A DNA stretch of 64,000 nt from Amycolatopsis sp. QT-25 (lineage in GTDB: Bacteria; Actinomycetota; Actinomycetes; Mycobacteriales; Pseudonocardiaceae). Shown here piece by piece: positions 1 to 64,000 of the stretch. The first letter of the stretch is position 1. Each line of letters starts with the position of its first letter. The position numbers were made by a program, and so were the translations under genes. The notes beneath the pieces were generated by a model. It saw nothing but the letters and a program-made list of their open reading frames with translations. It did no database searches and had not been told where the DNA came from. The stretch is taken from the NCBI RefSeq assembly GCF_029369745.1, contig NZ_CP120210.1, positions 5,766,001 through 5,830,000 of the forward strand, in the 5' to 3' direction.

Positions 1-274
1 CGCCGTAGACCGGGTCACTACGGCGGGACCACGCCCACCAGCCGTAGATCGAGATGACGAGGATCGCGATCTGCCTGGTCGCGAGCCCGCCGAGATGCGC
101 GGAGAGATAGACCGAAAAGAGCAGCACGGTGGCGCCGACCTGGACCGGCCACGTCCACAACGTGCGGCGTTGCGCCAGGAAGACCACGGCCAGCGCGAAG
201 ATCTGCCCCGTCAGTTCGGCGAAGGAGATCCACTGTCCGAGCACCGTGACACCGTTGTGCAGCAGGAAGTCCAC
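1..274 (-). CDS. pnuC: Nicotinamide mononucleotide transporter, PnuC family (N-terminal part, runs off window)
   Basis: Inner-membrane transporter for a vitamin precursor; PnuC proteins carry nicotinamide riboside or related ring compounds. Reading the minus strand from a GTG at 274 gives an unbroken frame to the window edge, about 91 residues. It starts VDFLLHNGVTVLGQWISF, has three hydrophobic stretches, and ends near the edge with the aromatic IYGWWAW signature that PnuC proteins use to bind substrate. A purine-rich ribosome site (gagagggg) lies about 8 bases before the GTG. I found no FMN, TPP or NAD riboswitch core in the 130 bases upstream, so the ring specificity (nicotinamide, riboflavin or thiamine) stays open. 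The gene is truncated only by the window edge. Confidence 0.8.
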   Translation of the reverse strand, partial: MDFLLHNGVTVLGQWISFAELTGQIFALAVVFLAQRRTLWTWPVQVGATVLLFSVYLSAHLGGLATRQIAILVISIYGWWAWSRRSDPVYG

Positions 275-409
275 GTCCGCACCCCTCTCCGTCTCCCGCT
301 CCAACATGCTCCGTCACGAAGCCATTCCCCAGGGAGTGTGAGGTGCGGAACAGGGAGATGGCTCGAAAGACGCTGAGGCGGAGTAGCCGACGGGACTTTA
401 CCCGCGTGA

Positions 410-437
410 GATGCGACGAAGGGACCCTTCACGCATC
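410..437. repeat. Short intergenic hairpin with GAAGGG/CCCTTC core
   Basis: GATGCG-AC-GAAGGG and CCCTTC-A-CGCATC form a hairpin with a one-base loop between pnuC and the decayed gene on its left side. The GAAGGG core resembles the larger palindromes seen elsewhere in the window, but the outer arm differs, so membership in that family is uncertain. A degenerate second copy (gatgcggcgatgggcccc) follows. The rest of 275-515 shows no gene. Confidence 0.45.
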
Positions 438-519
438 TGATGCGGCGATGGGCCCCTTCGGCTCCACGCGGGCCCGGTGCCTTCCTCGATCACCGGGCCC
501 GCGGGATGATCAGGAATCT

Positions 520-1155
520 ACGCGACCGATGCCCACGGGCGAAGTCGGCGGCTCCGAACGGGCCCCCCACCGGTCGGCACCCGCGTCCGCTTGGCCCGGC
601 ATGCCGATCGACCGGCCCTGCCAGCGGTCCCGCCCGGGCGTGATCAAGCCACCGCCGAGGGTGGCGAGCACCGACCCGTCACGGCCGTCGCGATGTGCAC
701 CTGGCCCAGCGCGGCGACGAGGCCGAACGCCATGAACATCCCGTAGGTGATCGTGCCGAGCACCCGTTCCGCCGGACGGGTGAAGAGCGCTCCGGTCACC
801 GGCACCAGCGCCACCAGGATCCGCGGCGGGAACGATGATGTCGTCAAGCAGTGCGCTGACCGGATTGCTCTCACCGAATTCGCCGAACGCGAATCGCGGT
901 GCGATCAGAGAATGAAGTAGGACAAAAGTTCGACGAGGATTACGCCAGCGTCGACATTCGCCTGTCCGAGCGTTCCGGCCAGTCCGGTCTTCTCGATGAA
1001 CTCGTCGAATCCCCTCATCGACAAAACCGGTGCCCATGCCTTCGACACGGCTTTCGCGATCGACCAGCCGGTGAACCGGATGAGCGGGAACCGACCGATT
1101 TCGGCACGAAGTCGATGATGAGTTTCCCTGCTGCGGCTTGCCAGGAACCGTTGGC
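520..1155 (-). pseudogene. Decayed mechanosensitive-channel-like (conserved TM helix) gene
   Basis: Pieces of one protein appear in order but in different minus-strand frames. Near 1145 is GSWQAAAGKLIIDFVPK. From about 1105 to 905 is IGRFPLIRFTGWSIAKAVSK followed by WAPVLSMRGFDEFIEKTG. Near 890-830 is FAFGEFGESNPVSALLDDII. Near 850-690 is LVALVPVTGALF then LVAALGQVHIATAVTG. Near 690-620 is LATLGGGLITPGRDRWQGR. The order and the GW-IAK, NPVSALL and GGGLI-P-RDRW landmarks match the actinobacterial conserved-TM-helix/MscS-related family. At least three or four frameshifts separate the pieces and the first helix region is badly altered, so no product can be made. Boundaries are approximate. Confidence 0.65.
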
Positions 1156-1160
1156 CACTG

Positions 1161-1511
1161 GCACCGCACCGATAACTCGACGACCCACGATCGAGTGAGT
1201 GAGCTAGCGGGAAAAGATCCACAAGTCGCATACTTGTCCTACCGGTGGGGACCGGGGAGACGAGGCCGTCCGGCGCAGCGAAAAACGCGAGCGCCGGGCG
1301 GCCTCGAGTATTATGCGAACCGCTTTCACCATTCACCGCCGACTGTCCACATCGGACCGGAGAGGTGAAGGCCCTCTTTGCCCGGCGACCTGAGCCGCGT
1401 CCGGTAAGTCTGTTCGCCGTACTCGGCCGGATCCCCGTGCCGTCGGGAACCGGCCTGGGCACGGAGACCGCGAACACGACTTACACGACACGGCCTAGGA
1501 TCGGCTGAACC
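1161..1511. other. Gene-free region upstream of the FasR-like gene
   Basis: No open frame here looks like a protein. The stretch holds a single unpaired half of the window's palindromic repeat (gtgaaggccctctttgc near 1365) and, just before the regulator, acacgacacggcctaggat, where cctaggat is a plausible minus-10 region about 15 bases before the ATG. Nothing else was recognised. Confidence 0.4.
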
Positions 1512-2726
1512 ATGGCTGATGCGACTTCCGGACGGCGTGTGCCCAAGCACCACGGGCTGTCCGCCAAGACCCTCCGGCGGCTCGATCACGCCTCCGGCCG
1601 GCTCGCGAGCGCGAGCGTGGCGGTGATGGAGGAGCGGCTGAGCTGGTTCGCCCGCCTTCCCGCCGACCAGCGCGCGAGCGTCCTGCTGATCACCCAGGCG
1701 GGTGCCGCCGGCTTCGTCGACTGGCTCCGTGACGCGAAGGAGGCACTCTCCCTCACCACCGAGGCGTTCCGCGAAGCACCCGCCGAACTCTCCCGCTGGG
1801 TGAGCCTGCGGCAGGCGGTCGGCATGGTGCGGCTGGCGATCGAGGTGTTCGAGGAGCAGCTGCCGGAGTTCGCCGCGAACGAGGCGGAACGCGCCGCGCT
1901 GATCGAGGGGATCCTGCGCTACGGCAGGGAGATCGCGTTCGCCGCCGCCAACTCCTACGCGGCCGCCGCCGAGGCGCGCGGCGCGTGGGACGCGCGGCTG
2001 GAGGCACTGGTCGTCGACGGCATCGTCCGCGGCGACGCGGAGGAGGCGGTGCTCTCCCGCGCCGCCGCGCTCGGCTGGGATCCGGCCGCGCCCGCCACCG
2101 CGCTGGTCGGCACCCCGACGTCGGACGACCCGCCCGCCGTCGTGTTCGAGGTCCGCAGCCGCGCCGCCCGGGTCGGGCGCCCGGTGCTGCTTTCGGTGCA
2201 GGGGTCGCGGCTGGTCGTGGTCGTCGCCGGTCCCACCGACGGCAGCGCCAAGGACCGTGAGATCCTCGCCAAACTTTCGGTCGCGTTCGCCGAGGGCCCG
2301 GTCGTCGCCGGGCCGACCGTGCCCACCCTCGCCGAAGCGCACCACAGCGCGACCGAGGCACTCTCGGGGCTGCGGGCCGTCGTCGGCTGGCCTGGCGCGC
2401 CGCGGCCCGCGAGGTCGATCGACCTGCTGCCGGAACGCGCGCTGTCCGGCGATCCCGAAGCCGAACGCCTGCTCGTGGCGCAGATCGCCCGGCCGCTGGA
2501 GGAAGCAGGCCCGGCCCTGCTGCGGACGGTGGAGACCTATCTCGACAGCGGTGGCGTGCTGGAGACCTGCGCCCGGACGCTGTTCGTGCATCCGAACACC
2601 GTCCGGTACCGGCTGCGGAAGGCGGCCGAACTCACCGGCCGCCACGCCGCCGAATCGCGCGACGCCTGGGTGCTGAAGGTGGCACTGACGGTCGGTCGGC
2701 TGGCTCGCGCTCGTGGTCTTTGGTAG
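1512..2726 (+). CDS. fasR: PucR-type helix-turn-helix regulator, FasR-like activator of fatty acid synthase genes
   Basis: A 404-residue cytoplasmic DNA-binding protein. Residues 15-160 form a long helical region with no recognised ligand domain, the middle is a GGDEF-like degenerate alpha/beta region, and residues about 350-375 hold the PucR C-terminal helix-turn-helix (VLETCARTLFVHPNTVRYRL). In streptomycetes the protein of this architecture directly upstream of fabD is FasR, which activates the fabD-fabH-acpP-fabF operon. The same role is inferred here from position, about 0.9 kb upstream and on the same strand. Unlike the compact Streptomyces arrangement, a divergently oriented DinB gene and a 73-base palindrome separate it from fabD. 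The ATG start is supported by a good N-terminus (MADATSGRRVPKHH) but only a weak ribosome site. Confidence 0.85.
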   Translation: MADATSGRRVPKHHGLSAKTLRRLDHASGRLASASVAVMEERLSWFARLPADQRASVLLITQAGAAGFVDWLRDAKEALSLTTEAFREAPAELSRWVSLRQAVGMVRLAIEVFEEQLPEFAANEAERAALIEGILRYGREIAFAAANSYAAAAEARGAWDARLEALVVDGIVRGDAEEAVLSRAAALGWDPAAPATALVGTPTSDDPPAVVFEVRSRAARVGRPVLLSVQGSRLVVVVAGPTDGSAKDREILAKLSVAFAEGPVVAGPTVPTLAEAHHSATEALSGLRAVVGWPGAPRPARSIDLLPERALSGDPEAERLLVAQIARPLEEAGPALLRTVETYLDSGGVLETCARTLFVHPNTVRYRLRKAAELTGRHAAESRDAWVLKVALTVGRLARARGLW

Positions 2727-2757
2727 CCACGGGGGCGCGAGTCAGGCCGAGGCCCCG

Positions 2758-2830
2758 CTCCCCGGACGCTATGAAAGGTCCTTTCCTTGCAAAATTTGCA
2801 AGGAAAGGACCTTTCATAGCGTCCGGGGAG
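2758..2830. repeat. Perfect 73-base palindrome (36-base arms, one-base centre)
   Basis: The arm begins ctccccggacgctatgaaag and runs to ...ccttgcaaa; the base at 2794 is the centre and the second arm is its exact reverse complement. It sits between the converging ends of the FasR-like gene and the DinB gene and could act as a bidirectional terminator. It is far longer than a terminator needs and shares its TGAAAGG...CCTTTCA core with other palindromes in the window (7176, 8198, 55231 and others). Confidence 0.9.
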
Positions 2831-2896
2831 GGTGTGAAAGTCGAGTTCCTGAGCACAGGCAACGGGCCGGTGGACTGGGCAGCAGCGGTGAAACGG

Positions 2897-3457
2897 TCAG
2901 GCCGTGGCTCGCCCGGCGGCCTTGGCCGCCCGCTCGACTTCGGCCCGCCGGTTCTTCCGGGAAGCCGCGTCCGTCTCGACCTCGCCGTCCAGTTGCTCGC
3001 GCAGGATGTCGGCGTGCCCGGCGTGCCTGCTGGTCTCCGTGAGCATGTGGACCAGGACGGTGAACAGCAGCACGTCGGGACGTGGCCACCAGGGCACGTG
3101 ACCCGGCGAGTCGATGGCGAGAGCGGCGATGGTGGCGTCGGAATGTTCCCAGACGCGCCGGTAGCGGCCGGTGATCTCCTCGCGTGTTTCGTGCTCGGTC
3201 GCCCACATGTCGGTACCGCGCTGTTCGAGATCGTCCCACCGGGGGACGGGCTCGGGGAACGGCAGAGCGAAGACCTCGCCGAAGTACCGGGACTCCCACA
3301 CCGCCAAGTGCTTGACCAGACCGAGAAGATTGGTTCCGGTCGCGGTCAGCGGACGACGGATGTCGTATTCGGACAGCCCGTCGAGCTTCCGTAGCATCAC
3401 TTCACGGATCTCCCGCAGCTCGCCGTGCAGGTACTCCTTCGCGAAATCGTCGATCAT
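2897..3457 (-). CDS. DinB/DUF664 family protein, putative thiol-dependent enzyme
   Basis: A four-helix-bundle protein of about 186 residues from the ATG at 3457 (MIDDFAKEYLHGELREIREV); an upstream in-frame ATG at 3469 is also possible. The family fold carries a three-histidine metal site. The visible candidates are the histidine in NLLGLVKHLAVWESRYFGE and the HMLTETSRHAGHADILREQL helix with several His residues, typical of the DUF664/DinB branch. In Actinobacteria many such proteins use mycothiol, and a mycothione reductase gene lies at 58.5 kb, but the substrate is unknown. The C-terminal tail is basic and Ala-rich. It is transcribed away from fabD and converges on the palindrome at 2758. 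Confidence 0.75.
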   Translation of the reverse strand: MIDDFAKEYLHGELREIREVMLRKLDGLSEYDIRRPLTATGTNLLGLVKHLAVWESRYFGEVFALPFPEPVPRWDDLEQRGTDMWATEHETREEITGRYRRVWEHSDATIAALAIDSPGHVPWWPRPDVLLFTVLVHMLTETSRHAGHADILREQLDGEVETDAASRKNRRAEVERAAKAAGRATA

Positions 3458-3641
3458 GGACCCGAGCATGCACCACTCGGCCGGTGACTCTGCGCAGTGA
3501 CGGACTTCATAGGGAAAGCTGGTTGAACCCGACAAGGCTTTTGGGTTAAGCGCGGAGATCAGGAGGGCGCTTTTGGAGGGTTCCGACAATTACGTCGGCC
3601 GGACTTGGTGAGCGTCGGCATCACGACCATGGTGGCCGAGA

Positions 3642-4583
3642 GTGTTCTCTAGGGAGGTGACAGTCGCAGTCCTCGCCCCCGGTCAGGGTTCCCAAGCCCC
3701 AGGCATGCTTTCCCCTTGGCTCGAGCTCGACGGTGCCCGTGCGCGCGTCGAAGCCTGGTCCGAGCGGGCCGGTCTCGACCTGCTCCGCCTCGGCACCGAA
3801 GCCGACGCCGAGGAGATCCAGGACACCGCGATCACGCAGCCGCTGATCGTGGCGCTGTCACTGCTGGCCTTCGAACACCTTCAGCGAGAGGCCCCGGCCG
3901 CCGCGGACTCGCCGGTCGCCGGCCACTCCGTCGGCGAACTGGCGGCCGCCGCCATCGCCGGGGTGCTGAGCCCCGAAGACGCCGTCGCGCTGGCCGCCGT
4001 CCGCGGCGCGGAAATGGCGAAGGCGTGCGCGCTGGAGCCCACGAGCATGGCCGCGGTCATGCTCGGCGACCCGGAGCAGGTCGTCGCGTGGCTCGACGGG
4101 CACGGCCTCGCCGCGGCGAACCGCAACGGTGCCGGCCAGATCGTCGCCTCCGGCGCCGCCGACGCGATCGAGAAGATCGTGGCCGAGCCGCTGGAGGGCA
4201 CCAAGGTCCGGGCGCTCAAGGTGGCGGGCGCGTTCCACACCTCCTACATGGCACCCGCGCGTGAAGCGCTGGCCGTCCACGCTGCGAAGATCACCCCGGC
4301 GGACCCGACGCGTCCGCTGCTGTCGAACGCCGACGGCCAGGTCGTCACCAGCGGGGCCGAATACCTCGACCGGCTGGTCAAGCAGGTCACGAGCCCGGTG
4401 CGCTGGGATCTGACCATGGACGGTCTGGTCTCCGCGGGTGTCACCTCGACACTCGAACTTCCGCCGGCGGGCACGCTGACCGGGCTGGTCAAGCGGCAGC
4501 TCAAGGGAACCGTGATCACCACCATCGCGCTGAAGACGCCCGCCGAGCTGGCGAAGCTTCAGGGGCAGGAGGACGCTTCGTGA
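3642..4583 (+). CDS. fabD: Malonyl-CoA:acyl carrier protein transacylase
   Basis: Transfers malonyl groups from CoA to ACP for type II fatty acid synthesis. The frame shows the N-terminal LAPGQGSQAPGM loop, the nucleophile elbow AGHSVGELAA with Ser96, and the catalytic histidine in GAFHTSYM (His199, numbering from the GTG at 3642). Length about 313 residues is normal. The start is uncertain: GTG at 3657 gives an N-terminus closer to known FabD (VTVAVLAPGQ), but the agggagg sequence then abuts it directly; GTG at 3642 adds five residues. The stop overlaps the fabH GTG by four bases, indicating translational coupling. First gene of fabD-fabH-acpP-fabF. Confidence 0.95.
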   Translation: MFSREVTVAVLAPGQGSQAPGMLSPWLELDGARARVEAWSERAGLDLLRLGTEADAEEIQDTAITQPLIVALSLLAFEHLQREAPAAADSPVAGHSVGELAAAAIAGVLSPEDAVALAAVRGAEMAKACALEPTSMAAVMLGDPEQVVAWLDGHGLAAANRNGAGQIVASGAADAIEKIVAEPLEGTKVRALKVAGAFHTSYMAPAREALAVHAAKITPADPTRPLLSNADGQVVTSGAEYLDRLVKQVTSPVRWDLTMDGLVSAGVTSTLELPPAGTLTGLVKRQLKGTVITTIALKTPAELAKLQGQEDAS

Positions 4584-5563
4584 CCGACCGATCCACCTTG
4601 CGGCAGGCGCCGGGCGCCCCCGGGACCCGCATCCTCGGTGTCGGGAGCTTCCAGCCCGAGAAGATCGTGACCAACGACGATCTCTCGAAGATCATGGACA
4701 CCAACGACCAGTGGATCCGCGAGCGGGTCGGCATCATCGAGCGCCGGTTCGCCGAGAAGGACGAGTCGCTGGTCGACATGGCGGTCAAGGCGGGCACCGC
4801 CGCACTGGCGGACGCCGGGGTGGATCCGTCCGAAGTGGACACGGTCATCCTGCCGAACTGCACGATGCCCACGCAGATCCCGAACGCCGCCGCGCAGGTG
4901 GCCGACCGGATCGGCATCACGCATCCGGCGGCGTTCGATCTCAACGCCGCCTGCGCCGGGTTCTGTTACGGCATCGGCGTCGCCTCGGACCTCATCCGGG
5001 CGGGTACCGCGAAGAAGGCGCTCGTGATCGGCGCCGAGAAGCTCACCGACCACGTCGACCCGGTCGACCGCGCGAACGCGATCATCTTCGCCGACGGCGC
5101 GGGCGCGGCGGTGGTCGGCGCGGCCGACACCCCCCGGATCGGCCCGGTCGCCTGGGGCAGCGCGGGTGAGCACGTCGACCTCATCTACATGCGCGACGAC
5201 AGGTGGATCTACCAGGAGGGCCAGTCGGTCTTCCGCTGGGCGACCACGCAGATCGCGCCGATCGCCTTGCGGGCGCTGGAACTGGCCGGGCTCGAACCGT
5301 CCGATGTGGACGTGCTGATCCCGCATCAGGCCAACCTTCGCATCGTCGAAGCCATCGCCAAGAAGCTGCGCGCCAAGGGCGCCCGCGAGGACATGGTCGT
5401 GGCCGACGACATCAAGTACTCGGGCAACACCTCGTCCGCGTCGATTCCGTTGGCGCTGGACCACATGCGGAAGGCGGGCACCGCGAAACAGGGCGACGTC
5501 GTACTCGCCGTGGGTTTCGGTGCCGGACTCTCCTACGCGGGCCAGGCCTTCATCTGCCCGTGA
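4580..5563 (+). CDS. fabH: 3-oxoacyl-ACP synthase III (beta-ketoacyl-ACP synthase III)
   Basis: Condenses a short acyl-CoA primer with malonyl-ACP to start fatty acid synthesis; in actinomycetes it typically prefers branched starters and so sets iso/anteiso chains. The 327-residue protein keeps the full triad: Cys125 in LNAACAGFCY, His249 in IPHQANLRI and Asn283 in YSGNTSSAS. The GTG start lies inside the end of fabD (GTGA overlap). A gap of 68 bases follows before acpP. Substrate preference cannot be read from the sequence alone. Confidence 0.96.
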   Translation: MTDRSTLRQAPGAPGTRILGVGSFQPEKIVTNDDLSKIMDTNDQWIRERVGIIERRFAEKDESLVDMAVKAGTAALADAGVDPSEVDTVILPNCTMPTQIPNAAAQVADRIGITHPAAFDLNAACAGFCYGIGVASDLIRAGTAKKALVIGAEKLTDHVDPVDRANAIIFADGAGAAVVGAADTPRIGPVAWGSAGEHVDLIYMRDDRWIYQEGQSVFRWATTQIAPIALRALELAGLEPSDVDVLIPHQANLRIVEAIAKKLRAKGAREDMVVADDIKYSGNTSSASIPLALDHMRKAGTAKQGDVVLAVGFGAGLSYAGQAFICP

Positions 5564-5631
5564 TGAATACTTCCCTTGTGGACACCGTGTCCGCAGGGCA
5601 GCCGAAAGCATCACCGAGAAGGGAACAACCA

Positions 5632-5877
5632 GTGGCAGACAACGCAGAGATCCTCGCCGGCCTCGCCGAGATCGTCGAAGAGGTCGCCGGTGTGGCGCAG
5701 GACGACGTGACCGCCGAGAAGTCCTTCGTGGACGACCTCGACATCGACTCGCTGTCCATGGTGGAGATCGCCGTCCAGGCCGAGGACAAGTTCGGCGTCA
5801 AGATCCCGGACGACGAGCTCGCGAACCTGAAGACCGTTGGCGACGCGGTGAACTACGTGTCGGCCAACGCCAAGTAA
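5632..5877 (+). CDS. acpP: Acyl carrier protein of fatty acid synthesis
   Basis: Carries the growing acyl chain on a phosphopantetheine arm. From the GTG at 5632 (ribosome site gaaggga about 8 bases upstream) the product is 81 residues, acidic and helical. Ser40 in the DLDIDSLSMVEI motif is the attachment site, and the following EIAVQAEDKFGVKIPDDEL stretch is the recognition helix II region. Longer in-frame upstream sequence belongs to fabH read in another frame and is not part of the protein. Its place between fabH and fabF marks it as the fatty acid ACP rather than a polyketide ACP. Confidence 0.97.
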   Translation: MADNAEILAGLAEIVEEVAGVAQDDVTAEKSFVDDLDIDSLSMVEIAVQAEDKFGVKIPDDELANLKTVGDAVNYVSANAK

Positions 5878-5917
5878 GTCCGACTTCTTGATTGGCGCCG
5901 ACCTTGGGGAGACTCCA

Positions 5918-7168
5918 ATGAGCAACATCGACGTCGTGGTCACCGGGATGGGCGCGACCACGCCGCTCGGCGGGGACGTCGCGTCCACGTGGGACGGCCT
6001 GCTCGCCGGCGCGAGCGGGATCCGCCGCATCGAAGCCGACTGGGTCGACGAACTCGAACTGCCGGTGAAGATCGGCGCCATGCTCGCCGTCGACCCGTCC
6101 GAAGTCCTGCCGCGGGTCCAGGCCCGGCGGCTGGACCGCTGTGAGCAGGTGGCGCTCATCGCCGCCCGGCAGGCTTGGGCGGACGCGGGCTTCGAGCAGC
6201 CGACCGACGAGCATCAGGATGTGGAACCCGAGCGCCTCGGGGTGACCATCGGTACCGGTGTCGGCGGTCCGGTCACCCTGATCTCCCAGAACGACCTTCT
6301 GCACAAGCAGGGACTCCGCAAGGTCTCCCCGCTGACCGTGCCGATGCTGATGCCGAACGGCCCCGCCGCACACGTCGGGATCGACCTGAAGGCACGTGCC
6401 GGTGTGCACTCGCCCGCGTCGGCCTGCGCGTCGGGCGCGGAAGGCATCGCCGCCGGCTACGAGATGATCCGCTCGGGCCGTGCCGACGTCGTGATCGCCG
6501 GTGGGGCCGAATCGTGCATCCACCCGATCACCCTCGCCGGTTTCGCCCAGGCGCGGACGGTGTCCACCCGCAACGACGACCCGGCCAAGGCGTCCAGGCC
6601 GTTCGACGTGAACCGTGACGGTTTCGTCCTCGGCGAGGGCTCCGGTGTCGTGATCCTGGAGCGGGCGGACCGGGCCAAGGCCCGCAACGCGCGGATCTAC
6701 GCGCGGCTGAGCGGGTACGGGATCACTTCGGACGCCTACCACATCACGGGCAATCACCCGGAGGGCGTCGGCCAGATCGCCGCCATGCGGCAGGCGATGA
6801 CGATGGCCGGGGTCTCCCCGACCGACGTCGGGCACGTCAACGCGCACGCCACCTCGACGGTCGTCGGTGACGTCGGCGAGGCCGCGGCGATCCGCAACGC
6901 GGTCGGCGAGCACGTCGTGGTGACCGCTCCCAAGGGCGCGCTCGGCCATCTGGTCGGCGGTGCGGGCGCGGTCGAGGGCATCGCCACCATCCTGGCGATC
7001 TACCACGGGCTCATCCCGGCGACGCTGAACCTCGAGGACCTGGACCCGAAGGTGCAGCTCGACGTCGTCTCCGGCGAGGCGCGCAAGGTCGAACTGGGCG
7101 CGGCGATCAGCAACTCGTTCGGTTTCGGCGGGCACAACACGGCGCTGTTGTTCACCCCGGCGGCCTGA
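5918..7168 (+). CDS. fabF: 3-oxoacyl-ACP synthase II (KAS II)
   Basis: Elongating condensing enzyme of type II fatty acid synthesis. The start is set at ATG 5918 (MSNIDVVVTGMGATTPLGG) because the KAS fold begins immediately and a ggggag ribosome site lies about 8 bases before it. It yields 416 residues, the usual length. Active-site Cys170 lies in SPASACASGAEGI, and the two histidines are His310 (NAHATSTVVGD) and His344 (GALGHLVGGAGAVEG). The FGFGGHN glycine-rich loop is near the C-terminus. It follows acpP by 40 bases and ends at the palindrome at 7176, the probable operon terminator. Confidence 0.97.
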   Translation: MSNIDVVVTGMGATTPLGGDVASTWDGLLAGASGIRRIEADWVDELELPVKIGAMLAVDPSEVLPRVQARRLDRCEQVALIAARQAWADAGFEQPTDEHQDVEPERLGVTIGTGVGGPVTLISQNDLLHKQGLRKVSPLTVPMLMPNGPAAHVGIDLKARAGVHSPASACASGAEGIAAGYEMIRSGRADVVIAGGAESCIHPITLAGFAQARTVSTRNDDPAKASRPFDVNRDGFVLGEGSGVVILERADRAKARNARIYARLSGYGITSDAYHITGNHPEGVGQIAAMRQAMTMAGVSPTDVGHVNAHATSTVVGDVGEAAAIRNAVGEHVVVTAPKGALGHLVGGAGAVEGIATILAIYHGLIPATLNLEDLDPKVQLDVVSGEARKVELGAAISNSFGFGGHNTALLFTPAA

Positions 7169-7175
7169 CGCCGTA

Positions 7176-7232
7176 AGTACATGAAGGCCCCCTTCCTTGC
7201 GCTAGACGCAAGGAAGGGGGCCTTCATGTACT
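7176..7232. repeat. Palindromic repeat at the end of fabF, 26-base perfect arms
   Basis: Arm 7176-7201 (agtacatgaaggccccc...) and its exact complement 7207-7232 enclose a five-base loop. It lies 7 bases after the fabF stop and probably ends the fab transcript. Its atgaagg...ccttcat outer arm is the same as in the copies at 52091 and 62506, while the inner bases differ but remain paired. Confidence 0.9.
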
Positions 7233-7279
7233 TCGGGGTGCTCGCGGCCGAGGGGCGTGGGCGGGGTAAGAGCTGCAAT

Positions 7280-8197
7280 GAGCCTTTTCCAACTTGGTTT
7301 GGGTTGGTGGGGTGTGTTGGTGGGCTGGGTATGGCGAAGCTCCTGGTAGATGCGTGGAACGACCAAGAACCATGCACTGCCAGGAGCTTCGCTGTGTTGT
7401 CTTACCCCTCGGCGATCACGTTGTCCAGCCAGACACTGGCCGGGTTGACCCGGATCATCCAGCAACACCGGCGCGCGATCAGGTCGCGCTGGCGCCGGCT
7501 GTCCTGCCAGCGCCAGGCCCTGCTCGTGCTGGCCCACTTGCGTAACGGCGACACCTACGCCCGCCTGGCCGCCGGATTCCGTATCGGCGTGGCCACTGTG
7601 TGCCGCTATCTGCGCGAAACCATCGACCTGCTCGCCCAGCGCGCCCCGTCCCTGACCGCCGCGTTGTGGCAGCTCGCCTGGAGCCACAACAACTACGCCA
7701 TCCTCGACGGCACCGTCATCCGCACCGACCGCATCGCCACGAACAAGCCCTACTACTCCGGCAAACACCGCCACCACGGCATCAACCTGCAAGCCCTCAC
7801 CGACCCCTACGGCCGGCTGCTGTGGATCTCCGACGGACTACCCGGCGCGACCAACGACACCACCGCCGCCCGCCACCACCGCATCTGCGACCTGGCCGAC
7901 CAGTCCGGGATCCGGCTGCTGGCCGACAGCGGCTACGACAACGTCGCCTACGGGGTGATCACTCCGTACAAGAACCACCGAACCGCCCACCAGCCCAAAC
8001 GCCCACTCGGACCTGCCTACACACAGGCCAACACAACACTGGCGGCCGTACGCGGCCGAGGCGAACGCGGGTTCGCCACCCTCAAAAACTGGCGAGTACT
8101 CACCCGCGTCCGCACCAGCACCCACCGCGTCACCGCACTAGCCAAAGCCATCCTCACCCTCGAACACAGCCTCAGCTAACCAAGATGGAAAAGGCTC
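7280..8197 (+). mobile_element. IS5-family insertion sequence, complete, 918 bp
   Basis: Near-perfect terminal inverted repeats close the element: gagccttttccaacttggtt at 7280-7299 and its complement at 8178-8197, with one mismatch. A three-base duplication AAT lies on each side (7277-7279 and 8198-8200). An ANT-type 3-bp duplication is the kind described for ISL2-like members of the IS5 family. One transposase gene fills the element. It is inserted in the left arm of a palindromic repeat; joining 7273-7279 to 8201-8250 restores a 28-base-arm palindrome. Confidence 0.88.
7394..8179 (+). CDS. IS5-family transposase (DDE_Tnp_4-like)
   Basis: About 261 residues from the GTG at 7394; the frame is open further upstream, so the start is a judgement based on typical family length. 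An N-terminal helix-turn-helix (YARLAAGFRIGVATVCRYL) precedes an RNase H-like core with candidate catalytic residues in AILDGTVIRTDR, LLADSGYDN and RGRGERGFATLKNW (Asp-Asp-Glu). The C-terminus ILTLEHSLS reaches the right terminal repeat. No frameshift or internal stop was seen, so the element may be active. Confidence 0.9.
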   Translation: MLSYPSAITLSSQTLAGLTRIIQQHRRAIRSRWRRLSCQRQALLVLAHLRNGDTYARLAAGFRIGVATVCRYLRETIDLLAQRAPSLTAALWQLAWSHNNYAILDGTVIRTDRIATNKPYYSGKHRHHGINLQALTDPYGRLLWISDGLPGATNDTTAARHHRICDLADQSGIRLLADSGYDNVAYGVITPYKNHRTAHQPKRPLGPAYTQANTTLAAVRGRGERGFATLKNWRVLTRVRTSTHRVTALAKAILTLEHSLS

Positions 8198-8309
8198 AAT
8201 GAAGGGACCTTTCCTCGCAAATTTTGCGAGGAAAGGTCCCTTCATTGCAGAACACGACTGGGGCGCGGGGGATGCGGCCTCCGGATGCGTCAGTGCGCCG
8301 GAGGAAGGG

Positions 8310-10670
8310 TCAGGCCTCCGAGCGCTTCACCAGATGCCGGCCGATCCACCAGGCCGCTTCCACGAGCACGATGCCCACCCCGGCACAGGCGAACGCCGAC
8401 AGCGTGTACGCGCTCACGCTCGGATCCAGCGCGAAGAACTTTTGCGTGAACGGGATCAGGAACAACGCGAGCGTCAGCACGACCATCCCGCCGATCAACA
8501 GGATCTTCCACCACCGGTACGGGCGCGCGACGATCCCGAGCACCCACAGCGCGATCGCGATGAGGGTGATCAGCGCGGTCGTCCCCGCCTGGATCTTGTC
8601 CACTTCGGACTGACCGGATCCCTTGTACACCAGCAGGTAGCTCACGAAGGTCGCGGTGGCGATGATCAGCCCGGCCGGAACGGCCATCCGCATCACCCGG
8701 CCGACGAAGCCGGAGCGGGCGCGTTCGTTGTTCGGCGCGAGCGAAAGCACGAAGGCGGGCAAGCCGATCGTGAACCACGCGGTGATGGTGATGTGCCGCG
8801 GCAGGAACGGGAACGGCACCTGCGCGATGCCGACCATCAGCGCCAGCAGCACCGAGTAGACCGTCTTGGTGAGGAACAGGTTCGAGACGCGCTCGATGTT
8901 GCCGATCACCCGCCGCCCCTCGGCGACGACGTGCGGCAGGGTGGCGAACTTGTCGTCCAGGAGCACGATCTGCGCGACCGCGCGAGTGGCGGGGCTGCCG
9001 GCGCCCATGGCGACACCGATGTCCGCGTCCTTCAGCGCGAGGACGTCGTTCACGCCGTCGCCGGTCATCGCGACGGTGTGGCCCTTCGACTGCAGGGCAC
9101 CGACCATCGCGCGTTTTTGCAGCGGGGTGACGCGGCCGAAGACAGCGCGGTCCTCGACGGTGTCGGCCAGCTTCTCGGCGTCCTCCGGCAGCTTCCGCGC
9201 GTCGACGGGTTTGTCCGCGCCCGGCAGATCCAGGGTGCCCGCGACGGCGCCCACCGAAATGGCGTTGTCGCCGGAGATGACCTTGACCGCGACGTCCTGA
9301 TGCGCGAAGAAGTCCAGGGTGTCCTTCGCGTCCGGGCGGACCTTCTGCTCCAGCACCACGAGCGCGACCGGCTCGATGTCGCCAGGCCCCTCGGGGGCGT
9401 CGACGGCTCGCTCCGCACGGCCCAGCAACAACACGCGCAGGCCGCGAGAGCCGATCTTCTCGGCCTCCGCCCGGTGTTCCCCTTCGGGCAGCAGGACGTC
9501 GGCCGCGCCGAGCACCCAGTCGCCGTCGGCGCCGAACGAGGCACCGCTCCACTTGCGCGCCGAGGAGAACGGCATGGTCGTGGAGATCCGCCAGCCCGGG
9601 TCGGTCCGGTGCGCCTCCGCGATCGCCTGCAGGCTCGCGTTCGGCCGGGGATCGGCGGCGGCGAGCGCGGCCAGCGCGTGGTCCACCGGGTGGCCCGGCG
9701 TGATCTCCCGGACCTCGGAAAGCCGCATCGCGTTCTCGGTGAGCGTGCCGGTCTTGTCCGCGCACACCACGTCGACCCTGGCGAGGCCCTCGATCGCCGG
9801 GAGTTCCTGCACCAGGCACTGGCGCTTGCCCAGCCGGATGACACCGACCGCCAGCGCGACGCTGGTCATCAGCACCAGTCCTTCGGGCACCATCGGCACG
9901 AGCGCCGCGACCATGCCGCGCAGCGCGTCCGGCCACGCCTGGTCGCCCATGAGCTGGTTGTAGATGGTCAGCGCGCCCGCTGGGACGAGCAGGTACGTGA
10001 TGAACTTGAGGATCCTGTCGATGCCTTGGCGCAGCTCCGACTTCACCAGGGTGAACTTGCTGGCCTCCGCGGCCAGTTTCGCCGCGTAGGATTCGTCGCC
10101 GATGACGTCCGCGCGGTAGGTGCCGCTGCCCGCGACGACGAAGCTGCCGGAGAGCACCTTGTCGCCGGGCTGTTTGACCACCGGATCGGACTCGCCGGTC
10201 AGCAGCGACTCGTCGACCTCCAGCGCGTCGGCCGTCAGCGTCGGGCCGTCGACGACGATCTTGTCGCCGGGCCCCAGTTCGACGAGGTCGCCGAGCACGA
10301 CGTCCTCCGGGGCGATCTCGGCACTCCGTCCGTCACGGCGGACCGTCGGCTTCGCCTGCCCGACGATGGCGAGCCGTTCCAAGGTCCGTTTCGCCCGGAG
10401 TTCCTGGATGATGCCGACCGCGCTGTTGACGATGATCAGTCCGCCGAACAGCCCGTCGATGAAGTATCCCGTCGACAGGATGAGCACGAACAGCACGCCG
10501 TAGATGGCGTTGATCCGGGTGAAGACGTTCGCGCGGATGATCTCGCCGGTGGTCCGGCTGGTCTTCGTCGAGACGACGTTGGTCTGGCCCGCGGCCACCC
10601 GCTGGGCGACCTCTTCGCTGGTGAGCCCCCTCGAGGCGTCGGTCAGCAGGGCCGGCTGATCTGGTGCCAT
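8310..10670 (-). CDS. Cation-translocating P-type ATPase (HAD-IC)
   Basis: An integral membrane ion pump of 786 residues from the ATG at 10670. The phosphorylation site DKTGTL has Asp305, the actuator domain has TGES at 158-161, and the ion-site helix carries PMVPEGL (about 260-265). [17 protein letters not shown] is the hinge motif of the P domain. Six or more membrane helices are arranged in the usual 2+2+4/6 pattern. There is no N-terminal heavy-metal CxxC domain, and the PEGL motif resembles the Ca2+/Mg2+-type (P2/P3-like) branch, so heavy metals are unlikely; the ion is not determinable. It follows two small genes on the same strand. Confidence 0.9.
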
Positions 10671-10735
10671 GCCCGCGACTCTATTCCGCCCGGTTCCCGC
10701 CCGCGTCAGCCTGGGGGACCATGTCATCCCTTACT

Positions 10736-11329
10736 TCAGCATCTTTCGTGTTCGGGGTTCGTACCGCCTTCGGTGGTGTCGACGCGCCACGATCCGCTCT
10801 CCAGCCGCAGCGGCAGCACCAGCCGCCAGCGGATGCACGCCTCCGGCAGGTACACCGGCGCGTCTTCGACGTCCTGCGTACTGGTGAAGGCGACGAGGAC
10901 CCGGAGCGTGCTCGGCGCGCCCGGCTCGATGCGGTAGACGAGGATGTTGCCGTCCCGAGTGGACTGATAGTCCTTCTTCCACTCCGCCGCCGTCTTGGTC
11001 TTGGCCCGTTCCCGGGTGACCACCGATGTCCACTTCGGATAGTCGCGTTCGTTGATGGAATCGAAATACCCCTGCAGTACCTGCCGGGCGCTCTGGTACT
11101 GCGGATGCGCGAAGACGTCGGGAGTCACCTCGACGGTGGGCGAGCCGGGCTGCGCCCCCGGCGCGACCGACGTCGGCGAGTCGTCGACGACCGGTTCGGT
11201 GGGCGCGGCTTCCGGGCGCGTGTAGAGATCGCGTGCCAGCAGCCCGACGCCGACGGTCAGGGAGACCACGACCACGATGACGGGGATCAGCCACCGCTGG
11301 CGAGAGAAGGGGCGAGGCTGGGCGGTCAC
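10736..11329 (-). CDS. Membrane-anchored protein of unknown function
   Basis: A 197-residue protein with a short cytoplasmic N-terminus, one membrane span at about residues 13-32 (WLIPVIVVVVSLTVGVGLLA) and an extracytoplasmic domain after a Pro/Ala/Thr-rich linker. The domain has SARQVLQGYFDSINERDYPKW, reminiscent of NTF2-like or Mce-associated folds, but I do not recognise a family. It lies 66 bases upstream of the P-type ATPase and 42 bases downstream of the DUF3145 gene, all on the minus strand, so co-transcription is plausible. Confidence 0.6.
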   Translation of the reverse strand: MTAQPRPFSRQRWLIPVIVVVVSLTVGVGLLARDLYTRPEAAPTEPVVDDSPTSVAPGAQPGSPTVEVTPDVFAHPQYQSARQVLQGYFDSINERDYPKWTSVVTRERAKTKTAAEWKKDYQSTRDGNILVYRIEPGAPSTLRVLVAFTSTQDVEDAPVYLPEACIRWRLVLPLRLESGSWRVDTTEGGTNPEHERC

Positions 11330-11371
11330 CCTGGAAGGTTAGCCGCCCGCCTCTTCCGTCATCACCGGCGT

Positions 11372-11875
11372 CTACCCGACTTGGTGCAGCCAGGTGACCG
11401 GGGCACCGTCACCGGCGTGCCGATACGGTTCGAGCGCTTCGTCCCAGTTGGCGGCGAGGAGCTCGTCGAGCTTGTGCGCCAGCGATTCGCCGGTGCGGAC
11501 CTTGCTCACGAGAGCGCGCAACTGGTCCTCACCCACGACGATGTCGCCGTTGGCGCTGGTCCTGCCGTGCCACAGGCCGAGACCAGGGGCGAAACAGAAC
11601 CTCTCGCCGTCGACCCCCGCACTGGGCTCTTCGGTGACTTCGAACCTGATCATCGGCCACGCCTTGAGCGCGGACGCCAGCTTTCCGCCGGTGCCCGAAG
11701 GCGCACGCCAACCACATTCGGCGCGGAGCTGTCCCGGACTGGCGGGTTGCGCCGTCCACTTCAACTCGACTCGGGCACCCAGGGTGCCCGAAATGGCCCA
11801 CTCGACGTGCGGACACACCGCAGACGGCGACGAGTGGACGTACACCACGCCACGGGTGTTGCCACGGGTGCTCAC
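11372..11875 (-). CDS. DUF3145 family protein
   Basis: A 167-residue soluble protein from a GTG at 11875 with an aggag ribosome site nearby (cggaggtcagcagtg). The family is largely restricted to Actinobacteria and has no assigned function. Recognisable segments are RGVVYVHSSPSAVCPHVEWA at the N-terminus, LRAECGWRAPSGTGGKLAS, FEVTEEPS and DELLAANWDEALEPYRHAG near the C-terminus. It is the first gene of a small minus-strand group that continues through an unknown membrane protein to the ATPase. Confidence 0.85.
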   Translation of the reverse strand: MSTRGNTRGVVYVHSSPSAVCPHVEWAISGTLGARVELKWTAQPASPGQLRAECGWRAPSGTGGKLASALKAWPMIRFEVTEEPSAGVDGERFCFAPGLGLWHGRTSANGDIVVGEDQLRALVSKVRTGESLAHKLDELLAANWDEALEPYRHAGDGAPVTWLHQVG

Positions 11876-12318
11876 TGCTGACCTCCGCTACTCGACGAGG
11901 GGCGTCTTCCCCTACGACCTCGCGAGCTGCGCTGGTCAGGTGGCTCGTGCCGCCTCCCGGTACGCGTGAGCACATTGTGCACCCCAACTGTGCTGTTTGG
12001 CCACATGAACACCATAAGTCGCACAGGATTGGGACGCGTGACTCACGTGAAGCATCCTCGCCTCCGTTGACCCCGGTATGGCGATGGTGCCGCGTTCCGC
12101 GCTGTCCGAGCCCACGGGCGCTGGTCAGTGGGTGACGGCGCTCACAAGGATTCACCACTTTCCCGGAGCGACTTCACCGCGCCTACGTGGGACGTGTTGC
12201 CCCCTCGAATCGATACAGCGGCGCGAAGCAGCCCTATCGAGGGAGGTGGCGGGGGCGAGGATGGGCGAAGGGAGGCGCTAGTTTGTGCAGCGAGATCGAC
12301 GAGATGGGGAGGGGTTCG
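11876..12318. other. Divergent intergenic region
   Basis: The 443 bases between the DUF3145 gene (leftward) and the membrane protein (rightward) should hold two promoters. I see no RNA gene and no convincing open frame. AT-richer sequence lies at 11968-12030 (cacattgtgcaccccaactg, gaacaccataagtcgcac), the most likely control region for the leftward gene. No known operator was recognised. Confidence 0.35.
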
Positions 12319-13770
12319 GTGCGACTCGTTCGCCTCGCTCAACAGCCGTCCCGGGTGGCCGAGGACGTCCGCGCCGCGCTGGCCTCACTGGGCCGGGGCG
12401 GCAACGTCGTCGGCGGCGTCGCCCTGATCGGTGTCAGCCCGGTCGAAGGGCGGCCGGTGGAGGCCGTCGTCGTCATGCCGAAGGGCATCCTCATCGTCAT
12501 CGGTGTCGACCTGCCGGACCCGGCGTTGAAACTCGAAGCCCCGCTCGGCGGGCCGTGGAAGGCCGACGGCTGGCCGCTGGTCCACGGTGACACCTCGATC
12601 AACCCGGCCACGGACGCGCTCTCGCTGTCCGCCGCGTGCACCCACCGGATCGCGGACGTCGCGCCCGGCGCCGGGCCGATCGGCACGATCATCGCCGTCG
12701 GCCCCTATGTGGAGACGGTCGACCAGCCCGCCGCGGACCTCGCCGGCTCGGTCCGTGTCCTCTATCCGACGGCGACGACGATGCTCGCCGCGACGGTCTC
12801 GCTGGCCACCGCGCCCCGTCCCCGCTCGGTCCGGCAGGCGCGGGACCTGATCGCCGCGCTCGCCCCGGACGCGCCGCCGATGTCCGAGGAGATGTTGCTC
12901 GGCGAGGGTTTCAGCGTCCACTCCGACGACGAGCCGACGGTGATCCGCGAGAACCCGCTCGTCGCCGTCGCCCCGACGGTTCCGGTACGGCATCCAGGGA
13001 AGGCGAAGAGAGCGGCGAAACCGGCCGTCCCTCCCGTCGACCCCGCGCGGGCCGCCTCGCCCGTTCAGCCTGTTCGGCAGGCCGTCGCCACGAAGCCCAC
13101 TCCCCCGGCCGGGCAAGTCCCGCCACCGGCGGCGGCTCCCGCCGAGCCCGCCCCGAAGAAACCGCACCAGTCCAAGACGGTGAGGTGGCTTCCGGTCGCC
13201 GCGATCGGCCTGCTCATCGTGCTGCTGGTCGCGGCCATCAGCGTGGCCTCCGGCGGTGACGACACCGCGTCCACGCGAACTCCCCCGCCGCCGACCCCGG
13301 CCACCAGTCCTCCACCGCCGGGCAGCAGCGCGGTCGAGAACATCCAGTTCACCTCGCGGGCGTCGGCCGCGGATCAGAAATGCGCGTCGCACGCGTACGG
13401 GGACGTCCAAGCGAGCCTTCAGCGGACGAGTTGCGCAGGGGTGAAACGGGCCAGCTTCGCCAGTTCCATCGACGGCCGGGCCGCCGCGGCGACGATCGCC
13501 GTCGTGGAATTCCCGGACACCGGACAGGCGACCGCGTTCAAGGCCACCGCCGACACCCCCGGCGGTGGCGGCATCCTCGATCTCGCCACCGAGACCGGCC
13601 AGTGGCAGGGCGAGGTCCCGGTGTTCGAGGGCGCCGCCTACCAGAGCAGCGTGGACGGCAAGGCGGTCCGGCTGGTCCAGGTGGTGTGGGTGCCGGGACC
13701 GTCTACTGCGGACGATCCCGGCCTGGTCCGCGGCGCGAAGGCCGCGCTCGAACTGCCCGTGACCGGCTAA
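12319..13770 (+). CDS. Single-span membrane protein of unknown function
   Basis: About 483 residues from the GTG at 12319, chosen because ggggagggg sits 5 bases before it; an in-frame ATG at 12304 is possible. The cytoplasmic N-terminal domain (about 190 residues, VRLVRLAQQPSRVAEDVRAA) has alternating strands (PVEAVVVMPKGILIVIGVDL) and is not a family I know. A Pro/Ala-rich linker follows, then one membrane span (WLPVAAIGLLIVLLVAAISV) and an extracytoplasmic domain with three cysteines (KCASHAYG, LQRTSCAG). The layout resembles actinobacterial cell-envelope sensor or anchor proteins. The stop codon overlaps that of the converging flavoprotein gene. Confidence 0.7.
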   Translation: MRLVRLAQQPSRVAEDVRAALASLGRGGNVVGGVALIGVSPVEGRPVEAVVVMPKGILIVIGVDLPDPALKLEAPLGGPWKADGWPLVHGDTSINPATDALSLSAACTHRIADVAPGAGPIGTIIAVGPYVETVDQPAADLAGSVRVLYPTATTMLAATVSLATAPRPRSVRQARDLIAALAPDAPPMSEEMLLGEGFSVHSDDEPTVIRENPLVAVAPTVPVRHPGKAKRAAKPAVPPVDPARAASPVQPVRQAVATKPTPPAGQVPPPAAAPAEPAPKKPHQSKTVRWLPVAAIGLLIVLLVAAISVASGGDDTASTRTPPPPTPATSPPPPGSSAVENIQFTSRASAADQKCASHAYGDVQASLQRTSCAGVKRASFASSIDGRAAAATIAVVEFPDTGQATAFKATADTPGGGGILDLATETGQWQGEVPVFEGAAYQSSVDGKAVRLVQVVWVPGPSTADDPGLVRGAKAALELPVTG

Positions 13771-15161
13771 AGCCCGTACGCCTCCAGCAGGCGCAGCCAT
13801 ACCTCGCTGATCGTCGGGAACGACGGGACCGCGTGCCACAGCCTCGACAGCGGGACCTCCCCGACGATCGCGATCGTCGCCGAATGCAGCAGTTCGGACA
13901 CGTCCTGCCCGACGAAGGTCGCGCCGAGGAGGACACCGCGTTCGGTGTCGACGATGATCCGCGCCTTGCCCGCGTAACCGTCCGCGTGCAGCGAAGAACC
14001 GGCGACCGCGATGTCGATGTCGACGACGCGGTGCGGCTTGCCCTCCTCCGGCCCGGCGAGCCCGACCGAAGCGACCTCCGGGTCGGTGAAGACGACCTGC
14101 GGGATGGCGTGGTGATCGGCCGTGGCGCTGTGCGCGCTCCACGCGGCGGAATCGACCGGCTTGCCCGCCGCCTGTGCGGCCACGGAGTCACCGGCGGCCC
14201 TGGCCGCGTATTTGCCCTGATGGGTCAGCGGCGCCCGGCCGGTGACGTCTCCGACGGCGAACAGCCAGTCACCGTCCACAGCGGACACACGGCCGTTGTC
14301 GTCCGTCTCGAGCGGCGCGCCGGCTTCGAGCCCGAGCGACTCCACGCCGAGCCCGTCGGTCGCCGGGCGGCGGCCGGTGGCGACGAGCAGTTCGTCGACG
14401 ACCAACCGGTCACCGCCCTTCAACGCCAATTCCTTGCCACCGTCCACTGCGGACACGGAGTCGAGGCCGGAGCCGGTGTGCACGGTGACCCCGGCTTCGC
14501 GGAGTCCCGCGATGACGGCGTCACCCGCGAAGTCCGGCAGCCGCGGCAGGGGACGCGCGCCCGAAACGATCAGGTGGACTTCGGCGCCGAGCGTGGCGAA
14601 GGCCTGCGCCATCTCCACTCCGACGACACCGCCACCCAGTACGCCGAGACGGCCCGGAACCTTCTCCGCCGAAGTCGCCTCTCGCGAACCCCACGGGGAA
14701 ACGGTGTCCAGTCCGGGGATCGACGGCGTCCGCGGCACACTGCCCGTGGCGACGATCACGGCGTGCCGCGCGGTCAGCACGTCACCGCCGTCGACCGTGA
14801 CCTCCCGCTCACCGCTGATGCGGCCGTGCCCGCGGATCGGGACGATCCCGACGCCTTCGGCCCACTCGACCTGTCCGGTGTCGTCTCCCTTGCCGGTGAA
14901 CCGGTCACGGCGCGCGAACACCGCGGCCGGGTCGACCGCGTCACCCACCGGGACACCGGGGACCCGCTTGGCGGCGGCGAGGAGGTTCCCCGGCCGCAGC
15001 AGCGCCTTGCTCGGAATGCAGGCCCAGTAAGAACATTCGCCGCCGAAGCGTTCGTGTTCGACGAGCGCGACCCGGAGTCCGCCGCGCGCCGCCCGTTCGG
15101 CCGCGACCTCGCCGACGGGGCCGCCTCCGATCACGATCACGTCAAAAGTCTGTGCTGACAT
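13767..15161 (-). CDS. FAD-dependent NAD(P)-disulfide oxidoreductase family flavoprotein
   Basis: A class I pyridine nucleotide-disulfide oxidoreductase of about 464 residues from the ATG at 15161 (MSAQTFDVIVIGGGPVGEVA). It has an N-terminal FAD Rossmann motif, a central NAD(P) motif (GVLGGGVVGVEMAQAF), the second FAD motif LFAVGDVTGRAPLTHQG and a dimerisation domain. The redox motif is ECSYWACIPSK: both cysteines (43 and 48) are present but the intervening residues are SYWA instead of the usual LNVG. The C-terminal HPxxxE active-site pair of lipoamide and glutathione reductases is not evident (SRLWHAVPSFPTISEVW instead). Substrate unknown; it may not reduce a classical disulfide. Confidence 0.85.
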   Translation of the reverse strand: MSAQTFDVIVIGGGPVGEVAAERAARGGLRVALVEHERFGGECSYWACIPSKALLRPGNLLAAAKRVPGVPVGDAVDPAAVFARRDRFTGKGDDTGQVEWAEGVGIVPIRGHGRISGEREVTVDGGDVLTARHAVIVATGSVPRTPSIPGLDTVSPWGSREATSAEKVPGRLGVLGGGVVGVEMAQAFATLGAEVHLIVSGARPLPRLPDFAGDAVIAGLREAGVTVHTGSGLDSVSAVDGGKELALKGGDRLVVDELLVATGRRPATDGLGVESLGLEAGAPLETDDNGRVSAVDGDWLFAVGDVTGRAPLTHQGKYAARAAGDSVAAQAAGKPVDSAAWSAHSATADHHAIPQVVFTDPEVASVGLAGPEEGKPHRVVDIDIAVAGSSLHADGYAGKARIIVDTERGVLLGATFVGQDVSELLHSATIAIVGEVPLSRLWHAVPSFPTISEVWLRLLEAYGL

Positions 15162-15296
15162 GCATTCAGCGCACACCACCGCGCAGCTTCGCGCAACCTG
15201 CCGCTATCCTCGTGTCGCTGCGTGAGTCATCAGCCGCGGGTTCAGGTTGCACCGTGCCGGTTACGCAGTAGAACGATCGAGCGCGGGAGGTTTTTC

Positions 15297-16004
15297 ATGG
15301 CCAGGAACACTGCTGTGCATTTGCTGGATGATCTGACCGGTGAGGCGGCCGAAGAAACGGTCGCTTTCGCTTTGGACGGAATCGCTTACGACATCGACCT
15401 TTCGGCCGACAACGCCACCGCACTCCGGGAAATCCTGCGTGCCTATGTGGAGAACGGCCGACGGATCGGTGGACGGAAACTGCGGCCGCGGATCGTGCAG
15501 CGGCCCAAGGGCGCGCGGGTGTCGAAGTCGACCCCGAAGACCACGGCCACCGCCGCGAAGGCCGAGGCGAAGCCGGGCCGCAAGCCCGCCGCGAAGGGTG
15601 TCGCCGGCCGCAAGCCCGCCGCCGCCAAGGCCGCTCCCAAGACCACCGCCGCGAAGACCACCGCCGCCAAGGCGGAGGCGAAGGCTCCCGCCAAGACCAC
15701 GGCGAAAGCCACCGCTGCCAAGGCGAAGTCGGCCCGCGGCACGGCGGCGAAGGCCACCTCGGCCAAGACTCCGGCCGGTCGCGCGAAGACCTCCACCGCG
15801 ACCAAGACCACGGTCAAGGCAGCGCCGAAGGCCGCGGCCAAGACGGCGGCCGCCCCGAAGGCAGCCGCCGCGAAGACGACGGCCGCCAAGGCCGCGCCGA
15901 AGGCCGCCGCCGGCACCCCGGCGAAGAAGGCCGTGGAGCCGAAGAAGACCACGCGCGCCGCCCGCAAGGTGCCCGCCGTCACTTTCTCGGCCACCGAAAA
16001 GTAG
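15297..16004 (+). CDS. Lsr2-type dimerisation domain fused to a lysine/alanine-rich histone H1-like tail
   Basis: A 235-residue basic protein from the ATG at 15297 with a strong ribosome site (gggagg). Residues 1-60 (MARNTAVHLLDDLTGEAAEE to YVENGRRIGGR) match the N-terminal oligomerisation domain of Lsr2, the actinobacterial H-NS analogue. The expected C-terminal DNA-binding domain with its RGR minor-groove motif is absent. Residues about 75-225 are instead a run of short Ala/Lys/Thr/Pro repeats (KTTAAK, KAAPK, KAAAKT), as in histone H1 and the tails of actinobacterial HupB. It should bind nucleoid DNA by charge while dimerising through the Lsr2 part; this is inference. Short internal repeats make replication slippage likely. 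It is divergent from the flavoprotein gene. Confidence 0.85.
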   Translation: MARNTAVHLLDDLTGEAAEETVAFALDGIAYDIDLSADNATALREILRAYVENGRRIGGRKLRPRIVQRPKGARVSKSTPKTTATAAKAEAKPGRKPAAKGVAGRKPAAAKAAPKTTAAKTTAAKAEAKAPAKTTAKATAAKAKSARGTAAKATSAKTPAGRAKTSTATKTTVKAAPKAAAKTAAAPKAAAAKTTAAKAAPKAAAGTPAKKAVEPKKTTRAARKVPAVTFSATEK

Positions 16005-16008
16005 CCGC

Positions 16009-16054
16009 CATAAAAGGGCCCCATTCGCGGTAAGGCGAATGGGGCCCCTTTATG
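16009..16054. repeat. Palindromic repeat/terminator between converging genes
   Basis: Arms of 20 bases (cataaaagggccccattcgc and its complement, one mismatch) enclose a six-base loop. It starts 5 bases after the stop of the Lsr2-like gene and 29 bases before the end of the lipoate ligase gene on the other strand, so it can terminate both. The outer TAAA(A/G)GG...CCTTTA arm is a variant of the window-wide palindrome family. Confidence 0.8.
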
Positions 16055-16082
16055 CCATAAGTGATTCGTCCCTACACCCGGC

Positions 16083-16838
16083 TCACCCTTGCGAGGCCGG
16101 CCGCTGAGCCCCTTCCGAATGCCACTCCGGATACCCGTACCGCGTGTGCCGGAGCGAGCGGTGCCACTCCCGCTCCTCGGCCGAGGGCTTCCTGGTGGCG
16201 AGTTCACCCAGTCGGGCGGCCGCCGCCACACGGACCGCGGCCGTGACTTCGGCAACACCTTTGCGCAGGCCATGCTCGGCGAGCGACGCGACCGGGCTCC
16301 GGTGGGAGTCGAGCGGACGGGGATCCGCGGGTGCCGAAGTGAGGTATCGGCCGACTCGTTCGGCCGCGGTCGACACGAGCAGTGTCGAATGCGCGAGCAA
16401 GCCCGTTCTCGTCCGGAACACGGCGAAACCGCACAGCTTCGCGTCACCGACGAACAGTCCCCGATCACCGAGCCGCGACGGCAGCCCGAGTTCGGCCACC
16501 GTCGCGGTCATCAGTTCCCCGAGCGCTTCGAGCGGCTTGACGGCTTTCGCCGCCAGGCCCAGCCCGGGCAGGACGAGGGTGATGTTGAGATTGCCGGGAT
16601 CGTGGAACACGGTGCCGCCGCCGCTGGCCCGGCGCAGCACCGGGACGCCGTCAGCCGCGCAGACGTCGGCCTTGACCTCGCGTTCGATTTTCTGTCCCCG
16701 GCCCACGACCACGGCATCGGTGTTGCGCCAGATCCACAGGACCGGCGCCTCCGGTGCGGCACGCAGGAGGGCTTCGTCGAACGCGAGGTTGTCGGCCGGG
16801 TCGTCGAACGAGGCGACGACTTCCGAGGGACCGATCAC
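16083..16838 (-). CDS. lplA: Lipoate-protein ligase A family protein
   Basis: Attaches lipoate (or octanoate) to E2/GcvH lipoyl domains, or a close relative such as a biotin/lipoate transferase. The 251-residue protein has the substrate-binding RRASGGGTVFHDPGNLN motif near residues 68-84 and GDAKLCGFAVFRT with the conserved lysine. It lacks a long C-terminal accessory domain, so it may be a LipM/LplA-core enzyme. Its ATG overlaps the end of pntB by four bases, making it the last gene of the transhydrogenase operon; both functions concern mitochondrial-type central metabolism, but a direct link is not established. Confidence 0.85.
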   Translation of the reverse strand: MIGPSEVVASFDDPADNLAFDEALLRAAPEAPVLWIWRNTDAVVVGRGQKIEREVKADVCAADGVPVLRRASGGGTVFHDPGNLNITLVLPGLGLAAKAVKPLEALGELMTATVAELGLPSRLGDRGLFVGDAKLCGFAVFRTRTGLLAHSTLLVSTAAERVGRYLTSAPADPRPLDSHRSPVASLAEHGLRKGVAEVTAAVRVAAAARLGELATRKPSAEEREWHRSLRHTRYGYPEWHSEGAQRPASQG

Positions 16839-18220
16839 AGTGCTTTGAGTTCCTCCACGATCTCGCCCACCGACGATTTGGCGTCGCCGAAGAGCATGCT
16901 TGTCTTCGCGTCGTAGAAGAGCTCGTTGTCGATGCCGGCGAAGCCCGAGCTCATACCGCGTTTGAGCACGATCACCGACCGGCTGTGGTTCACCTTGAGG
17001 ATCGGCATCCCGTAGATGGGCGAGCCCGGATCGGTCTCCGCGGCCGGGTTCGTGACGTCGTTCGCGCCGATCACCAGCGCGACGTCGGTCTGGGCGAACT
17101 CGGAGTTGATCTCGTCCATTTCCTTGAGCTGTTCGTACGGGACGTCGGCCTCGGCGAGGAGCACGTTCATGTGCCCCGGCATCCGGCCCGCCACCGGGTG
17201 GATGGCGTAGGCGACCGTGATCCCCTTGGCCTCCAGCAGTTTCGCCATCTCCCGGACGACGTGCTGTGCCTGCGCGACGGCCATGCCGTAGCCGGGGACG
17301 ACCACGACCTTGTTCGCGTACGCCATCTGGATCGCGGTGTCGGACGCGCTGGTGCTGCGGACCGGGCGGACCTCGCCGGAACCACCGCCCGAAACCGCCG
17401 TACCGCCACCGAAGCCACCGGCGACGATGGCCGGGATCGACCGGTTCATCGCTTTCGCCATCAGGTTCGTCAGGATCGAACCCGAGGCGCCGACGATCAT
17501 GCCCGCCACGATCAGCGCGGTGTTGTCGAGCGCGAGACCCATGGCCGCGGCCGACAGCCCGGTGAGCGCGTTCAGCAGCGAGATGACGACCGGCATGTCC
17601 GCGCCGCCGATCGGCAGCACGACCACCACGCCGAGCACGCCCGCCGCGACCAGCAGGCCGATCATCAGCAGTTCGGCGTCACCGCCGAGGGCGATGACGA
17701 CCGCGAGCACGATCGCGGCGATCAGCACCAGCGCGTTCACCGGTTGCTGCAGTCTGCCCAGTGTGATGGGACGGCCGGAGATGAGTTCCTGCAGTTTCCC
17801 GAAAGCGATGTTCGAGCCCCAGAAGGACACCGAACCGACGATCGCGGCGAACAACGACGCGATCGCGACGTACGCCGGCTCGTGCGCGTAGCCCTCGGTG
17901 GTGCGGAACTCGACCCACGCGATGAGCGCGACCGCCCCGCCGCCGACGCCGTTGAACAGCGCCACCATCTGCGGCATCGCGGTCATCTTCACCTTGCGCG
18001 CGGACGGCACGCCGACGACGACACCGATCGCGACGCCGAGCGCGATCAGCAGCCAGTCGCCCATTCCCGGTGTCAGCAGCGTCGCGATCACCGCGATGCC
18101 CATGCCGACCGCGGCGATCCAGTTGCCGCGTACCGCGGTGCGCGGACCGGTCAGCCCCATCAGGCCGTAGATGAACAGTGCGAAGGAAACGATGTAGAGG
18201 ACGGCGATGAAGGTCGTCAC
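16835..18220 (-). CDS. pntB: NAD(P) transhydrogenase subunit beta
   Basis: Membrane and NADP(H)-binding subunit of proton-translocating transhydrogenase, which drives NADH + NADP+ to NAD+ + NADPH. Of 461 residues, the first 275 or so carry about nine membrane helices (including VAVGMGIAVIATLLTPG-like stretches), and the C-terminal domain III binds NADP(H) (VVVPGYGMAVAQAQHVVREM, IHPVAGRMPGHMNVLLAEA, GANDVTNPAA, ILKVNHSRSVIVLKR). Domain order and length are normal. It overlaps both neighbours by four bases (ATGA), a tightly coupled operon. Confidence 0.96.
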   Translation of the reverse strand: MTTFIAVLYIVSFALFIYGLMGLTGPRTAVRGNWIAAVGMGIAVIATLLTPGMGDWLLIALGVAIGVVVGVPSARKVKMTAMPQMVALFNGVGGGAVALIAWVEFRTTEGYAHEPAYVAIASLFAAIVGSVSFWGSNIAFGKLQELISGRPITLGRLQQPVNALVLIAAIVLAVVIALGGDAELLMIGLLVAAGVLGVVVVLPIGGADMPVVISLLNALTGLSAAAMGLALDNTALIVAGMIVGASGSILTNLMAKAMNRSIPAIVAGGFGGGTAVSGGGSGEVRPVRSTSASDTAIQMAYANKVVVVPGYGMAVAQAQHVVREMAKLLEAKGITVAYAIHPVAGRMPGHMNVLLAEADVPYEQLKEMDEINSEFAQTDVALVIGANDVTNPAAETDPGSPIYGMPILKVNHSRSVIVLKRGMSSGFAGIDNELFYDAKTSMLFGDAKSSVGEIVEELKAL

Positions 18221-18519
18221 TTGTCACCACCGTCTTCCGGCTTCTTCGCCTTGAACATCGAGAGCATCCGGTCGGTGACGAGGAAGCCGCCGACCACGTT
18301 GATCGTGCCGAAGGCGATCGCGATCACCAGCAGGATCTTGTTCAGTACGCCGTCGACCCCGAGGCCGAGCACGATGAGCCCGCCGAGCAGGACGATGCCG
18401 TGGATGGCGTTGGTGCCCGACATGAGCGGGGTGTGCAGCGTGTTGGGCACCTTGGAGATGACCGTGAAGCCCACGAATCCGGCGAGTACGAGGATCGCCA
18501 AACTGCCTACGAGCATCAC
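18217..18519 (-). CDS. pntAB: NAD(P) transhydrogenase subunit alpha part 2 (membrane segment)
   Basis: A 100-residue protein with three or four membrane helices (LVGSLAILVLAGFVGFTVIS, IHGIVLLGGLIVLGLGV, ILLVIAIAFGTINVVGGFLV) matching the small alpha-2 membrane subunit of three-gene transhydrogenases. PNTLHTPLMSGTNAIHG is its signature loop. The C-terminal tail is charged (MFKAKKPEDGGDK). It overlaps both pnt neighbours by four bases. Confidence 0.95.
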   Translation of the reverse strand: MMLVGSLAILVLAGFVGFTVISKVPNTLHTPLMSGTNAIHGIVLLGGLIVLGLGVDGVLNKILLVIAIAFGTINVVGGFLVTDRMLSMFKAKKPEDGGDK

Positions 18520-19622
18520 TCGCCCCCTTCTTCTTTTCCGGCCACGCAGGCCCCGGCGACGATCTCGTCGGAGAAGTCGAGCGCGAGCTTGCCTTCCTTG
18601 TCGACGAGCAGTTCCAGCAACTCGGTGACGTTGCGCGCGTAGAGCTCGCTGGAATGCGCGGGCATCTCCGCGGCGAGGTTGAGCGGCGAGCAGATGGTGA
18701 CGTCGTGCTCGACGACCTCCTCGCCCGGTTTCGTCAGTTCGCAGTTGCCGCCGGACTCGCCGGCGAGGTCGACCACGACCCCTCCGGCTGGCATCCCCTT
18801 CACCGCGTCGGCGGTGACGAGGACCGGCGCCTTGCGGCCGGGGACGAGCGCGGTGGTGATCACGACGTCGAACCGCGTGATCGCCTCGGTGAGCCTGCGT
18901 TGCTGCTCGGTCTTTTCCTCGTCGGTCAGCTCGCGGGCGTACCCGCCCTCGCCGACCGCCTCGATGCCGAGGTCGAGGAACTTCGCGCCGAGCGACTTGA
19001 CCTGCTCGCCGACCTCGGGCCGGACGTCGTACCCGGTGGTCTGCGCGCCGAGCCGTTTCGCCGTCGCCAAGGCCTGCAAACCGGCGACCCCCGCGCCGAG
19101 CACGAGCACCTTCGCCGGTGGCACCGTTCCGGCCGCGGTGGTGAGCATCGGGAAGAACCGGGTGAGCTTCTCCGCGGCCAGCAACACCGCGCGATAACCC
19201 GCGACACTGCTCTGCGACGACAACGCGTCCATCGCCTGGGCGCGGGAGATCCGCGGGATCGCCTCGACGGCGAAGGCGCGGACGCCCGCCGCTTCGAGCG
19301 CCGCTATCCCGTCCGGATCACCCCGTGGATTCAGGAAACCGATGAGAATGGTGCCCTGGTCGAGCTTCGCGACTTCGGCCGCGCTCGGCGGCGCCACCTT
19401 CACCACGATGTCGGCATCCCACGGGTCGCCGATCACCGCGCCCGCCTGCTCGAAACTCTCGTCGGCGAGCAGCGCGCCGGCGCCCGCGCCGGGCTCGACC
19501 ACCACCCGCAGTCCGCGTCCGGAGACGCGCTCGATGAGCTTCGGTACCAGCGCGATGCGGCGTTCACCTTGTCCGGTTTCCCGGACGACACCGACCGTGA
19601 GCTGCTCGTTCTCTGCCGCCAC
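18516..19622 (-). CDS. pntAA: NAD(P) transhydrogenase subunit alpha part 1 (NAD-binding)
   Basis: Soluble domain I of the transhydrogenase that binds NAD(H). The start is placed at the GTG at 19622 (product begins with AAENEQLTVGVVRETGQGER after the initiator), because the alanine dehydrogenase/PNT fold begins here and gaggagg lies 6 bases upstream; longer in-frame sequence to 19826 looks non-coding. It has 368 residues with the Rossmann motif VLVLGAGVAGLQALATAKRL and the RVSRAQAMDALSSQSSVAGYRA-type region characteristic of PntA. First gene of pntAA-pntAB-pntB-lplA. Confidence 0.94.
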   Translation of the reverse strand: MAAENEQLTVGVVRETGQGERRIALVPKLIERVSGRGLRVVVEPGAGAGALLADESFEQAGAVIGDPWDADIVVKVAPPSAAEVAKLDQGTILIGFLNPRGDPDGIAALEAAGVRAFAVEAIPRISRAQAMDALSSQSSVAGYRAVLLAAEKLTRFFPMLTTAAGTVPPAKVLVLGAGVAGLQALATAKRLGAQTTGYDVRPEVGEQVKSLGAKFLDLGIEAVGEGGYARELTDEEKTEQQRRLTEAITRFDVVITTALVPGRKAPVLVTADAVKGMPAGGVVVDLAGESGGNCELTKPGEEVVEHDVTICSPLNLAAEMPAHSSELYARNVTELLELLVDKEGKLALDFSDEIVAGACVAGKEEGGE

Positions 19623-19806
19623 AGGCGACCTCCTCGCTGGAGAGGACCACACGAACCCGCACTGTCTACCACGTCCGACCGACAACTTTCCTGGCTGAAC
19701 GTATCCGGACGGCATCTTTCCGTGACATCGCTCATCACGATCGATCCAGCCATCGATCCAGGTGCGCGACGTCATACGCGGGGCACGACGAACTCGACGC
19801 GGCGCC

Positions 19807-19848
19807 GCACTCGCGTGCTCGGGCACGAGACTCGCGTGATCAGAGTCC
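19807..19848. repeat. Possible degenerate copy of the 40.1-kb repeat
   Basis: Two actcgcgtg words (within cactcgcgtgctcgggcacg and gactcgcgtgatcagagtcc) lie between pntAA and the TetR gene. The second resembles, in opposite orientation, the unit of the 21-base tandem repeat at 40113 (shared TCGCGTG and CAGAG). The rest of 19623-19871 shows no gene. Confidence 0.3.
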
Positions 19849-19871
19849 GTACACCGGCAGGGTCTTCCGCA

Positions 19872-20486
19872 TCATGGAACGCTGCGCCAGTGCGGCACGC
19901 CCAGAAAGATCAGCCGCAGCCGCCGTTCGGCCGTGCGCCCGATCTCGTCGTCCCGTGACGGCGCCTCGAGCAATTCCAGCACCGTCGTGAGCATGGTCGT
20001 CACGATCAGGTCGGCGAGCAGGTGGAGATCTTCGGTGCTCCATTCGCGGAGAGTGTCGAACCGCGCGAGGTCGACGGCGAGTTCGCTGACGAAGAGCTTG
20101 AGTTCGAACGCGATCGCCTGCCGGACCGGTCCCGTGCCGCCGTACCGCTCACGGGTGAGGAAATGGAAGTGGTCCTCGTGCGCCCGCACGTGCTCGCGCA
20201 GGATGCGCACGGACATCTTGATCATGTCGTTGTACGCGACCGGTCTGGTGCGCGCCGAGCGGATCATCGTGCGCAGCGTGCGCATCGACTCCTCGACGAG
20301 TGCCACGCCCAGTTCGTCCATCGACGCGAAATGGCGGTAGAACGCCGTCGGCACGATCCCGGCCTGCTTCGCCACCTCGCGCAGGCTCAGCCCGGAGAAC
20401 CCTCGTTCCGCCACCAGGTCCAGGGCAGCGTCCAGCAACGCCTGCCGGGTGCGCTGCTTGCGCTCCTGCCGGGAAACGGGCTCCAT
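19872..20486 (-). CDS. TetR-family regulator, FabR/DesT-like
   Basis: A 204-residue repressor from the ATG at 20486 (MEPVSRQERKQRTRQALLDA); a GTG at 20528 would extend it. The TetR helix-turn-helix is SGLSLREVAKQAGIVPTAFYRHF, which is the PTAFYRHF form typical of FabR/DesT-type regulators of unsaturated fatty acid synthesis. The C-terminal ligand domain should sense acyl-CoA or a related lipid. It is divergent from the ferredoxin reductase/desaturase genes and a FabR-like palindrome lies in the gap, so it most likely represses that operon. Direct evidence for the ligand is absent. Confidence 0.87.
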   Translation of the reverse strand: MEPVSRQERKQRTRQALLDAALDLVAERGFSGLSLREVAKQAGIVPTAFYRHFASMDELGVALVEESMRTLRTMIRSARTRPVAYNDMIKMSVRILREHVRAHEDHFHFLTRERYGGTGPVRQAIAFELKLFVSELAVDLARFDTLREWSTEDLHLLADLIVTTMLTTVLELLEAPSRDDEIGRTAERRLRLIFLGVPHWRSVP

Positions 20487-20550
20487 TGTCACGACGGACA
20501 GCGTAATCGCCTCCGCGGTATCACTCACGTCACATCGCCCTCCTCTCGCG

Positions 20551-20601
20551 TTGACAAGCGGGAGTATCGCCACTTCACTATTGAGTGTACAAGCGTTCAC
20601 T
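20551..20601 (+). promoter_or_regulatory. Promoter and FabR/DesT-like operator of the desaturase operon
   Basis: ttgaca at 20551-20556 can serve as a minus-35 box with a weak minus-10 (cactat) about 19 bases later. Immediately after lies the 18-base imperfect palindrome AGTGTACAAGCGTTCACT (20584-20601). It matches the FabR/DesT operator style (AGnGTACAnnnGTTCnCT), placed where a bound repressor would block transcription start. The reductase ATG is 16 bases further on. Confidence 0.7.
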
Positions 20602-20616
20602 GAATTGGGAGAAGTG

Positions 20617-21708
20617 ATGACGGCACTGGTACCACGCAGGGCCAGGCGACTGGCTTCGCTGGCCGAGGCCCTGCTCACGCCCCATGGCATGGACCGCTAC
20701 CTCGAACTCCTCGACCCGATGCTGGTCCGCCGAGAGATCCGCGGCCTGGTCACCGACGTCCGGCGGCAGACACCCGACACGGTCACGCTGACCATCCGGC
20801 CCAGCCGCGCGTGGCGAGGACATGTCGCCGGCCAGTACGTGCGGGTGACCGTCGAGATCGACGGGGTCCGCCGCACCCGCTGCTACTCACCCGCCGGTTC
20901 GGAGCACGACGGCTCACTGGAACTGACCATCAAGGCCGATCCGCAGGGACTCGTCTCTCGACATCTGATCCGCACCGTCACCACCGGTTCGGTGCTCGGA
21001 CTGTCCACTCCGGACGGTGAGTTCACCCTGCCCTCGCCGAGGCCCCGGCGGATCCTATTGCTGAGCGGCGGGAGCGGGATCACGCCCGTCCTGTCGATGC
21101 TGCGCACGCTGGCCGACGAGAAGCACGAGGGCGATCTCGCCTTCCTGCACTACTCCAATGGAGCCGACGACGCGCTCTACCGCGCCGAGCTCGCCGACCT
21201 CGCGCGTCGCCTGCCCGGCCTGCGGGTGGTACACGCGTTCACCCACACCAAGACCGGCGGCGACCTGCACGGGTTCTTCTCGAAGGAACACCTCGCCGAG
21301 GCCGCGCCGTGGTATCCCGACGCCGAAACCTTCCTGTGCGGGCCGAAGCCGCTGATGGATTCGGTCCGCGAGGTCTTCGAAGCCGACGGTCTCGGCGCAC
21401 ACCTGCACACCGAGGAGTTCACGCCGCCGACGCTGACTTTCGACACCGAGAACGCCGAAGGACAAGTGCGCTTCGCGCGCAGTGGCCGCGCCTTCGCCAA
21501 CTCCGGGAAACCGTTGCTGGAGCAGGCCGAAAAGGCGGGGCTCAGCCCGGAACACGGCTGCCGGATGGGCATCTGCTTCTCCTGCACGCAGATCAAGACC
21601 TCCGGCTGCGTGCGCAACGCCAAGACCGGCGAGACCTCCAGCGAAGAGAACGAAGAGATCCAGCTCTGCATCTCCGTCCCGGTCGGGGACGTCGAGATCA
21701 ACGCTTAG
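20617..21708 (+). CDS. Ferredoxin reductase with C-terminal 2Fe-2S domain (desaturase electron donor)
   Basis: Passes electrons from NAD(P)H through FAD and a plant-type 2Fe-2S cluster. The 363-residue protein has a short N-terminal region, the FAD-binding RCYSPAGS motif, the NAD(P) motif LLLSGGSGITPVLSML with TFLCGPKPLMDSV, and a C-terminal ferredoxin domain with cysteines in EHGCRMGICFSCTQIKTSGC and QLCIS. This layout matches mycobacterial Rv3230c, the partner of DesA3. It is 14 bases upstream of the desaturase gene, under the same promoter. Confidence 0.92.
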   Translation: MTALVPRRARRLASLAEALLTPHGMDRYLELLDPMLVRREIRGLVTDVRRQTPDTVTLTIRPSRAWRGHVAGQYVRVTVEIDGVRRTRCYSPAGSEHDGSLELTIKADPQGLVSRHLIRTVTTGSVLGLSTPDGEFTLPSPRPRRILLLSGGSGITPVLSMLRTLADEKHEGDLAFLHYSNGADDALYRAELADLARRLPGLRVVHAFTHTKTGGDLHGFFSKEHLAEAAPWYPDAETFLCGPKPLMDSVREVFEADGLGAHLHTEEFTPPTLTFDTENAEGQVRFARSGRAFANSGKPLLEQAEKAGLSPEHGCRMGICFSCTQIKTSGCVRNAKTGETSSEENEEIQLCISVPVGDVEINA

Positions 21709-21722
21709 AAAGGGAGCCAGGC

Positions 21723-22838
21723 ATGACCGGCTTGCAGGACAAGCTCACCCCCGCCCAGGTCGAGGCGTTCGGCCGCGAACTGGACGAGATCCGGCAGCGG
21801 ATCGTCGCCGATCTCGGCCAGGCCGACGTCGACTACATCCACCACGTCATCAAGACCCAGCGCGCGCTCGAGGTCGCCGGGCGCGGGTTGCTGTTCGCCG
21901 GGTTCTTCCCACCGGCTTGGCTCGCCGGGGTGACCGCGCTCTCGGTGGCGAAAATCCTCGACAACATGGAGATCGGTCACAACGTCATGCACGGCCAGTA
22001 CGATTGGACGCGCAACCCGGCCCTGAGTTCGCAGAAGTTCGAATGGGACACCGTCGCGCCGTCGGAGAACTGGCGCCACTCCCACAACTACATCCACCAC
22101 ACGTACACGAACATCCTCGACAAGGACCGCGACATCGGTTACGGCGTCCTGCGGATGGACACCGCGCAGAAATGGCACCCCTACTACCTGGGCAACCCGG
22201 TGTACGCGACGCTGCTCGCGCTGTTCTTCCAGTGGGGCGTCATGCTCCACGACCTCGAGTTCGACCGCGTCGTCAAGGGCGAGCGCAAGTGGTCGGACAA
22301 CAAGGAGGTCGGCGTGAAGATGCTCAAGAAGGCCGGCCGCCAGGTCGGCAAGGACTACGTGCTCTTCCCGCTGCTGACCGGTCCGCTCGCGCCGCTGACC
22401 TTCCTCGGCAACGCCACCGCGAACCTGACCCGCAACCTGTGGGCCTTCTCGATCATCTTCTGCGGGCACTTCCCCGCCGACGTCGAGAGCTTCACCGAGG
22501 AGGAGACCGAGAACGAGTCGCGGGGCCAGTGGTACCTGCGGCAGATCCTCGGCTCGGCGAACATCACCGGCGGCAAGCTTTTCCACATCATGACCGGGAA
22601 CCTCTCACACCAGATCGAGCACCACCTGTTCCCGGACATCCCCGCGCGCCGTTACCCGGAGATCGCGGGCGAGGTGCGGGCGATCTGCGCGAAGTACGGC
22701 CTGCCCTACAACGCCGGTCCCCTGCGCAAGCAGCTGTTCTCGGTGGCCAAGAAGATCGTGAAACTGGCCCTGCCCTGGAACGGTGAACCCCGCACTCCGG
22801 CTACCGTGGACAGCGACAAGACCCTCCGAGCGGCTTAA
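21723..22838 (+). CDS. Membrane acyl desaturase, DesA3-like
   Basis: A di-iron membrane desaturase expected to introduce a cis double bond in acyl-CoA or acyl-lipid chains. It has 371 residues and an aagggagcc ribosome site before ATG 21723. The three histidine boxes are GHNVMHGQYDW (His86, His90), WRHSHNYIHHTYTN (His119 to His126) and, near residue 300, SHQIEHHLFPDIP. Hydrophobic stretches flank the boxes. Its closest functional analogue by context is mycobacterial DesA3 with its reductase. Regiochemistry (probably delta-9) is inferred, not visible. Confidence 0.92.
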   Translation: MTGLQDKLTPAQVEAFGRELDEIRQRIVADLGQADVDYIHHVIKTQRALEVAGRGLLFAGFFPPAWLAGVTALSVAKILDNMEIGHNVMHGQYDWTRNPALSSQKFEWDTVAPSENWRHSHNYIHHTYTNILDKDRDIGYGVLRMDTAQKWHPYYLGNPVYATLLALFFQWGVMLHDLEFDRVVKGERKWSDNKEVGVKMLKKAGRQVGKDYVLFPLLTGPLAPLTFLGNATANLTRNLWAFSIIFCGHFPADVESFTEEETENESRGQWYLRQILGSANITGGKLFHIMTGNLSHQIEHHLFPDIPARRYPEIAGEVRAICAKYGLPYNAGPLRKQLFSVAKKIVKLALPWNGEPRTPATVDSDKTLRAA

Positions 22839-22839
22839 G

Positions 22840-23049
22840 GTGTCTGACATGGTCGGTCAGTTCGAAAGCACCAAGGACGTGGTCCAAGAGGTCACCGAGT
22901 CCGCGGCCACCCACATCGGCAACATCGCGACGATCATCACCGGCGCGATCCGGGACATCGCCCGCGAGACCGGCGATTGGCTGACGGACGTCATCGAGAT
23001 GCGGGAGGCGTCCCAGCGCGCGCAAGCCGACGGGACCTGCGAAGACTAG
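22840..23049 (+). CDS. Small amphipathic helical protein following the desaturase
   Basis: About 69 residues from GTG 22840 (or 66 from ATG 22849). The GTG overlaps nothing but begins one base after the desaturase stop, so translation is probably coupled. The sequence VQEVTESAATHIGNIATIIT to IARETGDWLTDVIEMREASQ alternates hydrophobic and charged residues as in an amphipathic helix with a weakly hydrophobic centre, and ends acidic with one Cys. I recognise no family. Position suggests an accessory of the desaturase complex or of its membrane regulation. Confidence 0.6.
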   Translation: MSDMVGQFESTKDVVQEVTESAATHIGNIATIITGAIRDIARETGDWLTDVIEMREASQRAQADGTCED

Positions 23050-23475
23050 GGCGTGTCCTGGGGATCTTCACCGGAGGTGAAGAACGATGCAGGCGAGGAT
23101 GATCTCGGCGCGGTGGTAGGCGGCTCGTTTGGCGAACCGTGTTGCCAGGCCTCGGAATTGCTTGAGCCGGTTGAAGCGGCGCTCGACGACGTTGCGGAGT
23201 TTGCAGAGGCCGTGGTCGAAGGCCGGTGGTCTGCCACCGGCGCTGCCTTTGGCCTTGCGGTGGGCGATCTGGTCGGCGCGTTCGGGAATGGTGGCCTTGA
23301 TCCTGCGCTCCCGTAACGCCTTCCAGGTGCTCGGGTGGGTGTAGGCCTTATCGGCCGGCACCCGCCCGACCCGCACCCTCTGGCCGTCCAACTCGAGGTC
23401 CCGGAGCTCGTCCGGCAAGGGCAGCAGTTGAGGGTTGTCCCCAGTCTGCCCCGGCGTCAGGAACACCGCCAACGG
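23050..23475 (-). mobile_element. Truncated IS5-family element (transposase C-terminal part)
   Basis: On the minus strand 23068-23472 encodes the last 134 residues of an IS5-type transposase: VPADKAYTHPSTWKALRE, IKATIPERADQIAHRKAKGS, GGRPPAFDHGLCKLRN, then VVERRFNRLKQFRGLATRF with the conserved catalytic Glu and the YREK-like end. The N-terminal half with the first catalytic Asp is missing. The outer end ggcgtgtcctggggatc begins right after the small protein's stop. The inner end joins directly to a truncated peptidase gene at about 23475, so the insertion was followed by deletion. Confidence 0.8.
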
Positions 23476-23850
23476 ATGGACCCGGCGATGGGCGACGGCG
23501 CGGACGGCGAGCTGATCAGCACCACCACCGACGGCAACAGTTTCCTCCGCGCCCTGCTGGGCAACAGGCTGCCGAAGCCCGCGCAGTTGGCCGAGCTGAC
23601 GAAGACCGTGCCCGCGCCGATCTTCGGTGAGAACGGGCGTTACGGCCTGAGCATCGCGTGGACGCCCACGTCATGCGGCGGGGCCTGGTCGCACGGCGGC
23701 ACGGTGCACGGCTTCGACACGCGCAACGGCGTGACCGAGGACGGCACGCGCAGCGTGATGGTGTCGCTGAACACCCGGACACCGTGGCACCCCGGCGACA
23801 CCCCGAAGAACGTCGGAACCGAACTCGTGGACCACGCACTCTGCGGCTGA
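23476..23850 (+). pseudogene. C-terminal fragment of a secreted serine hydrolase (DD-peptidase/beta-lactamase fold)
   Basis: About 124 residues in frame: GELISTTTDGNSFLRALLGN, LAELTKTVPAPIFG, RYGLSIAWTPTSCGGAWSHG and GTVHGFDTRNGVTEDGTRSV, ending at LVDHALCG. This is the characteristic tail of actinobacterial D-alanyl-D-alanine carboxypeptidase-like hydrolases, including the SHGG third motif (HTG-like). The SxxK and YxN motifs and the signal peptide are absent because the gene is fused to the IS remnant at its left. No start codon has a ribosome site, so it is regarded as dead. Confidence 0.78.
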
Positions 23851-23997
23851 CCGCGCGGGTCCGGCCCTCCCCGCCGGCCAGGTCATACACCAAGGGAGTC
23901 ATGCATGACCCGGGCTTGACCGGTGTTCCCGCCCTCCACCCCGTCATCGGACGTCGTGCAGTTGGTCGAGTGTTCGGGCGGGGAGGTGTTCGGGAAT

Positions 23998-24028
23998 TTG
24001 ACCTCCATCATGGTGGAGGTTGCATCGT
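23998..24028 (+). promoter_or_regulatory. MerR/SoxR-type promoter upstream of the NmrA-like gene
   Basis: A minus-35 box ttgacc at 23998 is followed by a 19-base spacer and a minus-10-like catcgt at 24023. The spacer is occupied by the dyad acctccatcatggtggaggt (24001-24020). A long spacer holding an ACCTC...GAGGT dyad is the hallmark of promoters activated by MerR-family regulators, SoxR in particular. The regulator gene is not in this window. Confidence 0.65.
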
Positions 24029-24064
24029 GGTGCCCGGCAAGCCAAACACGATGGAGGAGTTCCC

Positions 24065-24904
24065 ATGATCTTGGTGACCGGGGCGACCGGCCGGGTCGGT
24101 GGCAGCGTGGTGTCCCAACTACTGGACAAGGGTGTGCCGGTACGCGCACTGGTCCGGGATCCGCAGCGGGCAGCGCTGCCTGGCGGCGTGCAGGTTGTGC
24201 GTGGTGACCTGGCCGACCCGGCGAGTCTCGGCCCTGCCTTGGAAGGGGTCGACTCGGTGTTCCTGGTCTGGCCCACCCTCACGGCGGACCACGCCGCGCC
24301 GCAGACCATCACCGAGATCGCTCAACGCGTGCAACGCATCGTCTACCTGTCCAGCAACGGCGTGTCCGAGGACACGACCGACGGGATTCTGGGTTCCCAC
24401 GCCACGTTGGAGCGCCTGATCGAGGACTCGGGTGTGGAGTGGACGTTCCTGCGGCCGGGCGGGTTCGCGGCCAACACCCTGGCCTGGGCGGAACAGATTC
24501 GCGCCGAGGGCGTGGTGCGGTGGGTCTACGGTGACGCCCGGCGGGCGTTGGTCCACGAGCGGGACATCGCGGCGGTGGGGGTCGTGGCACTGACCGAGGA
24601 GGGCCACAAGGGGGCCAGGTACACGTTCACCGGGCCCGAGTCGATCACGCAGTCCGAGCAGGCCCAGGCGATCGGCGTGGCGATCGGCCGCCCGGTGCGG
24701 TTCGAGGAGATCACCCCGGAGGATGCCCGGCAGGGCTTGTTCGCCGGCCTTCCGCCGCAGCTGGTCGACGACATCCTGGCCGCACACGCCGACATGGTGA
24801 CCCGGCCCGAACCGGTCACCGACACGGTGCAACAGCTCACCGGGACTCCGGCGCGCACCTTCGGCGAATGGGCGGCCGACCACGCAGCCGACTTCACGCC
24901 GTGA
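24065..24904 (+). CDS. NmrA-like/SDR family NAD(P)-binding protein
   Basis: A 279-residue atypical short-chain dehydrogenase from ATG 24065 (ggaggag ribosome site). The N-terminal MILVTGATGRVGGSVVSQLL binds NAD(P). It lacks the classical YxxxK catalytic pair, as NmrA and quinone oxidoreductase 2-like proteins do. VYLSSNGVSEDTTDGILGSH and WTFLRPGGFAANTLAWAEQI are typical internal motifs. It may be a redox sensor or a quinone/NAD(P)H reductase. Its SoxR-type promoter points to induction by redox-active compounds. It is the only clearly intact gene in the 23.0-26.1 kb scar region. Confidence 0.85.
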   Translation: MILVTGATGRVGGSVVSQLLDKGVPVRALVRDPQRAALPGGVQVVRGDLADPASLGPALEGVDSVFLVWPTLTADHAAPQTITEIAQRVQRIVYLSSNGVSEDTTDGILGSHATLERLIEDSGVEWTFLRPGGFAANTLAWAEQIRAEGVVRWVYGDARRALVHERDIAAVGVVALTEEGHKGARYTFTGPESITQSEQAQAIGVAIGRPVRFEEITPEDARQGLFAGLPPQLVDDILAAHADMVTRPEPVTDTVQQLTGTPARTFGEWAADHAADFTP

Positions 24905-24944
24905 TGGAGCACCCATGTCCGGCGAGCGGCATGGACCCCGGTCT

Positions 24945-25235
24945 GCGGTGATGGCGCGGGTCGGGCTTGGTGACGTAGCCGCTGACGGTGCGGGTCTTCC
25001 GGGTGTCGTGCCACAGGGCCAGGAACGCGGCGTGGGCAGGGGTCGGCACACTCGTCGTCGCGATCAGGGCGGCGAGCCGGGCGGCGCGCGCAGTGCGCTC
25101 GGCGACCGACTCGGGGTCGCGCACACCGGCGTGCCATCACCCGGTCCGGCGCACGCGCTTGAGCACCCCAAGTTCGAAGCCGAAGGCGGCGAGGGGCGAG
25201 ACGTCATCGGACACGTGTTCTTCCAGCGGCCTGAG
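24945..25235 (-). pseudogene. Decayed HD-domain phosphohydrolase (YfbR-like) gene
   Basis: The minus strand reads LEEHVSDDVSPLAAFGFELG then VLKRVRRTG, a TGA stop at 25137-25135, WHAGVRDPESVAERTARAAR, LAALIATTSVPTPAHAAFLA, LWHDTRKTRTVSGYVTKPDP. YfbR-like HD hydrolases have FELG-LKR--R-GWW-AGV-DPESVAEHS and later a W/GHD motif. The stop replaces one of the two tryptophans, the metal-binding His of EHS has become Arg, and sequence after WHD is scrambled. So both an internal stop and loss of a catalytic residue mark it as dead. Confidence 0.65.
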
Positions 25236-26148
25236 ATACGAAGGCCGTACTGAAGACCGGCGACCTGGTCCCCCCCCCGGACCTGGTCAGCGCATCGCCG
25301 GAGGCCGGCCTGTCCAGGGACCCGCCGAGTGAGGCACGAAGTCGCGAGTCGGTTCGAGCAGCGCAGGCCGCGAGGCGGTGAACTTGTGCAGGGTGTGCAG
25401 GGTGTGCAGGGTGCGCAGGTTCAGCGGGAGGCGGGCCGCGGTCGGGTTCAGCCGCCCGGACAGGTGGGCGAGCTGACGGCAGTGATCGTCTATGCGCGGA
25501 AGCGGGTCAACGCACACGGCGTGATGACCTAGAGGACCGAATTCGGGTCGCCCATCGGCCAGCCTGACGACGGCAACGACGAGTCCCATGCACGCGACGC
25601 GCGCACTGCCGCCGCTCTGGTGAGTGAGCGCTCGTAGTCGCCGGATGCTAGAGAGAAGGCAAGGCGGCGCGTCTGACCTGTCGGCAGTTCCCCGCTCGGC
25701 GAGGCTGAGTCGCCTCGCTGTTCGACCATGTGATTTACGCCTCAGTGCTCCTCACCTCGGTGAGGATGAACCGCCTCGCTGCTTCACAGGCCCGGTTCGC
25801 GGACGGGACAATATAGACAACCCGACGCGTTCCGGCGCGCCACCGGTCCGGACGATCAGCGCGAGTTCCGCCGGGGCGAGGCCGTCGAACGGCGACAAGG
25901 CCACCGACGGACCTGCGGCCTTGTCAGGTCGTGCGCTTCAGATCATGCGGCGCCGAGTGGCGTGTGACACCCGGCGGTGCGGCTCAGTGCGGCCGCTCCT
26001 AGGCCCCGTCTCCCGGCCGGATGGCTTTCGCGACATGTCCGGCGGCAGCGCGTCATGGACCCGTCACCCGACACCACAGGGCGCTCCGGGGTGAGAATTA
26101 CGGAAAACCGCATGGGCACGAGGCGGGTGGCCAAGGCAGGCTGAAGCC
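25236..26148. other. Gene-poor scar region with short repeats
   Basis: No convincing intact gene. A run of nine C bases lies at 25270-25278 between two gacctggtc words. At 25698-25722 and 25759-25784 a diverged direct repeat of about 25 bases occurs (cggcgaggctgagtcgcctc and cggtgaggatgaaccgcctc). Some minus-strand stretches look protein-like without being recognised, for example VALSPFDGLAPAELALIVRT near 25900 and GHHAVCVDPLPRIDDHCRQL near 25510. They may be remnants of lost genes. No tRNA or attachment site was identified. Confidence 0.4.
25386..25420. repeat. Nine-base tandem repeat (gtgcagggt, three perfect copies plus one degenerate)
   Basis: Three perfect copies at 25386-25412 are followed by a degenerate copy gcgcaggtt. 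It lies in the gene-poor scar region. It would encode VQG or LHT tripeptides if translated, but no coding frame here is convincing. Confidence 0.8.
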
Positions 26149-27420
26149 GTGTTCACCCGCCTCGCCTCGCCCCGGTTCGCCGGTCGCGTCCTCAGCGCGC
26201 AGCTGAGCCGCGCGTACTGGGCCGAGCTGGCGTGGGTGGTCATCGGCGCGCCCCTGACGCTGGTGTTCATGGCGCTCGTGGTCGCCGGGCTGCTCCTCGG
26301 GATCGGGCTGAGCCTGCTCACCGTCGGGCTGCCGGTGCTCATCGGCGTGCTGGCGGGCGCGCGGCTGATCGGTGCCGCCCACATCGGCCTGGCGCGTGCC
26401 CTGCTCGGAACCACGGTCACCCCGCCGGCCCGGCCCGAGTTACGGCCGGGCCTTTGGAACGGCGTCAAAGGGCGGCTCGGGGATCCGCTCGGCTGGCGGT
26501 CGATCGCCTGTCTGGTGGTCCGGCTGCCGCTGTCGCTGATCGAGTTCTTCCTGGTCGCCAGCCTGTTCGTGTACGCCGTGGGCACGCTGACCTATCCGCT
26601 GTTCTGGTTCACCCTGCACGGCGAGGCCATGCCGATGTTCGACCTCCGTGTCGACACCTGGCCCCTCACCCTGCCGCTCGCCGTCACCGGGCTGGCCGTG
26701 CTGCTGGCGATGCCGTGGGTGGTGCACGGCCTCACCGAATTCGACCGCCTGCTGGTGCGCGGGGTGCTCGGCGCCGAGGACCTCTCCCAACGGGTACGCG
26801 ACCTCGAACGCACCCGGGCGACCGCGGTCGACGACGCCACGCGACGACTGCGCCGGATCGAACGCGACCTGCACGACGGCGCGCAGGCCCAGCTGGTCGC
26901 GCTGGCGATGAAGCTCGGCATCGCGAAGGACGAACTGGCGGGCGGCGGCGACATCGGCCAGGTCACCGCGCTGGTCACCGCCGCGCACGCCAACGCGAAA
27001 CAGGCTCTGGTGGAGCTGCGCGACCTCGCCCGCGGCATCCATCCCGCCGCCCTCGACGCCGGCCTCGACGTCGCACTGTCCACTTTGGCCGCGGGCTCGG
27101 GCATCGACGCGCGGATCACCGTGGACCTGCCGAGCCGGGCGTCGCCGTCACTCGAGACCATCGCCTACTTCACCGTCGCCGAACTGCTGACCAATGCCGC
27201 CAAACACACTTCCGCCGCGATCGAGGCCGACGTGGGTATCGTCGGCGACAGCTTGCGGCTCGTCGTGCGCGACGGTGGTGAAGGCGGAGCCCGGCTGGAA
27301 CACGGCGGCGGGCTCGCCGGGATCGCCGAGCGGCTCGCGACGGTGGACGGCGGGCTCGACATCGACAGCCCTCCGGGAGGGCCTACGGTGATCAGCGCGG
27401 CAATACCATTACGACAATAG
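26149..27420 (+). CDS. NarL-type sensor histidine kinase with integral membrane sensor
   Basis: Two-component sensor of 423 residues from the GTG at 26149. Residues 1-220 contain about four membrane spans in two hairpins (TLVFMALVVAGLLLGIGLSL, SLIEFFLVASLFVYAVGTLT, PLTLPLAVTGLAVLLAMPWV), matching the putative sensor domain of actinobacterial kinases. The dimerisation helix RRIERDLHDGAQAQLVALAM carries the phosphoacceptor His (about 242). The HATPase_c domain has LLTNAAKHT (N box) and GGGLAGIAERLATVDGGL (G box). The cognate regulator follows 8 bases after the stop. The stimulus is unknown; the membrane-embedded sensor suggests envelope stress. Confidence 0.9.
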   Translation: MFTRLASPRFAGRVLSAQLSRAYWAELAWVVIGAPLTLVFMALVVAGLLLGIGLSLLTVGLPVLIGVLAGARLIGAAHIGLARALLGTTVTPPARPELRPGLWNGVKGRLGDPLGWRSIACLVVRLPLSLIEFFLVASLFVYAVGTLTYPLFWFTLHGEAMPMFDLRVDTWPLTLPLAVTGLAVLLAMPWVVHGLTEFDRLLVRGVLGAEDLSQRVRDLERTRATAVDDATRRLRRIERDLHDGAQAQLVALAMKLGIAKDELAGGGDIGQVTALVTAAHANAKQALVELRDLARGIHPAALDAGLDVALSTLAAGSGIDARITVDLPSRASPSLETIAYFTVAELLTNAAKHTSAAIEADVGIVGDSLRLVVRDGGEGGARLEHGGGLAGIAERLATVDGGLDIDSPPGGPTVISAAIPLRQ

Positions 27421-27428
27421 GGGGCGGC

Positions 27429-28073
27429 GTGCGCGTCGTGATCGCGGAGGATTCGGCCATCCTCCGGGCGGGGCTCGTGGAATTGCTGAACCTCCGGGGG
27501 CACGAGGTCGTCGCGGCCGTCGCCGACGGTGAAAGCCTGTGCGCGGCGGTTCGCGAGCACCGCCCGGACGTGTCCATCGTGGATATCCGGATGCCGCCGA
27601 CGCATACCGACGAAGGGCTTCGCGCGTCGATCGCCTTGCGCGCGGAACTGCCGGGGTGCGCGATCCTGCTGTTCTCGCAGTACGTCGAGACGCAGTACGC
27701 GACGGAACTCCTGGCCGACCGCGCGGGCGGCGTGGGTTACCTGCTGAAGGACCGCGTCGCGGAGGTTTCGGACTTCCTCGACGCGCTTCGGCGGGTCGCC
27801 GACGGGGAGACCGTGCTCGACCCGGAAGTGGTCAGCCAGCTGTTCACCGCCACCCGGAAGACGGACGCGCTCGCCGGGCTGACTCCGCGGGAACGTGAGG
27901 TGCTGGGACTGATGGCCGAGGGCCGGTCGAACTCGGCCATCGCGGCGACACTGTTCCTTTCGGCGGGCTCGGTGGAGAAGTACGTGTCGAGCATCTTCGG
28001 GAAGCTGGCACTGCCTCAGTCCGAAGGGGACAACCGGCGGGTGCTCGCCGTGCTGCGATACCTGGAGTCTTGA
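27429..28073 (+). CDS. NarL/LuxR-family response regulator
   Basis: A 214-residue partner of the upstream kinase, from GTG 27429. The receiver domain has the acidic pocket (VIAEDS), the phosphoacceptor Asp in VSIVDIRMPP (about residue 53) and the lysine in YLLKDRVAE. The C-terminal LuxR helix-turn-helix is LTPREREVLGLMAEGRSNSA to VEKYVSSIFGKL. The gene ends before a nested hairpin region that separates it from the converging acetyltransferase gene. Confidence 0.94.
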   Translation: MRVVIAEDSAILRAGLVELLNLRGHEVVAAVADGESLCAAVREHRPDVSIVDIRMPPTHTDEGLRASIALRAELPGCAILLFSQYVETQYATELLADRAGGVGYLLKDRVAEVSDFLDALRRVADGETVLDPEVVSQLFTATRKTDALAGLTPREREVLGLMAEGRSNSAIAATLFLSAGSVEKYVSSIFGKLALPQSEGDNRRVLAVLRYLES

Positions 28074-28078
28074 AGAGT

Positions 28079-28163
28079 GCTGAAGGTGGCTTTCGCCGCA
28101 TCTCGTGCGTGAAGGACGCTTTCACCGCACCGCATGACGCTGTTGGCGAAGCTTCCTTTCAGC
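28079..28163. repeat. Nested imperfect palindrome between converging genes
   Basis: An outer stem pairs gctgaaggtggctttcgcc (28079-28097) with ggcgaagcttcctttcagc (28145-28163), with a few mismatches. Inside is a second hairpin, gtgcgtgaagg...ctttcaccgcac (28105-28130). Both stems carry the TGAAGG/CCTTTCA words of the window-wide family, as if one copy had inserted within another or two had merged. It probably terminates the response regulator and acetyltransferase transcripts. Confidence 0.6.
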
Positions 28164-28169
28164 CCCGGC

Positions 28170-28691
28170 CTATCGAGGCTCCACCGGGATCCCGTCCCCC
28201 TCCGGCAGGCACAGCTGCATCCACGCGACATCTCGCCAGGCCCCGTGCTTGTACCCGATCCGCCGATAGGTCCCCACCGGCTCGAACCCCAGCGCCCGGT
28301 GGAGCCCGGCGCTCGCGTCGTTCGGCAGCACCATTCCCGCACAGAAGTTCCGGAAGCCACGCGACGCCAGCTTGTCCAGTAGCGCTCGATAGAGCGCCCG
28401 CCCGCCGCCGGTCCGCCGCCGGCCGAGCTCCACATAGATACTGACCTCGCAAGACCAGCGATAGGAAGGTCGGCCACTGAAGGGCCCTCCGTAGGCGTAG
28501 CCCGCGACGCGGCCTTCGTCGTCTTCGAGCACGAGCCATGCGTGCGATCGCTGCGCCTTGGCGATGCGCTCGGCCATCTCCTCCGGCTTGGGCGGCTCGG
28601 TTTCGAACGAGATCACCGTGTCGGTGACATATGGGGCGTAGATCTCCGCGCAAGCCATCGCATCGGCTTCCGTCGCTTCCCTGATCACCAT
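28170..28691 (-). CDS. GNAT acetyltransferase, phosphinothricin acetyltransferase-like
   Basis: A 173-residue N-acetyltransferase from the ATG at 28691. The order of MVIREATEADAMACAEIYAP, VTDTVISFETEPP, YAYGGPFSGRPSYRWSCEVS, IYVELGRRRTGGGRALYRAL and LHRALGFEPVGTYRRIGYKH matches the PAT/YncA branch that acetylates phosphinothricin-like or methionine sulfoximine-like amines. The acetyl-CoA loop reads RRTGGG. It faces an XRE-cupin gene across only 39 bases, so they are probably regulated together. Natural substrate unknown. Confidence 0.85.
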   Translation of the reverse strand: MVIREATEADAMACAEIYAPYVTDTVISFETEPPKPEEMAERIAKAQRSHAWLVLEDDEGRVAGYAYGGPFSGRPSYRWSCEVSIYVELGRRRTGGGRALYRALLDKLASRGFRNFCAGMVLPNDASAGLHRALGFEPVGTYRRIGYKHGAWRDVAWMQLCLPEGDGIPVEPR

Positions 28692-28730
28692 GCCAACATA
28701 GTAACCGATACTGCCACTATAATAAGCAAC
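28692..28730. promoter_or_regulatory. Compact face-to-face promoters for the GNAT and XRE-cupin genes
   Basis: A perfect TATAAT (28718-28723) ends 7 bases before the XRE ATG and a TACTAT on the other strand (28703-28698) ends 6 bases before the GNAT ATG. Both transcripts would then be leaderless. Between them AGTA-ACCGA-TACT (28700-28712) and ATAGT...ACTAT form dyads that are candidate sites for the XRE protein. Confidence 0.6.
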
Positions 28731-29294
28731 ATGTCGGATTCCTTGTCCGCGTCGCTCGCCGCGGCGCTTCAGTCCGCGAGACTCGACCAGAACCTTTCGG
28801 CCAACGCACTCGCCGAGCTGTCGGGGGTGTCCAGGGCGATGATCGGCAAGATCGAACGCGGCGAGGCGCAGCCGACAGCGGTCCTGCTCAGCAGGCTTTC
28901 CGCCGCGCTCGGGATGACGTTGTCCGAGTTGATCACGCGCGCCGAACACGGCGACCGGCGGCTCGTGCGCAGGGCCGACCAGCCGACGTGGACCGACCCG
29001 GCCACCGGATATGTGCGCCGCGCGGTGTCGCCTTCGCTCGGCGGGCCGCTCGAACTGGTCGAGGTCGTGCTGCCCGCGGGCGCCGAGGTCGCCTTTCCCG
29101 CCCACACCTACACGCTCACTCACCACCAGATCTGGGTGCTGGACGGCCATTTGCGGTTCCGCGAGGGTGACGTCGAGCATGAACTCGACGTGGGCGACTG
29201 CCTCCAGCTCGGCACTCCGCGGCAGTGCGCCTACGTCAACCCGACCGGCGAGCCGGTCCGATATCTGGTCGCGCTCGCCCGGCGGCACGCCTGA
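28731..29294 (+). CDS. XRE-family regulator with C-terminal cupin domain
   Basis: A 187-residue repressor. The N-terminal helix-turn-helix is LSANALAELSGVSRAMIGKI (residues about 22-41), and the remainder is a cupin barrel (ELVEVVLPAGAEVAFPAHTY, HHQIWVLDGHLRFREGDVEH, LDVGDCLQLGTPRQCAYVNP) likely to bind a small ligand. XRE-cupin proteins often control an adjacent acetyltransferase or amine-catabolism gene and themselves, and the shared 39-base gap supports that here. The ATG is used without a ribosome site, consistent with a leaderless mRNA. Confidence 0.88.
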   Translation: MSDSLSASLAAALQSARLDQNLSANALAELSGVSRAMIGKIERGEAQPTAVLLSRLSAALGMTLSELITRAEHGDRRLVRRADQPTWTDPATGYVRRAVSPSLGGPLELVEVVLPAGAEVAFPAHTYTLTHHQIWVLDGHLRFREGDVEHELDVGDCLQLGTPRQCAYVNPTGEPVRYLVALARRHA

Positions 29295-29304
29295 TACTCG
29301 GGTG

Positions 29305-30114
29305 ATGGAACACCGGGCCCTCGCGTACGTCGCGGCGAAAGCACGCGGCGGATACGCGACGGGGCTGCCGGTGACCTTGCACTTCCATCCGGACCGATCC
29401 ACAGTGGACGGACGACCACTGCTGGAGGCGATGGCGGAGGACGGGTTCTACCGCAACCAGTTCGAAACCGGGACGAGCAACGGAGGATTGACCGCGTATC
29501 CCGGCGGAGATCGCTGGCACTGGGAGAGCCGGATGTTCGGCGGCGCCTACGACGACGCGCCGCCCGCCGAACGGCCGAAGTACGGCGCCTTGAACTTCCG
29601 CCACCGACCCACCGGTGGCGCGCCGAGATTCGGCTCGGCCCATTTCCGGCCGGCCGCGCACACCGTGCACAGGACGACGTTCTGCTACCCGGACAGCGTG
29701 CTGGCACCTCGGGACTTCGGCCACGGCACCAGGGTTTCCGCGCTGATCGCACTGGCGGAGCAGGACGACACCGATCTGCTCGACGACTACGTCGAGGCAC
29801 ACGTCCACGGCACCATCTCGCTCGCGACGGACGTCGAAGCCCTCGTCCTCGACCCGAGTCACCGCGGCACCGACGTCGAAAAGGCCGCGTCACGACTCGG
29901 CTGCCCGGTCGAATGGCATCCGGGTTTCCGCCTGTCGACCGAAGAGCTCGAACGGCATCCCGGATACCGCGGTGCCGAATACGTCGAACTCGGCCGGACA
30001 CTGGCCGAAGACGGCCATCTCGATCCTCGTGTCCTCGGTGAAGCCCGCCACGTCGACCAGCAGGCCCTCAAACGCGTCTGGCACTACGTGGCGCGCTTCG
30101 GGGCACTACCGTGA
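29305..30114 (+). CDS. DUF3626 domain-containing protein
   Basis: A 269-residue soluble protein from ATG 29305, starting 10 bases after the XRE gene. Landmarks are VTLHFHPDRSTVDGRPLLEA, FYRNQFETGTSNGGLTAYPG, RWHWESRMFGGAYDDAP, KYGALNFRHRPTGGAPRFGS, AHTVHRTTFCYPDSVLAPRD and YVEAHVHGTISLATDVEALV. Several His, Asp and Arg residues are grouped as in a toxin-like or ADP-ribosylation fold, but the family has no assigned activity. Its stop overlaps the GTG of the next gene by four bases. Confidence 0.75.
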   Translation: MEHRALAYVAAKARGGYATGLPVTLHFHPDRSTVDGRPLLEAMAEDGFYRNQFETGTSNGGLTAYPGGDRWHWESRMFGGAYDDAPPAERPKYGALNFRHRPTGGAPRFGSAHFRPAAHTVHRTTFCYPDSVLAPRDFGHGTRVSALIALAEQDDTDLLDDYVEAHVHGTISLATDVEALVLDPSHRGTDVEKAASRLGCPVEWHPGFRLSTEELERHPGYRGAEYVELGRTLAEDGHLDPRVLGEARHVDQQALKRVWHYVARFGALP

Positions 30115-30530
30115 GGAGCATGTATTCCACGGAGATCGAGGTGCGCACCGGCAGCGTGGCCGTGGTGCACGACCTGACCAAGGACGCCGAGACCTTCCTG
30201 CGCGACGCGGACGCCGAGGACGGGATCCTGCACGTCTTCGTCCCGCACGCGACGTCCGGGCTGGCGGTACTGGAGACCGGCGCCGGCAGCGACGAAGACC
30301 TGCTCGCGGCGCTCGACGACCTGCTCCCCCGCGACGGCCGCTGGCGGCACCAGCACGGCAGTCCCGGTCACGGCCGTGACCACGTCCTGCCCGCGCTGCT
30401 GCCGCCGTTCGCGACGATCCCGGTGCTCGGCGGAGTGATGACGCTGGGCACCTGGCAGTCGGTCTGCCTAGTGGACACCAACCTGGACAACCCTGTCCGG
30501 CGTATCCGCTTCAGTCTTCTGGAGGGCTGA
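30111..30530 (+). CDS. YjbQ/UPF0047 family protein (secondary thiamine-phosphate synthase-like)
   Basis: A 139-residue protein; the GTG at 30111 overlaps the preceding stop, and ATG 30120 is an alternative start. YjbQ proteins show weak thiamine phosphate synthase activity, but their true role is unsettled. Conserved parts are GILHVFVPHATSGLAVLETG, RHQHGSPGHGRDHVLPALLP and PVLGGVMTLGTWQSVCLVDT. Its last 63 bases overlap the 3' end of the oppositely oriented membrane protein gene. Confidence 0.88.
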   Translation: MRSMYSTEIEVRTGSVAVVHDLTKDAETFLRDADAEDGILHVFVPHATSGLAVLETGAGSDEDLLAALDDLLPRDGRWRHQHGSPGHGRDHVLPALLPPFATIPVLGGVMTLGTWQSVCLVDTNLDNPVRRIRFSLLEG

Positions 30531-31472
30531 CCGGCCCGGCCACATCGCGAGCAGCGGCCCCGCCGCGAGCAGTCCGGCGAGCACCCACACCCCGGTCGCG
30601 ACGTCCGGCGCGCCGGGGACGCCCTGCAGCAGGCTCCGGAGTCCTTCCGCGGAGAACCGGAACGGCGTCCATGACCACAGCACCGCGCGGTACGCGGGGT
30701 TCAGCAGTTCCGGCACCTGTCCCGCGACGGTGGGCGCGACCAGGTACAGCGGGCCGAGGATGACCATCGCCCGGATGCCGAGCAGCCGTAGCAGGCCGGT
30801 CTGCAGAGCGGCGAACGCGGCCGAGATCAGGAAGAGGAAGGCGAGGACGTCCCAGCCGAGCGGAAGCGACGAATCCCACAGCTTCAAGAACCCCGCCAGC
30901 ACGCCGGTGACCAGCACGCCTGCCGAAACGATCTGCGTGAAGCGCGCGAAAATTCCCGCCTCCCGCCCGATCCGCCGTCCCGCCAGGATCAGCGCGGCAC
31001 CCGCGGCCAGGCAGCCGACCCAAGCGAGCGCGCTCAACGCGAGCGGCACGACGCGGCCCGCCGCACCGACGGGGTGCAGCGTTTCGACCTCGGGTGTTCT
31101 GCCCAGCGCCTGCGCGGCGCCGGTCAGCACCTGGTGCGCGATCTGCGTTCCGGACGGGTTCACCGCCCCGGAGACCACGACCTTCACCGGAAGTTCGAGA
31201 ACTCCGTAGACCTCCTTGTCCTCCAACAGTTTCCGGCCTTCCTCGGGAGAGGTCACCCGCCAGGAGACCTGGTCTCCGCCCTGGGACGCGATCCCCTTCG
31301 CGGCCGCCTGGAGCGGCCCCGGGGGCGCGGCCACGGCGAGGGGGAGACTCTCGGGCGCGACCGTGGCCTGCGCGCCGAAGGTGAGAAGGCCGAGTACGGC
31401 GGCGACCAGCGCACCGGCCACCGCGGCGAGTAAGGCGAACGCCCCGGCGGGGCGATGGTTTCGGGTCGGCAT
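30468..31472 (-). CDS. Multi-span membrane protein, YhgE/ABC-2 permease-like
   Basis: A 334-residue membrane protein from the ATG at 31472. One N-terminal span (FALLAAVAGALVAAVLGLLT) is followed by a large extracytoplasmic domain (about residues 35-140) and five more spans to the C-terminus. This topology resembles YhgE/Pip proteins and ABC-2 type exporters lacking an ATPase. No ABC ATPase gene is adjacent. Upstream, at 31490-31520, ttattcatcttgtgttgaat and a ttga...tcaa dyad look like a TetR-type operator but no regulator is nearby. The 3' end runs 63 bases into yjbQ on the other strand. Confidence 0.7.
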   Translation of the reverse strand: MPTRNHRPAGAFALLAAVAGALVAAVLGLLTFGAQATVAPESLPLAVAAPPGPLQAAAKGIASQGGDQVSWRVTSPEEGRKLLEDKEVYGVLELPVKVVVSGAVNPSGTQIAHQVLTGAAQALGRTPEVETLHPVGAAGRVVPLALSALAWVGCLAAGAALILAGRRIGREAGIFARFTQIVSAGVLVTGVLAGFLKLWDSSLPLGWDVLAFLFLISAAFAALQTGLLRLLGIRAMVILGPLYLVAPTVAGQVPELLNPAYRAVLWSWTPFRFSAEGLRSLLQGVPGAPDVATGVWVLAGLLAAGPLLAMWPGRSALQKTEADTPDRVVQVGVH

Positions 31473-31578
31473 GACCGTCCTCCACTTATTCATCTTGTGT
31501 TGAATTAGTCGTCAAGGTAGGCGCTTGCGCCCCGGAAGTCAACGGACGTTGAATAAGCTCACCGGTACCGTCGACCAC

Positions 31579-32286
31579 GTGACTACTCCGCACCGGCTCG
31601 TGCTGTGGGACATCGACCAGACCCTCGTCGACCTGCGCGGCGTCGGCGCCGCCTGGTACACGACCGCGCTCGCCGAAGTCGCGGGCGTCGAACTGCGGGC
31701 GCTGCCGAACTTCGGCGGCCGCACCGAACGCGCCATCAGCGCGGACATCCTCACCTCGCACGGCATCGAGCCCACCGAGGAGAACGTCCGCGAGCTCTGG
31801 CTCGCCCTGATCGCGGTCTCCGAAAGCCACGCGCCGACGCTGTCCTCCAGTGGTCGGGCGCTCCCGGGCGCCAAGGACGCGCTGAACGCCTTCGCCACGC
31901 ACGGCGGCGTCGTGCAGACGCTGGTCACCGGGAACCTGCCGGAGATCTCCGTGCACAAGCTGACCGCGTTCGAGTTGCACGAGCACGTGGACTTCGAGAT
32001 CGGCGGCTACGGCTCGCTCTCGGCGCACCGGCCGGATCTGGTGCCCGCCGCCGTCGGCCACGCTTCGGCGAAACACGGCACGGAGTTCGCGCCGGCGTCG
32101 GTCGTCGTCATCGGCGACACCCCGGACGACGTACGGGCCGCGCTCGACAACGGCGCCGTCGCGGTGGCCGTGGCGACCGGGCAGTTCAGCGCCGAGGAAT
32201 TGGCCGACGCGGGCGCGCACACCGTGCTCGGCGACCTGTCCGACCTGGCAGCGGTGCGTGCGGCCGTGTTCGGGGGCGTTAACTAA
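31579..32286 (+). CDS. HAD-superfamily hydrolase
   Basis: A 235-residue phosphatase-like protein from GTG 31579. Motif I is VLWDIDQTLVDL, with Asp nucleophile and acid Asp present but DxDQT in place of the usual DGT. Motif II is TLVTGNLPE (Thr), motif III lies in SAHRPDLVP with Arg instead of the usual Lys, and motif IV is VVVIGDTPDDVRAAL. The cap domain is of the small helical C1 type, as in phosphoglycolate phosphatases. Substrate unknown. The gene ends 9 bases before the next. Confidence 0.85.
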   Translation: MTTPHRLVLWDIDQTLVDLRGVGAAWYTTALAEVAGVELRALPNFGGRTERAISADILTSHGIEPTEENVRELWLALIAVSESHAPTLSSSGRALPGAKDALNAFATHGGVVQTLVTGNLPEISVHKLTAFELHEHVDFEIGGYGSLSAHRPDLVPAAVGHASAKHGTEFAPASVVVIGDTPDDVRAALDNGAVAVAVATGQFSAEELADAGAHTVLGDLSDLAAVRAAVFGGVN

Positions 32287-32295
32287 GCTCGCCAC

Positions 32296-33222
32296 ATGGC
32301 ATACCCAGGCGGCGACCACGGCTGGCCGGAGCAGCGACCACAGCAGCCCTACCAGCAGCAACCCCCGCAGCAGGGCTATCCACCTCAGTACCCGCAGGAT
32401 GCCCAGCAGCAGTATCAGGGTTACCCGCAGCAGGGTTTTCCGCAGTTCCCGCAGCAGACCTACCAGGGTTTCTCTCCGGAGCCGCCGAAGAAGGGCAAGA
32501 AAGGCCTGTGGCTCGGCCTCGGCGCGCTCGTCCTGGTCATCGCCGTCGGCGCCACACTCTTCTTCGTCCTGCGTGACGGCGAAGACCCGCGGCCCGAGCC
32601 CATGCCGCCGCCCGCGGCCGCGTCCGCGTCGGAACCGCCGTCGACCTCCCAGAGCGGTGGCGTCCCGGAGGACAACAAGGTTCCGGCCAAGACCCTGGGC
32701 TGGCAGGGAATCGTCTCCAGACCGGACAAGACGGCATACGACCTGCCTCCGACGGGTTGGGAGACCAAGCCGGGCTACATCACCGGGAACACCGAGCGCG
32801 AGTTCAAGATGGTCATCCACGAGGCGATGCGGTACAAGCTCGGCGCCTGCCCCGACATTTCCGGTTCGTACCGGGCGATGGTCGGCTTCGCCACCGCGGA
32901 TCGGATCCCGGTCGAGAACGCCGCCAGAGGCGCTGTCCGGCTCTGGATCCAGTCGGCCACCGGCAAAGCCGACGTGCCACTGCCCGAGCTCAAGCAGCTC
33001 CCCATCGCCGACGGCACGATCCAGGCGCTCAGTTCCAGCGCCTCTTTCACCCCGAGCGAAGGCGAAGGCTGCCGGGCGCCGAGTGTGAAGGTCACTTCGG
33101 CGGCCTTCAAAATCGGTGAGCAGACCGTCTGCTTCGTGATGGTCCTCGATCAGGGCACTTCCGGCGCCCTGTCCGAAGCGGACGCCCAGATGATCCTCGC
33201 GAGTCTGCGGCCGCAGCAATGA
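32296..33222 (+). CDS. Single-span surface protein with Gln/Pro/Tyr-rich cytoplasmic tail
   Basis: A 308-residue protein. Residues 1-60 are repeats of QQ-Y-PQ type (YQQQPPQQGYPPQYPQ), then KKGKKG, one span (LWLGLGALVLVIAVGATLFF), a Pro/Ser linker and an extracytoplasmic domain beginning GWQGIVSRPDKTAYDLPP. The domain has four cysteines suitable for two disulfides. A related protein is encoded at 35963-36898 (GWQ, YD-PP, W--KPG shared), so these are paralogs. Function unknown; such low-complexity tails are common in actinobacterial envelope and Ser/Thr-kinase substrate proteins. Confidence 0.7.
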   Translation: MAYPGGDHGWPEQRPQQPYQQQPPQQGYPPQYPQDAQQQYQGYPQQGFPQFPQQTYQGFSPEPPKKGKKGLWLGLGALVLVIAVGATLFFVLRDGEDPRPEPMPPPAAASASEPPSTSQSGGVPEDNKVPAKTLGWQGIVSRPDKTAYDLPPTGWETKPGYITGNTEREFKMVIHEAMRYKLGACPDISGSYRAMVGFATADRIPVENAARGAVRLWIQSATGKADVPLPELKQLPIADGTIQALSSSASFTPSEGEGCRAPSVKVTSAAFKIGEQTVCFVMVLDQGTSGALSEADAQMILASLRPQQ

Positions 33223-33228
33223 TCCGGT

Positions 33229-33399
33229 GAGCACATCGAAGCCGAACGGACGGCGCCGCCGCCGTCCGCCCACGATCTCGTCCTGCCCGGCCCGGTGGGA
33301 CCCACCCGGATCAGCCTCGTGATCGCGGACGCCCTGCCCGGATCCGGCCGCTACCACGTCCCCCTGGTGCCGGCGGGCAGGAGATCCCCGGCCCGGTAG
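33229..33399 (+). other. Protein-like remnant without start codon
   Basis: The frame reads EHIEAERTAPPPSAHDLVLP then GPVGPTRISLVIADALPGSG and RYHVPLVPAGRRSPAR before a TAG. A TGA precedes it in frame with no ATG or GTG near a ribosome site, so it looks like the tail of a lost gene. Family not recognised. The rest of the gap to the MprF-like gene has no gene. Confidence 0.35.
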
Positions 33400-33517
33400 C
33401 CAGGGACGTCGTCCTCAAGACGGGTGAGAGCATCCGTCGCGAGTAGCACTCCCCTAAGGGAAATATGGGTCCCCTGCCGGATGTGGCCGAAGGGCTCTCG
33501 CGCCTACCTTGATTTCC

Positions 33518-35680
33518 ATGCCAACAGGGGGAAGCGGGACGGCCGCGCCGGGCCGGACGCACAAGATCGCCACGATGCTGAGGCACCGGCTGCCTTTCAC
33601 CACCCTCGTCACGGTGACCATGCTCGCGCTCGCCTTGGCCACGGGCGCGCTCTGGTCGGCCGCCGAGGATCGCGCGGTGTACCCGTACGTCGCGTATGGG
33701 CTGCCGTCGCTCGAAGCGGGCCGGTGGTGGACCTTGCTGACCGGGCCGCTGTTCGCGGTCGTCCCGCTGTACTACCTGCCGATGGTGCTCAGCTTCGCGC
33801 TGTTCGCCGGGTTCGCGGAATGGCGGCTCGGCACGCGGCGGGCGATGGCCGTCACCATCGGCGGCCAATTCGTCAGCGTGCTGGTGGCGGTCCAATTCCT
33901 CGCACTGAGCCGTAACTCCGGCTGGGAATGGGCGCACCGGGTCGCGGGCAACCTCGACGTCGGATTCTCCGGCGGCGCGCTCGCCGCGGTCGCGGTCGCC
34001 AGCGCCACCCTCCGCCCGCCGTGGCGGCTGCGGCTGCGCGCCGGATTGTGCGTCTACGCCGGGATCGCGATCGTCTTCGTCGGCACGCTCGCCGACCTCG
34101 TCCACTTCTTCGCCCTCGTCCTCGCGCTGCCGTTCGGGCGCAGGTTCCTCGGCGCCAAGGACGCCTCGCGTGAACGGCGGCCGAGCCTGCGCGAGTGGCG
34201 GTTCCACGTCGTGGCCGGACTGCTGGTGCTGACCGTCGCCGAACTGGTGATGTCCTTCGTGCCGGGCAACGGCCCCTTCGGTTCGTCCGAAGAGCTTTCG
34301 CTGTCCACGTGGGAAGTCGCCGTCCTGTGCCTGATCGTGGTGCCGATCATGAACGGCCTGCGCAAGGGCAGCCAGGTCGCGTGGTGGTGCGCGATGATCC
34401 TGACTTCGTTCGTCATCCTCCAGGTGCTGGTCTACGGCGGGGTGCTCACCCTGGCGGAGATCTTCGGTGAAGAGACCGGCCTGATGGATCCGCCGCTGTT
34501 CTTCGTGGACAATCTCCTGTGGACGGTCGAATTCGCGCTGCTGATCTCCGCGCGAGGCGCCTTCCGCGTGCCGTCGCGGCGGAAGCGCCGCCGTCTGGGC
34601 CGCATGGGCAACCCCGCGCTGGCCCGCACGCTGCTCAGCCGTCACGGCGGAAGCACGCTTTCGTGGATGACGACCTGGCCGCAGAACTCCTACTTCGTGG
34701 CCGCCGACGGCAAGTCCTACCTCGCCTACCGCCGCCACGCCGGTGTCGCCATCGCCCTCGGCGACCCGATCGCCCCGGACGGCGCCACCGACCGGACGAT
34801 CGCCGAGTTCATCGCGATGTGCGAGAACACCGGTCTCGTGCCGTGCCTGTTCTCCGCCACCGGCGACACCACCGCGAAGACCCGGGAACTCGGCTGGCAG
34901 CAGGTCCAGGTCGCCGAGGACACCTTGATCGAACTGGACACGCTGGAGTTCCGCGGCAAGCGCTGGCAGGACGTGCGGACCGCGCTCAACCACGCCAAGA
35001 AGAACGACATCGAGTTCCGGCTCGTCCGGCTCGCCGACCAGCCGCGCGCGGTGATCTCGCAGGTACGCGCGATCTCCGAGGAGTGGATCAGCGACAAGGG
35101 CATGCCGGAAATGGGCTTCACCCTCGGCGGGGTCGACGAGGCGATGGATCCCGAGACCCGCGTGGGGCTCGCGGTGGACGCGGACGGTGTCGTCCACGGC
35201 GTGACGTCGTGGCTGCCGGTGTACACCGGCGCGGGCGTGATCGGCGGCTGGACGCTCGACGTCATGCGCAAACGCGCCGACGGGTTCCGTCCGTCGATGG
35301 AGTTCCTGATCGCGTCGTCGTGCCTGGCCTTCCGTGAGGAAGGCGCGAAGTTCGTTTCGCTGTCCGGCGCGCCGCTGGCGAGTTCCGGCGAACCCGCGCA
35401 CGCCGTCGAGCGGGTGCTCGACACGCTCGGGACGATGATGGAACCGTTCTACGGATTCCGTTCGCTGCACGCGTTCAAGGCGAAGTTCCAGCCGCGCCAC
35501 GTCCCGCTGTACCTCGCGTTCCGCGACGAGGCGGATCTGCCGCGGATCGGGATCGCGCTCGGCCGGGCCTACCTGCCGAACACGGGACTGCTGCGGCTGG
35601 CGAAGCTCGCGCGCTCCGGGAAGAAGCCTCAGCGGCCGCTCGCGAACCTGCAGCCGCGAAAGACTTCCTCGCTGGCTTAA
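33518..35680 (+). CDS. MprF-like protein: rhomboid-like membrane domain fused to DUF2156 aminoacyl-phosphatidylglycerol synthase domain
   Basis: A 720-residue protein from ATG 33518. The N-terminal 340 residues hold about seven membrane spans. One contains VGFSGGALAA with Ser151, and a later one carries LADLVHFFALVLALPFG with His196, in the GxSG and helix-6 His positions of a rhomboid dyad; this is the rhomboid-like domain seen in actinobacterial MprF homologs. Residues about 365-700 form the DUF2156 GNAT-like domain (YLAYRRHAGVAIALGDPIAP, GFRPSMEFLIASSCLAFREE, YGFRSLHAFKAKFQPRHVPL) that transfers an amino acid from tRNA to phosphatidylglycerol. It likely alters membrane charge and peptide resistance. 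Amino acid and protease activity are undetermined. Confidence 0.85.
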   Translation: MPTGGSGTAAPGRTHKIATMLRHRLPFTTLVTVTMLALALATGALWSAAEDRAVYPYVAYGLPSLEAGRWWTLLTGPLFAVVPLYYLPMVLSFALFAGFAEWRLGTRRAMAVTIGGQFVSVLVAVQFLALSRNSGWEWAHRVAGNLDVGFSGGALAAVAVASATLRPPWRLRLRAGLCVYAGIAIVFVGTLADLVHFFALVLALPFGRRFLGAKDASRERRPSLREWRFHVVAGLLVLTVAELVMSFVPGNGPFGSSEELSLSTWEVAVLCLIVVPIMNGLRKGSQVAWWCAMILTSFVILQVLVYGGVLTLAEIFGEETGLMDPPLFFVDNLLWTVEFALLISARGAFRVPSRRKRRRLGRMGNPALARTLLSRHGGSTLSWMTTWPQNSYFVAADGKSYLAYRRHAGVAIALGDPIAPDGATDRTIAEFIAMCENTGLVPCLFSATGDTTAKTRELGWQQVQVAEDTLIELDTLEFRGKRWQDVRTALNHAKKNDIEFRLVRLADQPRAVISQVRAISEEWISDKGMPEMGFTLGGVDEAMDPETRVGLAVDADGVVHGVTSWLPVYTGAGVIGGWTLDVMRKRADGFRPSMEFLIASSCLAFREEGAKFVSLSGAPLASSGEPAHAVERVLDTLGTMMEPFYGFRSLHAFKAKFQPRHVPLYLAFRDEADLPRIGIALGRAYLPNTGLLRLAKLARSGKKPQRPLANLQPRKTSSLA

Positions 35681-35845
35681 CGATAGAAAGGCCTTAGACG
35701 CCGATATGTTCGGTTTCGCGTGACCGGAGGGACGACACGCGGAGGCGACCGGTCCCGCCGCGAGTCGTCCGGCCGGACACGCGTGCCGTCCGACGGTAGG
35801 TACCTGAGACACGGTCGGCTGTTTACCCGCCATCAGCCGTGTCCC

Positions 35846-35873
35846 CAGTACAGGAAGGGGCCTTCATGTACTG
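35846..35873. repeat. Shortened palindromic repeat copy
   Basis: cagtaca (35846-35852) pairs with tgtactg (35867-35873), and ggaagg with ccttc inside. It has the same outer arm as the copies at 7176 and 52091, but one arm lacks the atga that would complete the pairing, so it looks like an internally deleted copy. It lies between the MprF-like gene and a converging surface protein gene; 35681-35962 otherwise has no gene. Confidence 0.6.
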
Positions 35874-35962
35874 CACCGTGGGGACGCCGCAGGTCACGCG
35901 GTAGCTTCTCAAGAGGCCAATCGCCAGAACCCTCATCGCCACTGCCGTCTCCGCGGGCAAGG

Positions 35963-36898
35963 TCAGCGCAACGTCGAAGGCGGCGGCGTGATGGTCTTGC
36001 GATCGGCCTCCGGGACACCCCGGTAGGTCTTGAGGATCTTCAAGATCTGCTCGCGGTCCGCACCGCCCGGGGTGTCCTGGCTCGAATAGACGGCCAGTGC
36101 CGCCGAGGCTTCGCCCAGCCCCGGTGCGAGCACACCGACCAGGGCGCGCTGCGCGCCACACGGTCCGGGCGGGGTGACCACCTCCGCGAGGACGATGCTC
36201 GCGGGGACCTTCTTGCCGGTGCCGAGTGTGAACTCGGTCGGCTGGGCCGGTTCCTGGGTGATCTTGGCCGTCAGCGGACCGTTCTCCGGGTTGTAGGCGC
36301 TGACGGCGAGGTCGCCGATCGCCTTCTGCGCCGCGGCGGACGGTTCGGCGACCTTCACGTTCGTCACGCCGCTGCCGCCGATCCTGCTCCACTTGTCCTG
36401 CGGGCAGTGGCCTTCGCCGACGAAGGCACTGGCGACCATCGTGATGCCCGGGACCTGGCTGCCCTTCTCCCAGCCGTGGATCGTTCCCGGCTTCGGCGTC
36501 CAGTTCGGCGGGACGTCGTAGGCGTAGGCGCCGTCCTTCCCGGCCACCGACTGCCAGCCCTCCGTCACCGGCGGCGCGACGACCCGGGGCGAAGGCGTGT
36601 AAACGATCGGAGTCCGAGTGGTCGGCGTACTGCTCGACGAGCGATCCGAATCGTTGTTCGCGAGCGTGGCGACCGCGATGACACCGAGCGTCGCGAAGAA
36701 GCCGTACATGGCCCGTCGCCCGCTTCGCGACATCGGCTGCTTCGCGGGCTTCTGCGGCTCCGGTTCGACAGGAGCGGACTGTTCCGGGGCCGGCGTGTAG
36801 CCGGGCGAGTCCGAGGGCTGATAGCCCCCGAACCCGTCCAGCGCCGCGTTGTCCTCGTAGCCCGGGGAATCCCCGCGCTTCTTGCCGAACCAGCCCAT
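35963..36898 (-). CDS. Single-span surface protein, paralog of the 32.3-kb protein
   Basis: A 311-residue protein with an acidic, Tyr/Pro-rich N-terminus (SPGYEDNAALDGFGGYQPSD), one membrane span at about residues 67-85 (AMYGFFATLGVIAVATLANN) and an extracytoplasmic domain starting GWQSVAGKDGAYAYDVPPNW. Two cysteine pairs are present (GEGHCPQDKW, PPGPCGAQR). Its ATG overlaps the proS stop (TAATG), so it is co-translated with prolyl-tRNA synthetase. It shares the GWQ...YD-PP...KPG start of the domain with the protein at 32296. Confidence 0.7.
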   Translation of the reverse strand: MGWFGKKRGDSPGYEDNAALDGFGGYQPSDSPGYTPAPEQSAPVEPEPQKPAKQPMSRSGRRAMYGFFATLGVIAVATLANNDSDRSSSSTPTTRTPIVYTPSPRVVAPPVTEGWQSVAGKDGAYAYDVPPNWTPKPGTIHGWEKGSQVPGITMVASAFVGEGHCPQDKWSRIGGSGVTNVKVAEPSAAAQKAIGDLAVSAYNPENGPLTAKITQEPAQPTEFTLGTGKKVPASIVLAEVVTPPGPCGAQRALVGVLAPGLGEASAALAVYSSQDTPGGADREQILKILKTYRGVPEADRKTITPPPSTLR

Positions 36899-38646
36899 TA
36901 CGAACGGACGAGCTTGACCAGATGCTCCACGACCGCGTCCACGGCGATCTCTTCACGGTCGCCGGTGCGGCGGTCCTTGACCTCGACGACACCGTTCGCC
37001 AGGCCGCGCCCGACGACGAGGATCGTCGGCACGCCGACGAGTTCGGCGTCCGCGAACTTCACGCCGGGGGTCGCCTTGCGGTCGTCGAGGACGACCTCGA
37101 TCCCGGCGGCGTCCAGTTCGGCGGCGAGCTTCTCCGCGCCCGCGGCGACGGTCTCGTCCTTGCCCGCGATGACGACGTGCACGTCGAACGGCGAGACCTC
37201 GCGCGGCCAGATGATGCCGAGGTCGTCGTGGTTCTGCTCGGCGAGCACGCCGACCAGCCGCGAGACGCCGACGCCGTAGGAACCCATGGTGATGCGGATG
37301 GGCTTGGAGTCCGGGCCCAGCGCGTCGAGTTCGAACGCGTCCGCGTACTTGCGGCCGAGCTGGAAGATGTGCCCGATCTCGATACCGCGCGCGGCGACCA
37401 GGGTGCCCTTGCCGTCGGGTGACGCGTCGCCTTCACGGACCTCGGCGGCCTCGATCGTGCCGTCACCGGTGAAGTCGCGGCCCGCGACCAGGTCGACCAC
37501 GTGGTGATCGCGCTCGTCGGCGCCGGTGACCCAGGCGGTGCCGTCGACGACGCGCGGGTCGAGCAGGTAGCGGACACCGTTGTCCTTCAGCGCCTTCGGG
37601 CCGATGTAGCCCTTGACGAGGAAGGGGTTCTTGGCGAAGTCGGCCTCTTCGAGCAGCTCGAATTCGGCGGGCTCGAGCGAGGCTTCGAGGCGCTTCGTGT
37701 CGACCTCGCGGTCGCCGGGGAGGCCGATGGCCAGCAGCTCCCACTCCTTCGCACCCGGCCGTCGGGTCTTCACCAGGACGTTCTTGAGCGTGTCCGCGGC
37801 GGTGAAGGTGCGGCCGAGGTCGGCGTCGTTCAAGAACGCGACGAGCGATTCGATGGTCGGGGTGTCCGGTGTGTGGTGGACCTTCGCCTCGGGCAGACCC
37901 TCGAGCGGCTTCGCCTCGGGAGCGGGCGTGGTGACCGCTTCGACGTTGGCCGCGTAACCCGATTCGGTGCTGCGGACGTAGGTGTCTTCACCCGTCGCGG
38001 CGACGGCGAGGAACTCCTCGGAGGCCGAGCCGCCCATCGCGCCGGAGGTCGCCTTCACGACGACGTACTCGATGCCGAGACGGTCGAACAGCTTCGTGTA
38101 GGCCTGACGGTGCAGCTCGTACGACTTCGTCAGGCCCTCGTCGTCGAGGTCGAAGGAGTAGGAGTCCTTCATGACGAACTCGCGGCCGCGCAGGATGCCG
38201 GCGCGGGGACGCGCCTCGTCGCGGTACTTGGTCTGGATTTGGTACAGGACGACCGGATAGTCCTTGTACGAGCTGTATTCACCCTTCACGGTGAGCGCGA
38301 AGAGCTCTTCGTGCGTCGGGCCCAGGAGATAGTCGGCGCCCTTGCGGTCCTTGAGGCGGAAGAGGGCGTCGCCGTACTCGGTCCAGCGGCCGGTGGCCTC
38401 GTAAGGCTCCTTCGGCAGCAGCGCGGGGAACTGGATCTCCTGCGCGCCGATGGCGTTCATCTCTTCACGGACGGCGTTCTCGATGCGGCGCAGCACCCGA
38501 AGGCCCAGCGGCAGCCAGGAGTAGCCGCCCGGGGACACCCGGCGGACGTAGCCGGCGCGTACCAGGAGCCGGTGGCTCGGTACCTCGGCGTCCGCCGGAT
38601 CCTCACGCAGGGTGCGAAGGAACAACGACGACATCCTGGTGATCAC
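36898..38646 (-). CDS. proS: Prolyl-tRNA synthetase, bacterial type with editing domain
   Basis: Charges tRNA-Pro. 582 residues from the GTG at 38646, which has gaggag 7 bases upstream; the ATG at 38634 ([12 protein letters not shown]) is a close alternative. Class II motifs are present: [20 protein letters not shown] (motif 1), [20 protein letters not shown] (motif 2) and [17 protein letters not shown] (motif 3). The insertion between motifs 2 and 3 (about residues 220-400) is the YbaK-like editing domain of the long bacterial ProRS, and the C-terminal anticodon-binding domain follows. A downstream surface-protein gene is translationally coupled. Confidence 0.97.
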
Positions 38647-38772
38647 TTCTGGGCTCCTCGCTGGAATTACGTGCTGAGACGTTCTGCGCAGCGTAGTCAC
38701 CCCGCCCCGGGACGGTTCAACCGGTTATCGCGGGCGCCCGGTTCTGTCGGTGGTCTCCGCTAGCTTGCCGCC

Positions 38773-39129
38773 ATGGGTATCGAACTGGGCATGATCACGA
38801 TCGACTGCGCGGATCCGCGCGGGCTCGCGGCGTTCTGGACGAAGGCGCTCGGCGTGGAGGTGGATCAGGACCACGACGGCGAGTTCCTGATCCTGCACCG
38901 TGAGGCGGAGCACGGGCCCGTGCTCGCGTTCCAGCGTGTGCCGGAGCCGCGCACCGGAAAGAACCGGGTCCATCTGGACTTCGGTACGGACGACCTGGAA
39001 AAGGAGGTGGACCGCCTGCTCGGACTGGGCGCGAAGAAGCTGGACGAGCACGAGATGCCGGGCATCGCCTGGACGGTGCTGGCCGACCCCGTCGGCAACG
39101 AATTCTGCGTGGCCACCCACGGCGGCTGA
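38773..39129 (+). CDS. VOC-superfamily (glyoxalase/bleomycin-resistance-like) protein
   Basis: A 118-residue single-module vicinal oxygen chelate protein. The beta-alpha-beta-beta-beta modules appear as MGIELGMITIDCADPRGLAA then FWTKALGVEVDQDHDGEFLI, and VHLDFGTDDLEKEVDRLLGL then TVLADPVGNEFCVATHG. Metal ligand candidates are His in NRVHLDF and Glu in GNEFCV. It belongs to the glyoxalase_6-like group; the substrate is unknown. Confidence 0.85.
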   Translation: MGIELGMITIDCADPRGLAAFWTKALGVEVDQDHDGEFLILHREAEHGPVLAFQRVPEPRTGKNRVHLDFGTDDLEKEVDRLLGLGAKKLDEHEMPGIAWTVLADPVGNEFCVATHGG

Positions 39130-39157
39130 GGCCGGCCGGGACGGCCAGAATGGCGGC

Positions 39158-40063
39158 ATGACGGAGCGAGCCATCCTGCCCTGGACCGACATCGAGCTGC
39201 CCGAGGGGCTGAGCGCGCGGCTCTACGACGGTACGGGGCCGCTGCCGGACGAGGGCCTCGATGACGTCGAGGTGTACGTGCTGCCGTACGACACCGGCAT
39301 GGAGCCGGCGAAGCTGATCGCCCGGCTTCCGTCGGTGAAGCTCGTGCAGTCGCTGTCGGCCGGAGTGGAGAGGCTGATCCCGCTGGTGCCGGCGGGGGTG
39401 ACGCTCGCCAACGGCCGCGGCCTGCACGACCTGAGCGTGGCCGAGCACGCGCTGGCGCTCATCCACGCGTCGCAGCGGGATCTGCCCCGCTGGTTCGCGC
39501 AGCAGGCGACGGCGTCGTGGGAGCGCGAGCACACGCGCTCCCTGGCCGACAGCCGGGTGTTGCTCGTCGGGTTCGGCTCGATCGGCCAGGCCATCGAGCG
39601 GCAACTGCTCGCGGCCGAAGCGGTCGTGACCAGGGTGGCGAGCACGGCGCGGCCCGGTGAGCAGGTGCACGGCGTCGGCGAACTGGCGGAACTGCTTCCG
39701 TCCGCCGACATCGTGGTCCTGATCCTGCCCGAAACCCCCTCGACGGTGGGCTTGTTCGGCGCCGCGGAACTCGCCGCGCTGCCGGACGGCGCCCTGGTGG
39801 TCAATGTCGGGCGGGGCTCGGCGATCGACACCGAGGCGCTGACCGCCGAGACCGGCTCCGGACGTTTGCGCGCCGCGCTGGACGTCGTCGACCCGGAGCC
39901 GCTGCCCGCCGGGCATCCACTGTGGACCACGCCGGGAGTGATCGTCACGCCGCATATCGCGGGCGGGTCCGCGTCGTTCTCTCCGCGCGCGAAGCGGCTG
40001 GTCGCCGAGCAGTTGCGCCGGTACGCCGCCGGTGCGGAGCCGCTGAACATCGTGAGCGGCTAG
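39158..40063 (+). CDS. D-isomer-specific 2-hydroxyacid dehydrogenase
   Basis: NAD-dependent oxidoreductase of 301 residues from ATG 39158. The nucleotide-binding motif is VLLVGFGSIGQAIERQLLAA, the catalytic Arg is in VVNVGRGSAID, the Glu in DVVDPEPLPAGHPLW and the His in VIVTPHIAGGSASF. Length and motifs match GhrA/phosphoglycerate-dehydrogenase-like enzymes; the substrate (hydroxypyruvate, glyoxylate or other) is undetermined. It ends before a 21-base tandem repeat. Confidence 0.88.
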   Translation: MTERAILPWTDIELPEGLSARLYDGTGPLPDEGLDDVEVYVLPYDTGMEPAKLIARLPSVKLVQSLSAGVERLIPLVPAGVTLANGRGLHDLSVAEHALALIHASQRDLPRWFAQQATASWEREHTRSLADSRVLLVGFGSIGQAIERQLLAAEAVVTRVASTARPGEQVHGVGELAELLPSADIVVLILPETPSTVGLFGAAELAALPDGALVVNVGRGSAIDTEALTAETGSGRLRAALDVVDPEPLPAGHPLWTTPGVIVTPHIAGGSASFSPRAKRLVAEQLRRYAAGAEPLNIVSG

Positions 40064-40112
40064 GCCGGTGGTCCAGGGGAAGGGTGGAGGTGCCGGGTCG
40101 CGGCCTCGGACG

Positions 40113-40175
40113 AGTTCCGTCCCCAAGCACGCGAGTTCCGTCTTCAAACACGCGAGTTCCGTCTCTGGACACGCG
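40113..40175. repeat. Three tandem 21-base repeats between converging genes
   Basis: The unit starts agttccgtc, has six variable bases, and ends cacgcg. Copies lie at 40113-40133, 40134-40154 and 40155-40175, and aatcgcg follows. The first unit is preceded by cg, so cgagttccgt recurs. The outer bases are identical in all copies while the central six vary. It sits between the dehydrogenase gene and the converging kinase-fold gene. Confidence 0.85.
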
Positions 40176-40229
40176 AATCGCGCCCTTTGCCGCAAAGGGA
40201 ACCGTTCCGCCCGCCCGAGACCCCGGCCG

Positions 40230-41234
40230 CTACTGCCAGTGCGTCCGGTAAGCGAGCCAGTCGCGCATGGCCGCGGCGAGCCGGCGCTGCGCCGCGCGGA
40301 CCCCGGTCGTCGCGGGCGGTTCCGGTAACCGGCTCGCTCGTTCGGCGTGTCCCGCCAGCGCGACGCCGAACGCGGTGACCGCCCAGACCGGGACGCCGGT
40401 GAGCACCGGGCGCCGCCGGAGCAGGCGGTCGACGTCGGCCGGCTCGTGGCCGGCGTCGAGCAGATACGGCACGAGCGCGACCAGATCGAGCCAGCCCGCC
40501 CCCCTCGCCGGATAACGCCAGTTCGTGACGAGAACCCTGCCCGAACCGGTCCGCATCAGATACTCGGGCTGGATGTCGTTGTGCAGCAACGTGTCCCCTG
40601 CCGACCAGGGATGCCAGGACGTCTCCAGCTGGGCGAGCCGGTCGAGGTTGCGGACGGCCCAGCCGTCGAGGTCGTCCGGCGGTTCCTTCGCCAGTTCGTG
40701 CCAACCACGCAGAAGCGGGCCGAGATCGTCGAGCGCGTCCGGGACGTCCGGCAGCGGGCACGGCGTGAGCGTGCGCCCGAGCGTGCCGAAGGTGGCCAGG
40801 ACCGCGGAGAGGTCCGGCGACCCCGGGCGCAGGTTCGGCCTGGTGCCGTCGAAGTCGGCGAACGCGAGCACCAGCCAGTCCCCATCCACAAAGGACAGCA
40901 GGCTCGGCGTGGGTGCTTCCGCGGGCAGCCGCCGCGCGATGGCGGCCTCCGTCCGATAGCCGCCCGCTCGCGGGCTGACGGCCGGGATCGCCTTCAGGAA
41001 GACCCAGCGGTGATCCCGTTCGAGTTCGAGCCTCGCGGCGACGCCGCCGTCGAATTCCGGGGTCTGCCACAACGAACGGCGGACCGCCGAACCGAGCTCA
41101 CGCTCCACGGCGTCACGCGTCGCCGACGGCAGGTCGTGCCAGCCGAGGCGTGCGGAAACCGGCAACGTCCTACCATCCCCACCGATCTCTCCGAGAAGAT
41201 CGACTGTACCGAAATCCACCCTTTCGGGTGACAA
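40230..41234 (-). CDS. Aminoglycoside phosphotransferase-fold protein with altered catalytic residues
   Basis: A 334-residue protein of the APH/choline kinase fold. The N-lobe has a lysine in RWVFLKAIPAVSPRAGGY. The catalytic loop reads LLHNDIQPEYL: His218 and the base Asp220 are kept, but the metal-binding Asn is replaced by Tyr225. The second metal ligand, normally Asp in the IDW motif, is Asn238 in VTNWRYPARG. With both magnesium ligands changed, it may be a non-catalytic pseudokinase or may use different chemistry. It is just downstream of a double-GNAT gene (5-base gap, probable operon). Confidence 0.8.
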   Translation of the reverse strand: MSPERVDFGTVDLLGEIGGDGRTLPVSARLGWHDLPSATRDAVERELGSAVRRSLWQTPEFDGGVAARLELERDHRWVFLKAIPAVSPRAGGYRTEAAIARRLPAEAPTPSLLSFVDGDWLVLAFADFDGTRPNLRPGSPDLSAVLATFGTLGRTLTPCPLPDVPDALDDLGPLLRGWHELAKEPPDDLDGWAVRNLDRLAQLETSWHPWSAGDTLLHNDIQPEYLMRTGSGRVLVTNWRYPARGAGWLDLVALVPYLLDAGHEPADVDRLLRRRPVLTGVPVWAVTAFGVALAGHAERASRLPEPPATTGVRAAQRRLAAAMRDWLAYRTHWQ

Positions 41235-41238
41235 CCGG

Positions 41239-42207
41239 TCAGGTCGGGATGGGCTTCACGTACCCGCCCCAGCGCTGGAACTCCCTGAACCCGACCCGCT
41301 CGTAGACCCCGAGAGCACGGTGGTTGTTGTCCTGGTCGACGTTGAGCGAGGCCCGCTGGAACCCCTTGGCCTCGGCCTGGACGAGCGTGTGCCCGAGCAG
41401 CGCGCCCGCGATTCCGCGTCCGCGAAGGCTCGCGTCGGTCGCGACGTGACTGACGTACAGGTCCTTCACGCCCGTGGCGGCCGTGTCGGAGGCGAAGTGA
41501 GTGCTCAGCACCATCGCGACCACCCTGTCCCGCTCCGGGCTCAGCAGCAGGAACGACAGGTCCGGCTGGAAGTCCTTCGCGCCGACGACCAGATGCCGCC
41601 AAGCCTCCGGGGACTGTTCCGTGCTCCCCCAGTGGTCGGCGAAAGTCTCGTTACGCGACCGCAGCGTGAGGGCCTCGTACTTCTGCTCGTACGCGACGAG
41701 CGTGAACTCTGCGGGCAGCGGTTTCACCGGCGGAATCGAGCCGAGGTCGGCCCGCATGTCGACGAACCACCGGGCGTGCTCGTAGCCGGCGCCCGAGAGG
41801 ACGTCGGTGAGCCATCGCTGCTTGGTGTTGGCCGAGGCGTGCAGTTCCAGCGGCACGTCCGGATGGGACGTCGCGTGGAGCTTCCTGCCCGCCTCCTCGA
41901 ACCAGCTGGTGAGGCGCGCGGCGAGCGCGGCGTCGCGGTACGCGGGGTGGACGACCGTCTCGACCCGCATCATGTGCACCGGATCCGCCGCGTCACGCTT
42001 CCTGAGCAGACCGTAGGCGACCAGAGTTTCCCCATCCCAGGCGCTGGTGGACGCCGTCGGCAGATCGACGGTCGGCGTACCGATCTCCTCGGCGAGATCG
42101 TCCGCGCTGTAGTGCTCCTCGATCGGCTCGACACGCTCCGCCTCGGCGAAGGTCTCGGCCAGTCGCGGCATGTCGTCCATGGTCAGCGGGCGCCAGGTCA
42201 GGCTCAT
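41239..42207 (-). CDS. Tandem GNAT-domain acetyltransferase, mycothiol synthase-like
   Basis: A 322-residue protein from the ATG at 42207 containing two GNAT modules. The N-terminal one (MSLTWRPLTMDDMPRLAETF, VETVVHPAYRDAALAARLTS) is degenerate. The C-terminal one has VKDLYVSHVATDASLRGRGI, AGALLGHTLVQAEAKGFQRA and VYERVGFREFQRWGGYVKPI, with a good acetyl-CoA loop RGRGIA. The layout is that of mycothiol synthase relatives, but such two-domain proteins are numerous in actinomycetes and the acceptor is unknown. Confidence 0.85.
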   Translation of the reverse strand: MSLTWRPLTMDDMPRLAETFAEAERVEPIEEHYSADDLAEEIGTPTVDLPTASTSAWDGETLVAYGLLRKRDAADPVHMMRVETVVHPAYRDAALAARLTSWFEEAGRKLHATSHPDVPLELHASANTKQRWLTDVLSGAGYEHARWFVDMRADLGSIPPVKPLPAEFTLVAYEQKYEALTLRSRNETFADHWGSTEQSPEAWRHLVVGAKDFQPDLSFLLLSPERDRVVAMVLSTHFASDTAATGVKDLYVSHVATDASLRGRGIAGALLGHTLVQAEAKGFQRASLNVDQDNNHRALGVYERVGFREFQRWGGYVKPIPT

Positions 42208-42263
42208 GCGGACGAGGCTAAGCCCGCGCCTCGGGCTGACGCATTGCATTTAGTTACGCTTCC

Positions 42264-43022
42264 GTGGTGCTCGTGCTCCTGCCCCCTTCCGAAACCAAGG
42301 CCGCCGGCGGCACCGGCGCGCCGCTGGACCTCGGCGCCCTGTCGTTCCCGGAACTGAATCCGACCAGGGCGAAGCTGGCGGACGCGCTGGCCGAACTGGC
42401 GGGCGACGTCCCGGTCAGTGTCGCCGCGCTCGGGATCACGCCGCGGCAGGCCGACGAGGTCGCCCGCAACGCCGAGCTGTGGACCTCGCCCACGATGCCC
42501 GCGCTGCGCCGCTACACCGGCGTCCTCTACGACGCGCTCGGCGTGAAGTCCTTCACCAAGGCGACGCTCGCGAAGGCCGAGAAACGTCTTGCCGTCGCTT
42601 CGGCGCTGTTCGGGGTGGTCGCGGCGACCGACCCGATTCCCGCCTACCGGCTTTCCGGTGGCAACGCGCTGCCGTCGCTCGGCACCGTCCGCAGCGTGTG
42701 GAAACCGGTCCTCGAACCGGTGCTCCGGAATATCGAGGGGCTCGTCGTCGATCTGCGTTCCGGGACCTACTCGGCGCTGGCGAAGCTCCGTCCGGACGCG
42801 GTGACGGTGCGCGTCGTGACCGAGGACGCGAAGGGCAACCGGACCACGGTGAGCCATTTCAACAAGGCCTACAAGGGACGGCTGGCCGCGGAGCTGGTGA
42901 AGTCGCGCAGCGAACCGTCCACTGTGGAACAACTGATGCGGGTGCTGTCGAAGGCGGGTCTCGACGTCGAACGCACCGGGGAACACACTGTGGAGCTGCT
43001 CACCGGGGACGCGGTGCATTAG
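42264..43022 (+). CDS. yaaA: YaaA/UPF0246 family peroxide-stress protein
   Basis: A 252-residue protein with adjacent GTG start options at 42264 and 42267. The family signature LLPPSETKAAGG is at the N-terminus, followed by ALRRYTGVLYDALGVKS, SALFGVVAATDPIPAYRLSG and SHFNKAYKGRLAAELVKS. YaaA of E. coli lowers free iron and guards DNA during peroxide stress and has a DNA-binding groove; here it stands alone, so the role is by family only. Confidence 0.88.
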   Translation: MVLVLLPPSETKAAGGTGAPLDLGALSFPELNPTRAKLADALAELAGDVPVSVAALGITPRQADEVARNAELWTSPTMPALRRYTGVLYDALGVKSFTKATLAKAEKRLAVASALFGVVAATDPIPAYRLSGGNALPSLGTVRSVWKPVLEPVLRNIEGLVVDLRSGTYSALAKLRPDAVTVRVVTEDAKGNRTTVSHFNKAYKGRLAAELVKSRSEPSTVEQLMRVLSKAGLDVERTGEHTVELLTGDAVH

Positions 43023-43109
43023 TTCCGTACCCCTACGGGTTCCTTCCTCGATTGTTCCGCCAGGTGCACCTGCGGACAGTGATTTCCAGCCACCTGGAAA
43101 GGAACCACC

Positions 43110-44561
43110 GTGAACAGAAGACAACGGCTACTGGGGGTCGCCACCGCCGCCCTCGGTTGCCTCTCGGTCCTCCTGCCCGCGCCCGCGGCCGCCGCGAACC
43201 TGCCCGCCGTCACCCCGACGGATCAAGCGGTCGTCCCCGGCGGACCGCACACGAACTCCATCGGCGGCACCCCCGCTTCGGTCAAGGACCACCCGTTCAT
43301 CATCGCGGGCCTGCGCGAAGGCGGGACGCGGCCACAGGGTCAGACGTGCACCGGTTCGGTCGTCGCGCCGCGCAAGATCCTGATCGCCGCGCACTGCAAG
43401 GACGCCGCGGGCGAGAAGTCCTTCCTCTACGGATTGGACGATCTCAACGCCGGTGGCGGAACACGCATCGGTGTCGTCAGCTACGAAAAACACCCGAAGT
43501 ACGTCAACTTCGACCAGGGCTACGACGTCGCGGTGGTCACCACCGACGCGGACATCCCGGTGCCGGGTGGCCAGTACGCGAAGGTCGCGACCTCGGCCGA
43601 CACCGAGTCGCACAAGCCGGGCAGATCCGGGCTCGGGCTCGGCTACGGCAAGAAGGACCACAACGACGACACCCGCAACGTCGAACTGCACAAGTTCACC
43701 CTGCCGATCGTGCCGGGCAGCAACTGCGACGGTGTCGGCGCGGGTTTCCAAGACGCCACGATGATCTGCAGCGGCTACAGCGACGGCCACGTCACGATCC
43801 TGCCCGGCGACAGCGGCGGGCCGCTGATCGTGGACGGCAAGATCGTCGGTGTCGCGTCCTGGAGCCGCAGCGACTTCAAGTGGTACAGCGTGTACGGCAG
43901 GCTCAACAACGAAATGGGCGACTGGGTCAAGCAGCAGATCGGCGAGCCGCAGAACCCGGAGACGTTCTCGCTCGGGGTGACGCCGTCCGCGCTCAAGGTG
44001 GAGCCGGGCAAGTACGTGTCCGCCACGGTGACCAGCAAACCCGGCAAGAACGGCGCGGAGAAGGTCGAGCTCAGCGCTTCGGGACTGCCCGCGGGCGCGA
44101 CCGCGACGTTCCAGCCCACGTCCATCACCTCGGGTGAGTCGGCGAAGGTGACCATCGAGATTGCCGCCGGGACGGCCGAAAACGACTACGCCGTCACGAT
44201 CTCGGGCAGGGGCACCACCGACACCGCGACCACGAACCTGACCCTGGCCGTCGGCAACGGCGGGCCGCAGCCCGCTGAGCTCAAGGTGGGCCTGAGCCCT
44301 GCCGTCGGAACGTCGCAGCCCGGCTTCTTCAGCAACGTCAAGGTTTCCGTTACCGGCGGGACGGACGCGATCACGTTGTCGGCGTCCGGGCAGGGACTGC
44401 CGTTCGCGCCGTTCTTCACCCCGAAGACGATCTCGAGCGGGGGCAGTTCGACCATGCAGGTGGTCGCGCCGTTCCAGCGCGGCACGTACCCGGTGACCGT
44501 CACCGCGACGGACTCGGCGGGCAAGACCGCCACCGCCGTCTACACCCTCACCGTCCAGTAG
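43110..44561 (+). CDS. Secreted S1-family (trypsin-like) serine protease with two C-terminal Ig-like domains
   Basis: A 483-residue exported protein. A signal peptide ends near AAAAN at residue 30. The protease domain (about 50-260) has His95 in LIAAHCK, Asp139 in GYDVAVV and Ser235 in PGDSGGPLI. The specificity-pocket position six before the Ser is not the Asp of trypsin. Two Ig-like beta domains follow (FSLGVTPSALKVEPGKYVSA, and LKVGLSPAVGTSQPGFFSNV to the end), probably for wall or substrate binding. Start is GTG 43110 with a ggaaagg ribosome site. A perfect caggtgcacctg dyad lies at 43061-43072 upstream. Confidence 0.88.
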   Translation: MNRRQRLLGVATAALGCLSVLLPAPAAAANLPAVTPTDQAVVPGGPHTNSIGGTPASVKDHPFIIAGLREGGTRPQGQTCTGSVVAPRKILIAAHCKDAAGEKSFLYGLDDLNAGGGTRIGVVSYEKHPKYVNFDQGYDVAVVTTDADIPVPGGQYAKVATSADTESHKPGRSGLGLGYGKKDHNDDTRNVELHKFTLPIVPGSNCDGVGAGFQDATMICSGYSDGHVTILPGDSGGPLIVDGKIVGVASWSRSDFKWYSVYGRLNNEMGDWVKQQIGEPQNPETFSLGVTPSALKVEPGKYVSATVTSKPGKNGAEKVELSASGLPAGATATFQPTSITSGESAKVTIEIAAGTAENDYAVTISGRGTTDTATTNLTLAVGNGGPQPAELKVGLSPAVGTSQPGFFSNVKVSVTGGTDAITLSASGQGLPFAPFFTPKTISSGGSSTMQVVAPFQRGTYPVTVTATDSAGKTATAVYTLTVQ

Positions 44562-44571
44562 CGGGCGCTTC

Positions 44572-44626
44572 GCGCGTGAAGGCCTCTTTCCCTCGGCTGA
44601 GCCTGGGGAAAGAGGCCTTCACGCGC
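44572..44626. repeat. Palindromic repeat overlapping a stop codon
   Basis: Arms of 21 bases beginning gcgcgtgaaggcctctttcc (44572-44592 and 44606-44626) enclose a 13-base loop. The right arm contains the TGA stop of the minus-strand flavoprotein gene (44621-44619), so the repeat is partly coding. It separates that gene from the converging protease and probably terminates both. The family core TGAAGG...CCTTCA is kept. Confidence 0.85.
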
Positions 44627-46142
44627 TTGCGAGCACCGCCATGGCGGCATTGTGCCCGGGGATGCCGGAGACACCGCCGCCCCGGACGGCCCCGGCACCG
44701 CAGAGCAGCACCCGCTCGTGCGCGGTTTCGACCCCCCAAAGCCCCACCTGAGCGGCATCCGCGGCGTACGGCCAAGACAGATCGCGATGGAAGATGTGTC
44801 CCGCGGGCAGCCCCAGTTCGGCTTCGAGGTCCAGCGGCGTCTTAGCCTCGACGCACAACCCGCCGTCCGGTGAACGCAGCACGCAGTCCTCGATCGGTTC
44901 GGCCAGCACACTGTCCAAAGAGGACAACGTCGCCCGCAACGCCTCCTCGCGCGCGGCGTCGTTGCGTCCTTCGAACAGCCGCGCGGGCATGTGCAGCCCG
45001 AACAACGTCAGCGTCTGCACCCCGGCGGACTGTTCGGCCGGGCCGAGGATCGACGGGTCGGTCAGCGAATGACAGTAGATCTCGCACGGCGGCAGCGACG
45101 GGATCCGGCCCGCGGTGGCCTCGGTGTGAGCCGTCGCCAGCTGCTCGTAACCCTCGTTGACATGGAACGTGCCGCCGAACGCCTCACGGGGATCGACGCC
45201 GGGATCCCGCAGCCGCGGCAGCCGTGACAGCACCATGTTCACCTTGAGCTGCGCGCCTTCCGGCGCCTCCGGCGGCTCCTCCCCCAGCAAGCGCGCGAGC
45301 ACCCGGGGCGCGACGTTCGACAGCACGTGCCCGCCGCGCACGGTGAATTCGTCGTCGCCGAGGCGGTAACGCACCGACCCGCCGGGATCGATCGACAGCA
45401 CCTCGGCCCCGGTGACCAGCCGCGCGCCCGCCGTCCGCGCGGCCGAAGCGAGCGCGCCGGTCACCGCGCCCATCCCGCCCACCGGCACGTCCCAGTCGCC
45501 GGTCTCGTTGCCGATCACGTGGTAGAGCAGGCACAGGTTCTGCCGGAAGTCGCCGGCGCCGGCGAAGGTGCCGATCAGCGCGTCGGTCAGGACGACGCCG
45601 CGCACGGTGTCGTCGCCGAACATGCCGGTGAGCGTCTCCGAGATCGGCCGTTCGAACAGCGCGTCCCACGCCTCCGGCTCGATGCCCGAGCGCAGCTCCT
45701 CCCTCGACACCAGCGGTTCGGTCAGGGTGGGGAACGTCCGTTCCGCGACCTGGGCCGTCATCGCGTAGAACCGCCGCCACGCCTCGAAGTCCTTGGTGGA
45801 CCCGGTGAGCGCGGAGAACGACGCCGCCGTACGGCCGTCGTCGCCCGTGTCGACAAGGAGACCGCCAGGGCCGACAGGCGTGTACGAAGACATGCGCCGC
45901 CGCCGGAGGTCGAGACCGAGCCCGAGGTCCGCGATGATCTCGCGCGGCAGCAGGCTGACCAGATACGAGTACCGCGACAGCCGGACGTCGACGCCGGGAA
46001 AGGCACGGAAGGAGACCGCCGCCCCGCCGACCTCGTCCCGGCGTTCGAGCACCAGCACCGAGCGACCGGCCCTGGCCAGATAGGCCGCCGCCACCAGGCC
46101 GTTGTGCCCGCCACCGGCGATCACGGCGTCGAACGACTCCAT
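44619..46142 (-). CDS. FAD-dependent oxidoreductase, phytoene dehydrogenase/carotenoid isomerase-like
   Basis: A 507-residue flavoprotein starting MESFDAVIAGGGHNGLVAAA, a two-dinucleotide-binding N-terminus, followed by ERRDEVGGAAVSF. The C-terminal FAD motif is LLCGAGAVRGGGVSGIPGHN. This arrangement fits the CrtI/retinol saturase-like group. No carotenoid gene is adjacent, so a pigment function is not supported; many Actinobacteria encode such orphans. It follows the S8 protease pair on the same strand but a strong terminator lies between. Confidence 0.85.
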   Translation of the reverse strand: MESFDAVIAGGGHNGLVAAAYLARAGRSVLVLERRDEVGGAAVSFRAFPGVDVRLSRYSYLVSLLPREIIADLGLGLDLRRRRMSSYTPVGPGGLLVDTGDDGRTAASFSALTGSTKDFEAWRRFYAMTAQVAERTFPTLTEPLVSREELRSGIEPEAWDALFERPISETLTGMFGDDTVRGVVLTDALIGTFAGAGDFRQNLCLLYHVIGNETGDWDVPVGGMGAVTGALASAARTAGARLVTGAEVLSIDPGGSVRYRLGDDEFTVRGGHVLSNVAPRVLARLLGEEPPEAPEGAQLKVNMVLSRLPRLRDPGVDPREAFGGTFHVNEGYEQLATAHTEATAGRIPSLPPCEIYCHSLTDPSILGPAEQSAGVQTLTLFGLHMPARLFEGRNDAAREEALRATLSSLDSVLAEPIEDCVLRSPDGGLCVEAKTPLDLEAELGLPAGHIFHRDLSWPYAADAAQVGLWGVETAHERVLLCGAGAVRGGGVSGIPGHNAAMAVLASA

Positions 46143-46167
46143 ACGAGACCTCCCAGCGAAAACGACA

Positions 46168-46198
46168 GTGCGCCGCGGTCATCGTGACCGCGGCGCAC
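46168..46198 (-). terminator. Perfect 14-base-arm terminator hairpin
   Basis: gtgcgccgcggtca and its exact complement enclose a three-base loop (tcg) 16 bases after the stop of the S8 protease gene at 46215. It is a GC-rich intrinsic-type terminator without a long T run, common in this type of genome. It lies upstream of the flavoprotein gene on the same strand. Confidence 0.8.
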
Positions 46199-46214
46199 CG
46201 CCGTTCGCAAGGAC

Positions 46215-47761
<1,547 letters not shown>

Positions 47762-47762
<1 letters not shown>

Positions 47763-48925
47763 CAGAGACCCGCCACGTTCAACAGCTTGTTGGTCGAACC
47801 GGTGCCCGGGCTCTTGACGACACCGCTGGTGGCGGCGTTGGCGAGGCCGGAGGCGACGGTGGCGGGGGTGGCCGACGGGTTCGAGGTCAGGTAGATCGCG
47901 GCCGCGCCGGCGACGTGCGGCGTCGCCATCGAGGTGCCGCTCATCTGCTGGGTGCCGCCACCGTTGCGCACCGACGTGATGTTGGTGCCCGGCGCGAAGA
48001 TGTCGGTGCAGCTGCCGTAGTTCGAGAACGAGGACCGGCGGTCGTCGCTCTGGGTGGCGTTGACGGTGATCGCCTCACGAACGCGGGCCGGGCTGGTGCC
48101 GCAGGCGTCGGTGTTGGAATTACCGGAGGCCACCGTGTTGGTGATGCCCGCGGCCACGGCGCGGCGCACGGCGGCGTCGACCCCGGAGTCGGCCGGGCCA
48201 CCGAGGCTCATGGTGAGCACCGACGGGCCCTTGGCGTTCTTCGCGACCCAGTCGATCCCGCTGATGATCTGCGAGTACTGGCCGCTGCCCTGGCAGTTCA
48301 GCACGCGGACCGAGACGATCTTGGCGCCCTTGGCGACGCCGTAGGTGGCGCTGCCGACGGTGCCGGCGACGTGCGTGCCGTGGCCCTGGCAGTCGCGGGC
48401 GTCGCTGTCGTTGTCGATGAAGTCGTACCCGCTGGTCGCGCGGCCGCCGAATTCGGCCTGGCGGTAGTCGACACCGGTGTCGAGGACGTAGACGGTCGCC
48501 CCGGATCCGTCGTTCGGGTAGGTGTACTTCTTGTCCAGCGGCAGGTTCTTCTGGTCGATCCGGTCGAGGCCCCAGGTCGGGTTGGTCTGGGTGCCGGTCA
48601 TGTGCGCGACCGCGTCCTGCTGGACGAAGTCGACGTTCGGGTCGGCCGCGAGCCGTTTGGCCTGCGCCTCGGTCATCTTCGCCGAGAAGCCGTTCAGCGC
48701 GGCGGTGTAGACAGCTTTCACCTGGCCGCCGTACTTGGCCGCGAGACCGGCGTCGCCGCTCTTCAGCGAGACGATGTACCCGTCCGTGACGGCTCCCGGC
48801 ACACCGGCGCCGCGGATCTGTCCCTCGGCGGCCGTGGCCGATCCGGTGAAGGCCAGCGAGGCCGTCACACAAGCCCCGGCGAGTACCGCACCCGCGATGC
48901 GGTGACGTCGAAGTTCTCCACGCAT
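47762..48925 (-). CDS. Secreted subtilisin-like (S8) protease, proteinase K type
   Basis: A 387-residue paralog of the next gene without its P domain. From the ATG at 48925: signal peptide ending ATAAEG (about 34), I9 propeptide (GYIVSLKSGDAGLAAKYGGQ), then Asp149 (VYVLDTGVD), His182 (QGHGTHVAGTV), Asn269 and Ser332 (GTSMATPHVAG). Stretches such as DRIDQKNLPLDKKYTYPN are nearly identical between the two genes, indicating recent duplication. First of the tandem pair; the 282-base gap to the divergent LuxR-type gene holds the promoters. Confidence 0.94.
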
Positions 48926-49206
48926 TTCCTGAGCTCCGTTCACTCGAACAGGTGATTCGCGCCGGCCAGAGTTCGCTCCGGCGCCGTGACGTGCAGTCAC
49001 GCTGCACTCACTTTCGGGTGGAGGGACCTGCGCGAACAAGCGAGGCAACGGTCCGTAGGACTACGTATCTATTAGGTGAAACCCAGGGAAACCCTCGGTC
49101 CCTACGAAAGTTCCGTGACGGTCCGAGCGGGTTCCGTGATCACTAAGCAGGCGCTTAAGCTGCGTTCACTCGAACGGTGTGGTTCGTGAAGCGGGGGTGA
49201 CCCGGC

Positions 49207-52071
49207 ATGGTGATCGGTGACTGCCGACGCAGGACGAGTTCGCCGGTACTCGTCGGCCGTGAGACGGAACTGAGCGAGCTCCTCGACGGCGCGATGCGTT
49301 CGCCGTCGGTGCTCATGCTCGAAGGGGAAGCCGGCGTGGGCAAGACCCGGCTCGCCACCGCCCTGCTGGCGCGCCCGGAACTGGCCGGACGACCGGTGCT
49401 CACCGGAATCTGCCAGCCACTGCGCGAGCCCTTCCCGTACGGCGTGGTCTTCGACGCGCTGAAGGACGCCCGCCCCGCGCGCGACCTCAACCCGGTGACC
49501 GGTGTCCTGGCGCCCTACCTGCCGGAACTCGCGGACTTCCTGCCGCAGCCGCCACCGCGGCTCGGTGATCCGCGAGCCGAACGGCACCGGCTCTTCCGCG
49601 CCGTCCGGGAACTGCTCGGTTCACTGGGGCCACACGTCCTGCTCGTCGAAGACCTGCACTGGGCGGACGACGGTTCCCGGCGACTGCTGCGGTTCCTGAT
49701 GACCGACCCGCCCGCCGGCCTGACCCTCGTGCTCACCTACCGGCGTGAAGAGACGCCCGGCGGCATCCCGCTCGGCAGCGCGTACCGGCCCGCTCCCGGC
49801 ACCGCGCACGCGCTCGTCACCCTTCGCCCACTGGACCGCGACGGCGTCCAGTCGCTGGTGTCGGGCCTGCTCGGCGGGGCGAACGTCTCGGCCGAGTTCG
49901 CCGCGCGGCTGCACGAGCGGACCGCCGGGATCCCGTTCGTGGTCGAAGAGACCGTGCACGCGATCGGCGACGTGGAGGCGGTGGTCCACGCCGACGGCGC
50001 GACCGCGCGGCGGCTGCTCGACACGGTCGAAGTCCCCGCCTTGCTGAGGGAGGCGACGGTCGAACGTCTCGTCGCGCTGCCGCCGGCCGCCCGGCGGATC
50101 ACCGAGGCCGCCGCCGTCCTCGGCACACCGTCCACCGCGGACCTGCTGACCGCGGTGGCCGCCCTCACCCCCGAACGCGGCCATCGCGCGCTCGTCCTCG
50201 CCCTCGAACGCAACGTCTTGCTGGAGACGGGCGAAGGCACGTACGACTTCCGGCACGCCTTCGCCCGGCAAGCCGTGTACCGCACCATCCCCGGCCCGGA
50301 CCGCCAGGAACTGCACCGGCGGGCCGCGCGGCTGCTGCGCGATCGCCTCCCGCAGTCGCTGGTGCGGCTCGCCGAGCACTGCCGCAAGGCGGGCGACCGG
50401 GCCGGCGCGCTGAAGTACGGCGAAGCGGCCGCCGATCAGGCGTCGACGGTCGGTGATCTCGCCACCGCGACGGATCTGCTCCGCACCCTGCTCGACGAAC
50501 CGGGGCTGCAACCGTCCGATGTGGACAGACTGGCGGTCAAGTTCAGTTCGGTGGCGTGCAACGGCCTCGCGCAGACCGAAGTCGTCCCGGCGCTCGAGCG
50601 GCTCCTGACCGACGGCAGGCTCTCCGGACGGCTGAGCGGCGAGGTCCGGCTCGGGCTCGGGCTCCTGCTGGTGCGCCAGGCGGGCGGGCTGGAGGCGGCG
50701 AGGACCGAGATCGAGATCGCGGTCAACGACCTAGCCGACCGGCCCGACCTGGCCGGACGCGGGATGGGCGTCCTCGCTCAACCCTGGGTCGGCGCGACCC
50801 CGCTGCGGGAACACCGGCGCTGGATGGACCGGGTGGACGAGCTCATCGAGCGGGCAACCGACCGGCGGCTGAAGATCATCCTGCTGGCCAACAACGCGGC
50901 GTCGCGGCTGCACATCGGGGACGCGCGTGGCTGGGCCATGCTGGACCGGGCACCCACCAGCGTCGGTTCCGCCGACGAACAGCGGCATCTGGCGCGGCTG
51001 CACTGCAACAGCGCCGACGCGTGTGCCTGGACGGGCCACCACCGGCGGGCGAAGAGCCTGCTGCGCAGCGGGATGCAGCTGGCCGCAGACTGCGGGGCGC
51101 CGTACGTCGTCAGCACCGCCCGCGCGACGGCCGTCCACACCGACTGGCTCACCGGGAACTGGGACGGGCTCGCCGAACGGGCGGGCGCGCTGATCGACGA
51201 GTACCGCGATCTCCTGCCGGTGACCAGCGAACTGTGCCTGGTGCTCGGCCTGCTCGCCGCCGCCCGCGGTGAATGGGACGAGGCCACGGCCCGGTTCGCC
51301 GGCACCGCGGCGGACCAGCCGGAGAACGCGTTCACCCCGGTCGCGATCGCCGCGCACGCCGGGATGGCGGGCATGCTGCTCGCGCAGGACCTCGGCGAGG
51401 CCGCCGTCGCGCAGGCCGAAAAGGGATTGGAACTCCTGCGCGCCAAGGGTGTCTGGGCGTGGGGCGCCGATCTGGTCATGGCCGCCGTCGACGCGTACTG
51501 CGTCACCGGGCGGGACGTCGAGGCACAGGCGCTGACCGACGAGTTCGAACGCGAGATCGGCGGCCTCGACGCGCCGTCGACCCGCGCCGCGCTGGCCGCG
51601 AACCGCGGGCTCGTCGCGGCGTCCCGCGGCGACCACGCGGAGGCGATCGAGGCCTTCGAGCAGGCACGGACCCGCTTCGAGGCCCTCCCCGCGCCGTATC
51701 ACGCGGCGCTGATCGCCGAACGGGCCGCACGCTGCCGCCTGGCGTGCACCGAGAACGTCGCGGAGACGTTCGCGGCGCTCGCGGAGACCTTCGACCACCT
51801 GGGCGCGACCCGCGACGCCGCACGCTGCCGCCACGCCTTCCGGTCCACCGGCGCGGTCGCCCCCTCCCGACGCGGCCGCCGGGGCTACGGCGACGAACTG
51901 TCCCCGCGTGAGCGTGACGTCGCCCGGCTGCTGACCGCCGGGCACACCAACCGGGAGATCGCCGAGGTGCTGTTCCTGTCCCGGCGCACGGTGGAACAGC
52001 ACGTCGCGAGCGTGCTGCGGAAGCTGAAGGTCCGCTCGCGGAGCGAACTGACCGGGCTGCGGTCGGCGTAG
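49207..52071 (+). CDS. Large LuxR-family ATPase regulator (LAL/MalT-like)
   Basis: A 954-residue signal-transduction ATPase. The AAA/NB-ARC-like domain (about 18-300) has the Walker A MLEGEAGVGKTRLATALL and Walker B HVLLVEDLHWADDGSRR. A long helical TPR-like region (about 330-880) follows. The C-terminal LuxR helix-turn-helix is LSPRERDVARLLTAGHTNRE to VASVLRKLKVRSRSELTGLR. LAL regulators need ATP and often a ligand to activate catabolic, protease or antibiotic genes. It is divergent from the tandem S8 protease genes, which are natural candidate targets. Ligand unknown. Confidence 0.92.
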   Translation: MVIGDCRRRTSSPVLVGRETELSELLDGAMRSPSVLMLEGEAGVGKTRLATALLARPELAGRPVLTGICQPLREPFPYGVVFDALKDARPARDLNPVTGVLAPYLPELADFLPQPPPRLGDPRAERHRLFRAVRELLGSLGPHVLLVEDLHWADDGSRRLLRFLMTDPPAGLTLVLTYRREETPGGIPLGSAYRPAPGTAHALVTLRPLDRDGVQSLVSGLLGGANVSAEFAARLHERTAGIPFVVEETVHAIGDVEAVVHADGATARRLLDTVEVPALLREATVERLVALPPAARRITEAAAVLGTPSTADLLTAVAALTPERGHRALVLALERNVLLETGEGTYDFRHAFARQAVYRTIPGPDRQELHRRAARLLRDRLPQSLVRLAEHCRKAGDRAGALKYGEAAADQASTVGDLATATDLLRTLLDEPGLQPSDVDRLAVKFSSVACNGLAQTEVVPALERLLTDGRLSGRLSGEVRLGLGLLLVRQAGGLEAARTEIEIAVNDLADRPDLAGRGMGVLAQPWVGATPLREHRRWMDRVDELIERATDRRLKIILLANNAASRLHIGDARGWAMLDRAPTSVGSADEQRHLARLHCNSADACAWTGHHRRAKSLLRSGMQLAADCGAPYVVSTARATAVHTDWLTGNWDGLAERAGALIDEYRDLLPVTSELCLVLGLLAAARGEWDEATARFAGTAADQPENAFTPVAIAAHAGMAGMLLAQDLGEAAVAQAEKGLELLRAKGVWAWGADLVMAAVDAYCVTGRDVEAQALTDEFEREIGGLDAPSTRAALAANRGLVAASRGDHAEAIEAFEQARTRFEALPAPYHAALIAERAARCRLACTENVAETFAALAETFDHLGATRDAARCRHAFRSTGAVAPSRRGRRGYGDELSPRERDVARLLTAGHTNREIAEVLFLSRRTVEQHVASVLRKLKVRSRSELTGLRSA

Positions 52072-52085
52072 ACGCGTCTGCCGGG

Positions 52086-52145
52086 CCTAAGTACATGAAG
52101 GCCCCCTTCCTGTACTTAGGCGCAAGGAAGGGGGCCTTCATGTAC
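52086..52145. repeat. Palindromic repeat with two competing stems
   Basis: Stem A pairs 52091-52111 (gtacatgaaggccccc...) with 52125-52145, 21 perfect bases. Stem B pairs cctaagtaca (52086-52095) with tgtacttagg (52111-52120), 10 perfect bases. The two share bases at 52091-52095 and 52111 and cannot form together. It begins 15 bases after the LuxR-type gene stop. Confidence 0.85.
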
Positions 52146-52380
52146 GGGGAAAGGTGTGCAGGACCCGCCGACCTTCCAGCCTCGAGAATTAAATCGGTTG
52201 CGGGGGGCGCGGGGCGTCCGCGATGATCGTGCGCGATCCGGCAGGGAGCCGGTGGATGCGACAGGGAGGTGCCTCGTGCTGATGACTGTCCGGGGCCTTG
52301 GCCGCCCCCATCCACTCGCCCCTCGCGGCTGAGCCACGACGCTCGCCCGGTGGGGCATCCCTGACTAGGAGAACCCACCA

Positions 52381-53322
52381 GTGCGCAAGCACGATCTCGA
52401 AGAAGAAAACCACAGCCGTCCCAGCCGTACCCGTCGTCGCCGGTTCGACGACGAACCCGAGCCCGCCCGCGGCGGACGGCTCACCGAAGCCGAACGCGTC
52501 CGGCTCGCCCGGCTGCGTGAGGACGCCTACACCGAGACCGCCATCCCCGACGGCGCCGACCGTTGGAGCACCTGGGGAGAGGCGGAGCACGGGCCGCTTC
52601 CCCGGCCCGGCTGGGTGATCACCGAACTTGCGGCGGTGGACACCGAACTCGGCGTCCTCAAAACCGGCAAGGAGGCGGACGTCCACCTCGTCCGGCGCAA
52701 CCTGCCCGGCACCGAGGGCACCGTGCTCGCGGCCAAGCGGTATCGCAGCGGCGAGCACCGGTTGTTCCATCGCGACGCCGGCTACCTCGAAGGCAGGCGG
52801 ATGCGGCGGTCGCGGGAGATGCGGGCCATGGAGTCGCGCAGCAGCTTCGGCCGCAACCTCATCGCCGAACAGTGGGCGGTGGCCGAATTCGGCGCGCTGA
52901 GCAAGCTCTGGACGGTGGGTGCGCCGGTGCCGTACCCGGTGCAGCGCGACGGTACCGAACTGCTGCTGGAGTTCCTCGGCGACGGCGAGACGGCGGCGCC
53001 GCGGCTGGCACAGGTCCGGCCGGAGCCCGAACAGTTGCGGGAACTGTGGTTCCAGACCGCGGCGATGCTGGAACTGCTGGCGTCGCAAGGGCTCGCGCAC
53101 GGCGATCTCTCGGCGTACAACCTGTTGGTCCACCGGGACCGGATCATGGTGATCGACCTGCCGCAGGTGGTCGACATCGTGGCCAATCCCGGCGGGCTCG
53201 AGTTCCTCGCGCGGGACGTGCGCAACATCGCCACGTGGTTCCACTCGCGAGGGCTGCCGGAGCGGCTCACGGCCGTCCCGGAACTGATCGGGGAACTGCG
53301 GGAGATGGCCGGTCTCCGCTGA
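52381..53322 (+). CDS. RIO-like serine/threonine kinase
   Basis: A 313-residue atypical kinase from GTG 52381. The basic N-terminus is Arg-rich (SRPSRTRRRRFDDEP). The ATP loop TGKEADVHLVRR has no glycine-rich repeat, as in RIO kinases. Lys119 lies in LAAKRYRSGEHR, and the catalytic loop is AHGDLSAYNLLV with Asp242 and Asn247. The metal motif is VIDLPQVVDI with Asp259. RIO1-type proteins act in ribosome maturation in archaea and eukaryotes; bacterial roles are unclear. The next gene is a DEAD-box RNA helicase, another ribosome/RNA factor. The 235-base upstream region has no gene. Confidence 0.9.
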   Translation: MRKHDLEEENHSRPSRTRRRRFDDEPEPARGGRLTEAERVRLARLREDAYTETAIPDGADRWSTWGEAEHGPLPRPGWVITELAAVDTELGVLKTGKEADVHLVRRNLPGTEGTVLAAKRYRSGEHRLFHRDAGYLEGRRMRRSREMRAMESRSSFGRNLIAEQWAVAEFGALSKLWTVGAPVPYPVQRDGTELLLEFLGDGETAAPRLAQVRPEPEQLRELWFQTAAMLELLASQGLAHGDLSAYNLLVHRDRIMVIDLPQVVDIVANPGGLEFLARDVRNIATWFHSRGLPERLTAVPELIGELREMAGLR

Positions 53323-53337
53323 CCGTCCACAGTGTCA

Positions 53338-53384
53338 CGAAAGGGTCGTTCCCGGCACAGCACGTCGGGATCGGCCCTTTCTCG
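53338..53384. terminator. Terminator hairpin after the RIO-like kinase gene
   Basis: cgaaagggtcgttcccg (53338-53354) pairs with cgggatcggccctttctcg (53366-53384), with a few bulges, starting 16 bases after the stop. It separates the kinase and helicase genes, so they likely have separate transcripts. Confidence 0.7.
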
Positions 53385-53436
53385 ACGAGCCGGGAGAAGC
53401 CGCCGTGGAGACCCTGCCCACAATCGGTCCCTCCCG

Positions 53437-53466
53437 TTGGGAGGCCGGATAACGGTCCGGTACAGT
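53437..53466 (+). promoter_or_regulatory. Candidate promoter of the helicase leader transcript
   Basis: ttggga (53437-53442) and tacagt (53461-53466) are separated by 18 bases and match the sigma-A-type minus-35 and minus-10 boxes in four and four of six positions. Transcription would start near 53473, leaving a leader of about 215 bases before the helicase start codon. Confidence 0.5.
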
Positions 53467-53497
53467 AGTGCTAGACCGCAACCGGCGGCGTGGATGA

Positions 53498-53692
53498 GTG
53501 GTGTCCGTCGCCTCCAAAGCCAACCGAATGGCTCGCGGTATCCGTATCAACCAATTGGCGCGCGGTGTCATGCAGACGCGGTGTGCCGGGTTCGTCCCTG
53601 TGAACGCCCATCTGTGCACACCATCTTGCCTGCCTGCGTGCGGGCAGCCCCGGGCCTCCTTGCGACGTGCCACGTCCGAGAGGCATTTGTGA
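53498..53692 (+). CDS. Possible leader peptide coupled to the DEAD-box helicase
   Basis: A 64-codon frame (VVSVASKANRMARGIRINQL onward) occupies most of the helicase leader. Its TGA overlaps the helicase GTG by the four bases GTGA, the same arrangement as true coupled genes in this window. It is basic, with five cysteines in ARGVMQTRCAGF, HLCTPSCLPACGQ. GTG starts at 53498 or 53501 follow a gatgag sequence. I do not recognise a family, and codon use is less biased than in neighbours. It may be a regulatory leader ORF or chance. Confidence 0.4.
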   Translation: MVSVASKANRMARGIRINQLARGVMQTRCAGFVPVNAHLCTPSCLPACGQPRASLRRATSERHL

Positions 53693-55191
53693 CAGTCACG
53701 TTCAATTCCGGCCACACCTCACCGTCGGCCAGGCAGCACCGCAAGCCGCGCACCCGCCCCGCGGGTGACGCGATGCTGCACGACGACGCCGTCGAGAGTG
53801 TCAAGGCCACCACCTGGGCGGAGCTCGGGCTTCCCGAGCCGCTGCTGCGGGCACTGGCCGACGCCGGTATCACCACCCCGTTCCCGATCCAGTCGGCGAC
53901 CATCCCCGACGCGCTCGCCGGCCGCGACGTGCTGGGCCGCGCCCAGACCGGTTCCGGCAAGACCCTGGCCTTCGGCCTCGCGATGCTGACCCGGCTCAAC
54001 GGCGGCCGCGCCCGGCCGAAGCACCCGCGTGCGCTGATCCTGGTCCCGACCCGCGAGCTGGCCATGCAGGTCGCCGACTCGCTGACCCCACTGGCCAAGT
54101 CCCTCGGCCTGTGGTGCCGCACCGCCGTCGGCGGCATGGCCTTCACCCGCCAGGCCGACGCGCTTTCCCGCGGCGTCGACCTGCTGATCGCCACCCCCGG
54201 CCGGCTGTCGGACCACGTCCGACAGGGCACCGCGTCGCTGTCGGACTGCACCTTCATCGCGCTCGACGAAGCCGACCAGATGGCCGACATGGGCTTCATG
54301 CCGCAGGTCCGCGAGATCCTCGACCTGACCCCGCGTGACGGCCAGCGCCTGCTGTTCTCCGCCACCCTCGACGGTGACGTCGACCGCCTGGTCCGCGCGT
54401 ATCTGACCAACCCGGTCACGCACTCGGTCGCCCCGTCGACCGCCAGCGTCACCACCATGGACCACCACGTGCTCCAGGTGTCGCACCAGGACAAGCAGGA
54501 CATCATCACCGAGATCGGCGCCCGCGAGGGCCGCACGATCATGTTCGTCCGCACCAAGCACCACGTGGACCGCCTCACCGAGCGCCTGCGTGAGAAGGGC
54601 GTCCACGCGGCCGCGCTGCACGGCGGCAAGACCCAGGGCCAGCGCAACCGGGTCCTCGCGGACTTCAAGGAAGGCTTCGCCCCGGTCCTCGTCGCCACGG
54701 ACGTCGCCGCACGCGGTATCCACGTCGACGACATCTCGCTGGTGCTGCACGTCGACCCGGCCGCCGACCACAAGGACTACCTGCACCGCGCCGGCCGCAC
54801 CGCGCGCGCCGGGGCGTCCGGTGTCGTGGTCACGCTGGTCACCCACGACCAGCGCCGCATGGTGCGCCGGATGACCGACCGCGCCGGTGTCCGCGCCGAG
54901 CAGACCACGGTCCGCCCTGGCGACGCCGAGCTCGCTCGCATCACCGGTGCGCAGCAGCCCAGCGGCGAGCCGGTCGTCGAGCGTCGCCGTGAGTCGCCGC
55001 GTCGTGGCGGTGGCCGCGGTTACGGTGGCGGCGACCGCGGTGGTTACCAGGGCTCCCGCGAGGGTCACGGTCACCGCGAAGGCGGCCGTCCCGGCGGCTT
55101 CCGCGGCCGCCCGCGTCGTGGCGAGTCCGGTGGCGGCAGCGGCCGTCCGCAGCGTCCGGGCGGTCGCCCGCGTCGCAGCTACGACAGCTGA
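53689..55191 (+). CDS. DEAD-box ATP-dependent RNA helicase
   Basis: A 500-residue RNA helicase from GTG 53689 (ATG 53773 is a shorter alternative). All motifs are present: Q motif with TTPFPIQ, AQTGSGKT (I), PTRELA (Ia), TPGRL (Ib), DEADQ (II; Asp-Glu-Ala-Asp), SAT (III), then the second domain with MFVRTKHHVDRL (IV), ATDVAARGIHVDDI (V) and HRAGRTARAG (VI). The tail (about 430-500) is Arg/Gly-rich (RGGGRGYGGGDRGGYQGS), as in cold-shock RNA helicases. A long leader with a coupled ORF precedes it. Likely acts in ribosome assembly or mRNA turnover. Confidence 0.93.
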   Translation: MTVTFNSGHTSPSARQHRKPRTRPAGDAMLHDDAVESVKATTWAELGLPEPLLRALADAGITTPFPIQSATIPDALAGRDVLGRAQTGSGKTLAFGLAMLTRLNGGRARPKHPRALILVPTRELAMQVADSLTPLAKSLGLWCRTAVGGMAFTRQADALSRGVDLLIATPGRLSDHVRQGTASLSDCTFIALDEADQMADMGFMPQVREILDLTPRDGQRLLFSATLDGDVDRLVRAYLTNPVTHSVAPSTASVTTMDHHVLQVSHQDKQDIITEIGAREGRTIMFVRTKHHVDRLTERLREKGVHAAALHGGKTQGQRNRVLADFKEGFAPVLVATDVAARGIHVDDISLVLHVDPAADHKDYLHRAGRTARAGASGVVVTLVTHDQRRMVRRMTDRAGVRAEQTTVRPGDAELARITGAQQPSGEPVVERRRESPRRGGGRGYGGGDRGGYQGSREGHGHREGGRPGGFRGRPRRGESGGGSGRPQRPGGRPRRSYDS

Positions 55192-55230
55192 CCCGACCGA
55201 CGCCGGTCCCTCCGGCGGGCTAGTGCCATG

Positions 55231-55271
55231 AAAGGTCCTTTCCTTGCAAAATTTGCGAGGAAAGGACCTTT
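55231..55271. repeat. Palindromic repeat copy after the helicase gene
   Basis: Arms of 20 bases (aaaggtcctttccttgcaaa and its complement with one G-T pair) are centred on 55251. It is nearly the same sequence as the inner part of the palindrome at 2758, 52 kb away. It starts 39 bases after the helicase stop and precedes bioF by 64 bases on the same strand. Confidence 0.85.
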
Positions 55272-55334
55272 CCTTGCGTTCGCTGCGGGGACCACCACGT
55301 CCATCGGGAAAAGGCGGATGGGAGACTGCGGGAT

Positions 55335-56522
55335 GTGACTTCTCCCGGCCCCGCTCCGCAGCACCTCCCGCCCGACCAGGTCTTCGACTGGCTCGACGTG
55401 GAGGCCGAGAAGCGGGCCGAGGCCGGGCTGGTGCGCAAGCTGCGCATCCGGCAGGCGCGGGAACCGGAGCTGGACCTCGCGGGCAACGACTATCTCGGGC
55501 TCGCCAGGGACAAGCGGGTCGCCGGTGCGGCCGCGGCGGCCGCGCTGCGCTGGGGCGCCGGCGCGACGGGCTCCCGTCTCGTCTCCGGCACCACCGAGAT
55601 CCACGCCGAACTCGAGCACGAGCTCGCCCGCTTCTGCGGCACGCAGGCGGCGCTGGTCTTCTCGTCCGGTTTCACCGCGAACCTCGGCGCCGTCACGGCC
55701 CTGTCCGGCGCGGATTCGGCGATCGTCACGGACAAGTACATCCATGCCTCGCTGATCGAGGGCTGCCGCCTGTCCCGTTCGGACATCGCCGCCGTCGCGC
55801 ACAGCGATCCGAACGCCTTCAAGCACGCGCTGGCGACCCGCCGCAAACCGCGCGCGCTCGTCGTCACCGATTCCGTCTTCTCCGTCGACGGTGACCTCGC
55901 CCCGCTGGAGCAGCTCGCCGGTGTCTGCCGGGAGCACGGCGCCTCACTGCTCGTCGACGACGCGCACGGTTTCGGCGTCCTCGGCGAGGGCGGCCGCGGG
56001 GCCGTCCACGCGGCGGGGCTCTCCGGCGCGCCGGACGTCGTCACCACCATCACGCTCTCGAAATCCCTTGGCGCACAAGGCGGAGCGGTGCTCGGGCCGC
56101 GTCGCGTGATCAAACATCTGGTGGACACGGCGCGCAGTTTCATCTTCGACACCGGCCTCGCGCCCGCCAGCGCCGCCGCCGCGCTGGCCGCGCTCACCGC
56201 GTTGAAGGCCGAGCCGGAGCTGGCCACGAAGGTGACCGAAGCCGCCGGAAACCTCGCGATGCACCTGAAGTCGGCGGGTTTCCGGGTCGGTCTCCCGGAC
56301 GCCGCGGTGATCTCGGTGCAGGCGCCGTCGCCGGAATCGGCCGTCGCGTGGGCGGCCGCTTGCGCCGATCAGGGGGTGCGGGTCGGCTGCTTCCGCCCGC
56401 CGTCCGTGCCCGACGGCATCTCCCGCCTGCGCCTGACCGCACGGGCCGACCTCACCGAGACCGACGTGGACCGCGCGGTCGGGGTGATCACGGCCGCGGC
56501 GCCTCCCGGCGCCACATCGTGA
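55335..56522 (+). CDS. bioF: 8-amino-7-oxononanoate synthase
   Basis: PLP enzyme of biotin synthesis that condenses pimeloyl thioester with L-alanine. 395 residues from GTG 55335. The alpha-oxoamine synthase features are LAGNDYLGLARDKRV, GATGSRLVSGTTEIHAELEH, VDDAHGFGVLGEGGRG and the PLP Lys243 in TITLSKSLGAQGG. No other bio genes are nearby, so it stands alone; a closely related KBL-type activity cannot be excluded. Its last 35 bases overlap the end of a converging GNAT gene. Confidence 0.88.
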   Translation: MTSPGPAPQHLPPDQVFDWLDVEAEKRAEAGLVRKLRIRQAREPELDLAGNDYLGLARDKRVAGAAAAAALRWGAGATGSRLVSGTTEIHAELEHELARFCGTQAALVFSSGFTANLGAVTALSGADSAIVTDKYIHASLIEGCRLSRSDIAAVAHSDPNAFKHALATRRKPRALVVTDSVFSVDGDLAPLEQLAGVCREHGASLLVDDAHGFGVLGEGGRGAVHAAGLSGAPDVVTTITLSKSLGAQGGAVLGPRRVIKHLVDTARSFIFDTGLAPASAAAALAALTALKAEPELATKVTEAAGNLAMHLKSAGFRVGLPDAAVISVQAPSPESAVAWAAACADQGVRVGCFRPPSVPDGISRLRLTARADLTETDVDRAVGVITAAAPPGATS

Positions 56523-57000
56523 GGTGCGGGATGCCGTCTTCCAGGAACTCGTCGCCTTCGACGACGAAGCCGTACTTGGCGTAGAAGTCCTTCGCGTACG
56601 TCTGCGCGTCGAGCACACACGGCGCGTCCCCGATCCCCGCGAGCGCGGTCTCCATCAGGCGTCCCGCGAGGCCCTTGCCGCGTGAGCGGACCGCCGTGCA
56701 CACCCGGCCGATGCGGAAGGTTCCGCCGGCGTCCTGCAACACCCGCAGATACGAGTCGACGGCGACCGAACCGCCGATCCAGAGGTGCCGGGTGCCGGGC
56801 AGGAGGTCGCGTCCGTCGATCTCGTGATACGCGCAATCCTGCTCGACGACGAACACGTCCACGCGCAAGCGGAGGATGCCGTGCAGCTGGGCGGCCGTGA
56901 TCTCGTCACCGGCGACGGACAGGGGGAACGACGTGGTCTCGGTGATCGGGGTGTCGGTGCTCACGTCCACTTGGTAGCACATCGGACGTGAAGAAGGCAT
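56488..57000 (-). CDS. GNAT acetyltransferase, ElaA-like
   Basis: A 170-residue protein. LHGILRLRVDVFVVEQDCAY and YHEIDGRDLLPGTRHLW mark the ElaA group, and IGRVCTAVRSRGKGLAGRLM is the acetyl-CoA loop (SRGKGLA). DFYAKYGFVVEGDEFLEDGI and PHLTMWRRE form the C-terminus. Substrate unknown. The ATG at 57000 lies 3 bases after the end of the downstream-strand neighbour protease gene; its own 3' end overlaps bioF. Confidence 0.87.
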   Translation of the reverse strand: MPSSRPMCYQVDVSTDTPITETTSFPLSVAGDEITAAQLHGILRLRVDVFVVEQDCAYHEIDGRDLLPGTRHLWIGGSVAVDSYLRVLQDAGGTFRIGRVCTAVRSRGKGLAGRLMETALAGIGDAPCVLDAQTYAKDFYAKYGFVVEGDEFLEDGIPHLTMWRREAPRP

Positions 57001-57003
57001 CGA

Positions 57004-57837
57004 TCAGCCGATCAGCCCGCGCTTGTTCTGCTGGGAGATCTCGTTCGCGAAGTACGAGACACGGGTGTAGACGCCCGGCTTGTTCGGCTTCGCACAGCCA
57101 TCGCCGAACGACACGATCCCGATCAGGGTGTCGCCCACCATCAGCGGTCCGCCCGAATCACCCTGGCAGGCGTCGATCCCGCCTTCGGGGTAACCGGCGC
57201 ACACCATGTCGCTCGGGTCGTAGCCCGAGTACGCGGTGCGGCAGGTCTTGTCGTTGACCACCGGGACGACCGCGCTGCGCAGGTAGTCCGACCGCGCGCC
57301 GCCGTCGGCGATGCGGCCCCAGCCGAGCACGGTCGCTTTCGTGCCTTCGCTGTACAGGTCGGCACTGCCGTTGTCGGCGACCTTCGCGGGCCGGTACGGC
57401 AGCTGACCGCTGACCGTCATCACCGCGATGTCGTCACCCTTGCCGGGGTCTCCCTGGTAGCCGGGACTGACCCACATCTTCGAAACACGCAGCTCCACGC
57501 CGTCCTTCGTGCGTTTGTCCTCGCGTCCGGCGATCACCCGGACGTCGGCACGGTCGACCGCGACCGCGCAGTGCGCCGCCGTCGCGACCGTCGTGGAGCT
57601 GACGATCACGGCACCGCAGTACTGGTTGCCGCCGCGATCGGCCAAGTAGACCGCGTACGGGTGCTGCGAGATCGACGCCTTGCCGCCGCCGACGATCCTC
57701 GGCTGCGCGGCGCTGTCCGGTCCGTTCACCGCGCCGTCGTCCGCCGACGCGCTGGTGACCGCGACCGGGACCATCACGGCCGTCGCGAGGACCGCTCCGA
57801 CCGCGAGCAGCAGGGCGCGACGTGACTTCTTGGGCAT
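57004..57837 (-). CDS. Secreted trypsin-like (S1) serine protease
   Basis: A 277-residue exported protease from the ATG at 57837 (gaaggga ribosome-site region). A signal peptide ends near TSASAD (about 32) and a short propeptide leads to the mature start RIVGGGKASISQHPYAV at Arg47-Ile48. The triad is His89 (TAAHC), Asp136 (GDDIAVM) and Ser228 (GDSGGPL). Asp222, six residues before Ser228 (IDACQGDSGGP), gives trypsin-like Arg/Lys specificity, matching Streptomyces trypsin. Six cysteines allow three disulfides. Confidence 0.93.
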   Translation of the reverse strand: MPKKSRRALLLAVGAVLATAVMVPVAVTSASADDGAVNGPDSAAQPRIVGGGKASISQHPYAVYLADRGGNQYCGAVIVSSTTVATAAHCAVAVDRADVRVIAGREDKRTKDGVELRVSKMWVSPGYQGDPGKGDDIAVMTVSGQLPYRPAKVADNGSADLYSEGTKATVLGWGRIADGGARSDYLRSAVVPVVNDKTCRTAYSGYDPSDMVCAGYPEGGIDACQGDSGGPLMVGDTLIGIVSFGDGCAKPNKPGVYTRVSYFANEISQQNKRGLIG

Positions 57838-58483
57838 GTTCTTTCCCTTCACCGGGGCGTACGTACGGTCAAACCCTGGGAAGTCATTCGACTCCAGCGC
57901 GTACACGAGCGGTCGCGCATACCCTAATCGCAAAAAGCCCGAGGTGGTGTCACTGAAACGGGTGGACCCGTGCTCACCCACCGCAGCTGTCACGTGGGAT
58001 CTCGTCCGGGCCACGGCGAACATCCGGGCCCTTTCATCTCGGCGTGGAGGGTCGGCGCGACGCCGCTTCCCTTGCGGGGCAACGGTTTCGGACTCACCGG
58101 GAACCGGTTCGAGGACACGGTGAATCCCGTTCCGGCCGACGTGCTCGCGCGGTACCCGGCCGCGTGATCCGACGTTGTTCTTCGGGGATTTCGACGTTCA
58201 CGCGCATATCCGGGGGAAATGCTCGTGAACGCTTCCGAGGCGAATCCAGCCGTCACCGTGTTCGGGCAGTTGTTCGCCGCGAAGTTCCCGACCGAGGCGG
58301 CAGGCAGGCGAAAGACGTGCGCGTGACCTTTCCCCCGACAGGGGGCGGGAACGACACCACCGCCTTCGTCCGCCGTCCGGCCCGCGGCCGGCCGGACCTG
58401 GGGCGCCGGGCCGGGAACAACCGGCCGTCGTGACAAGTTGGCTAGAGTCGGAACCACCCGCTCCCGCCGCAAAGGAAGACAGC
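57838..58483. other. 646-base gap without a convincing gene
   Basis: The left part should hold the protease promoter. Two protein-like stretches occur on the plus strand, LTGNRFEDTVNPVPADVLAR near 58090-58160 and MLVNASEANPAVTVFGQLFA near 58220-58280, neither with a good start signal or recognised family, so they may be gene remnants. The mycothione reductase gene has an aaaggaag ribosome site just before its GTG. Confidence 0.4.
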
Positions 58484-59878
58484 GTGCCCCACTACGACCT
58501 GGTGATCGTCGGTACCGGATCGGGTAACTCGATCCTCGACCAGCGCTTCGCGGACTGGAACACGGCGATCGTGGAGAAGGGCACGTTCGGTGGCACCTGC
58601 CTGAACGTGGGCTGCATCCCGACGAAGATGTTCGTGCACGCCGCCAACGTCGCGGCCACCCCTCTTTCGTCGGCGAAGTTCGGCGTCGACGAGGAGCTGA
58701 CCGGGATCCGCTGGCGCGACGTGCGCGACCGGATCTTCGGGCGGATCGACCCGATCGCCGCCGGTGGACGCGAGTACCGCGTCGAGCACGAGGACAACAA
58801 GAACGTCACCGTGTACGAGGGCGAAGGCCGTTTCACCGGGCACAAGGAGCTACGGGTCGGCTACCCCGACGGCCGCCCCGCCGAGACGATCACCGCCGAC
58901 CGGTTCGTGCTGGCGGCGGGCGGGCGCCCGGTGCTCCCGGACATCCCCGGTCTCGCCGAAACCGGCTACCACACCTCCGACACGGTGATGCGGCTCGACG
59001 AACTGCCGTCGAGCATCGTGATCCTCGGCGGCGGGTACATCGCGGCCGAATTCGCGCACGTTTTCGCTTCGTTCGGGGTGAACGTGACCGTGATCAACCG
59101 GTCCGGCACGCTGCTGCGGTCCGAGGACGACGACGTCAGCGCCCGGTTCACCGAACTGGCCGCCCAGCGGTTCGACGTCCGGCTCGACCGGAAGACCGTC
59201 CGCGCGCGCAAGACCGCGTCAGGCGTCGCGCTGGACCTCGAAGGCCCGGAAGGCGCCGAGACCGTCGAAGCCGACGTGCTGCTGGTCGCCACCGGCCGCA
59301 AGCCGAACTCCGACCTCCTCGACGTCGCCGCCACCGGGGTCACCACCGGCGAGCGCGGGCACGTCGTGGTCGACGAATACCAGCAGACCGTGGTCGACGG
59401 GATCTACGCGCTCGGCGACATCTCGTCGGTGCTCGAACTGAAGCACGTCGCGAACCACGAGCAGCGCGTCGTGCAGCACAACCTGCTGCACCCGGACGAG
59501 CGGATCGAGGCCGACCACCGGTTCGTCCCGCACGCGGTGTTCACCTCGCCGCAGGTCGCGTCCGTCGGGCTGACCGAACGCGAGGCCCGCGAGCGCGGCG
59601 TCTCGTACGTGACGTCGCACCAGGATTACGCGGGCATCGCCTACGGATGGGCGATGGAGGACACCACCGGCTTCGCGAAGCTGCTCGCCGACCCGGCCAC
59701 CGGGCAGCTGCTGGGCGCGCACATCATCGGCCCGCAGTCGTCTTCGGTGATCCAGCCGCTGATCCAGGCGATGAGCTTCGGGCTGGACGCGAAGAGCATG
59801 GCGCGCGGGCAGTACTGGATCCACCCGGCGATGCCGGAACTGGTCGAGAACGCGCTGCTGAACCTGCCGCTGGACTGA
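58484..59878 (+). CDS. mtr: Mycothione reductase
   Basis: NADPH-dependent flavoenzyme that reduces the disulfide of mycothiol, the actinobacterial low-molecular-weight thiol. 464 residues from GTG 58484. The FAD motif VIVGTGSGNSILDQRFADW and the redox motif GTFGGTCLNVGCIPTKMF (Cys39, Cys44) are typical of Mtr, which differs from lipoamide dehydrogenase by GTGSGN. The NADP motif is SIVILGGGYIAAEFAHVFAS. The C-terminal YWIHPAMPELVENALL carries the catalytic His-Glu pair. It is followed by a strong hairpin terminator. Confidence 0.93.
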   Translation: MPHYDLVIVGTGSGNSILDQRFADWNTAIVEKGTFGGTCLNVGCIPTKMFVHAANVAATPLSSAKFGVDEELTGIRWRDVRDRIFGRIDPIAAGGREYRVEHEDNKNVTVYEGEGRFTGHKELRVGYPDGRPAETITADRFVLAAGGRPVLPDIPGLAETGYHTSDTVMRLDELPSSIVILGGGYIAAEFAHVFASFGVNVTVINRSGTLLRSEDDDVSARFTELAAQRFDVRLDRKTVRARKTASGVALDLEGPEGAETVEADVLLVATGRKPNSDLLDVAATGVTTGERGHVVVDEYQQTVVDGIYALGDISSVLELKHVANHEQRVVQHNLLHPDERIEADHRFVPHAVFTSPQVASVGLTEREARERGVSYVTSHQDYAGIAYGWAMEDTTGFAKLLADPATGQLLGAHIIGPQSSSVIQPLIQAMSFGLDAKSMARGQYWIHPAMPELVENALLNLPLD

Positions 59879-59890
59879 TCCTCCACCGCG

Positions 59891-59937
59891 ATCAGTCACC
59901 TGCTTGCGAGATTCCCCGGGGCAAGCAGGTGACTGAT
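59891..59937. terminator. Hairpin terminator between converging genes
   Basis: atcagtcacctgcttgc (59891-59907) and its exact complement (59921-59937) enclose 13 bases. It lies 12 bases after the mtr stop and 9 bases before the end of the converging gene. Its sequence does not belong to the TGAAGG repeat family; it may be a second family. Confidence 0.8.
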
Positions 59938-59946
59938 TGCGGGTGT

Positions 59947-60423
59947 TCAGACAACGCGCTCGCAGGCGCGGGCCCCGTTGCGCGCCGCGAGCGCGCTCAC
60001 CGCGTTCCTCTCGCTGTCCGAGGCGCCCATCAAGGCGGGCGAGCGGGCTCCGTCCCGTCGGAACCGCTCCCCCGCCTCGACGTACCGGCGGATCGCCGCC
60101 AGGAAGTCCTCCCGCGCGGATGCCGCCCCTCCGGGCACCGCGCGGACCCCCGTCGCCCCCTTGAGGACGTCCCTGGCGTCGTCCACCTTCACCGCGACGT
60201 GGTGCCGCCACTTGCGCAGCTCCGTCGCGGCGTCCCCCCGTGGATCCGGCCAGTAACGCTCGATCTCGGCGCCACTGTCCTTCCCCACCTGTACGCACAC
60301 CCGGTCCACGGCGCGGTAGAACTCGTGCGGCGTGACCACCGGCGCGGGCCGTTGCGGCGCCAAGGCGACGCACACCGCGGCGAAACCCGCCAAGGCCGCC
60401 CCGTACGCCGTTCCCTCCACCAC
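59947..60423 (-). CDS. Predicted exported or membrane-anchored protein of unknown function
   Basis: About 158 residues from a GTG at 60423 (a second GTG at 60420 gives VEGTAYGAALAGFAAVCVAL), chosen because the hydrophobic N-terminus then forms one span and the sequence upstream contains the promoter. The rest is a helical soluble domain, HEFYRAVDRVCVQVGKDSGA, ELRKWRHHVAVKVDDARDVL and FLAAIRRYVEAGERF, with two cysteines. No family recognised. It is preceded by a strong promoter with two operator-like dyads. Confidence 0.55.
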   Translation of the reverse strand: MVEGTAYGAALAGFAAVCVALAPQRPAPVVTPHEFYRAVDRVCVQVGKDSGAEIERYWPDPRGDAATELRKWRHHVAVKVDDARDVLKGATGVRAVPGGAASAREDFLAAIRRYVEAGERFRRDGARSPALMGASDSERNAVSALAARNGARACERVV

Positions 60424-60445
60424 GCCAACCCCCGGACCCAAGTTT

Positions 60446-60515
60446 TTGAACAGGTTCAACTCACTTAGGGTATGGCTCCGCCCCGGCGGGGTCAAGAAGT
60501 TTTGAACGCGTTCAG
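60446..60515 (-). promoter_or_regulatory. Promoter with paired TTGAAC-N2-GTTCAA operators
   Basis: On the minus strand, ttgacc (60495-60490) and taccct (60472-60467) are spaced 17 bases, a good sigma-A-type promoter for the gene starting at 60423. Two dyads flank it: ttgaacaggttcaa at 60446-60459, overlapping the expected transcription start, and ttgaacgcgttcag at 60502-60515, overlapping the end of the MFS gene. Both are TTGAAC-N2-GTTCA(A/G), 56 bases apart, suggesting a cooperatively bound repressor. They differ from the actinobacterial LexA box, which has a four-base spacer and CGAAC arms. Confidence 0.65.
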
Positions 60516-61780
60516 ACGAAGCGGCGACGACCGGCGAGAGCCCCGAAGGTCATTTGGGCGGCGAAGACCACGAGCATCATGATCCAGGGAACGGTCCAGG
60601 CGTGCGTGAGATCGTGGAGCAGCCCGAACAGGAAGGGTCCGACGGCCGCCATCAGGTAACCGATACCCTGGGCCATCCCCGACAACCGCGCGGTGTCCGC
60701 ACCGGAGCGCGCCCGGAGCGCGATCACCGTCAACGCGAGCGAGAAGACGCTCATCCCGAGCCCGATGAGAAGGCACCACAACAGGGGCGAGGCGGCGGGA
60801 GCGACCATCATGCCGACCATGCCGACGAAACCGGGAACGCCCAGCCCGACGATCCAGGGGCTCTGGCTGCGGTGCCGCGCGGCCATCGGCGCCACCACGA
60901 GACTGATCGGAACGGCGATGAGCGAGATCAACCCGAGCAGCAGCCCGGAATCACCCTTGCTCACCCCCGCGTCGATCATCACCTCCGGCAGCCAGCCCAT
61001 CACGACGTAGGCCAAAAAGGCCTGAGTACCGAAGAAAAGCGTGACCATCCAGGCAAGGGGGCTTCGCAGCAACGATCGCCCGCTACCCTGCTTGCCTGCC
61101 TCCGGAACGGGCACCCGTCCCGCACCGCGGGCTGCGAGAATCCAGACGAGGAGTGCGAGCACCGCCAGCACCGACCAGGCGCCGAGACCTTGGCGCCAGC
61201 CGCCGAACGCGCTCTCCAGGGGAGGGGTGAGCGCGGATCCCAAGGCGCCCCCGCCCTGCAGAGCGGCGGTGTACACGCCGGTCATCATGCCGACACGTGC
61301 CGGGAAGGAGTCCTTGATGACGACCGGGATCAGCACGTTCGCCAAGGCGATCCCCGCCGTGGCGACCAGTGTTCCCCCGAGTACGACGTACGGTCCGTCG
61401 AGCACGCGCAGCACCAGGCCGACGCCCAGCACCGACAGGGCGGCCGCGATGGCCGCGCCGACGCCGAACCGGCGGGCCAGCGCGGGCGCGGCGAATCCGG
61501 CGCCGGCGAAACACAGGCCGGGGAGCGTGGTGAGCACGCCGGCCCAGGTCGCCGTGGCACCGAGGTCGTCGCGCATCTCGCCGAGGATCGGGCCGACGCT
61601 GGTGATCGCCGGGCGCAGATTGAGGGCCACCAGGATCACCGCGACACCGAGCAGGACGCCGCCGGTGATCACCCCCGGCCGCCACTCCGTTTCGATCGAA
61701 CCTTCGAGTTCAAGGCTTTCGTCGAACGAGGAAGCGGATTTTCGGGAGTTGACACGCACGTCGGCTAGTATCACATACAT
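60512..61780 (-). CDS. MFS transporter, CynX/NimT-like
   Basis: A 422-residue exporter or importer with 12 predicted spans from the ATG at 61780; later in-frame starts are possible because the first 35 residues are hydrophilic. LNLRPAITSVGPILGEMRDD is the typical CynX/NimT first-helix signature and GYLMAAVGPFLFGLLHDLTH the eleventh. CynX-type proteins move cyanate, 2-nitroimidazole or similar small anions. It is divergent from a FadR-type regulator gene across 27 bases, so the regulator likely controls it. Confidence 0.88.
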   Translation of the reverse strand: MYVILADVRVNSRKSASSFDESLELEGSIETEWRPGVITGGVLLGVAVILVALNLRPAITSVGPILGEMRDDLGATATWAGVLTTLPGLCFAGAGFAAPALARRFGVGAAIAAALSVLGVGLVLRVLDGPYVVLGGTLVATAGIALANVLIPVVIKDSFPARVGMMTGVYTAALQGGGALGSALTPPLESAFGGWRQGLGAWSVLAVLALLVWILAARGAGRVPVPEAGKQGSGRSLLRSPLAWMVTLFFGTQAFLAYVVMGWLPEVMIDAGVSKGDSGLLLGLISLIAVPISLVVAPMAARHRSQSPWIVGLGVPGFVGMVGMMVAPAASPLLWCLLIGLGMSVFSLALTVIALRARSGADTARLSGMAQGIGYLMAAVGPFLFGLLHDLTHAWTVPWIMMLVVFAAQMTFGALAGRRRFV

Positions 61781-61807
61781 AGGATGATTGGATGAAGGGA
61801 CAACGCT

Positions 61808-62497
61808 GTGCCATTGGCCACCACGCGCCGTGCCGGCCTGGTCGATCAGGTCATCGAGCAGCTGCGTGACGCCGTCACGCAAGGAGAATGGCCCATCGGT
61901 CAGCGGATTCCGACCGAACCGGAGCTGGCAGGACAGCTCGGCGTCGGGCGCAACACCGTCCGCGAGGCCGTTCGCGCGCTCGCGCACACGGGGTTGCTCG
62001 AAGTCCGGCAGGGCGACGGAACCTACGTGCGGGCGACGAGCGAGGTCTCGGGCGCCATCCGGCGGTTGTGCGGATCGGAACTGCGCGAGGTGCTGCAGGT
62101 GCGGCGCATCCTCGAGGTCGAAGGCGCCCGGCTCGCGGCGGCGGCACGGACCGCGGAGGAAGTCGCCGAGCTGCGCTCCTTGCTCGGCCGCCGCAACGCC
62201 GAGCTCCGCCAGGGCCATTGGGAGGATTTCGCCCGCCTGGACGCGGAATTCCACTTCGCCGTCGTCCAAAGTGGACACAACACCCTGCTGACCGAGATGT
62301 ACCGGGGGCTCACCGAGGTGATAACGGCCAGCGTGGCCGCGACGTCGAACGTGACGCCGGGAGGCGAGTTCCTGCCGGAGATAGGGCACGAGGGGCTCGC
62401 CGAGGCCATCGCCGACGGCGACGCGGACCGGGCCGCCAGCGAGGCGTGCGGTTTCCTGGACGAACTGCTGGCCAGGGTGGAGCGGGACGAGCGCTGA
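61808..62497 (+). CDS. GntR-family regulator, FadR/FCD type
   Basis: A 229-residue repressor from GTG 61808. The winged helix-turn-helix is RIPTEPELAGQLGVGRNTVR then EAVRALAHTGLLEVRQGDGT. The C-terminal FCD domain has Asp and His metal ligands (ARLDAEFHFAVVQSGHNTL, EIGHEGLAEAIADGD), as in regulators that bind carboxylic acids. It is divergent from the CynX-like transporter gene; ctagtatcacatacatagga in the gap is the likely control region. Effector unknown. Confidence 0.9.
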   Translation: MPLATTRRAGLVDQVIEQLRDAVTQGEWPIGQRIPTEPELAGQLGVGRNTVREAVRALAHTGLLEVRQGDGTYVRATSEVSGAIRRLCGSELREVLQVRRILEVEGARLAAAARTAEEVAELRSLLGRRNAELRQGHWEDFARLDAEFHFAVVQSGHNTLLTEMYRGLTEVITASVAATSNVTPGGEFLPEIGHEGLAEAIADGDADRAASEACGFLDELLARVERDER

Positions 62498-62505
62498 CCC
62501 TCGAA

Positions 62506-62561
62506 GTACCTGAAGGGCCCCCTTCCCTGCGCCTGGCGCGAGGAAGGGGGCCTTCAGGTAC
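62506..62561. repeat. Palindromic repeat between converging genes
   Basis: gtacctgaagggcccccttc... (62506-62532) pairs with ...gaagggggccttcaggtac (62535-62561) with one bulged base and small mismatches. It lies between the GntR-type gene and the converging methionine aminopeptidase gene. The outer arm gtacctgaagg is a variant of the gtacatgaagg arm at 7176 and 52091, changed on both sides so pairing is kept. Confidence 0.8.
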
Positions 62562-62573
62562 GTCGGGAGCGAC

Positions 62574-63431
62574 CTACGGCACCGTCAGGATTTCGGCGCC
62601 GTCTTCGGTCACCACGAGGGTGTGCTCGAATTGCGCCGTCCACTTCTTGTCCTTGGTGGTGACGGTCCAGTCGTCGGCCCAGATGTCGTAGTCGATGGTG
62701 CCGAGGGTGATCATCGGCTCGATCGTGAAGGTCATGCCCTGCTCGATGATCGTGTCCACCGACGGCTCCTCGTAGTGCAGGACGGTCGGCGGCGTGTGGA
62801 ACGCCGGGCCGACGCCGTGGCCGGTGAAGTCGCGGACGACGCCGTAGCCGAACCGCTTCGCGTACGCCTCGATGACGCGGCCGATCACGTTGAGCTGCCT
62901 GCCGGGGCGAACGGCCTTGATGGCGCGCATCGTCGCCTCACGCGTGCGCTCGACCAGCAGCCGCGCCTCCTCCGAGACGTCACCCGCCAGGAACGTGGCG
63001 TTGGTGTCGCCGTGGACGCCGCCGATGAACGCGGTGACGTCGATGTTGCAGATGTCGCCGTCCTCGATCACCGTCGAGTCCGGGATGCCGTGGCAGATCA
63101 CCTCGTTGAGCGAGGTGCAGCACGACTTGGGGAACGCGCGGTAGCCGAGGGTCGACGGATACGCGTGGTTGTCCAGCAGGAACTCGTGGATCACCTTGTC
63201 GATGTCGTCGGTGGTGGCGCCGGGTTTGACGGCCTTGCCACCCTCCTCGAGCGCCTGCGCCGCGATCCTGCTCGCGACGCGCATCGCCTCGATCACCTCG
63301 GGCGTGCGGACCCCGTTGCCCGTGTCGCGTTTCGGCGACGGCCGGTCGACGTATTCGGGACGGGCGATGCCGGCGGGGACGACTCGCCTCGGCGTCTGGA
63401 CGCCGGGCTTCAAGGGGGAGCGAACGGACAT
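62574..63431 (-). CDS. map: Methionine aminopeptidase type I
   Basis: Removes the initiator methionine. 285 residues. The five metal ligands are visible in [20 protein letters not shown] (two Asp), [13 protein letters not shown] (His), [10 protein letters not shown] (Glu) and [13 protein letters not shown] (Glu), with substrate His in [10 protein letters not shown]. The N-terminal extension of about 45 residues with PxRxVP ([19 protein letters not shown]) is typical of actinobacterial MapB. Its promoter faces the next gene, a penicillin-binding protein on the same strand, which ends 24 bases upstream. Confidence 0.96.
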
Positions 63432-63454
63432 GAGACCAGCCTACGACCTGACGG

Positions 63455-64000
63455 CTAACCGAGTCCCGTCAGGAAGCGCTGGGCGGCTTCGACCGCGGGT
63501 TGGGACGTTCCCGCGTCGGTGGTCAGCACCGCGAAGGCCAGATCCCCGGTGTAGCCGACGAACCAGCCGTGCGAACGCGTTCCGTCGCCGAACTGGGCCG
63601 TCCCGGTCTTGCCCCGCACGTCCGGCAAGGGTTCGAGCAGTGTCGCCGTACCGTCGGTGACGACCTCGCGCATCATCCCGCGCACCGCGTCGAGCACCTC
63701 CGGCCGGATCGGTTTGCCGAGCCCGGACGACGTCGAGGCCATCCCCCGCACCAGCGTCGGCACCGGCACCTTCCCGGACTGGACCGTCGCGGTGGCGACG
63801 GCGAGGCCGAAGGGGCTCGTCACGACGGTCCCCTGACCGAAACCGTTCTCCGCCCGCTGCGCGACGGTGTTCGCCGACGGCACCGAGCCGGTGATCGTGG
63901 TCAGGCCGGGGATCACGAAATCGGCGCCGACGCCGAGATCGCGCGCGGCGTCGGTCAGCGCGGCCGGCGGCAGATCGGTCGAAAGCTTGGCGAAGGTGGT
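63455..64000 (-). CDS. Penicillin-binding protein transpeptidase domain (C-terminal part, gene runs off window)
   Basis: The minus strand has an open frame from the window edge to 63455, giving the last 181 residues of a cell-wall transpeptidase. RGKTGTAQFGDG holds the KTG motif, and the segments TSPFGLAVATATVQSGKVPV, LDAVRGMMREVVTDGTATLL and HGWFVGYTGDLAFAVLTTD follow the order of class B penicillin-binding proteins. The SxxK and SxN motifs lie beyond the edge. In Actinobacteria such proteins often have an N-terminal NTF2-like domain, but that cannot be seen here. It is upstream of map on the same strand. Confidence 0.9.
   Translation of the reverse strand, partial: TTFAKLSTDLPPAALTDAARDLGVGADFVIPGLTTITGSVPSANTVAQRAENGFGQGTVVTSPFGLAVATATVQSGKVPVPTLVRGMASTSSGLGKPIRPEVLDAVRGMMREVVTDGTATLLEPLPDVRGKTGTAQFGDGTRSHGWFVGYTGDLAFAVLTTDAGTSQPAVEAAQRFLTGLG

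Follow-up and report, generated by a model that had tools for sequence, protein, structure and literature searches.

The window analysed here, a 64,000-nucleotide stretch of the Amycolatopsis sp. QT-25 genome, contains a gene for a protein that we term Lsr2K, in which an N-terminal Lsr2 domain is followed by a long HupB-like tail and a conserved terminal peptide (Table 1). For Lsr2K and its neighbour genes, relatives at up to 97–98% protein identity bear Amycolatopsis names. A hexamer of the form TAT[CT]CT recurs upstream of 38 of 47 orthologues, at a distance characteristic of each clade, as compared to a mean of 1.0 and a maximum of 4 in shuffled sequences, and we regard it as a putative −10 element; a standard sigma-70 site was not called upstream of the gene. 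The hairpin between the convergent Lsr2K and lplA genes is likely a terminator shared in both directions.

Table 1. Features of the Lsr2K locus (positions in the window) and, in the last two rows, loci of the acidic-tailed family of other genera discussed in the text (positions in their own sequences).
Feature	Position	Strand	Basis or remark
Lsr2K coding sequence (Lsr2 domain + HupB-like tail, 235 aa plus stop)	15297..16004	+	ATG start
Lsr2 dimerisation domain, residues 1-58	15297..15470	+	PF11774; 4e1p by sequence and fold
Disordered K/A/T/P tail, residues 66-221	15492..15959	+	composition, low pLDDT, dN/dS 0.29
Conserved C-terminal peptide KVPAVTFSATEK, residues 224-235	15966..16001	+	orthologue conservation, dN/dS 0.083
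GGGAGG ribosome-binding site	15285..15290	+	kept in nearly all orthologue leaders
TATCCT, putative promoter -10 element	15205..15210	+	TAT[CT]CT conservation upstream of orthologues
Strong hairpin, likely terminator	16009..16054	+	-35.3 kcal/mol, z -6.2
Pyridine-nucleotide-disulphide oxidoreductase (LpdA/quinone-reductase-like), divergent neighbour	13767..15179	-	conserved context
Lipoate-protein-ligase-like (lplA), convergent neighbour	16083..16838	-	conserved context
pntB, next after lplA-like gene	16835-18220		
Acidic-tailed family: L079 (second lsr2-like ORF), L095, L099, L105, L111	L079: near 5476-5640	L079: -	
Acidic-tailed family: L175, L182, L187-L213	L175: 1219; L182: 2099	L175: -; L182: +	

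Residues 1–58 matched the Lsr2 family PF11774 with 78.9 bits against a gathering cut-off of 29.6; a Pfam search returned no other family for Lsr2K, and NCBIfam and PADLOC searches returned none. The closest solved structures by sequence are those of Mycobacterium tuberculosis N-Lsr2, 4e1p (E 1.6e-14) and 4e1r (E 5e-14). AlphaFold modelling from a 52-row alignment assigned residues 11–50 a mean pLDDT above 90 and predicted the remainder to be disordered. With 14 orthologues alone the mean pLDDT was 49, and the N-domain was well modelled once N-domains of true Lsr2 had been added. In the monomer model, predicted strands at residues 20–26 and 29–35 and a helix at 37–58 reproduce the strand-strand-helix order of N-Lsr2, and a Foldseek search with this monomer placed 4e1p on top (E 1.5e-4, TM 0.80 by target length). 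The fold check, which had been set beforehand as a refuting test, therefore returned the N-Lsr2 fold.

In M. tuberculosis N-Lsr2, the residues listed as conserved in the dimer core are D11, D12, F25, Y32, I34, D35, L36, L44, L48 and W51, an Asp28–Arg45 salt bridge connects both chains of the dimer, and the N-terminal strand links dimers into chains in the crystal (PMC3374832). The equivalents of these core residues and of the D28–R45 pair are invariant across the 14-row orthologue alignment except for W51, which is replaced by tyrosine in the window protein, and the N-domain evolves with a dN/dS of 0.10 among 13 close orthologues. Seven positions separate the clade from true Lsr2, five of which (3, 4, 5, 6 and 10) lie within the N-terminal chain-forming strand. 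This distribution suggests that dimer pairing was retained and chain-building altered, a pattern as compatible with an assembly of its own as with a filament cap. By its domain match, fold and core residues, Lsr2K belongs to the Lsr2 dimerisation-domain superfamily (PF11774). The AT-hook-like C-terminal domain with its WARxxG...RGR or (Q/R)GR motif is absent from Lsr2K and from the members read; the HU head domain (PF00216) was not found by Pfam, nor was the globular winged-helix domain of histone H1 by Pfam or fold, the Lsr2 domain standing alone. Lsr2K is outside the RGR-type silencers and is not an HU.

The remainder of the protein is a long K/A-rich, H1-like C-terminal tail of about 155 residues, a HupB-type feature. 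In residues 67–222, alanine contributes 37%, lysine 21%, threonine 16% and proline 8%, with a net charge of +36. The first-pass annotation had described a protein that keeps the first 60 residues of Lsr2, has lost the AT-hook-like RGR domain and has gained a lysine/alanine tail of about 150 residues, and each of these points agrees with what we found. Tails of 64 members range from 48 to 331 residues and from +14 to +60 in net charge with few bulky residues; in one clade (genus g24), they are R/P-rich instead of K/A-rich. Among the 13 close orthologues, the tail has a dN/dS of 0.29. K or R occurs in 42 of the occupied tail columns, and 41 of these are basic in at least 11 of the 13 sequences, whereas Ala, Thr, Ser, Pro and Val interchange freely. 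This substitution pattern indicates that the tail is under selection for spaced positive charge within a flexible chain.

A comparable tail is present on the HU protein of the host genome (L161, G000:C1:6083965-6084225; 218 aa), where it spans 125 residues with a net charge of +32. In both tails the basic residues are mostly 4–5 apart, and the two proteins have the 12-residue peptide AAKTTAAKAAPK in common, which is longer than in any of 500 shuffles (longest 11), a result weakened by the low-complexity motifs involved. An origin of the Lsr2K tail as a copy of the host hupB tail was considered and rejected, the longest common DNA stretch being 16 nt, the same as in codon shuffles.

Overlooked by the first-pass annotation was a short peptide at the very C-terminus. 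Nearly all members end in P-x-[VI]-x-F-S-[AS], 2–5 residues before the stop; L172 continues for 13 more residues, and in L031 the end was read through what is probably a frame problem or an extension. The P, V, F, S and A residues are invariant in 15 diverse orthologues, and with a dN/dS of 0.083 among the 13 close orthologues the peptide is about as constrained as the N-domain. A profile of the peptide scored 26.7 bits at the Lsr2K gene versus at most 13.6 bits elsewhere in its own genome. Two other views of the peptide were discarded: as a motif common to many host proteins, since none of the readable matches (L164 and L165 left out) is protein-terminal, and as a sliding-clamp motif, an idea prompted by the VSLPLF of Saccharopolyspora-type proteins, since the usual glutamine is missing. 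Docking motifs are typically placed in this way, at the tip of a long flexible tail, and we regard the peptide as a candidate for one.

Orthologues of the same layout occur in 38 of 40 Amycolatopsis genomes and, among 150 genomes of the Pseudonocardiaceae, in nine genera (Amycolatopsis and eight others). Within these 150 genomes, an N-domain profile splits orthologues (at least 108 bits) from other Lsr2 proteins (at most 102 bits), and in an order-level sample of 250 genomes no match exceeded 91 bits outside the family. The usual locus, divergent from the oxidoreductase and convergent with lplA and/or pntB-pntA, is kept beyond the genus. As to the two Amycolatopsis genomes without Lsr2K, the neighbouring oxidoreductase was likewise not found in one (G035), whereas the other (G001) has intact neighbours but lacks the gene; in that genome, at least, Lsr2K can be dispensed with. 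When 177 N-domains were placed in a quick likelihood tree, Lsr2K, including L031, formed one clade (SH-aLRT 99) on a stem of 0.58 changes per column; the alignment is short, leaving the branching inside the clade weakly resolved. A phage or plasmid origin was rejected, as no such record covers 80% of the protein and the matches, which are ordinary Lsr2-like proteins, were confined to the N-domain. Judged from these sequence data, Lsr2K is a genuine and old family confined to part of the Pseudonocardiaceae.

The host genome, searched as a single contig of 8.0 Mb, has five genes with an Lsr2 domain, Lsr2K among them. A separate full-length Lsr2, for which a check had been advised, is indeed present as a 117-aa protein with the RGR motif (L001), along with three longer RGR-bearing paralogues of 139–147 aa that have short basic ends of the KRAPRKK type (L002, L003 and L004). 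The Lsr2K locus is not near lsr2.

Among characterised proteins, the closest layout is that of MSMEG_1060, an Lsr2 paralogue from M. smegmatis, a likeness drawn from its published description (PMC8125055). Like Lsr2K, it combines an Lsr2 N-domain with an added basic C-terminal tail, lacks the Q/RGR motif and coexists with a true Lsr2 elsewhere in the genome. However, its tail of 20 aa follows a diverged C-terminal domain, whereas in Lsr2K the C-domain is missing, the tail runs to about 155 aa and the conserved end-peptide is present. The earlier statement that no characterised protein has this layout was accordingly nearly right, MSMEG_1060 being the exception (PMC8125055). With M. tuberculosis Lsr2 (Rv3597c; N-domain 4e1p), Lsr2K shares a dimerisation domain that is 54% identical in the structural alignment, together with the predicted fold and the core residues, but it differs in lacking the AT-hook-like DNA-binding domain and in having an altered chain-forming strand, the long tail and the end-peptide. 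The actinobacterial HU proteins HupB and HupS, with their PAKK/KAAK tails, resemble Lsr2K in tail composition, basic spacing and common peptides, but carry an HU head in place of an Lsr2 head. LsrL of Streptomyces is likewise a second Lsr2-family protein alongside Lsr2, yet it resembles Lsr2 over its full length at about 50% identity, unlike Lsr2K (PMC6584129). The Pseudomonas protein AlgP, compared by description, is H1-like as is the Lsr2K tail, and the available part of its source reports no Lsr2 domain (PMC9239181). Among the papers searched, we found no description of an Lsr2 N-domain fused to a HupB/H1-like tail without a C-domain, nor of the end-peptide, and no paper on Lsr2 in Pseudonocardiaceae. 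The Lsr2 N-domain and the HupB/H1-like tail are known parts, and what appears to be new is their fusion without a C-domain plus the end-peptide.

Taking these features together, Lsr2K is probably a nucleoid protein separate from Lsr2, forming an Lsr2-like dimer that holds DNA through HupB/H1-type tails and docks to a partner by its end-peptide. Homology, the predicted monomer fold and the conservation of the dimer core all suggest that the N-domain would form the β-β-α dimer of Lsr2. The dimer's two long, disordered and polycationic tails would attach to the DNA backbone irrespective of sequence and, like the HupB/H1 tail, may bridge or condense DNA. HupB itself depends on its tail to bind DNA stably, and binding becomes unstable once the tail is removed (PMC5676037). 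Because the AT-selective RGR hook is missing, Lsr2K is predicted not to select AT-rich islands; by analogy with MSMEG_1060, it would spread over the entire GC-rich nucleoid instead of nucleating at such islands. That P-x-V-x-F-S-A is conserved where the tail ends is the basis for assuming that this peptide may dock a partner.

For a disordered cationic tail, RNA and polyphosphate are further possible ligands, which counts against a reading restricted to DNA. The tail is in itself not DNA-specific, and the H1-like AlgP has been linked with polyphosphate granules in the available part of its source (PMC9239181). That Lsr2K chiefly binds such other polyanions is nevertheless quite improbable in our estimate, given that its head domain comes from a DNA-organising family and that all relatives found in the literature act on DNA. 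An artefact, in which a truncated lsr2 gene runs into a low-complexity repeat that drifts neutrally or arose in assembly, has next to no chance of being the explanation. The low-complexity sequence and the weak short-period repeats, the only ones that TRF detected in the tail, could be taken as signs of such an artefact; against it, 38 of the 40 Amycolatopsis genomes and a further eight genera have the identical layout, tail charge and end-peptide are under purifying selection, and the promoter element and ribosome site are conserved. Assembly expansion in particular, raised beforehand as a concern, is ruled out because K/R columns are kept while A, T, S, P and V swap.

The remaining alternative is that Lsr2K acts as a natural modulator or antagonist of Lsr2, a hook-less subunit whose non-specific tail would enter silencing filaments and loosen or spread them. 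The pairing with true Lsr2 through the N-domain that had been suggested at the outset is possible, with the dimer core and the Asp28–Arg45 equivalents conserved and four RGR-bearing potential partners encoded in the host genome; the authors of the MSMEG_1060 study likewise propose hetero-oligomers with Lsr2 (PMC8125055). Poisoning is feasible because artificial variants defective in DNA binding are dominant negative: the Lsr2 R82A protein is so in Streptomyces (PMC6584129), and an overexpressed N-terminal fragment of CgpS induces the CGP3 prophage (PMC7074111). Yet these precedents lack any DNA binding, whereas Lsr2K carries a strong polycation, and its locus lies away from lsr2. The changes relative to true Lsr2 cluster in the chain-forming strand, and the long clade stem fits specialised self-assembly at least equally well. 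The suggested remodelling or poisoning of Lsr2 filaments, although possible, has thus not gained support, and we hold an antagonist role to be unlikely.

In Actinobacteria, antibiotic clusters are silenced by Lsr2 and DNA is packed by tailed HU proteins, and vancomycin and rifamycin are among the antibiotics for which Amycolatopsis is noted. As a separate nucleoid protein, Lsr2K would unite both devices in one conserved Amycolatopsis protein and reuse the Lsr2 pairing domain with a different DNA-binding mode. A direct question is whether a silencer becomes a general packaging protein when its AT-selective hook is replaced by a tail that binds without specificity; a second one is what the end-peptide holds on to.

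A related design is seen in Saccharopolyspora-type genera, which have a 147–169-aa protein whose Lsr2 N-domain is followed not by an RGR domain but by an Arg/Glu-rich middle and an acidic stretch. These proteins end in VSLPxFSSA, and their genes lie divergently beside the true lsr2. In our sample, the acidic-tailed family occurs in nine genera and Lsr2K in nine, with none of the 46 genera having both; chance alone would give about 1.8 co-occurrences, with a P(0) of about 0.11, so the apparent mutual exclusion is not significant and was not retained as a finding. Should the endings of both families be related, an Lsr2 dimer plus end-peptide would form the conserved unit, with variable tail chemistry. 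Going further, Lsr2K might represent a distinct class of bacterial chromatin protein, in which its own chain-forming strand keeps the dimer apart from Lsr2, H1-like tails coat the nucleoid and the end-peptide tethers a specific partner, and which the acidic-tailed sister design replaces beside lsr2 in Saccharopolyspora-type genera; taken jointly, these propositions form a tentative picture that we consider conceivable but doubtful. As a separate observation, the Lsr2 gene L069 lies on a contig labelled as Bacillota (FQLW01000006.1, Tissierella sp. Marseille-P2918) and closely resembles the Varibaculum sequence L078, probably reflecting contamination or transfer.
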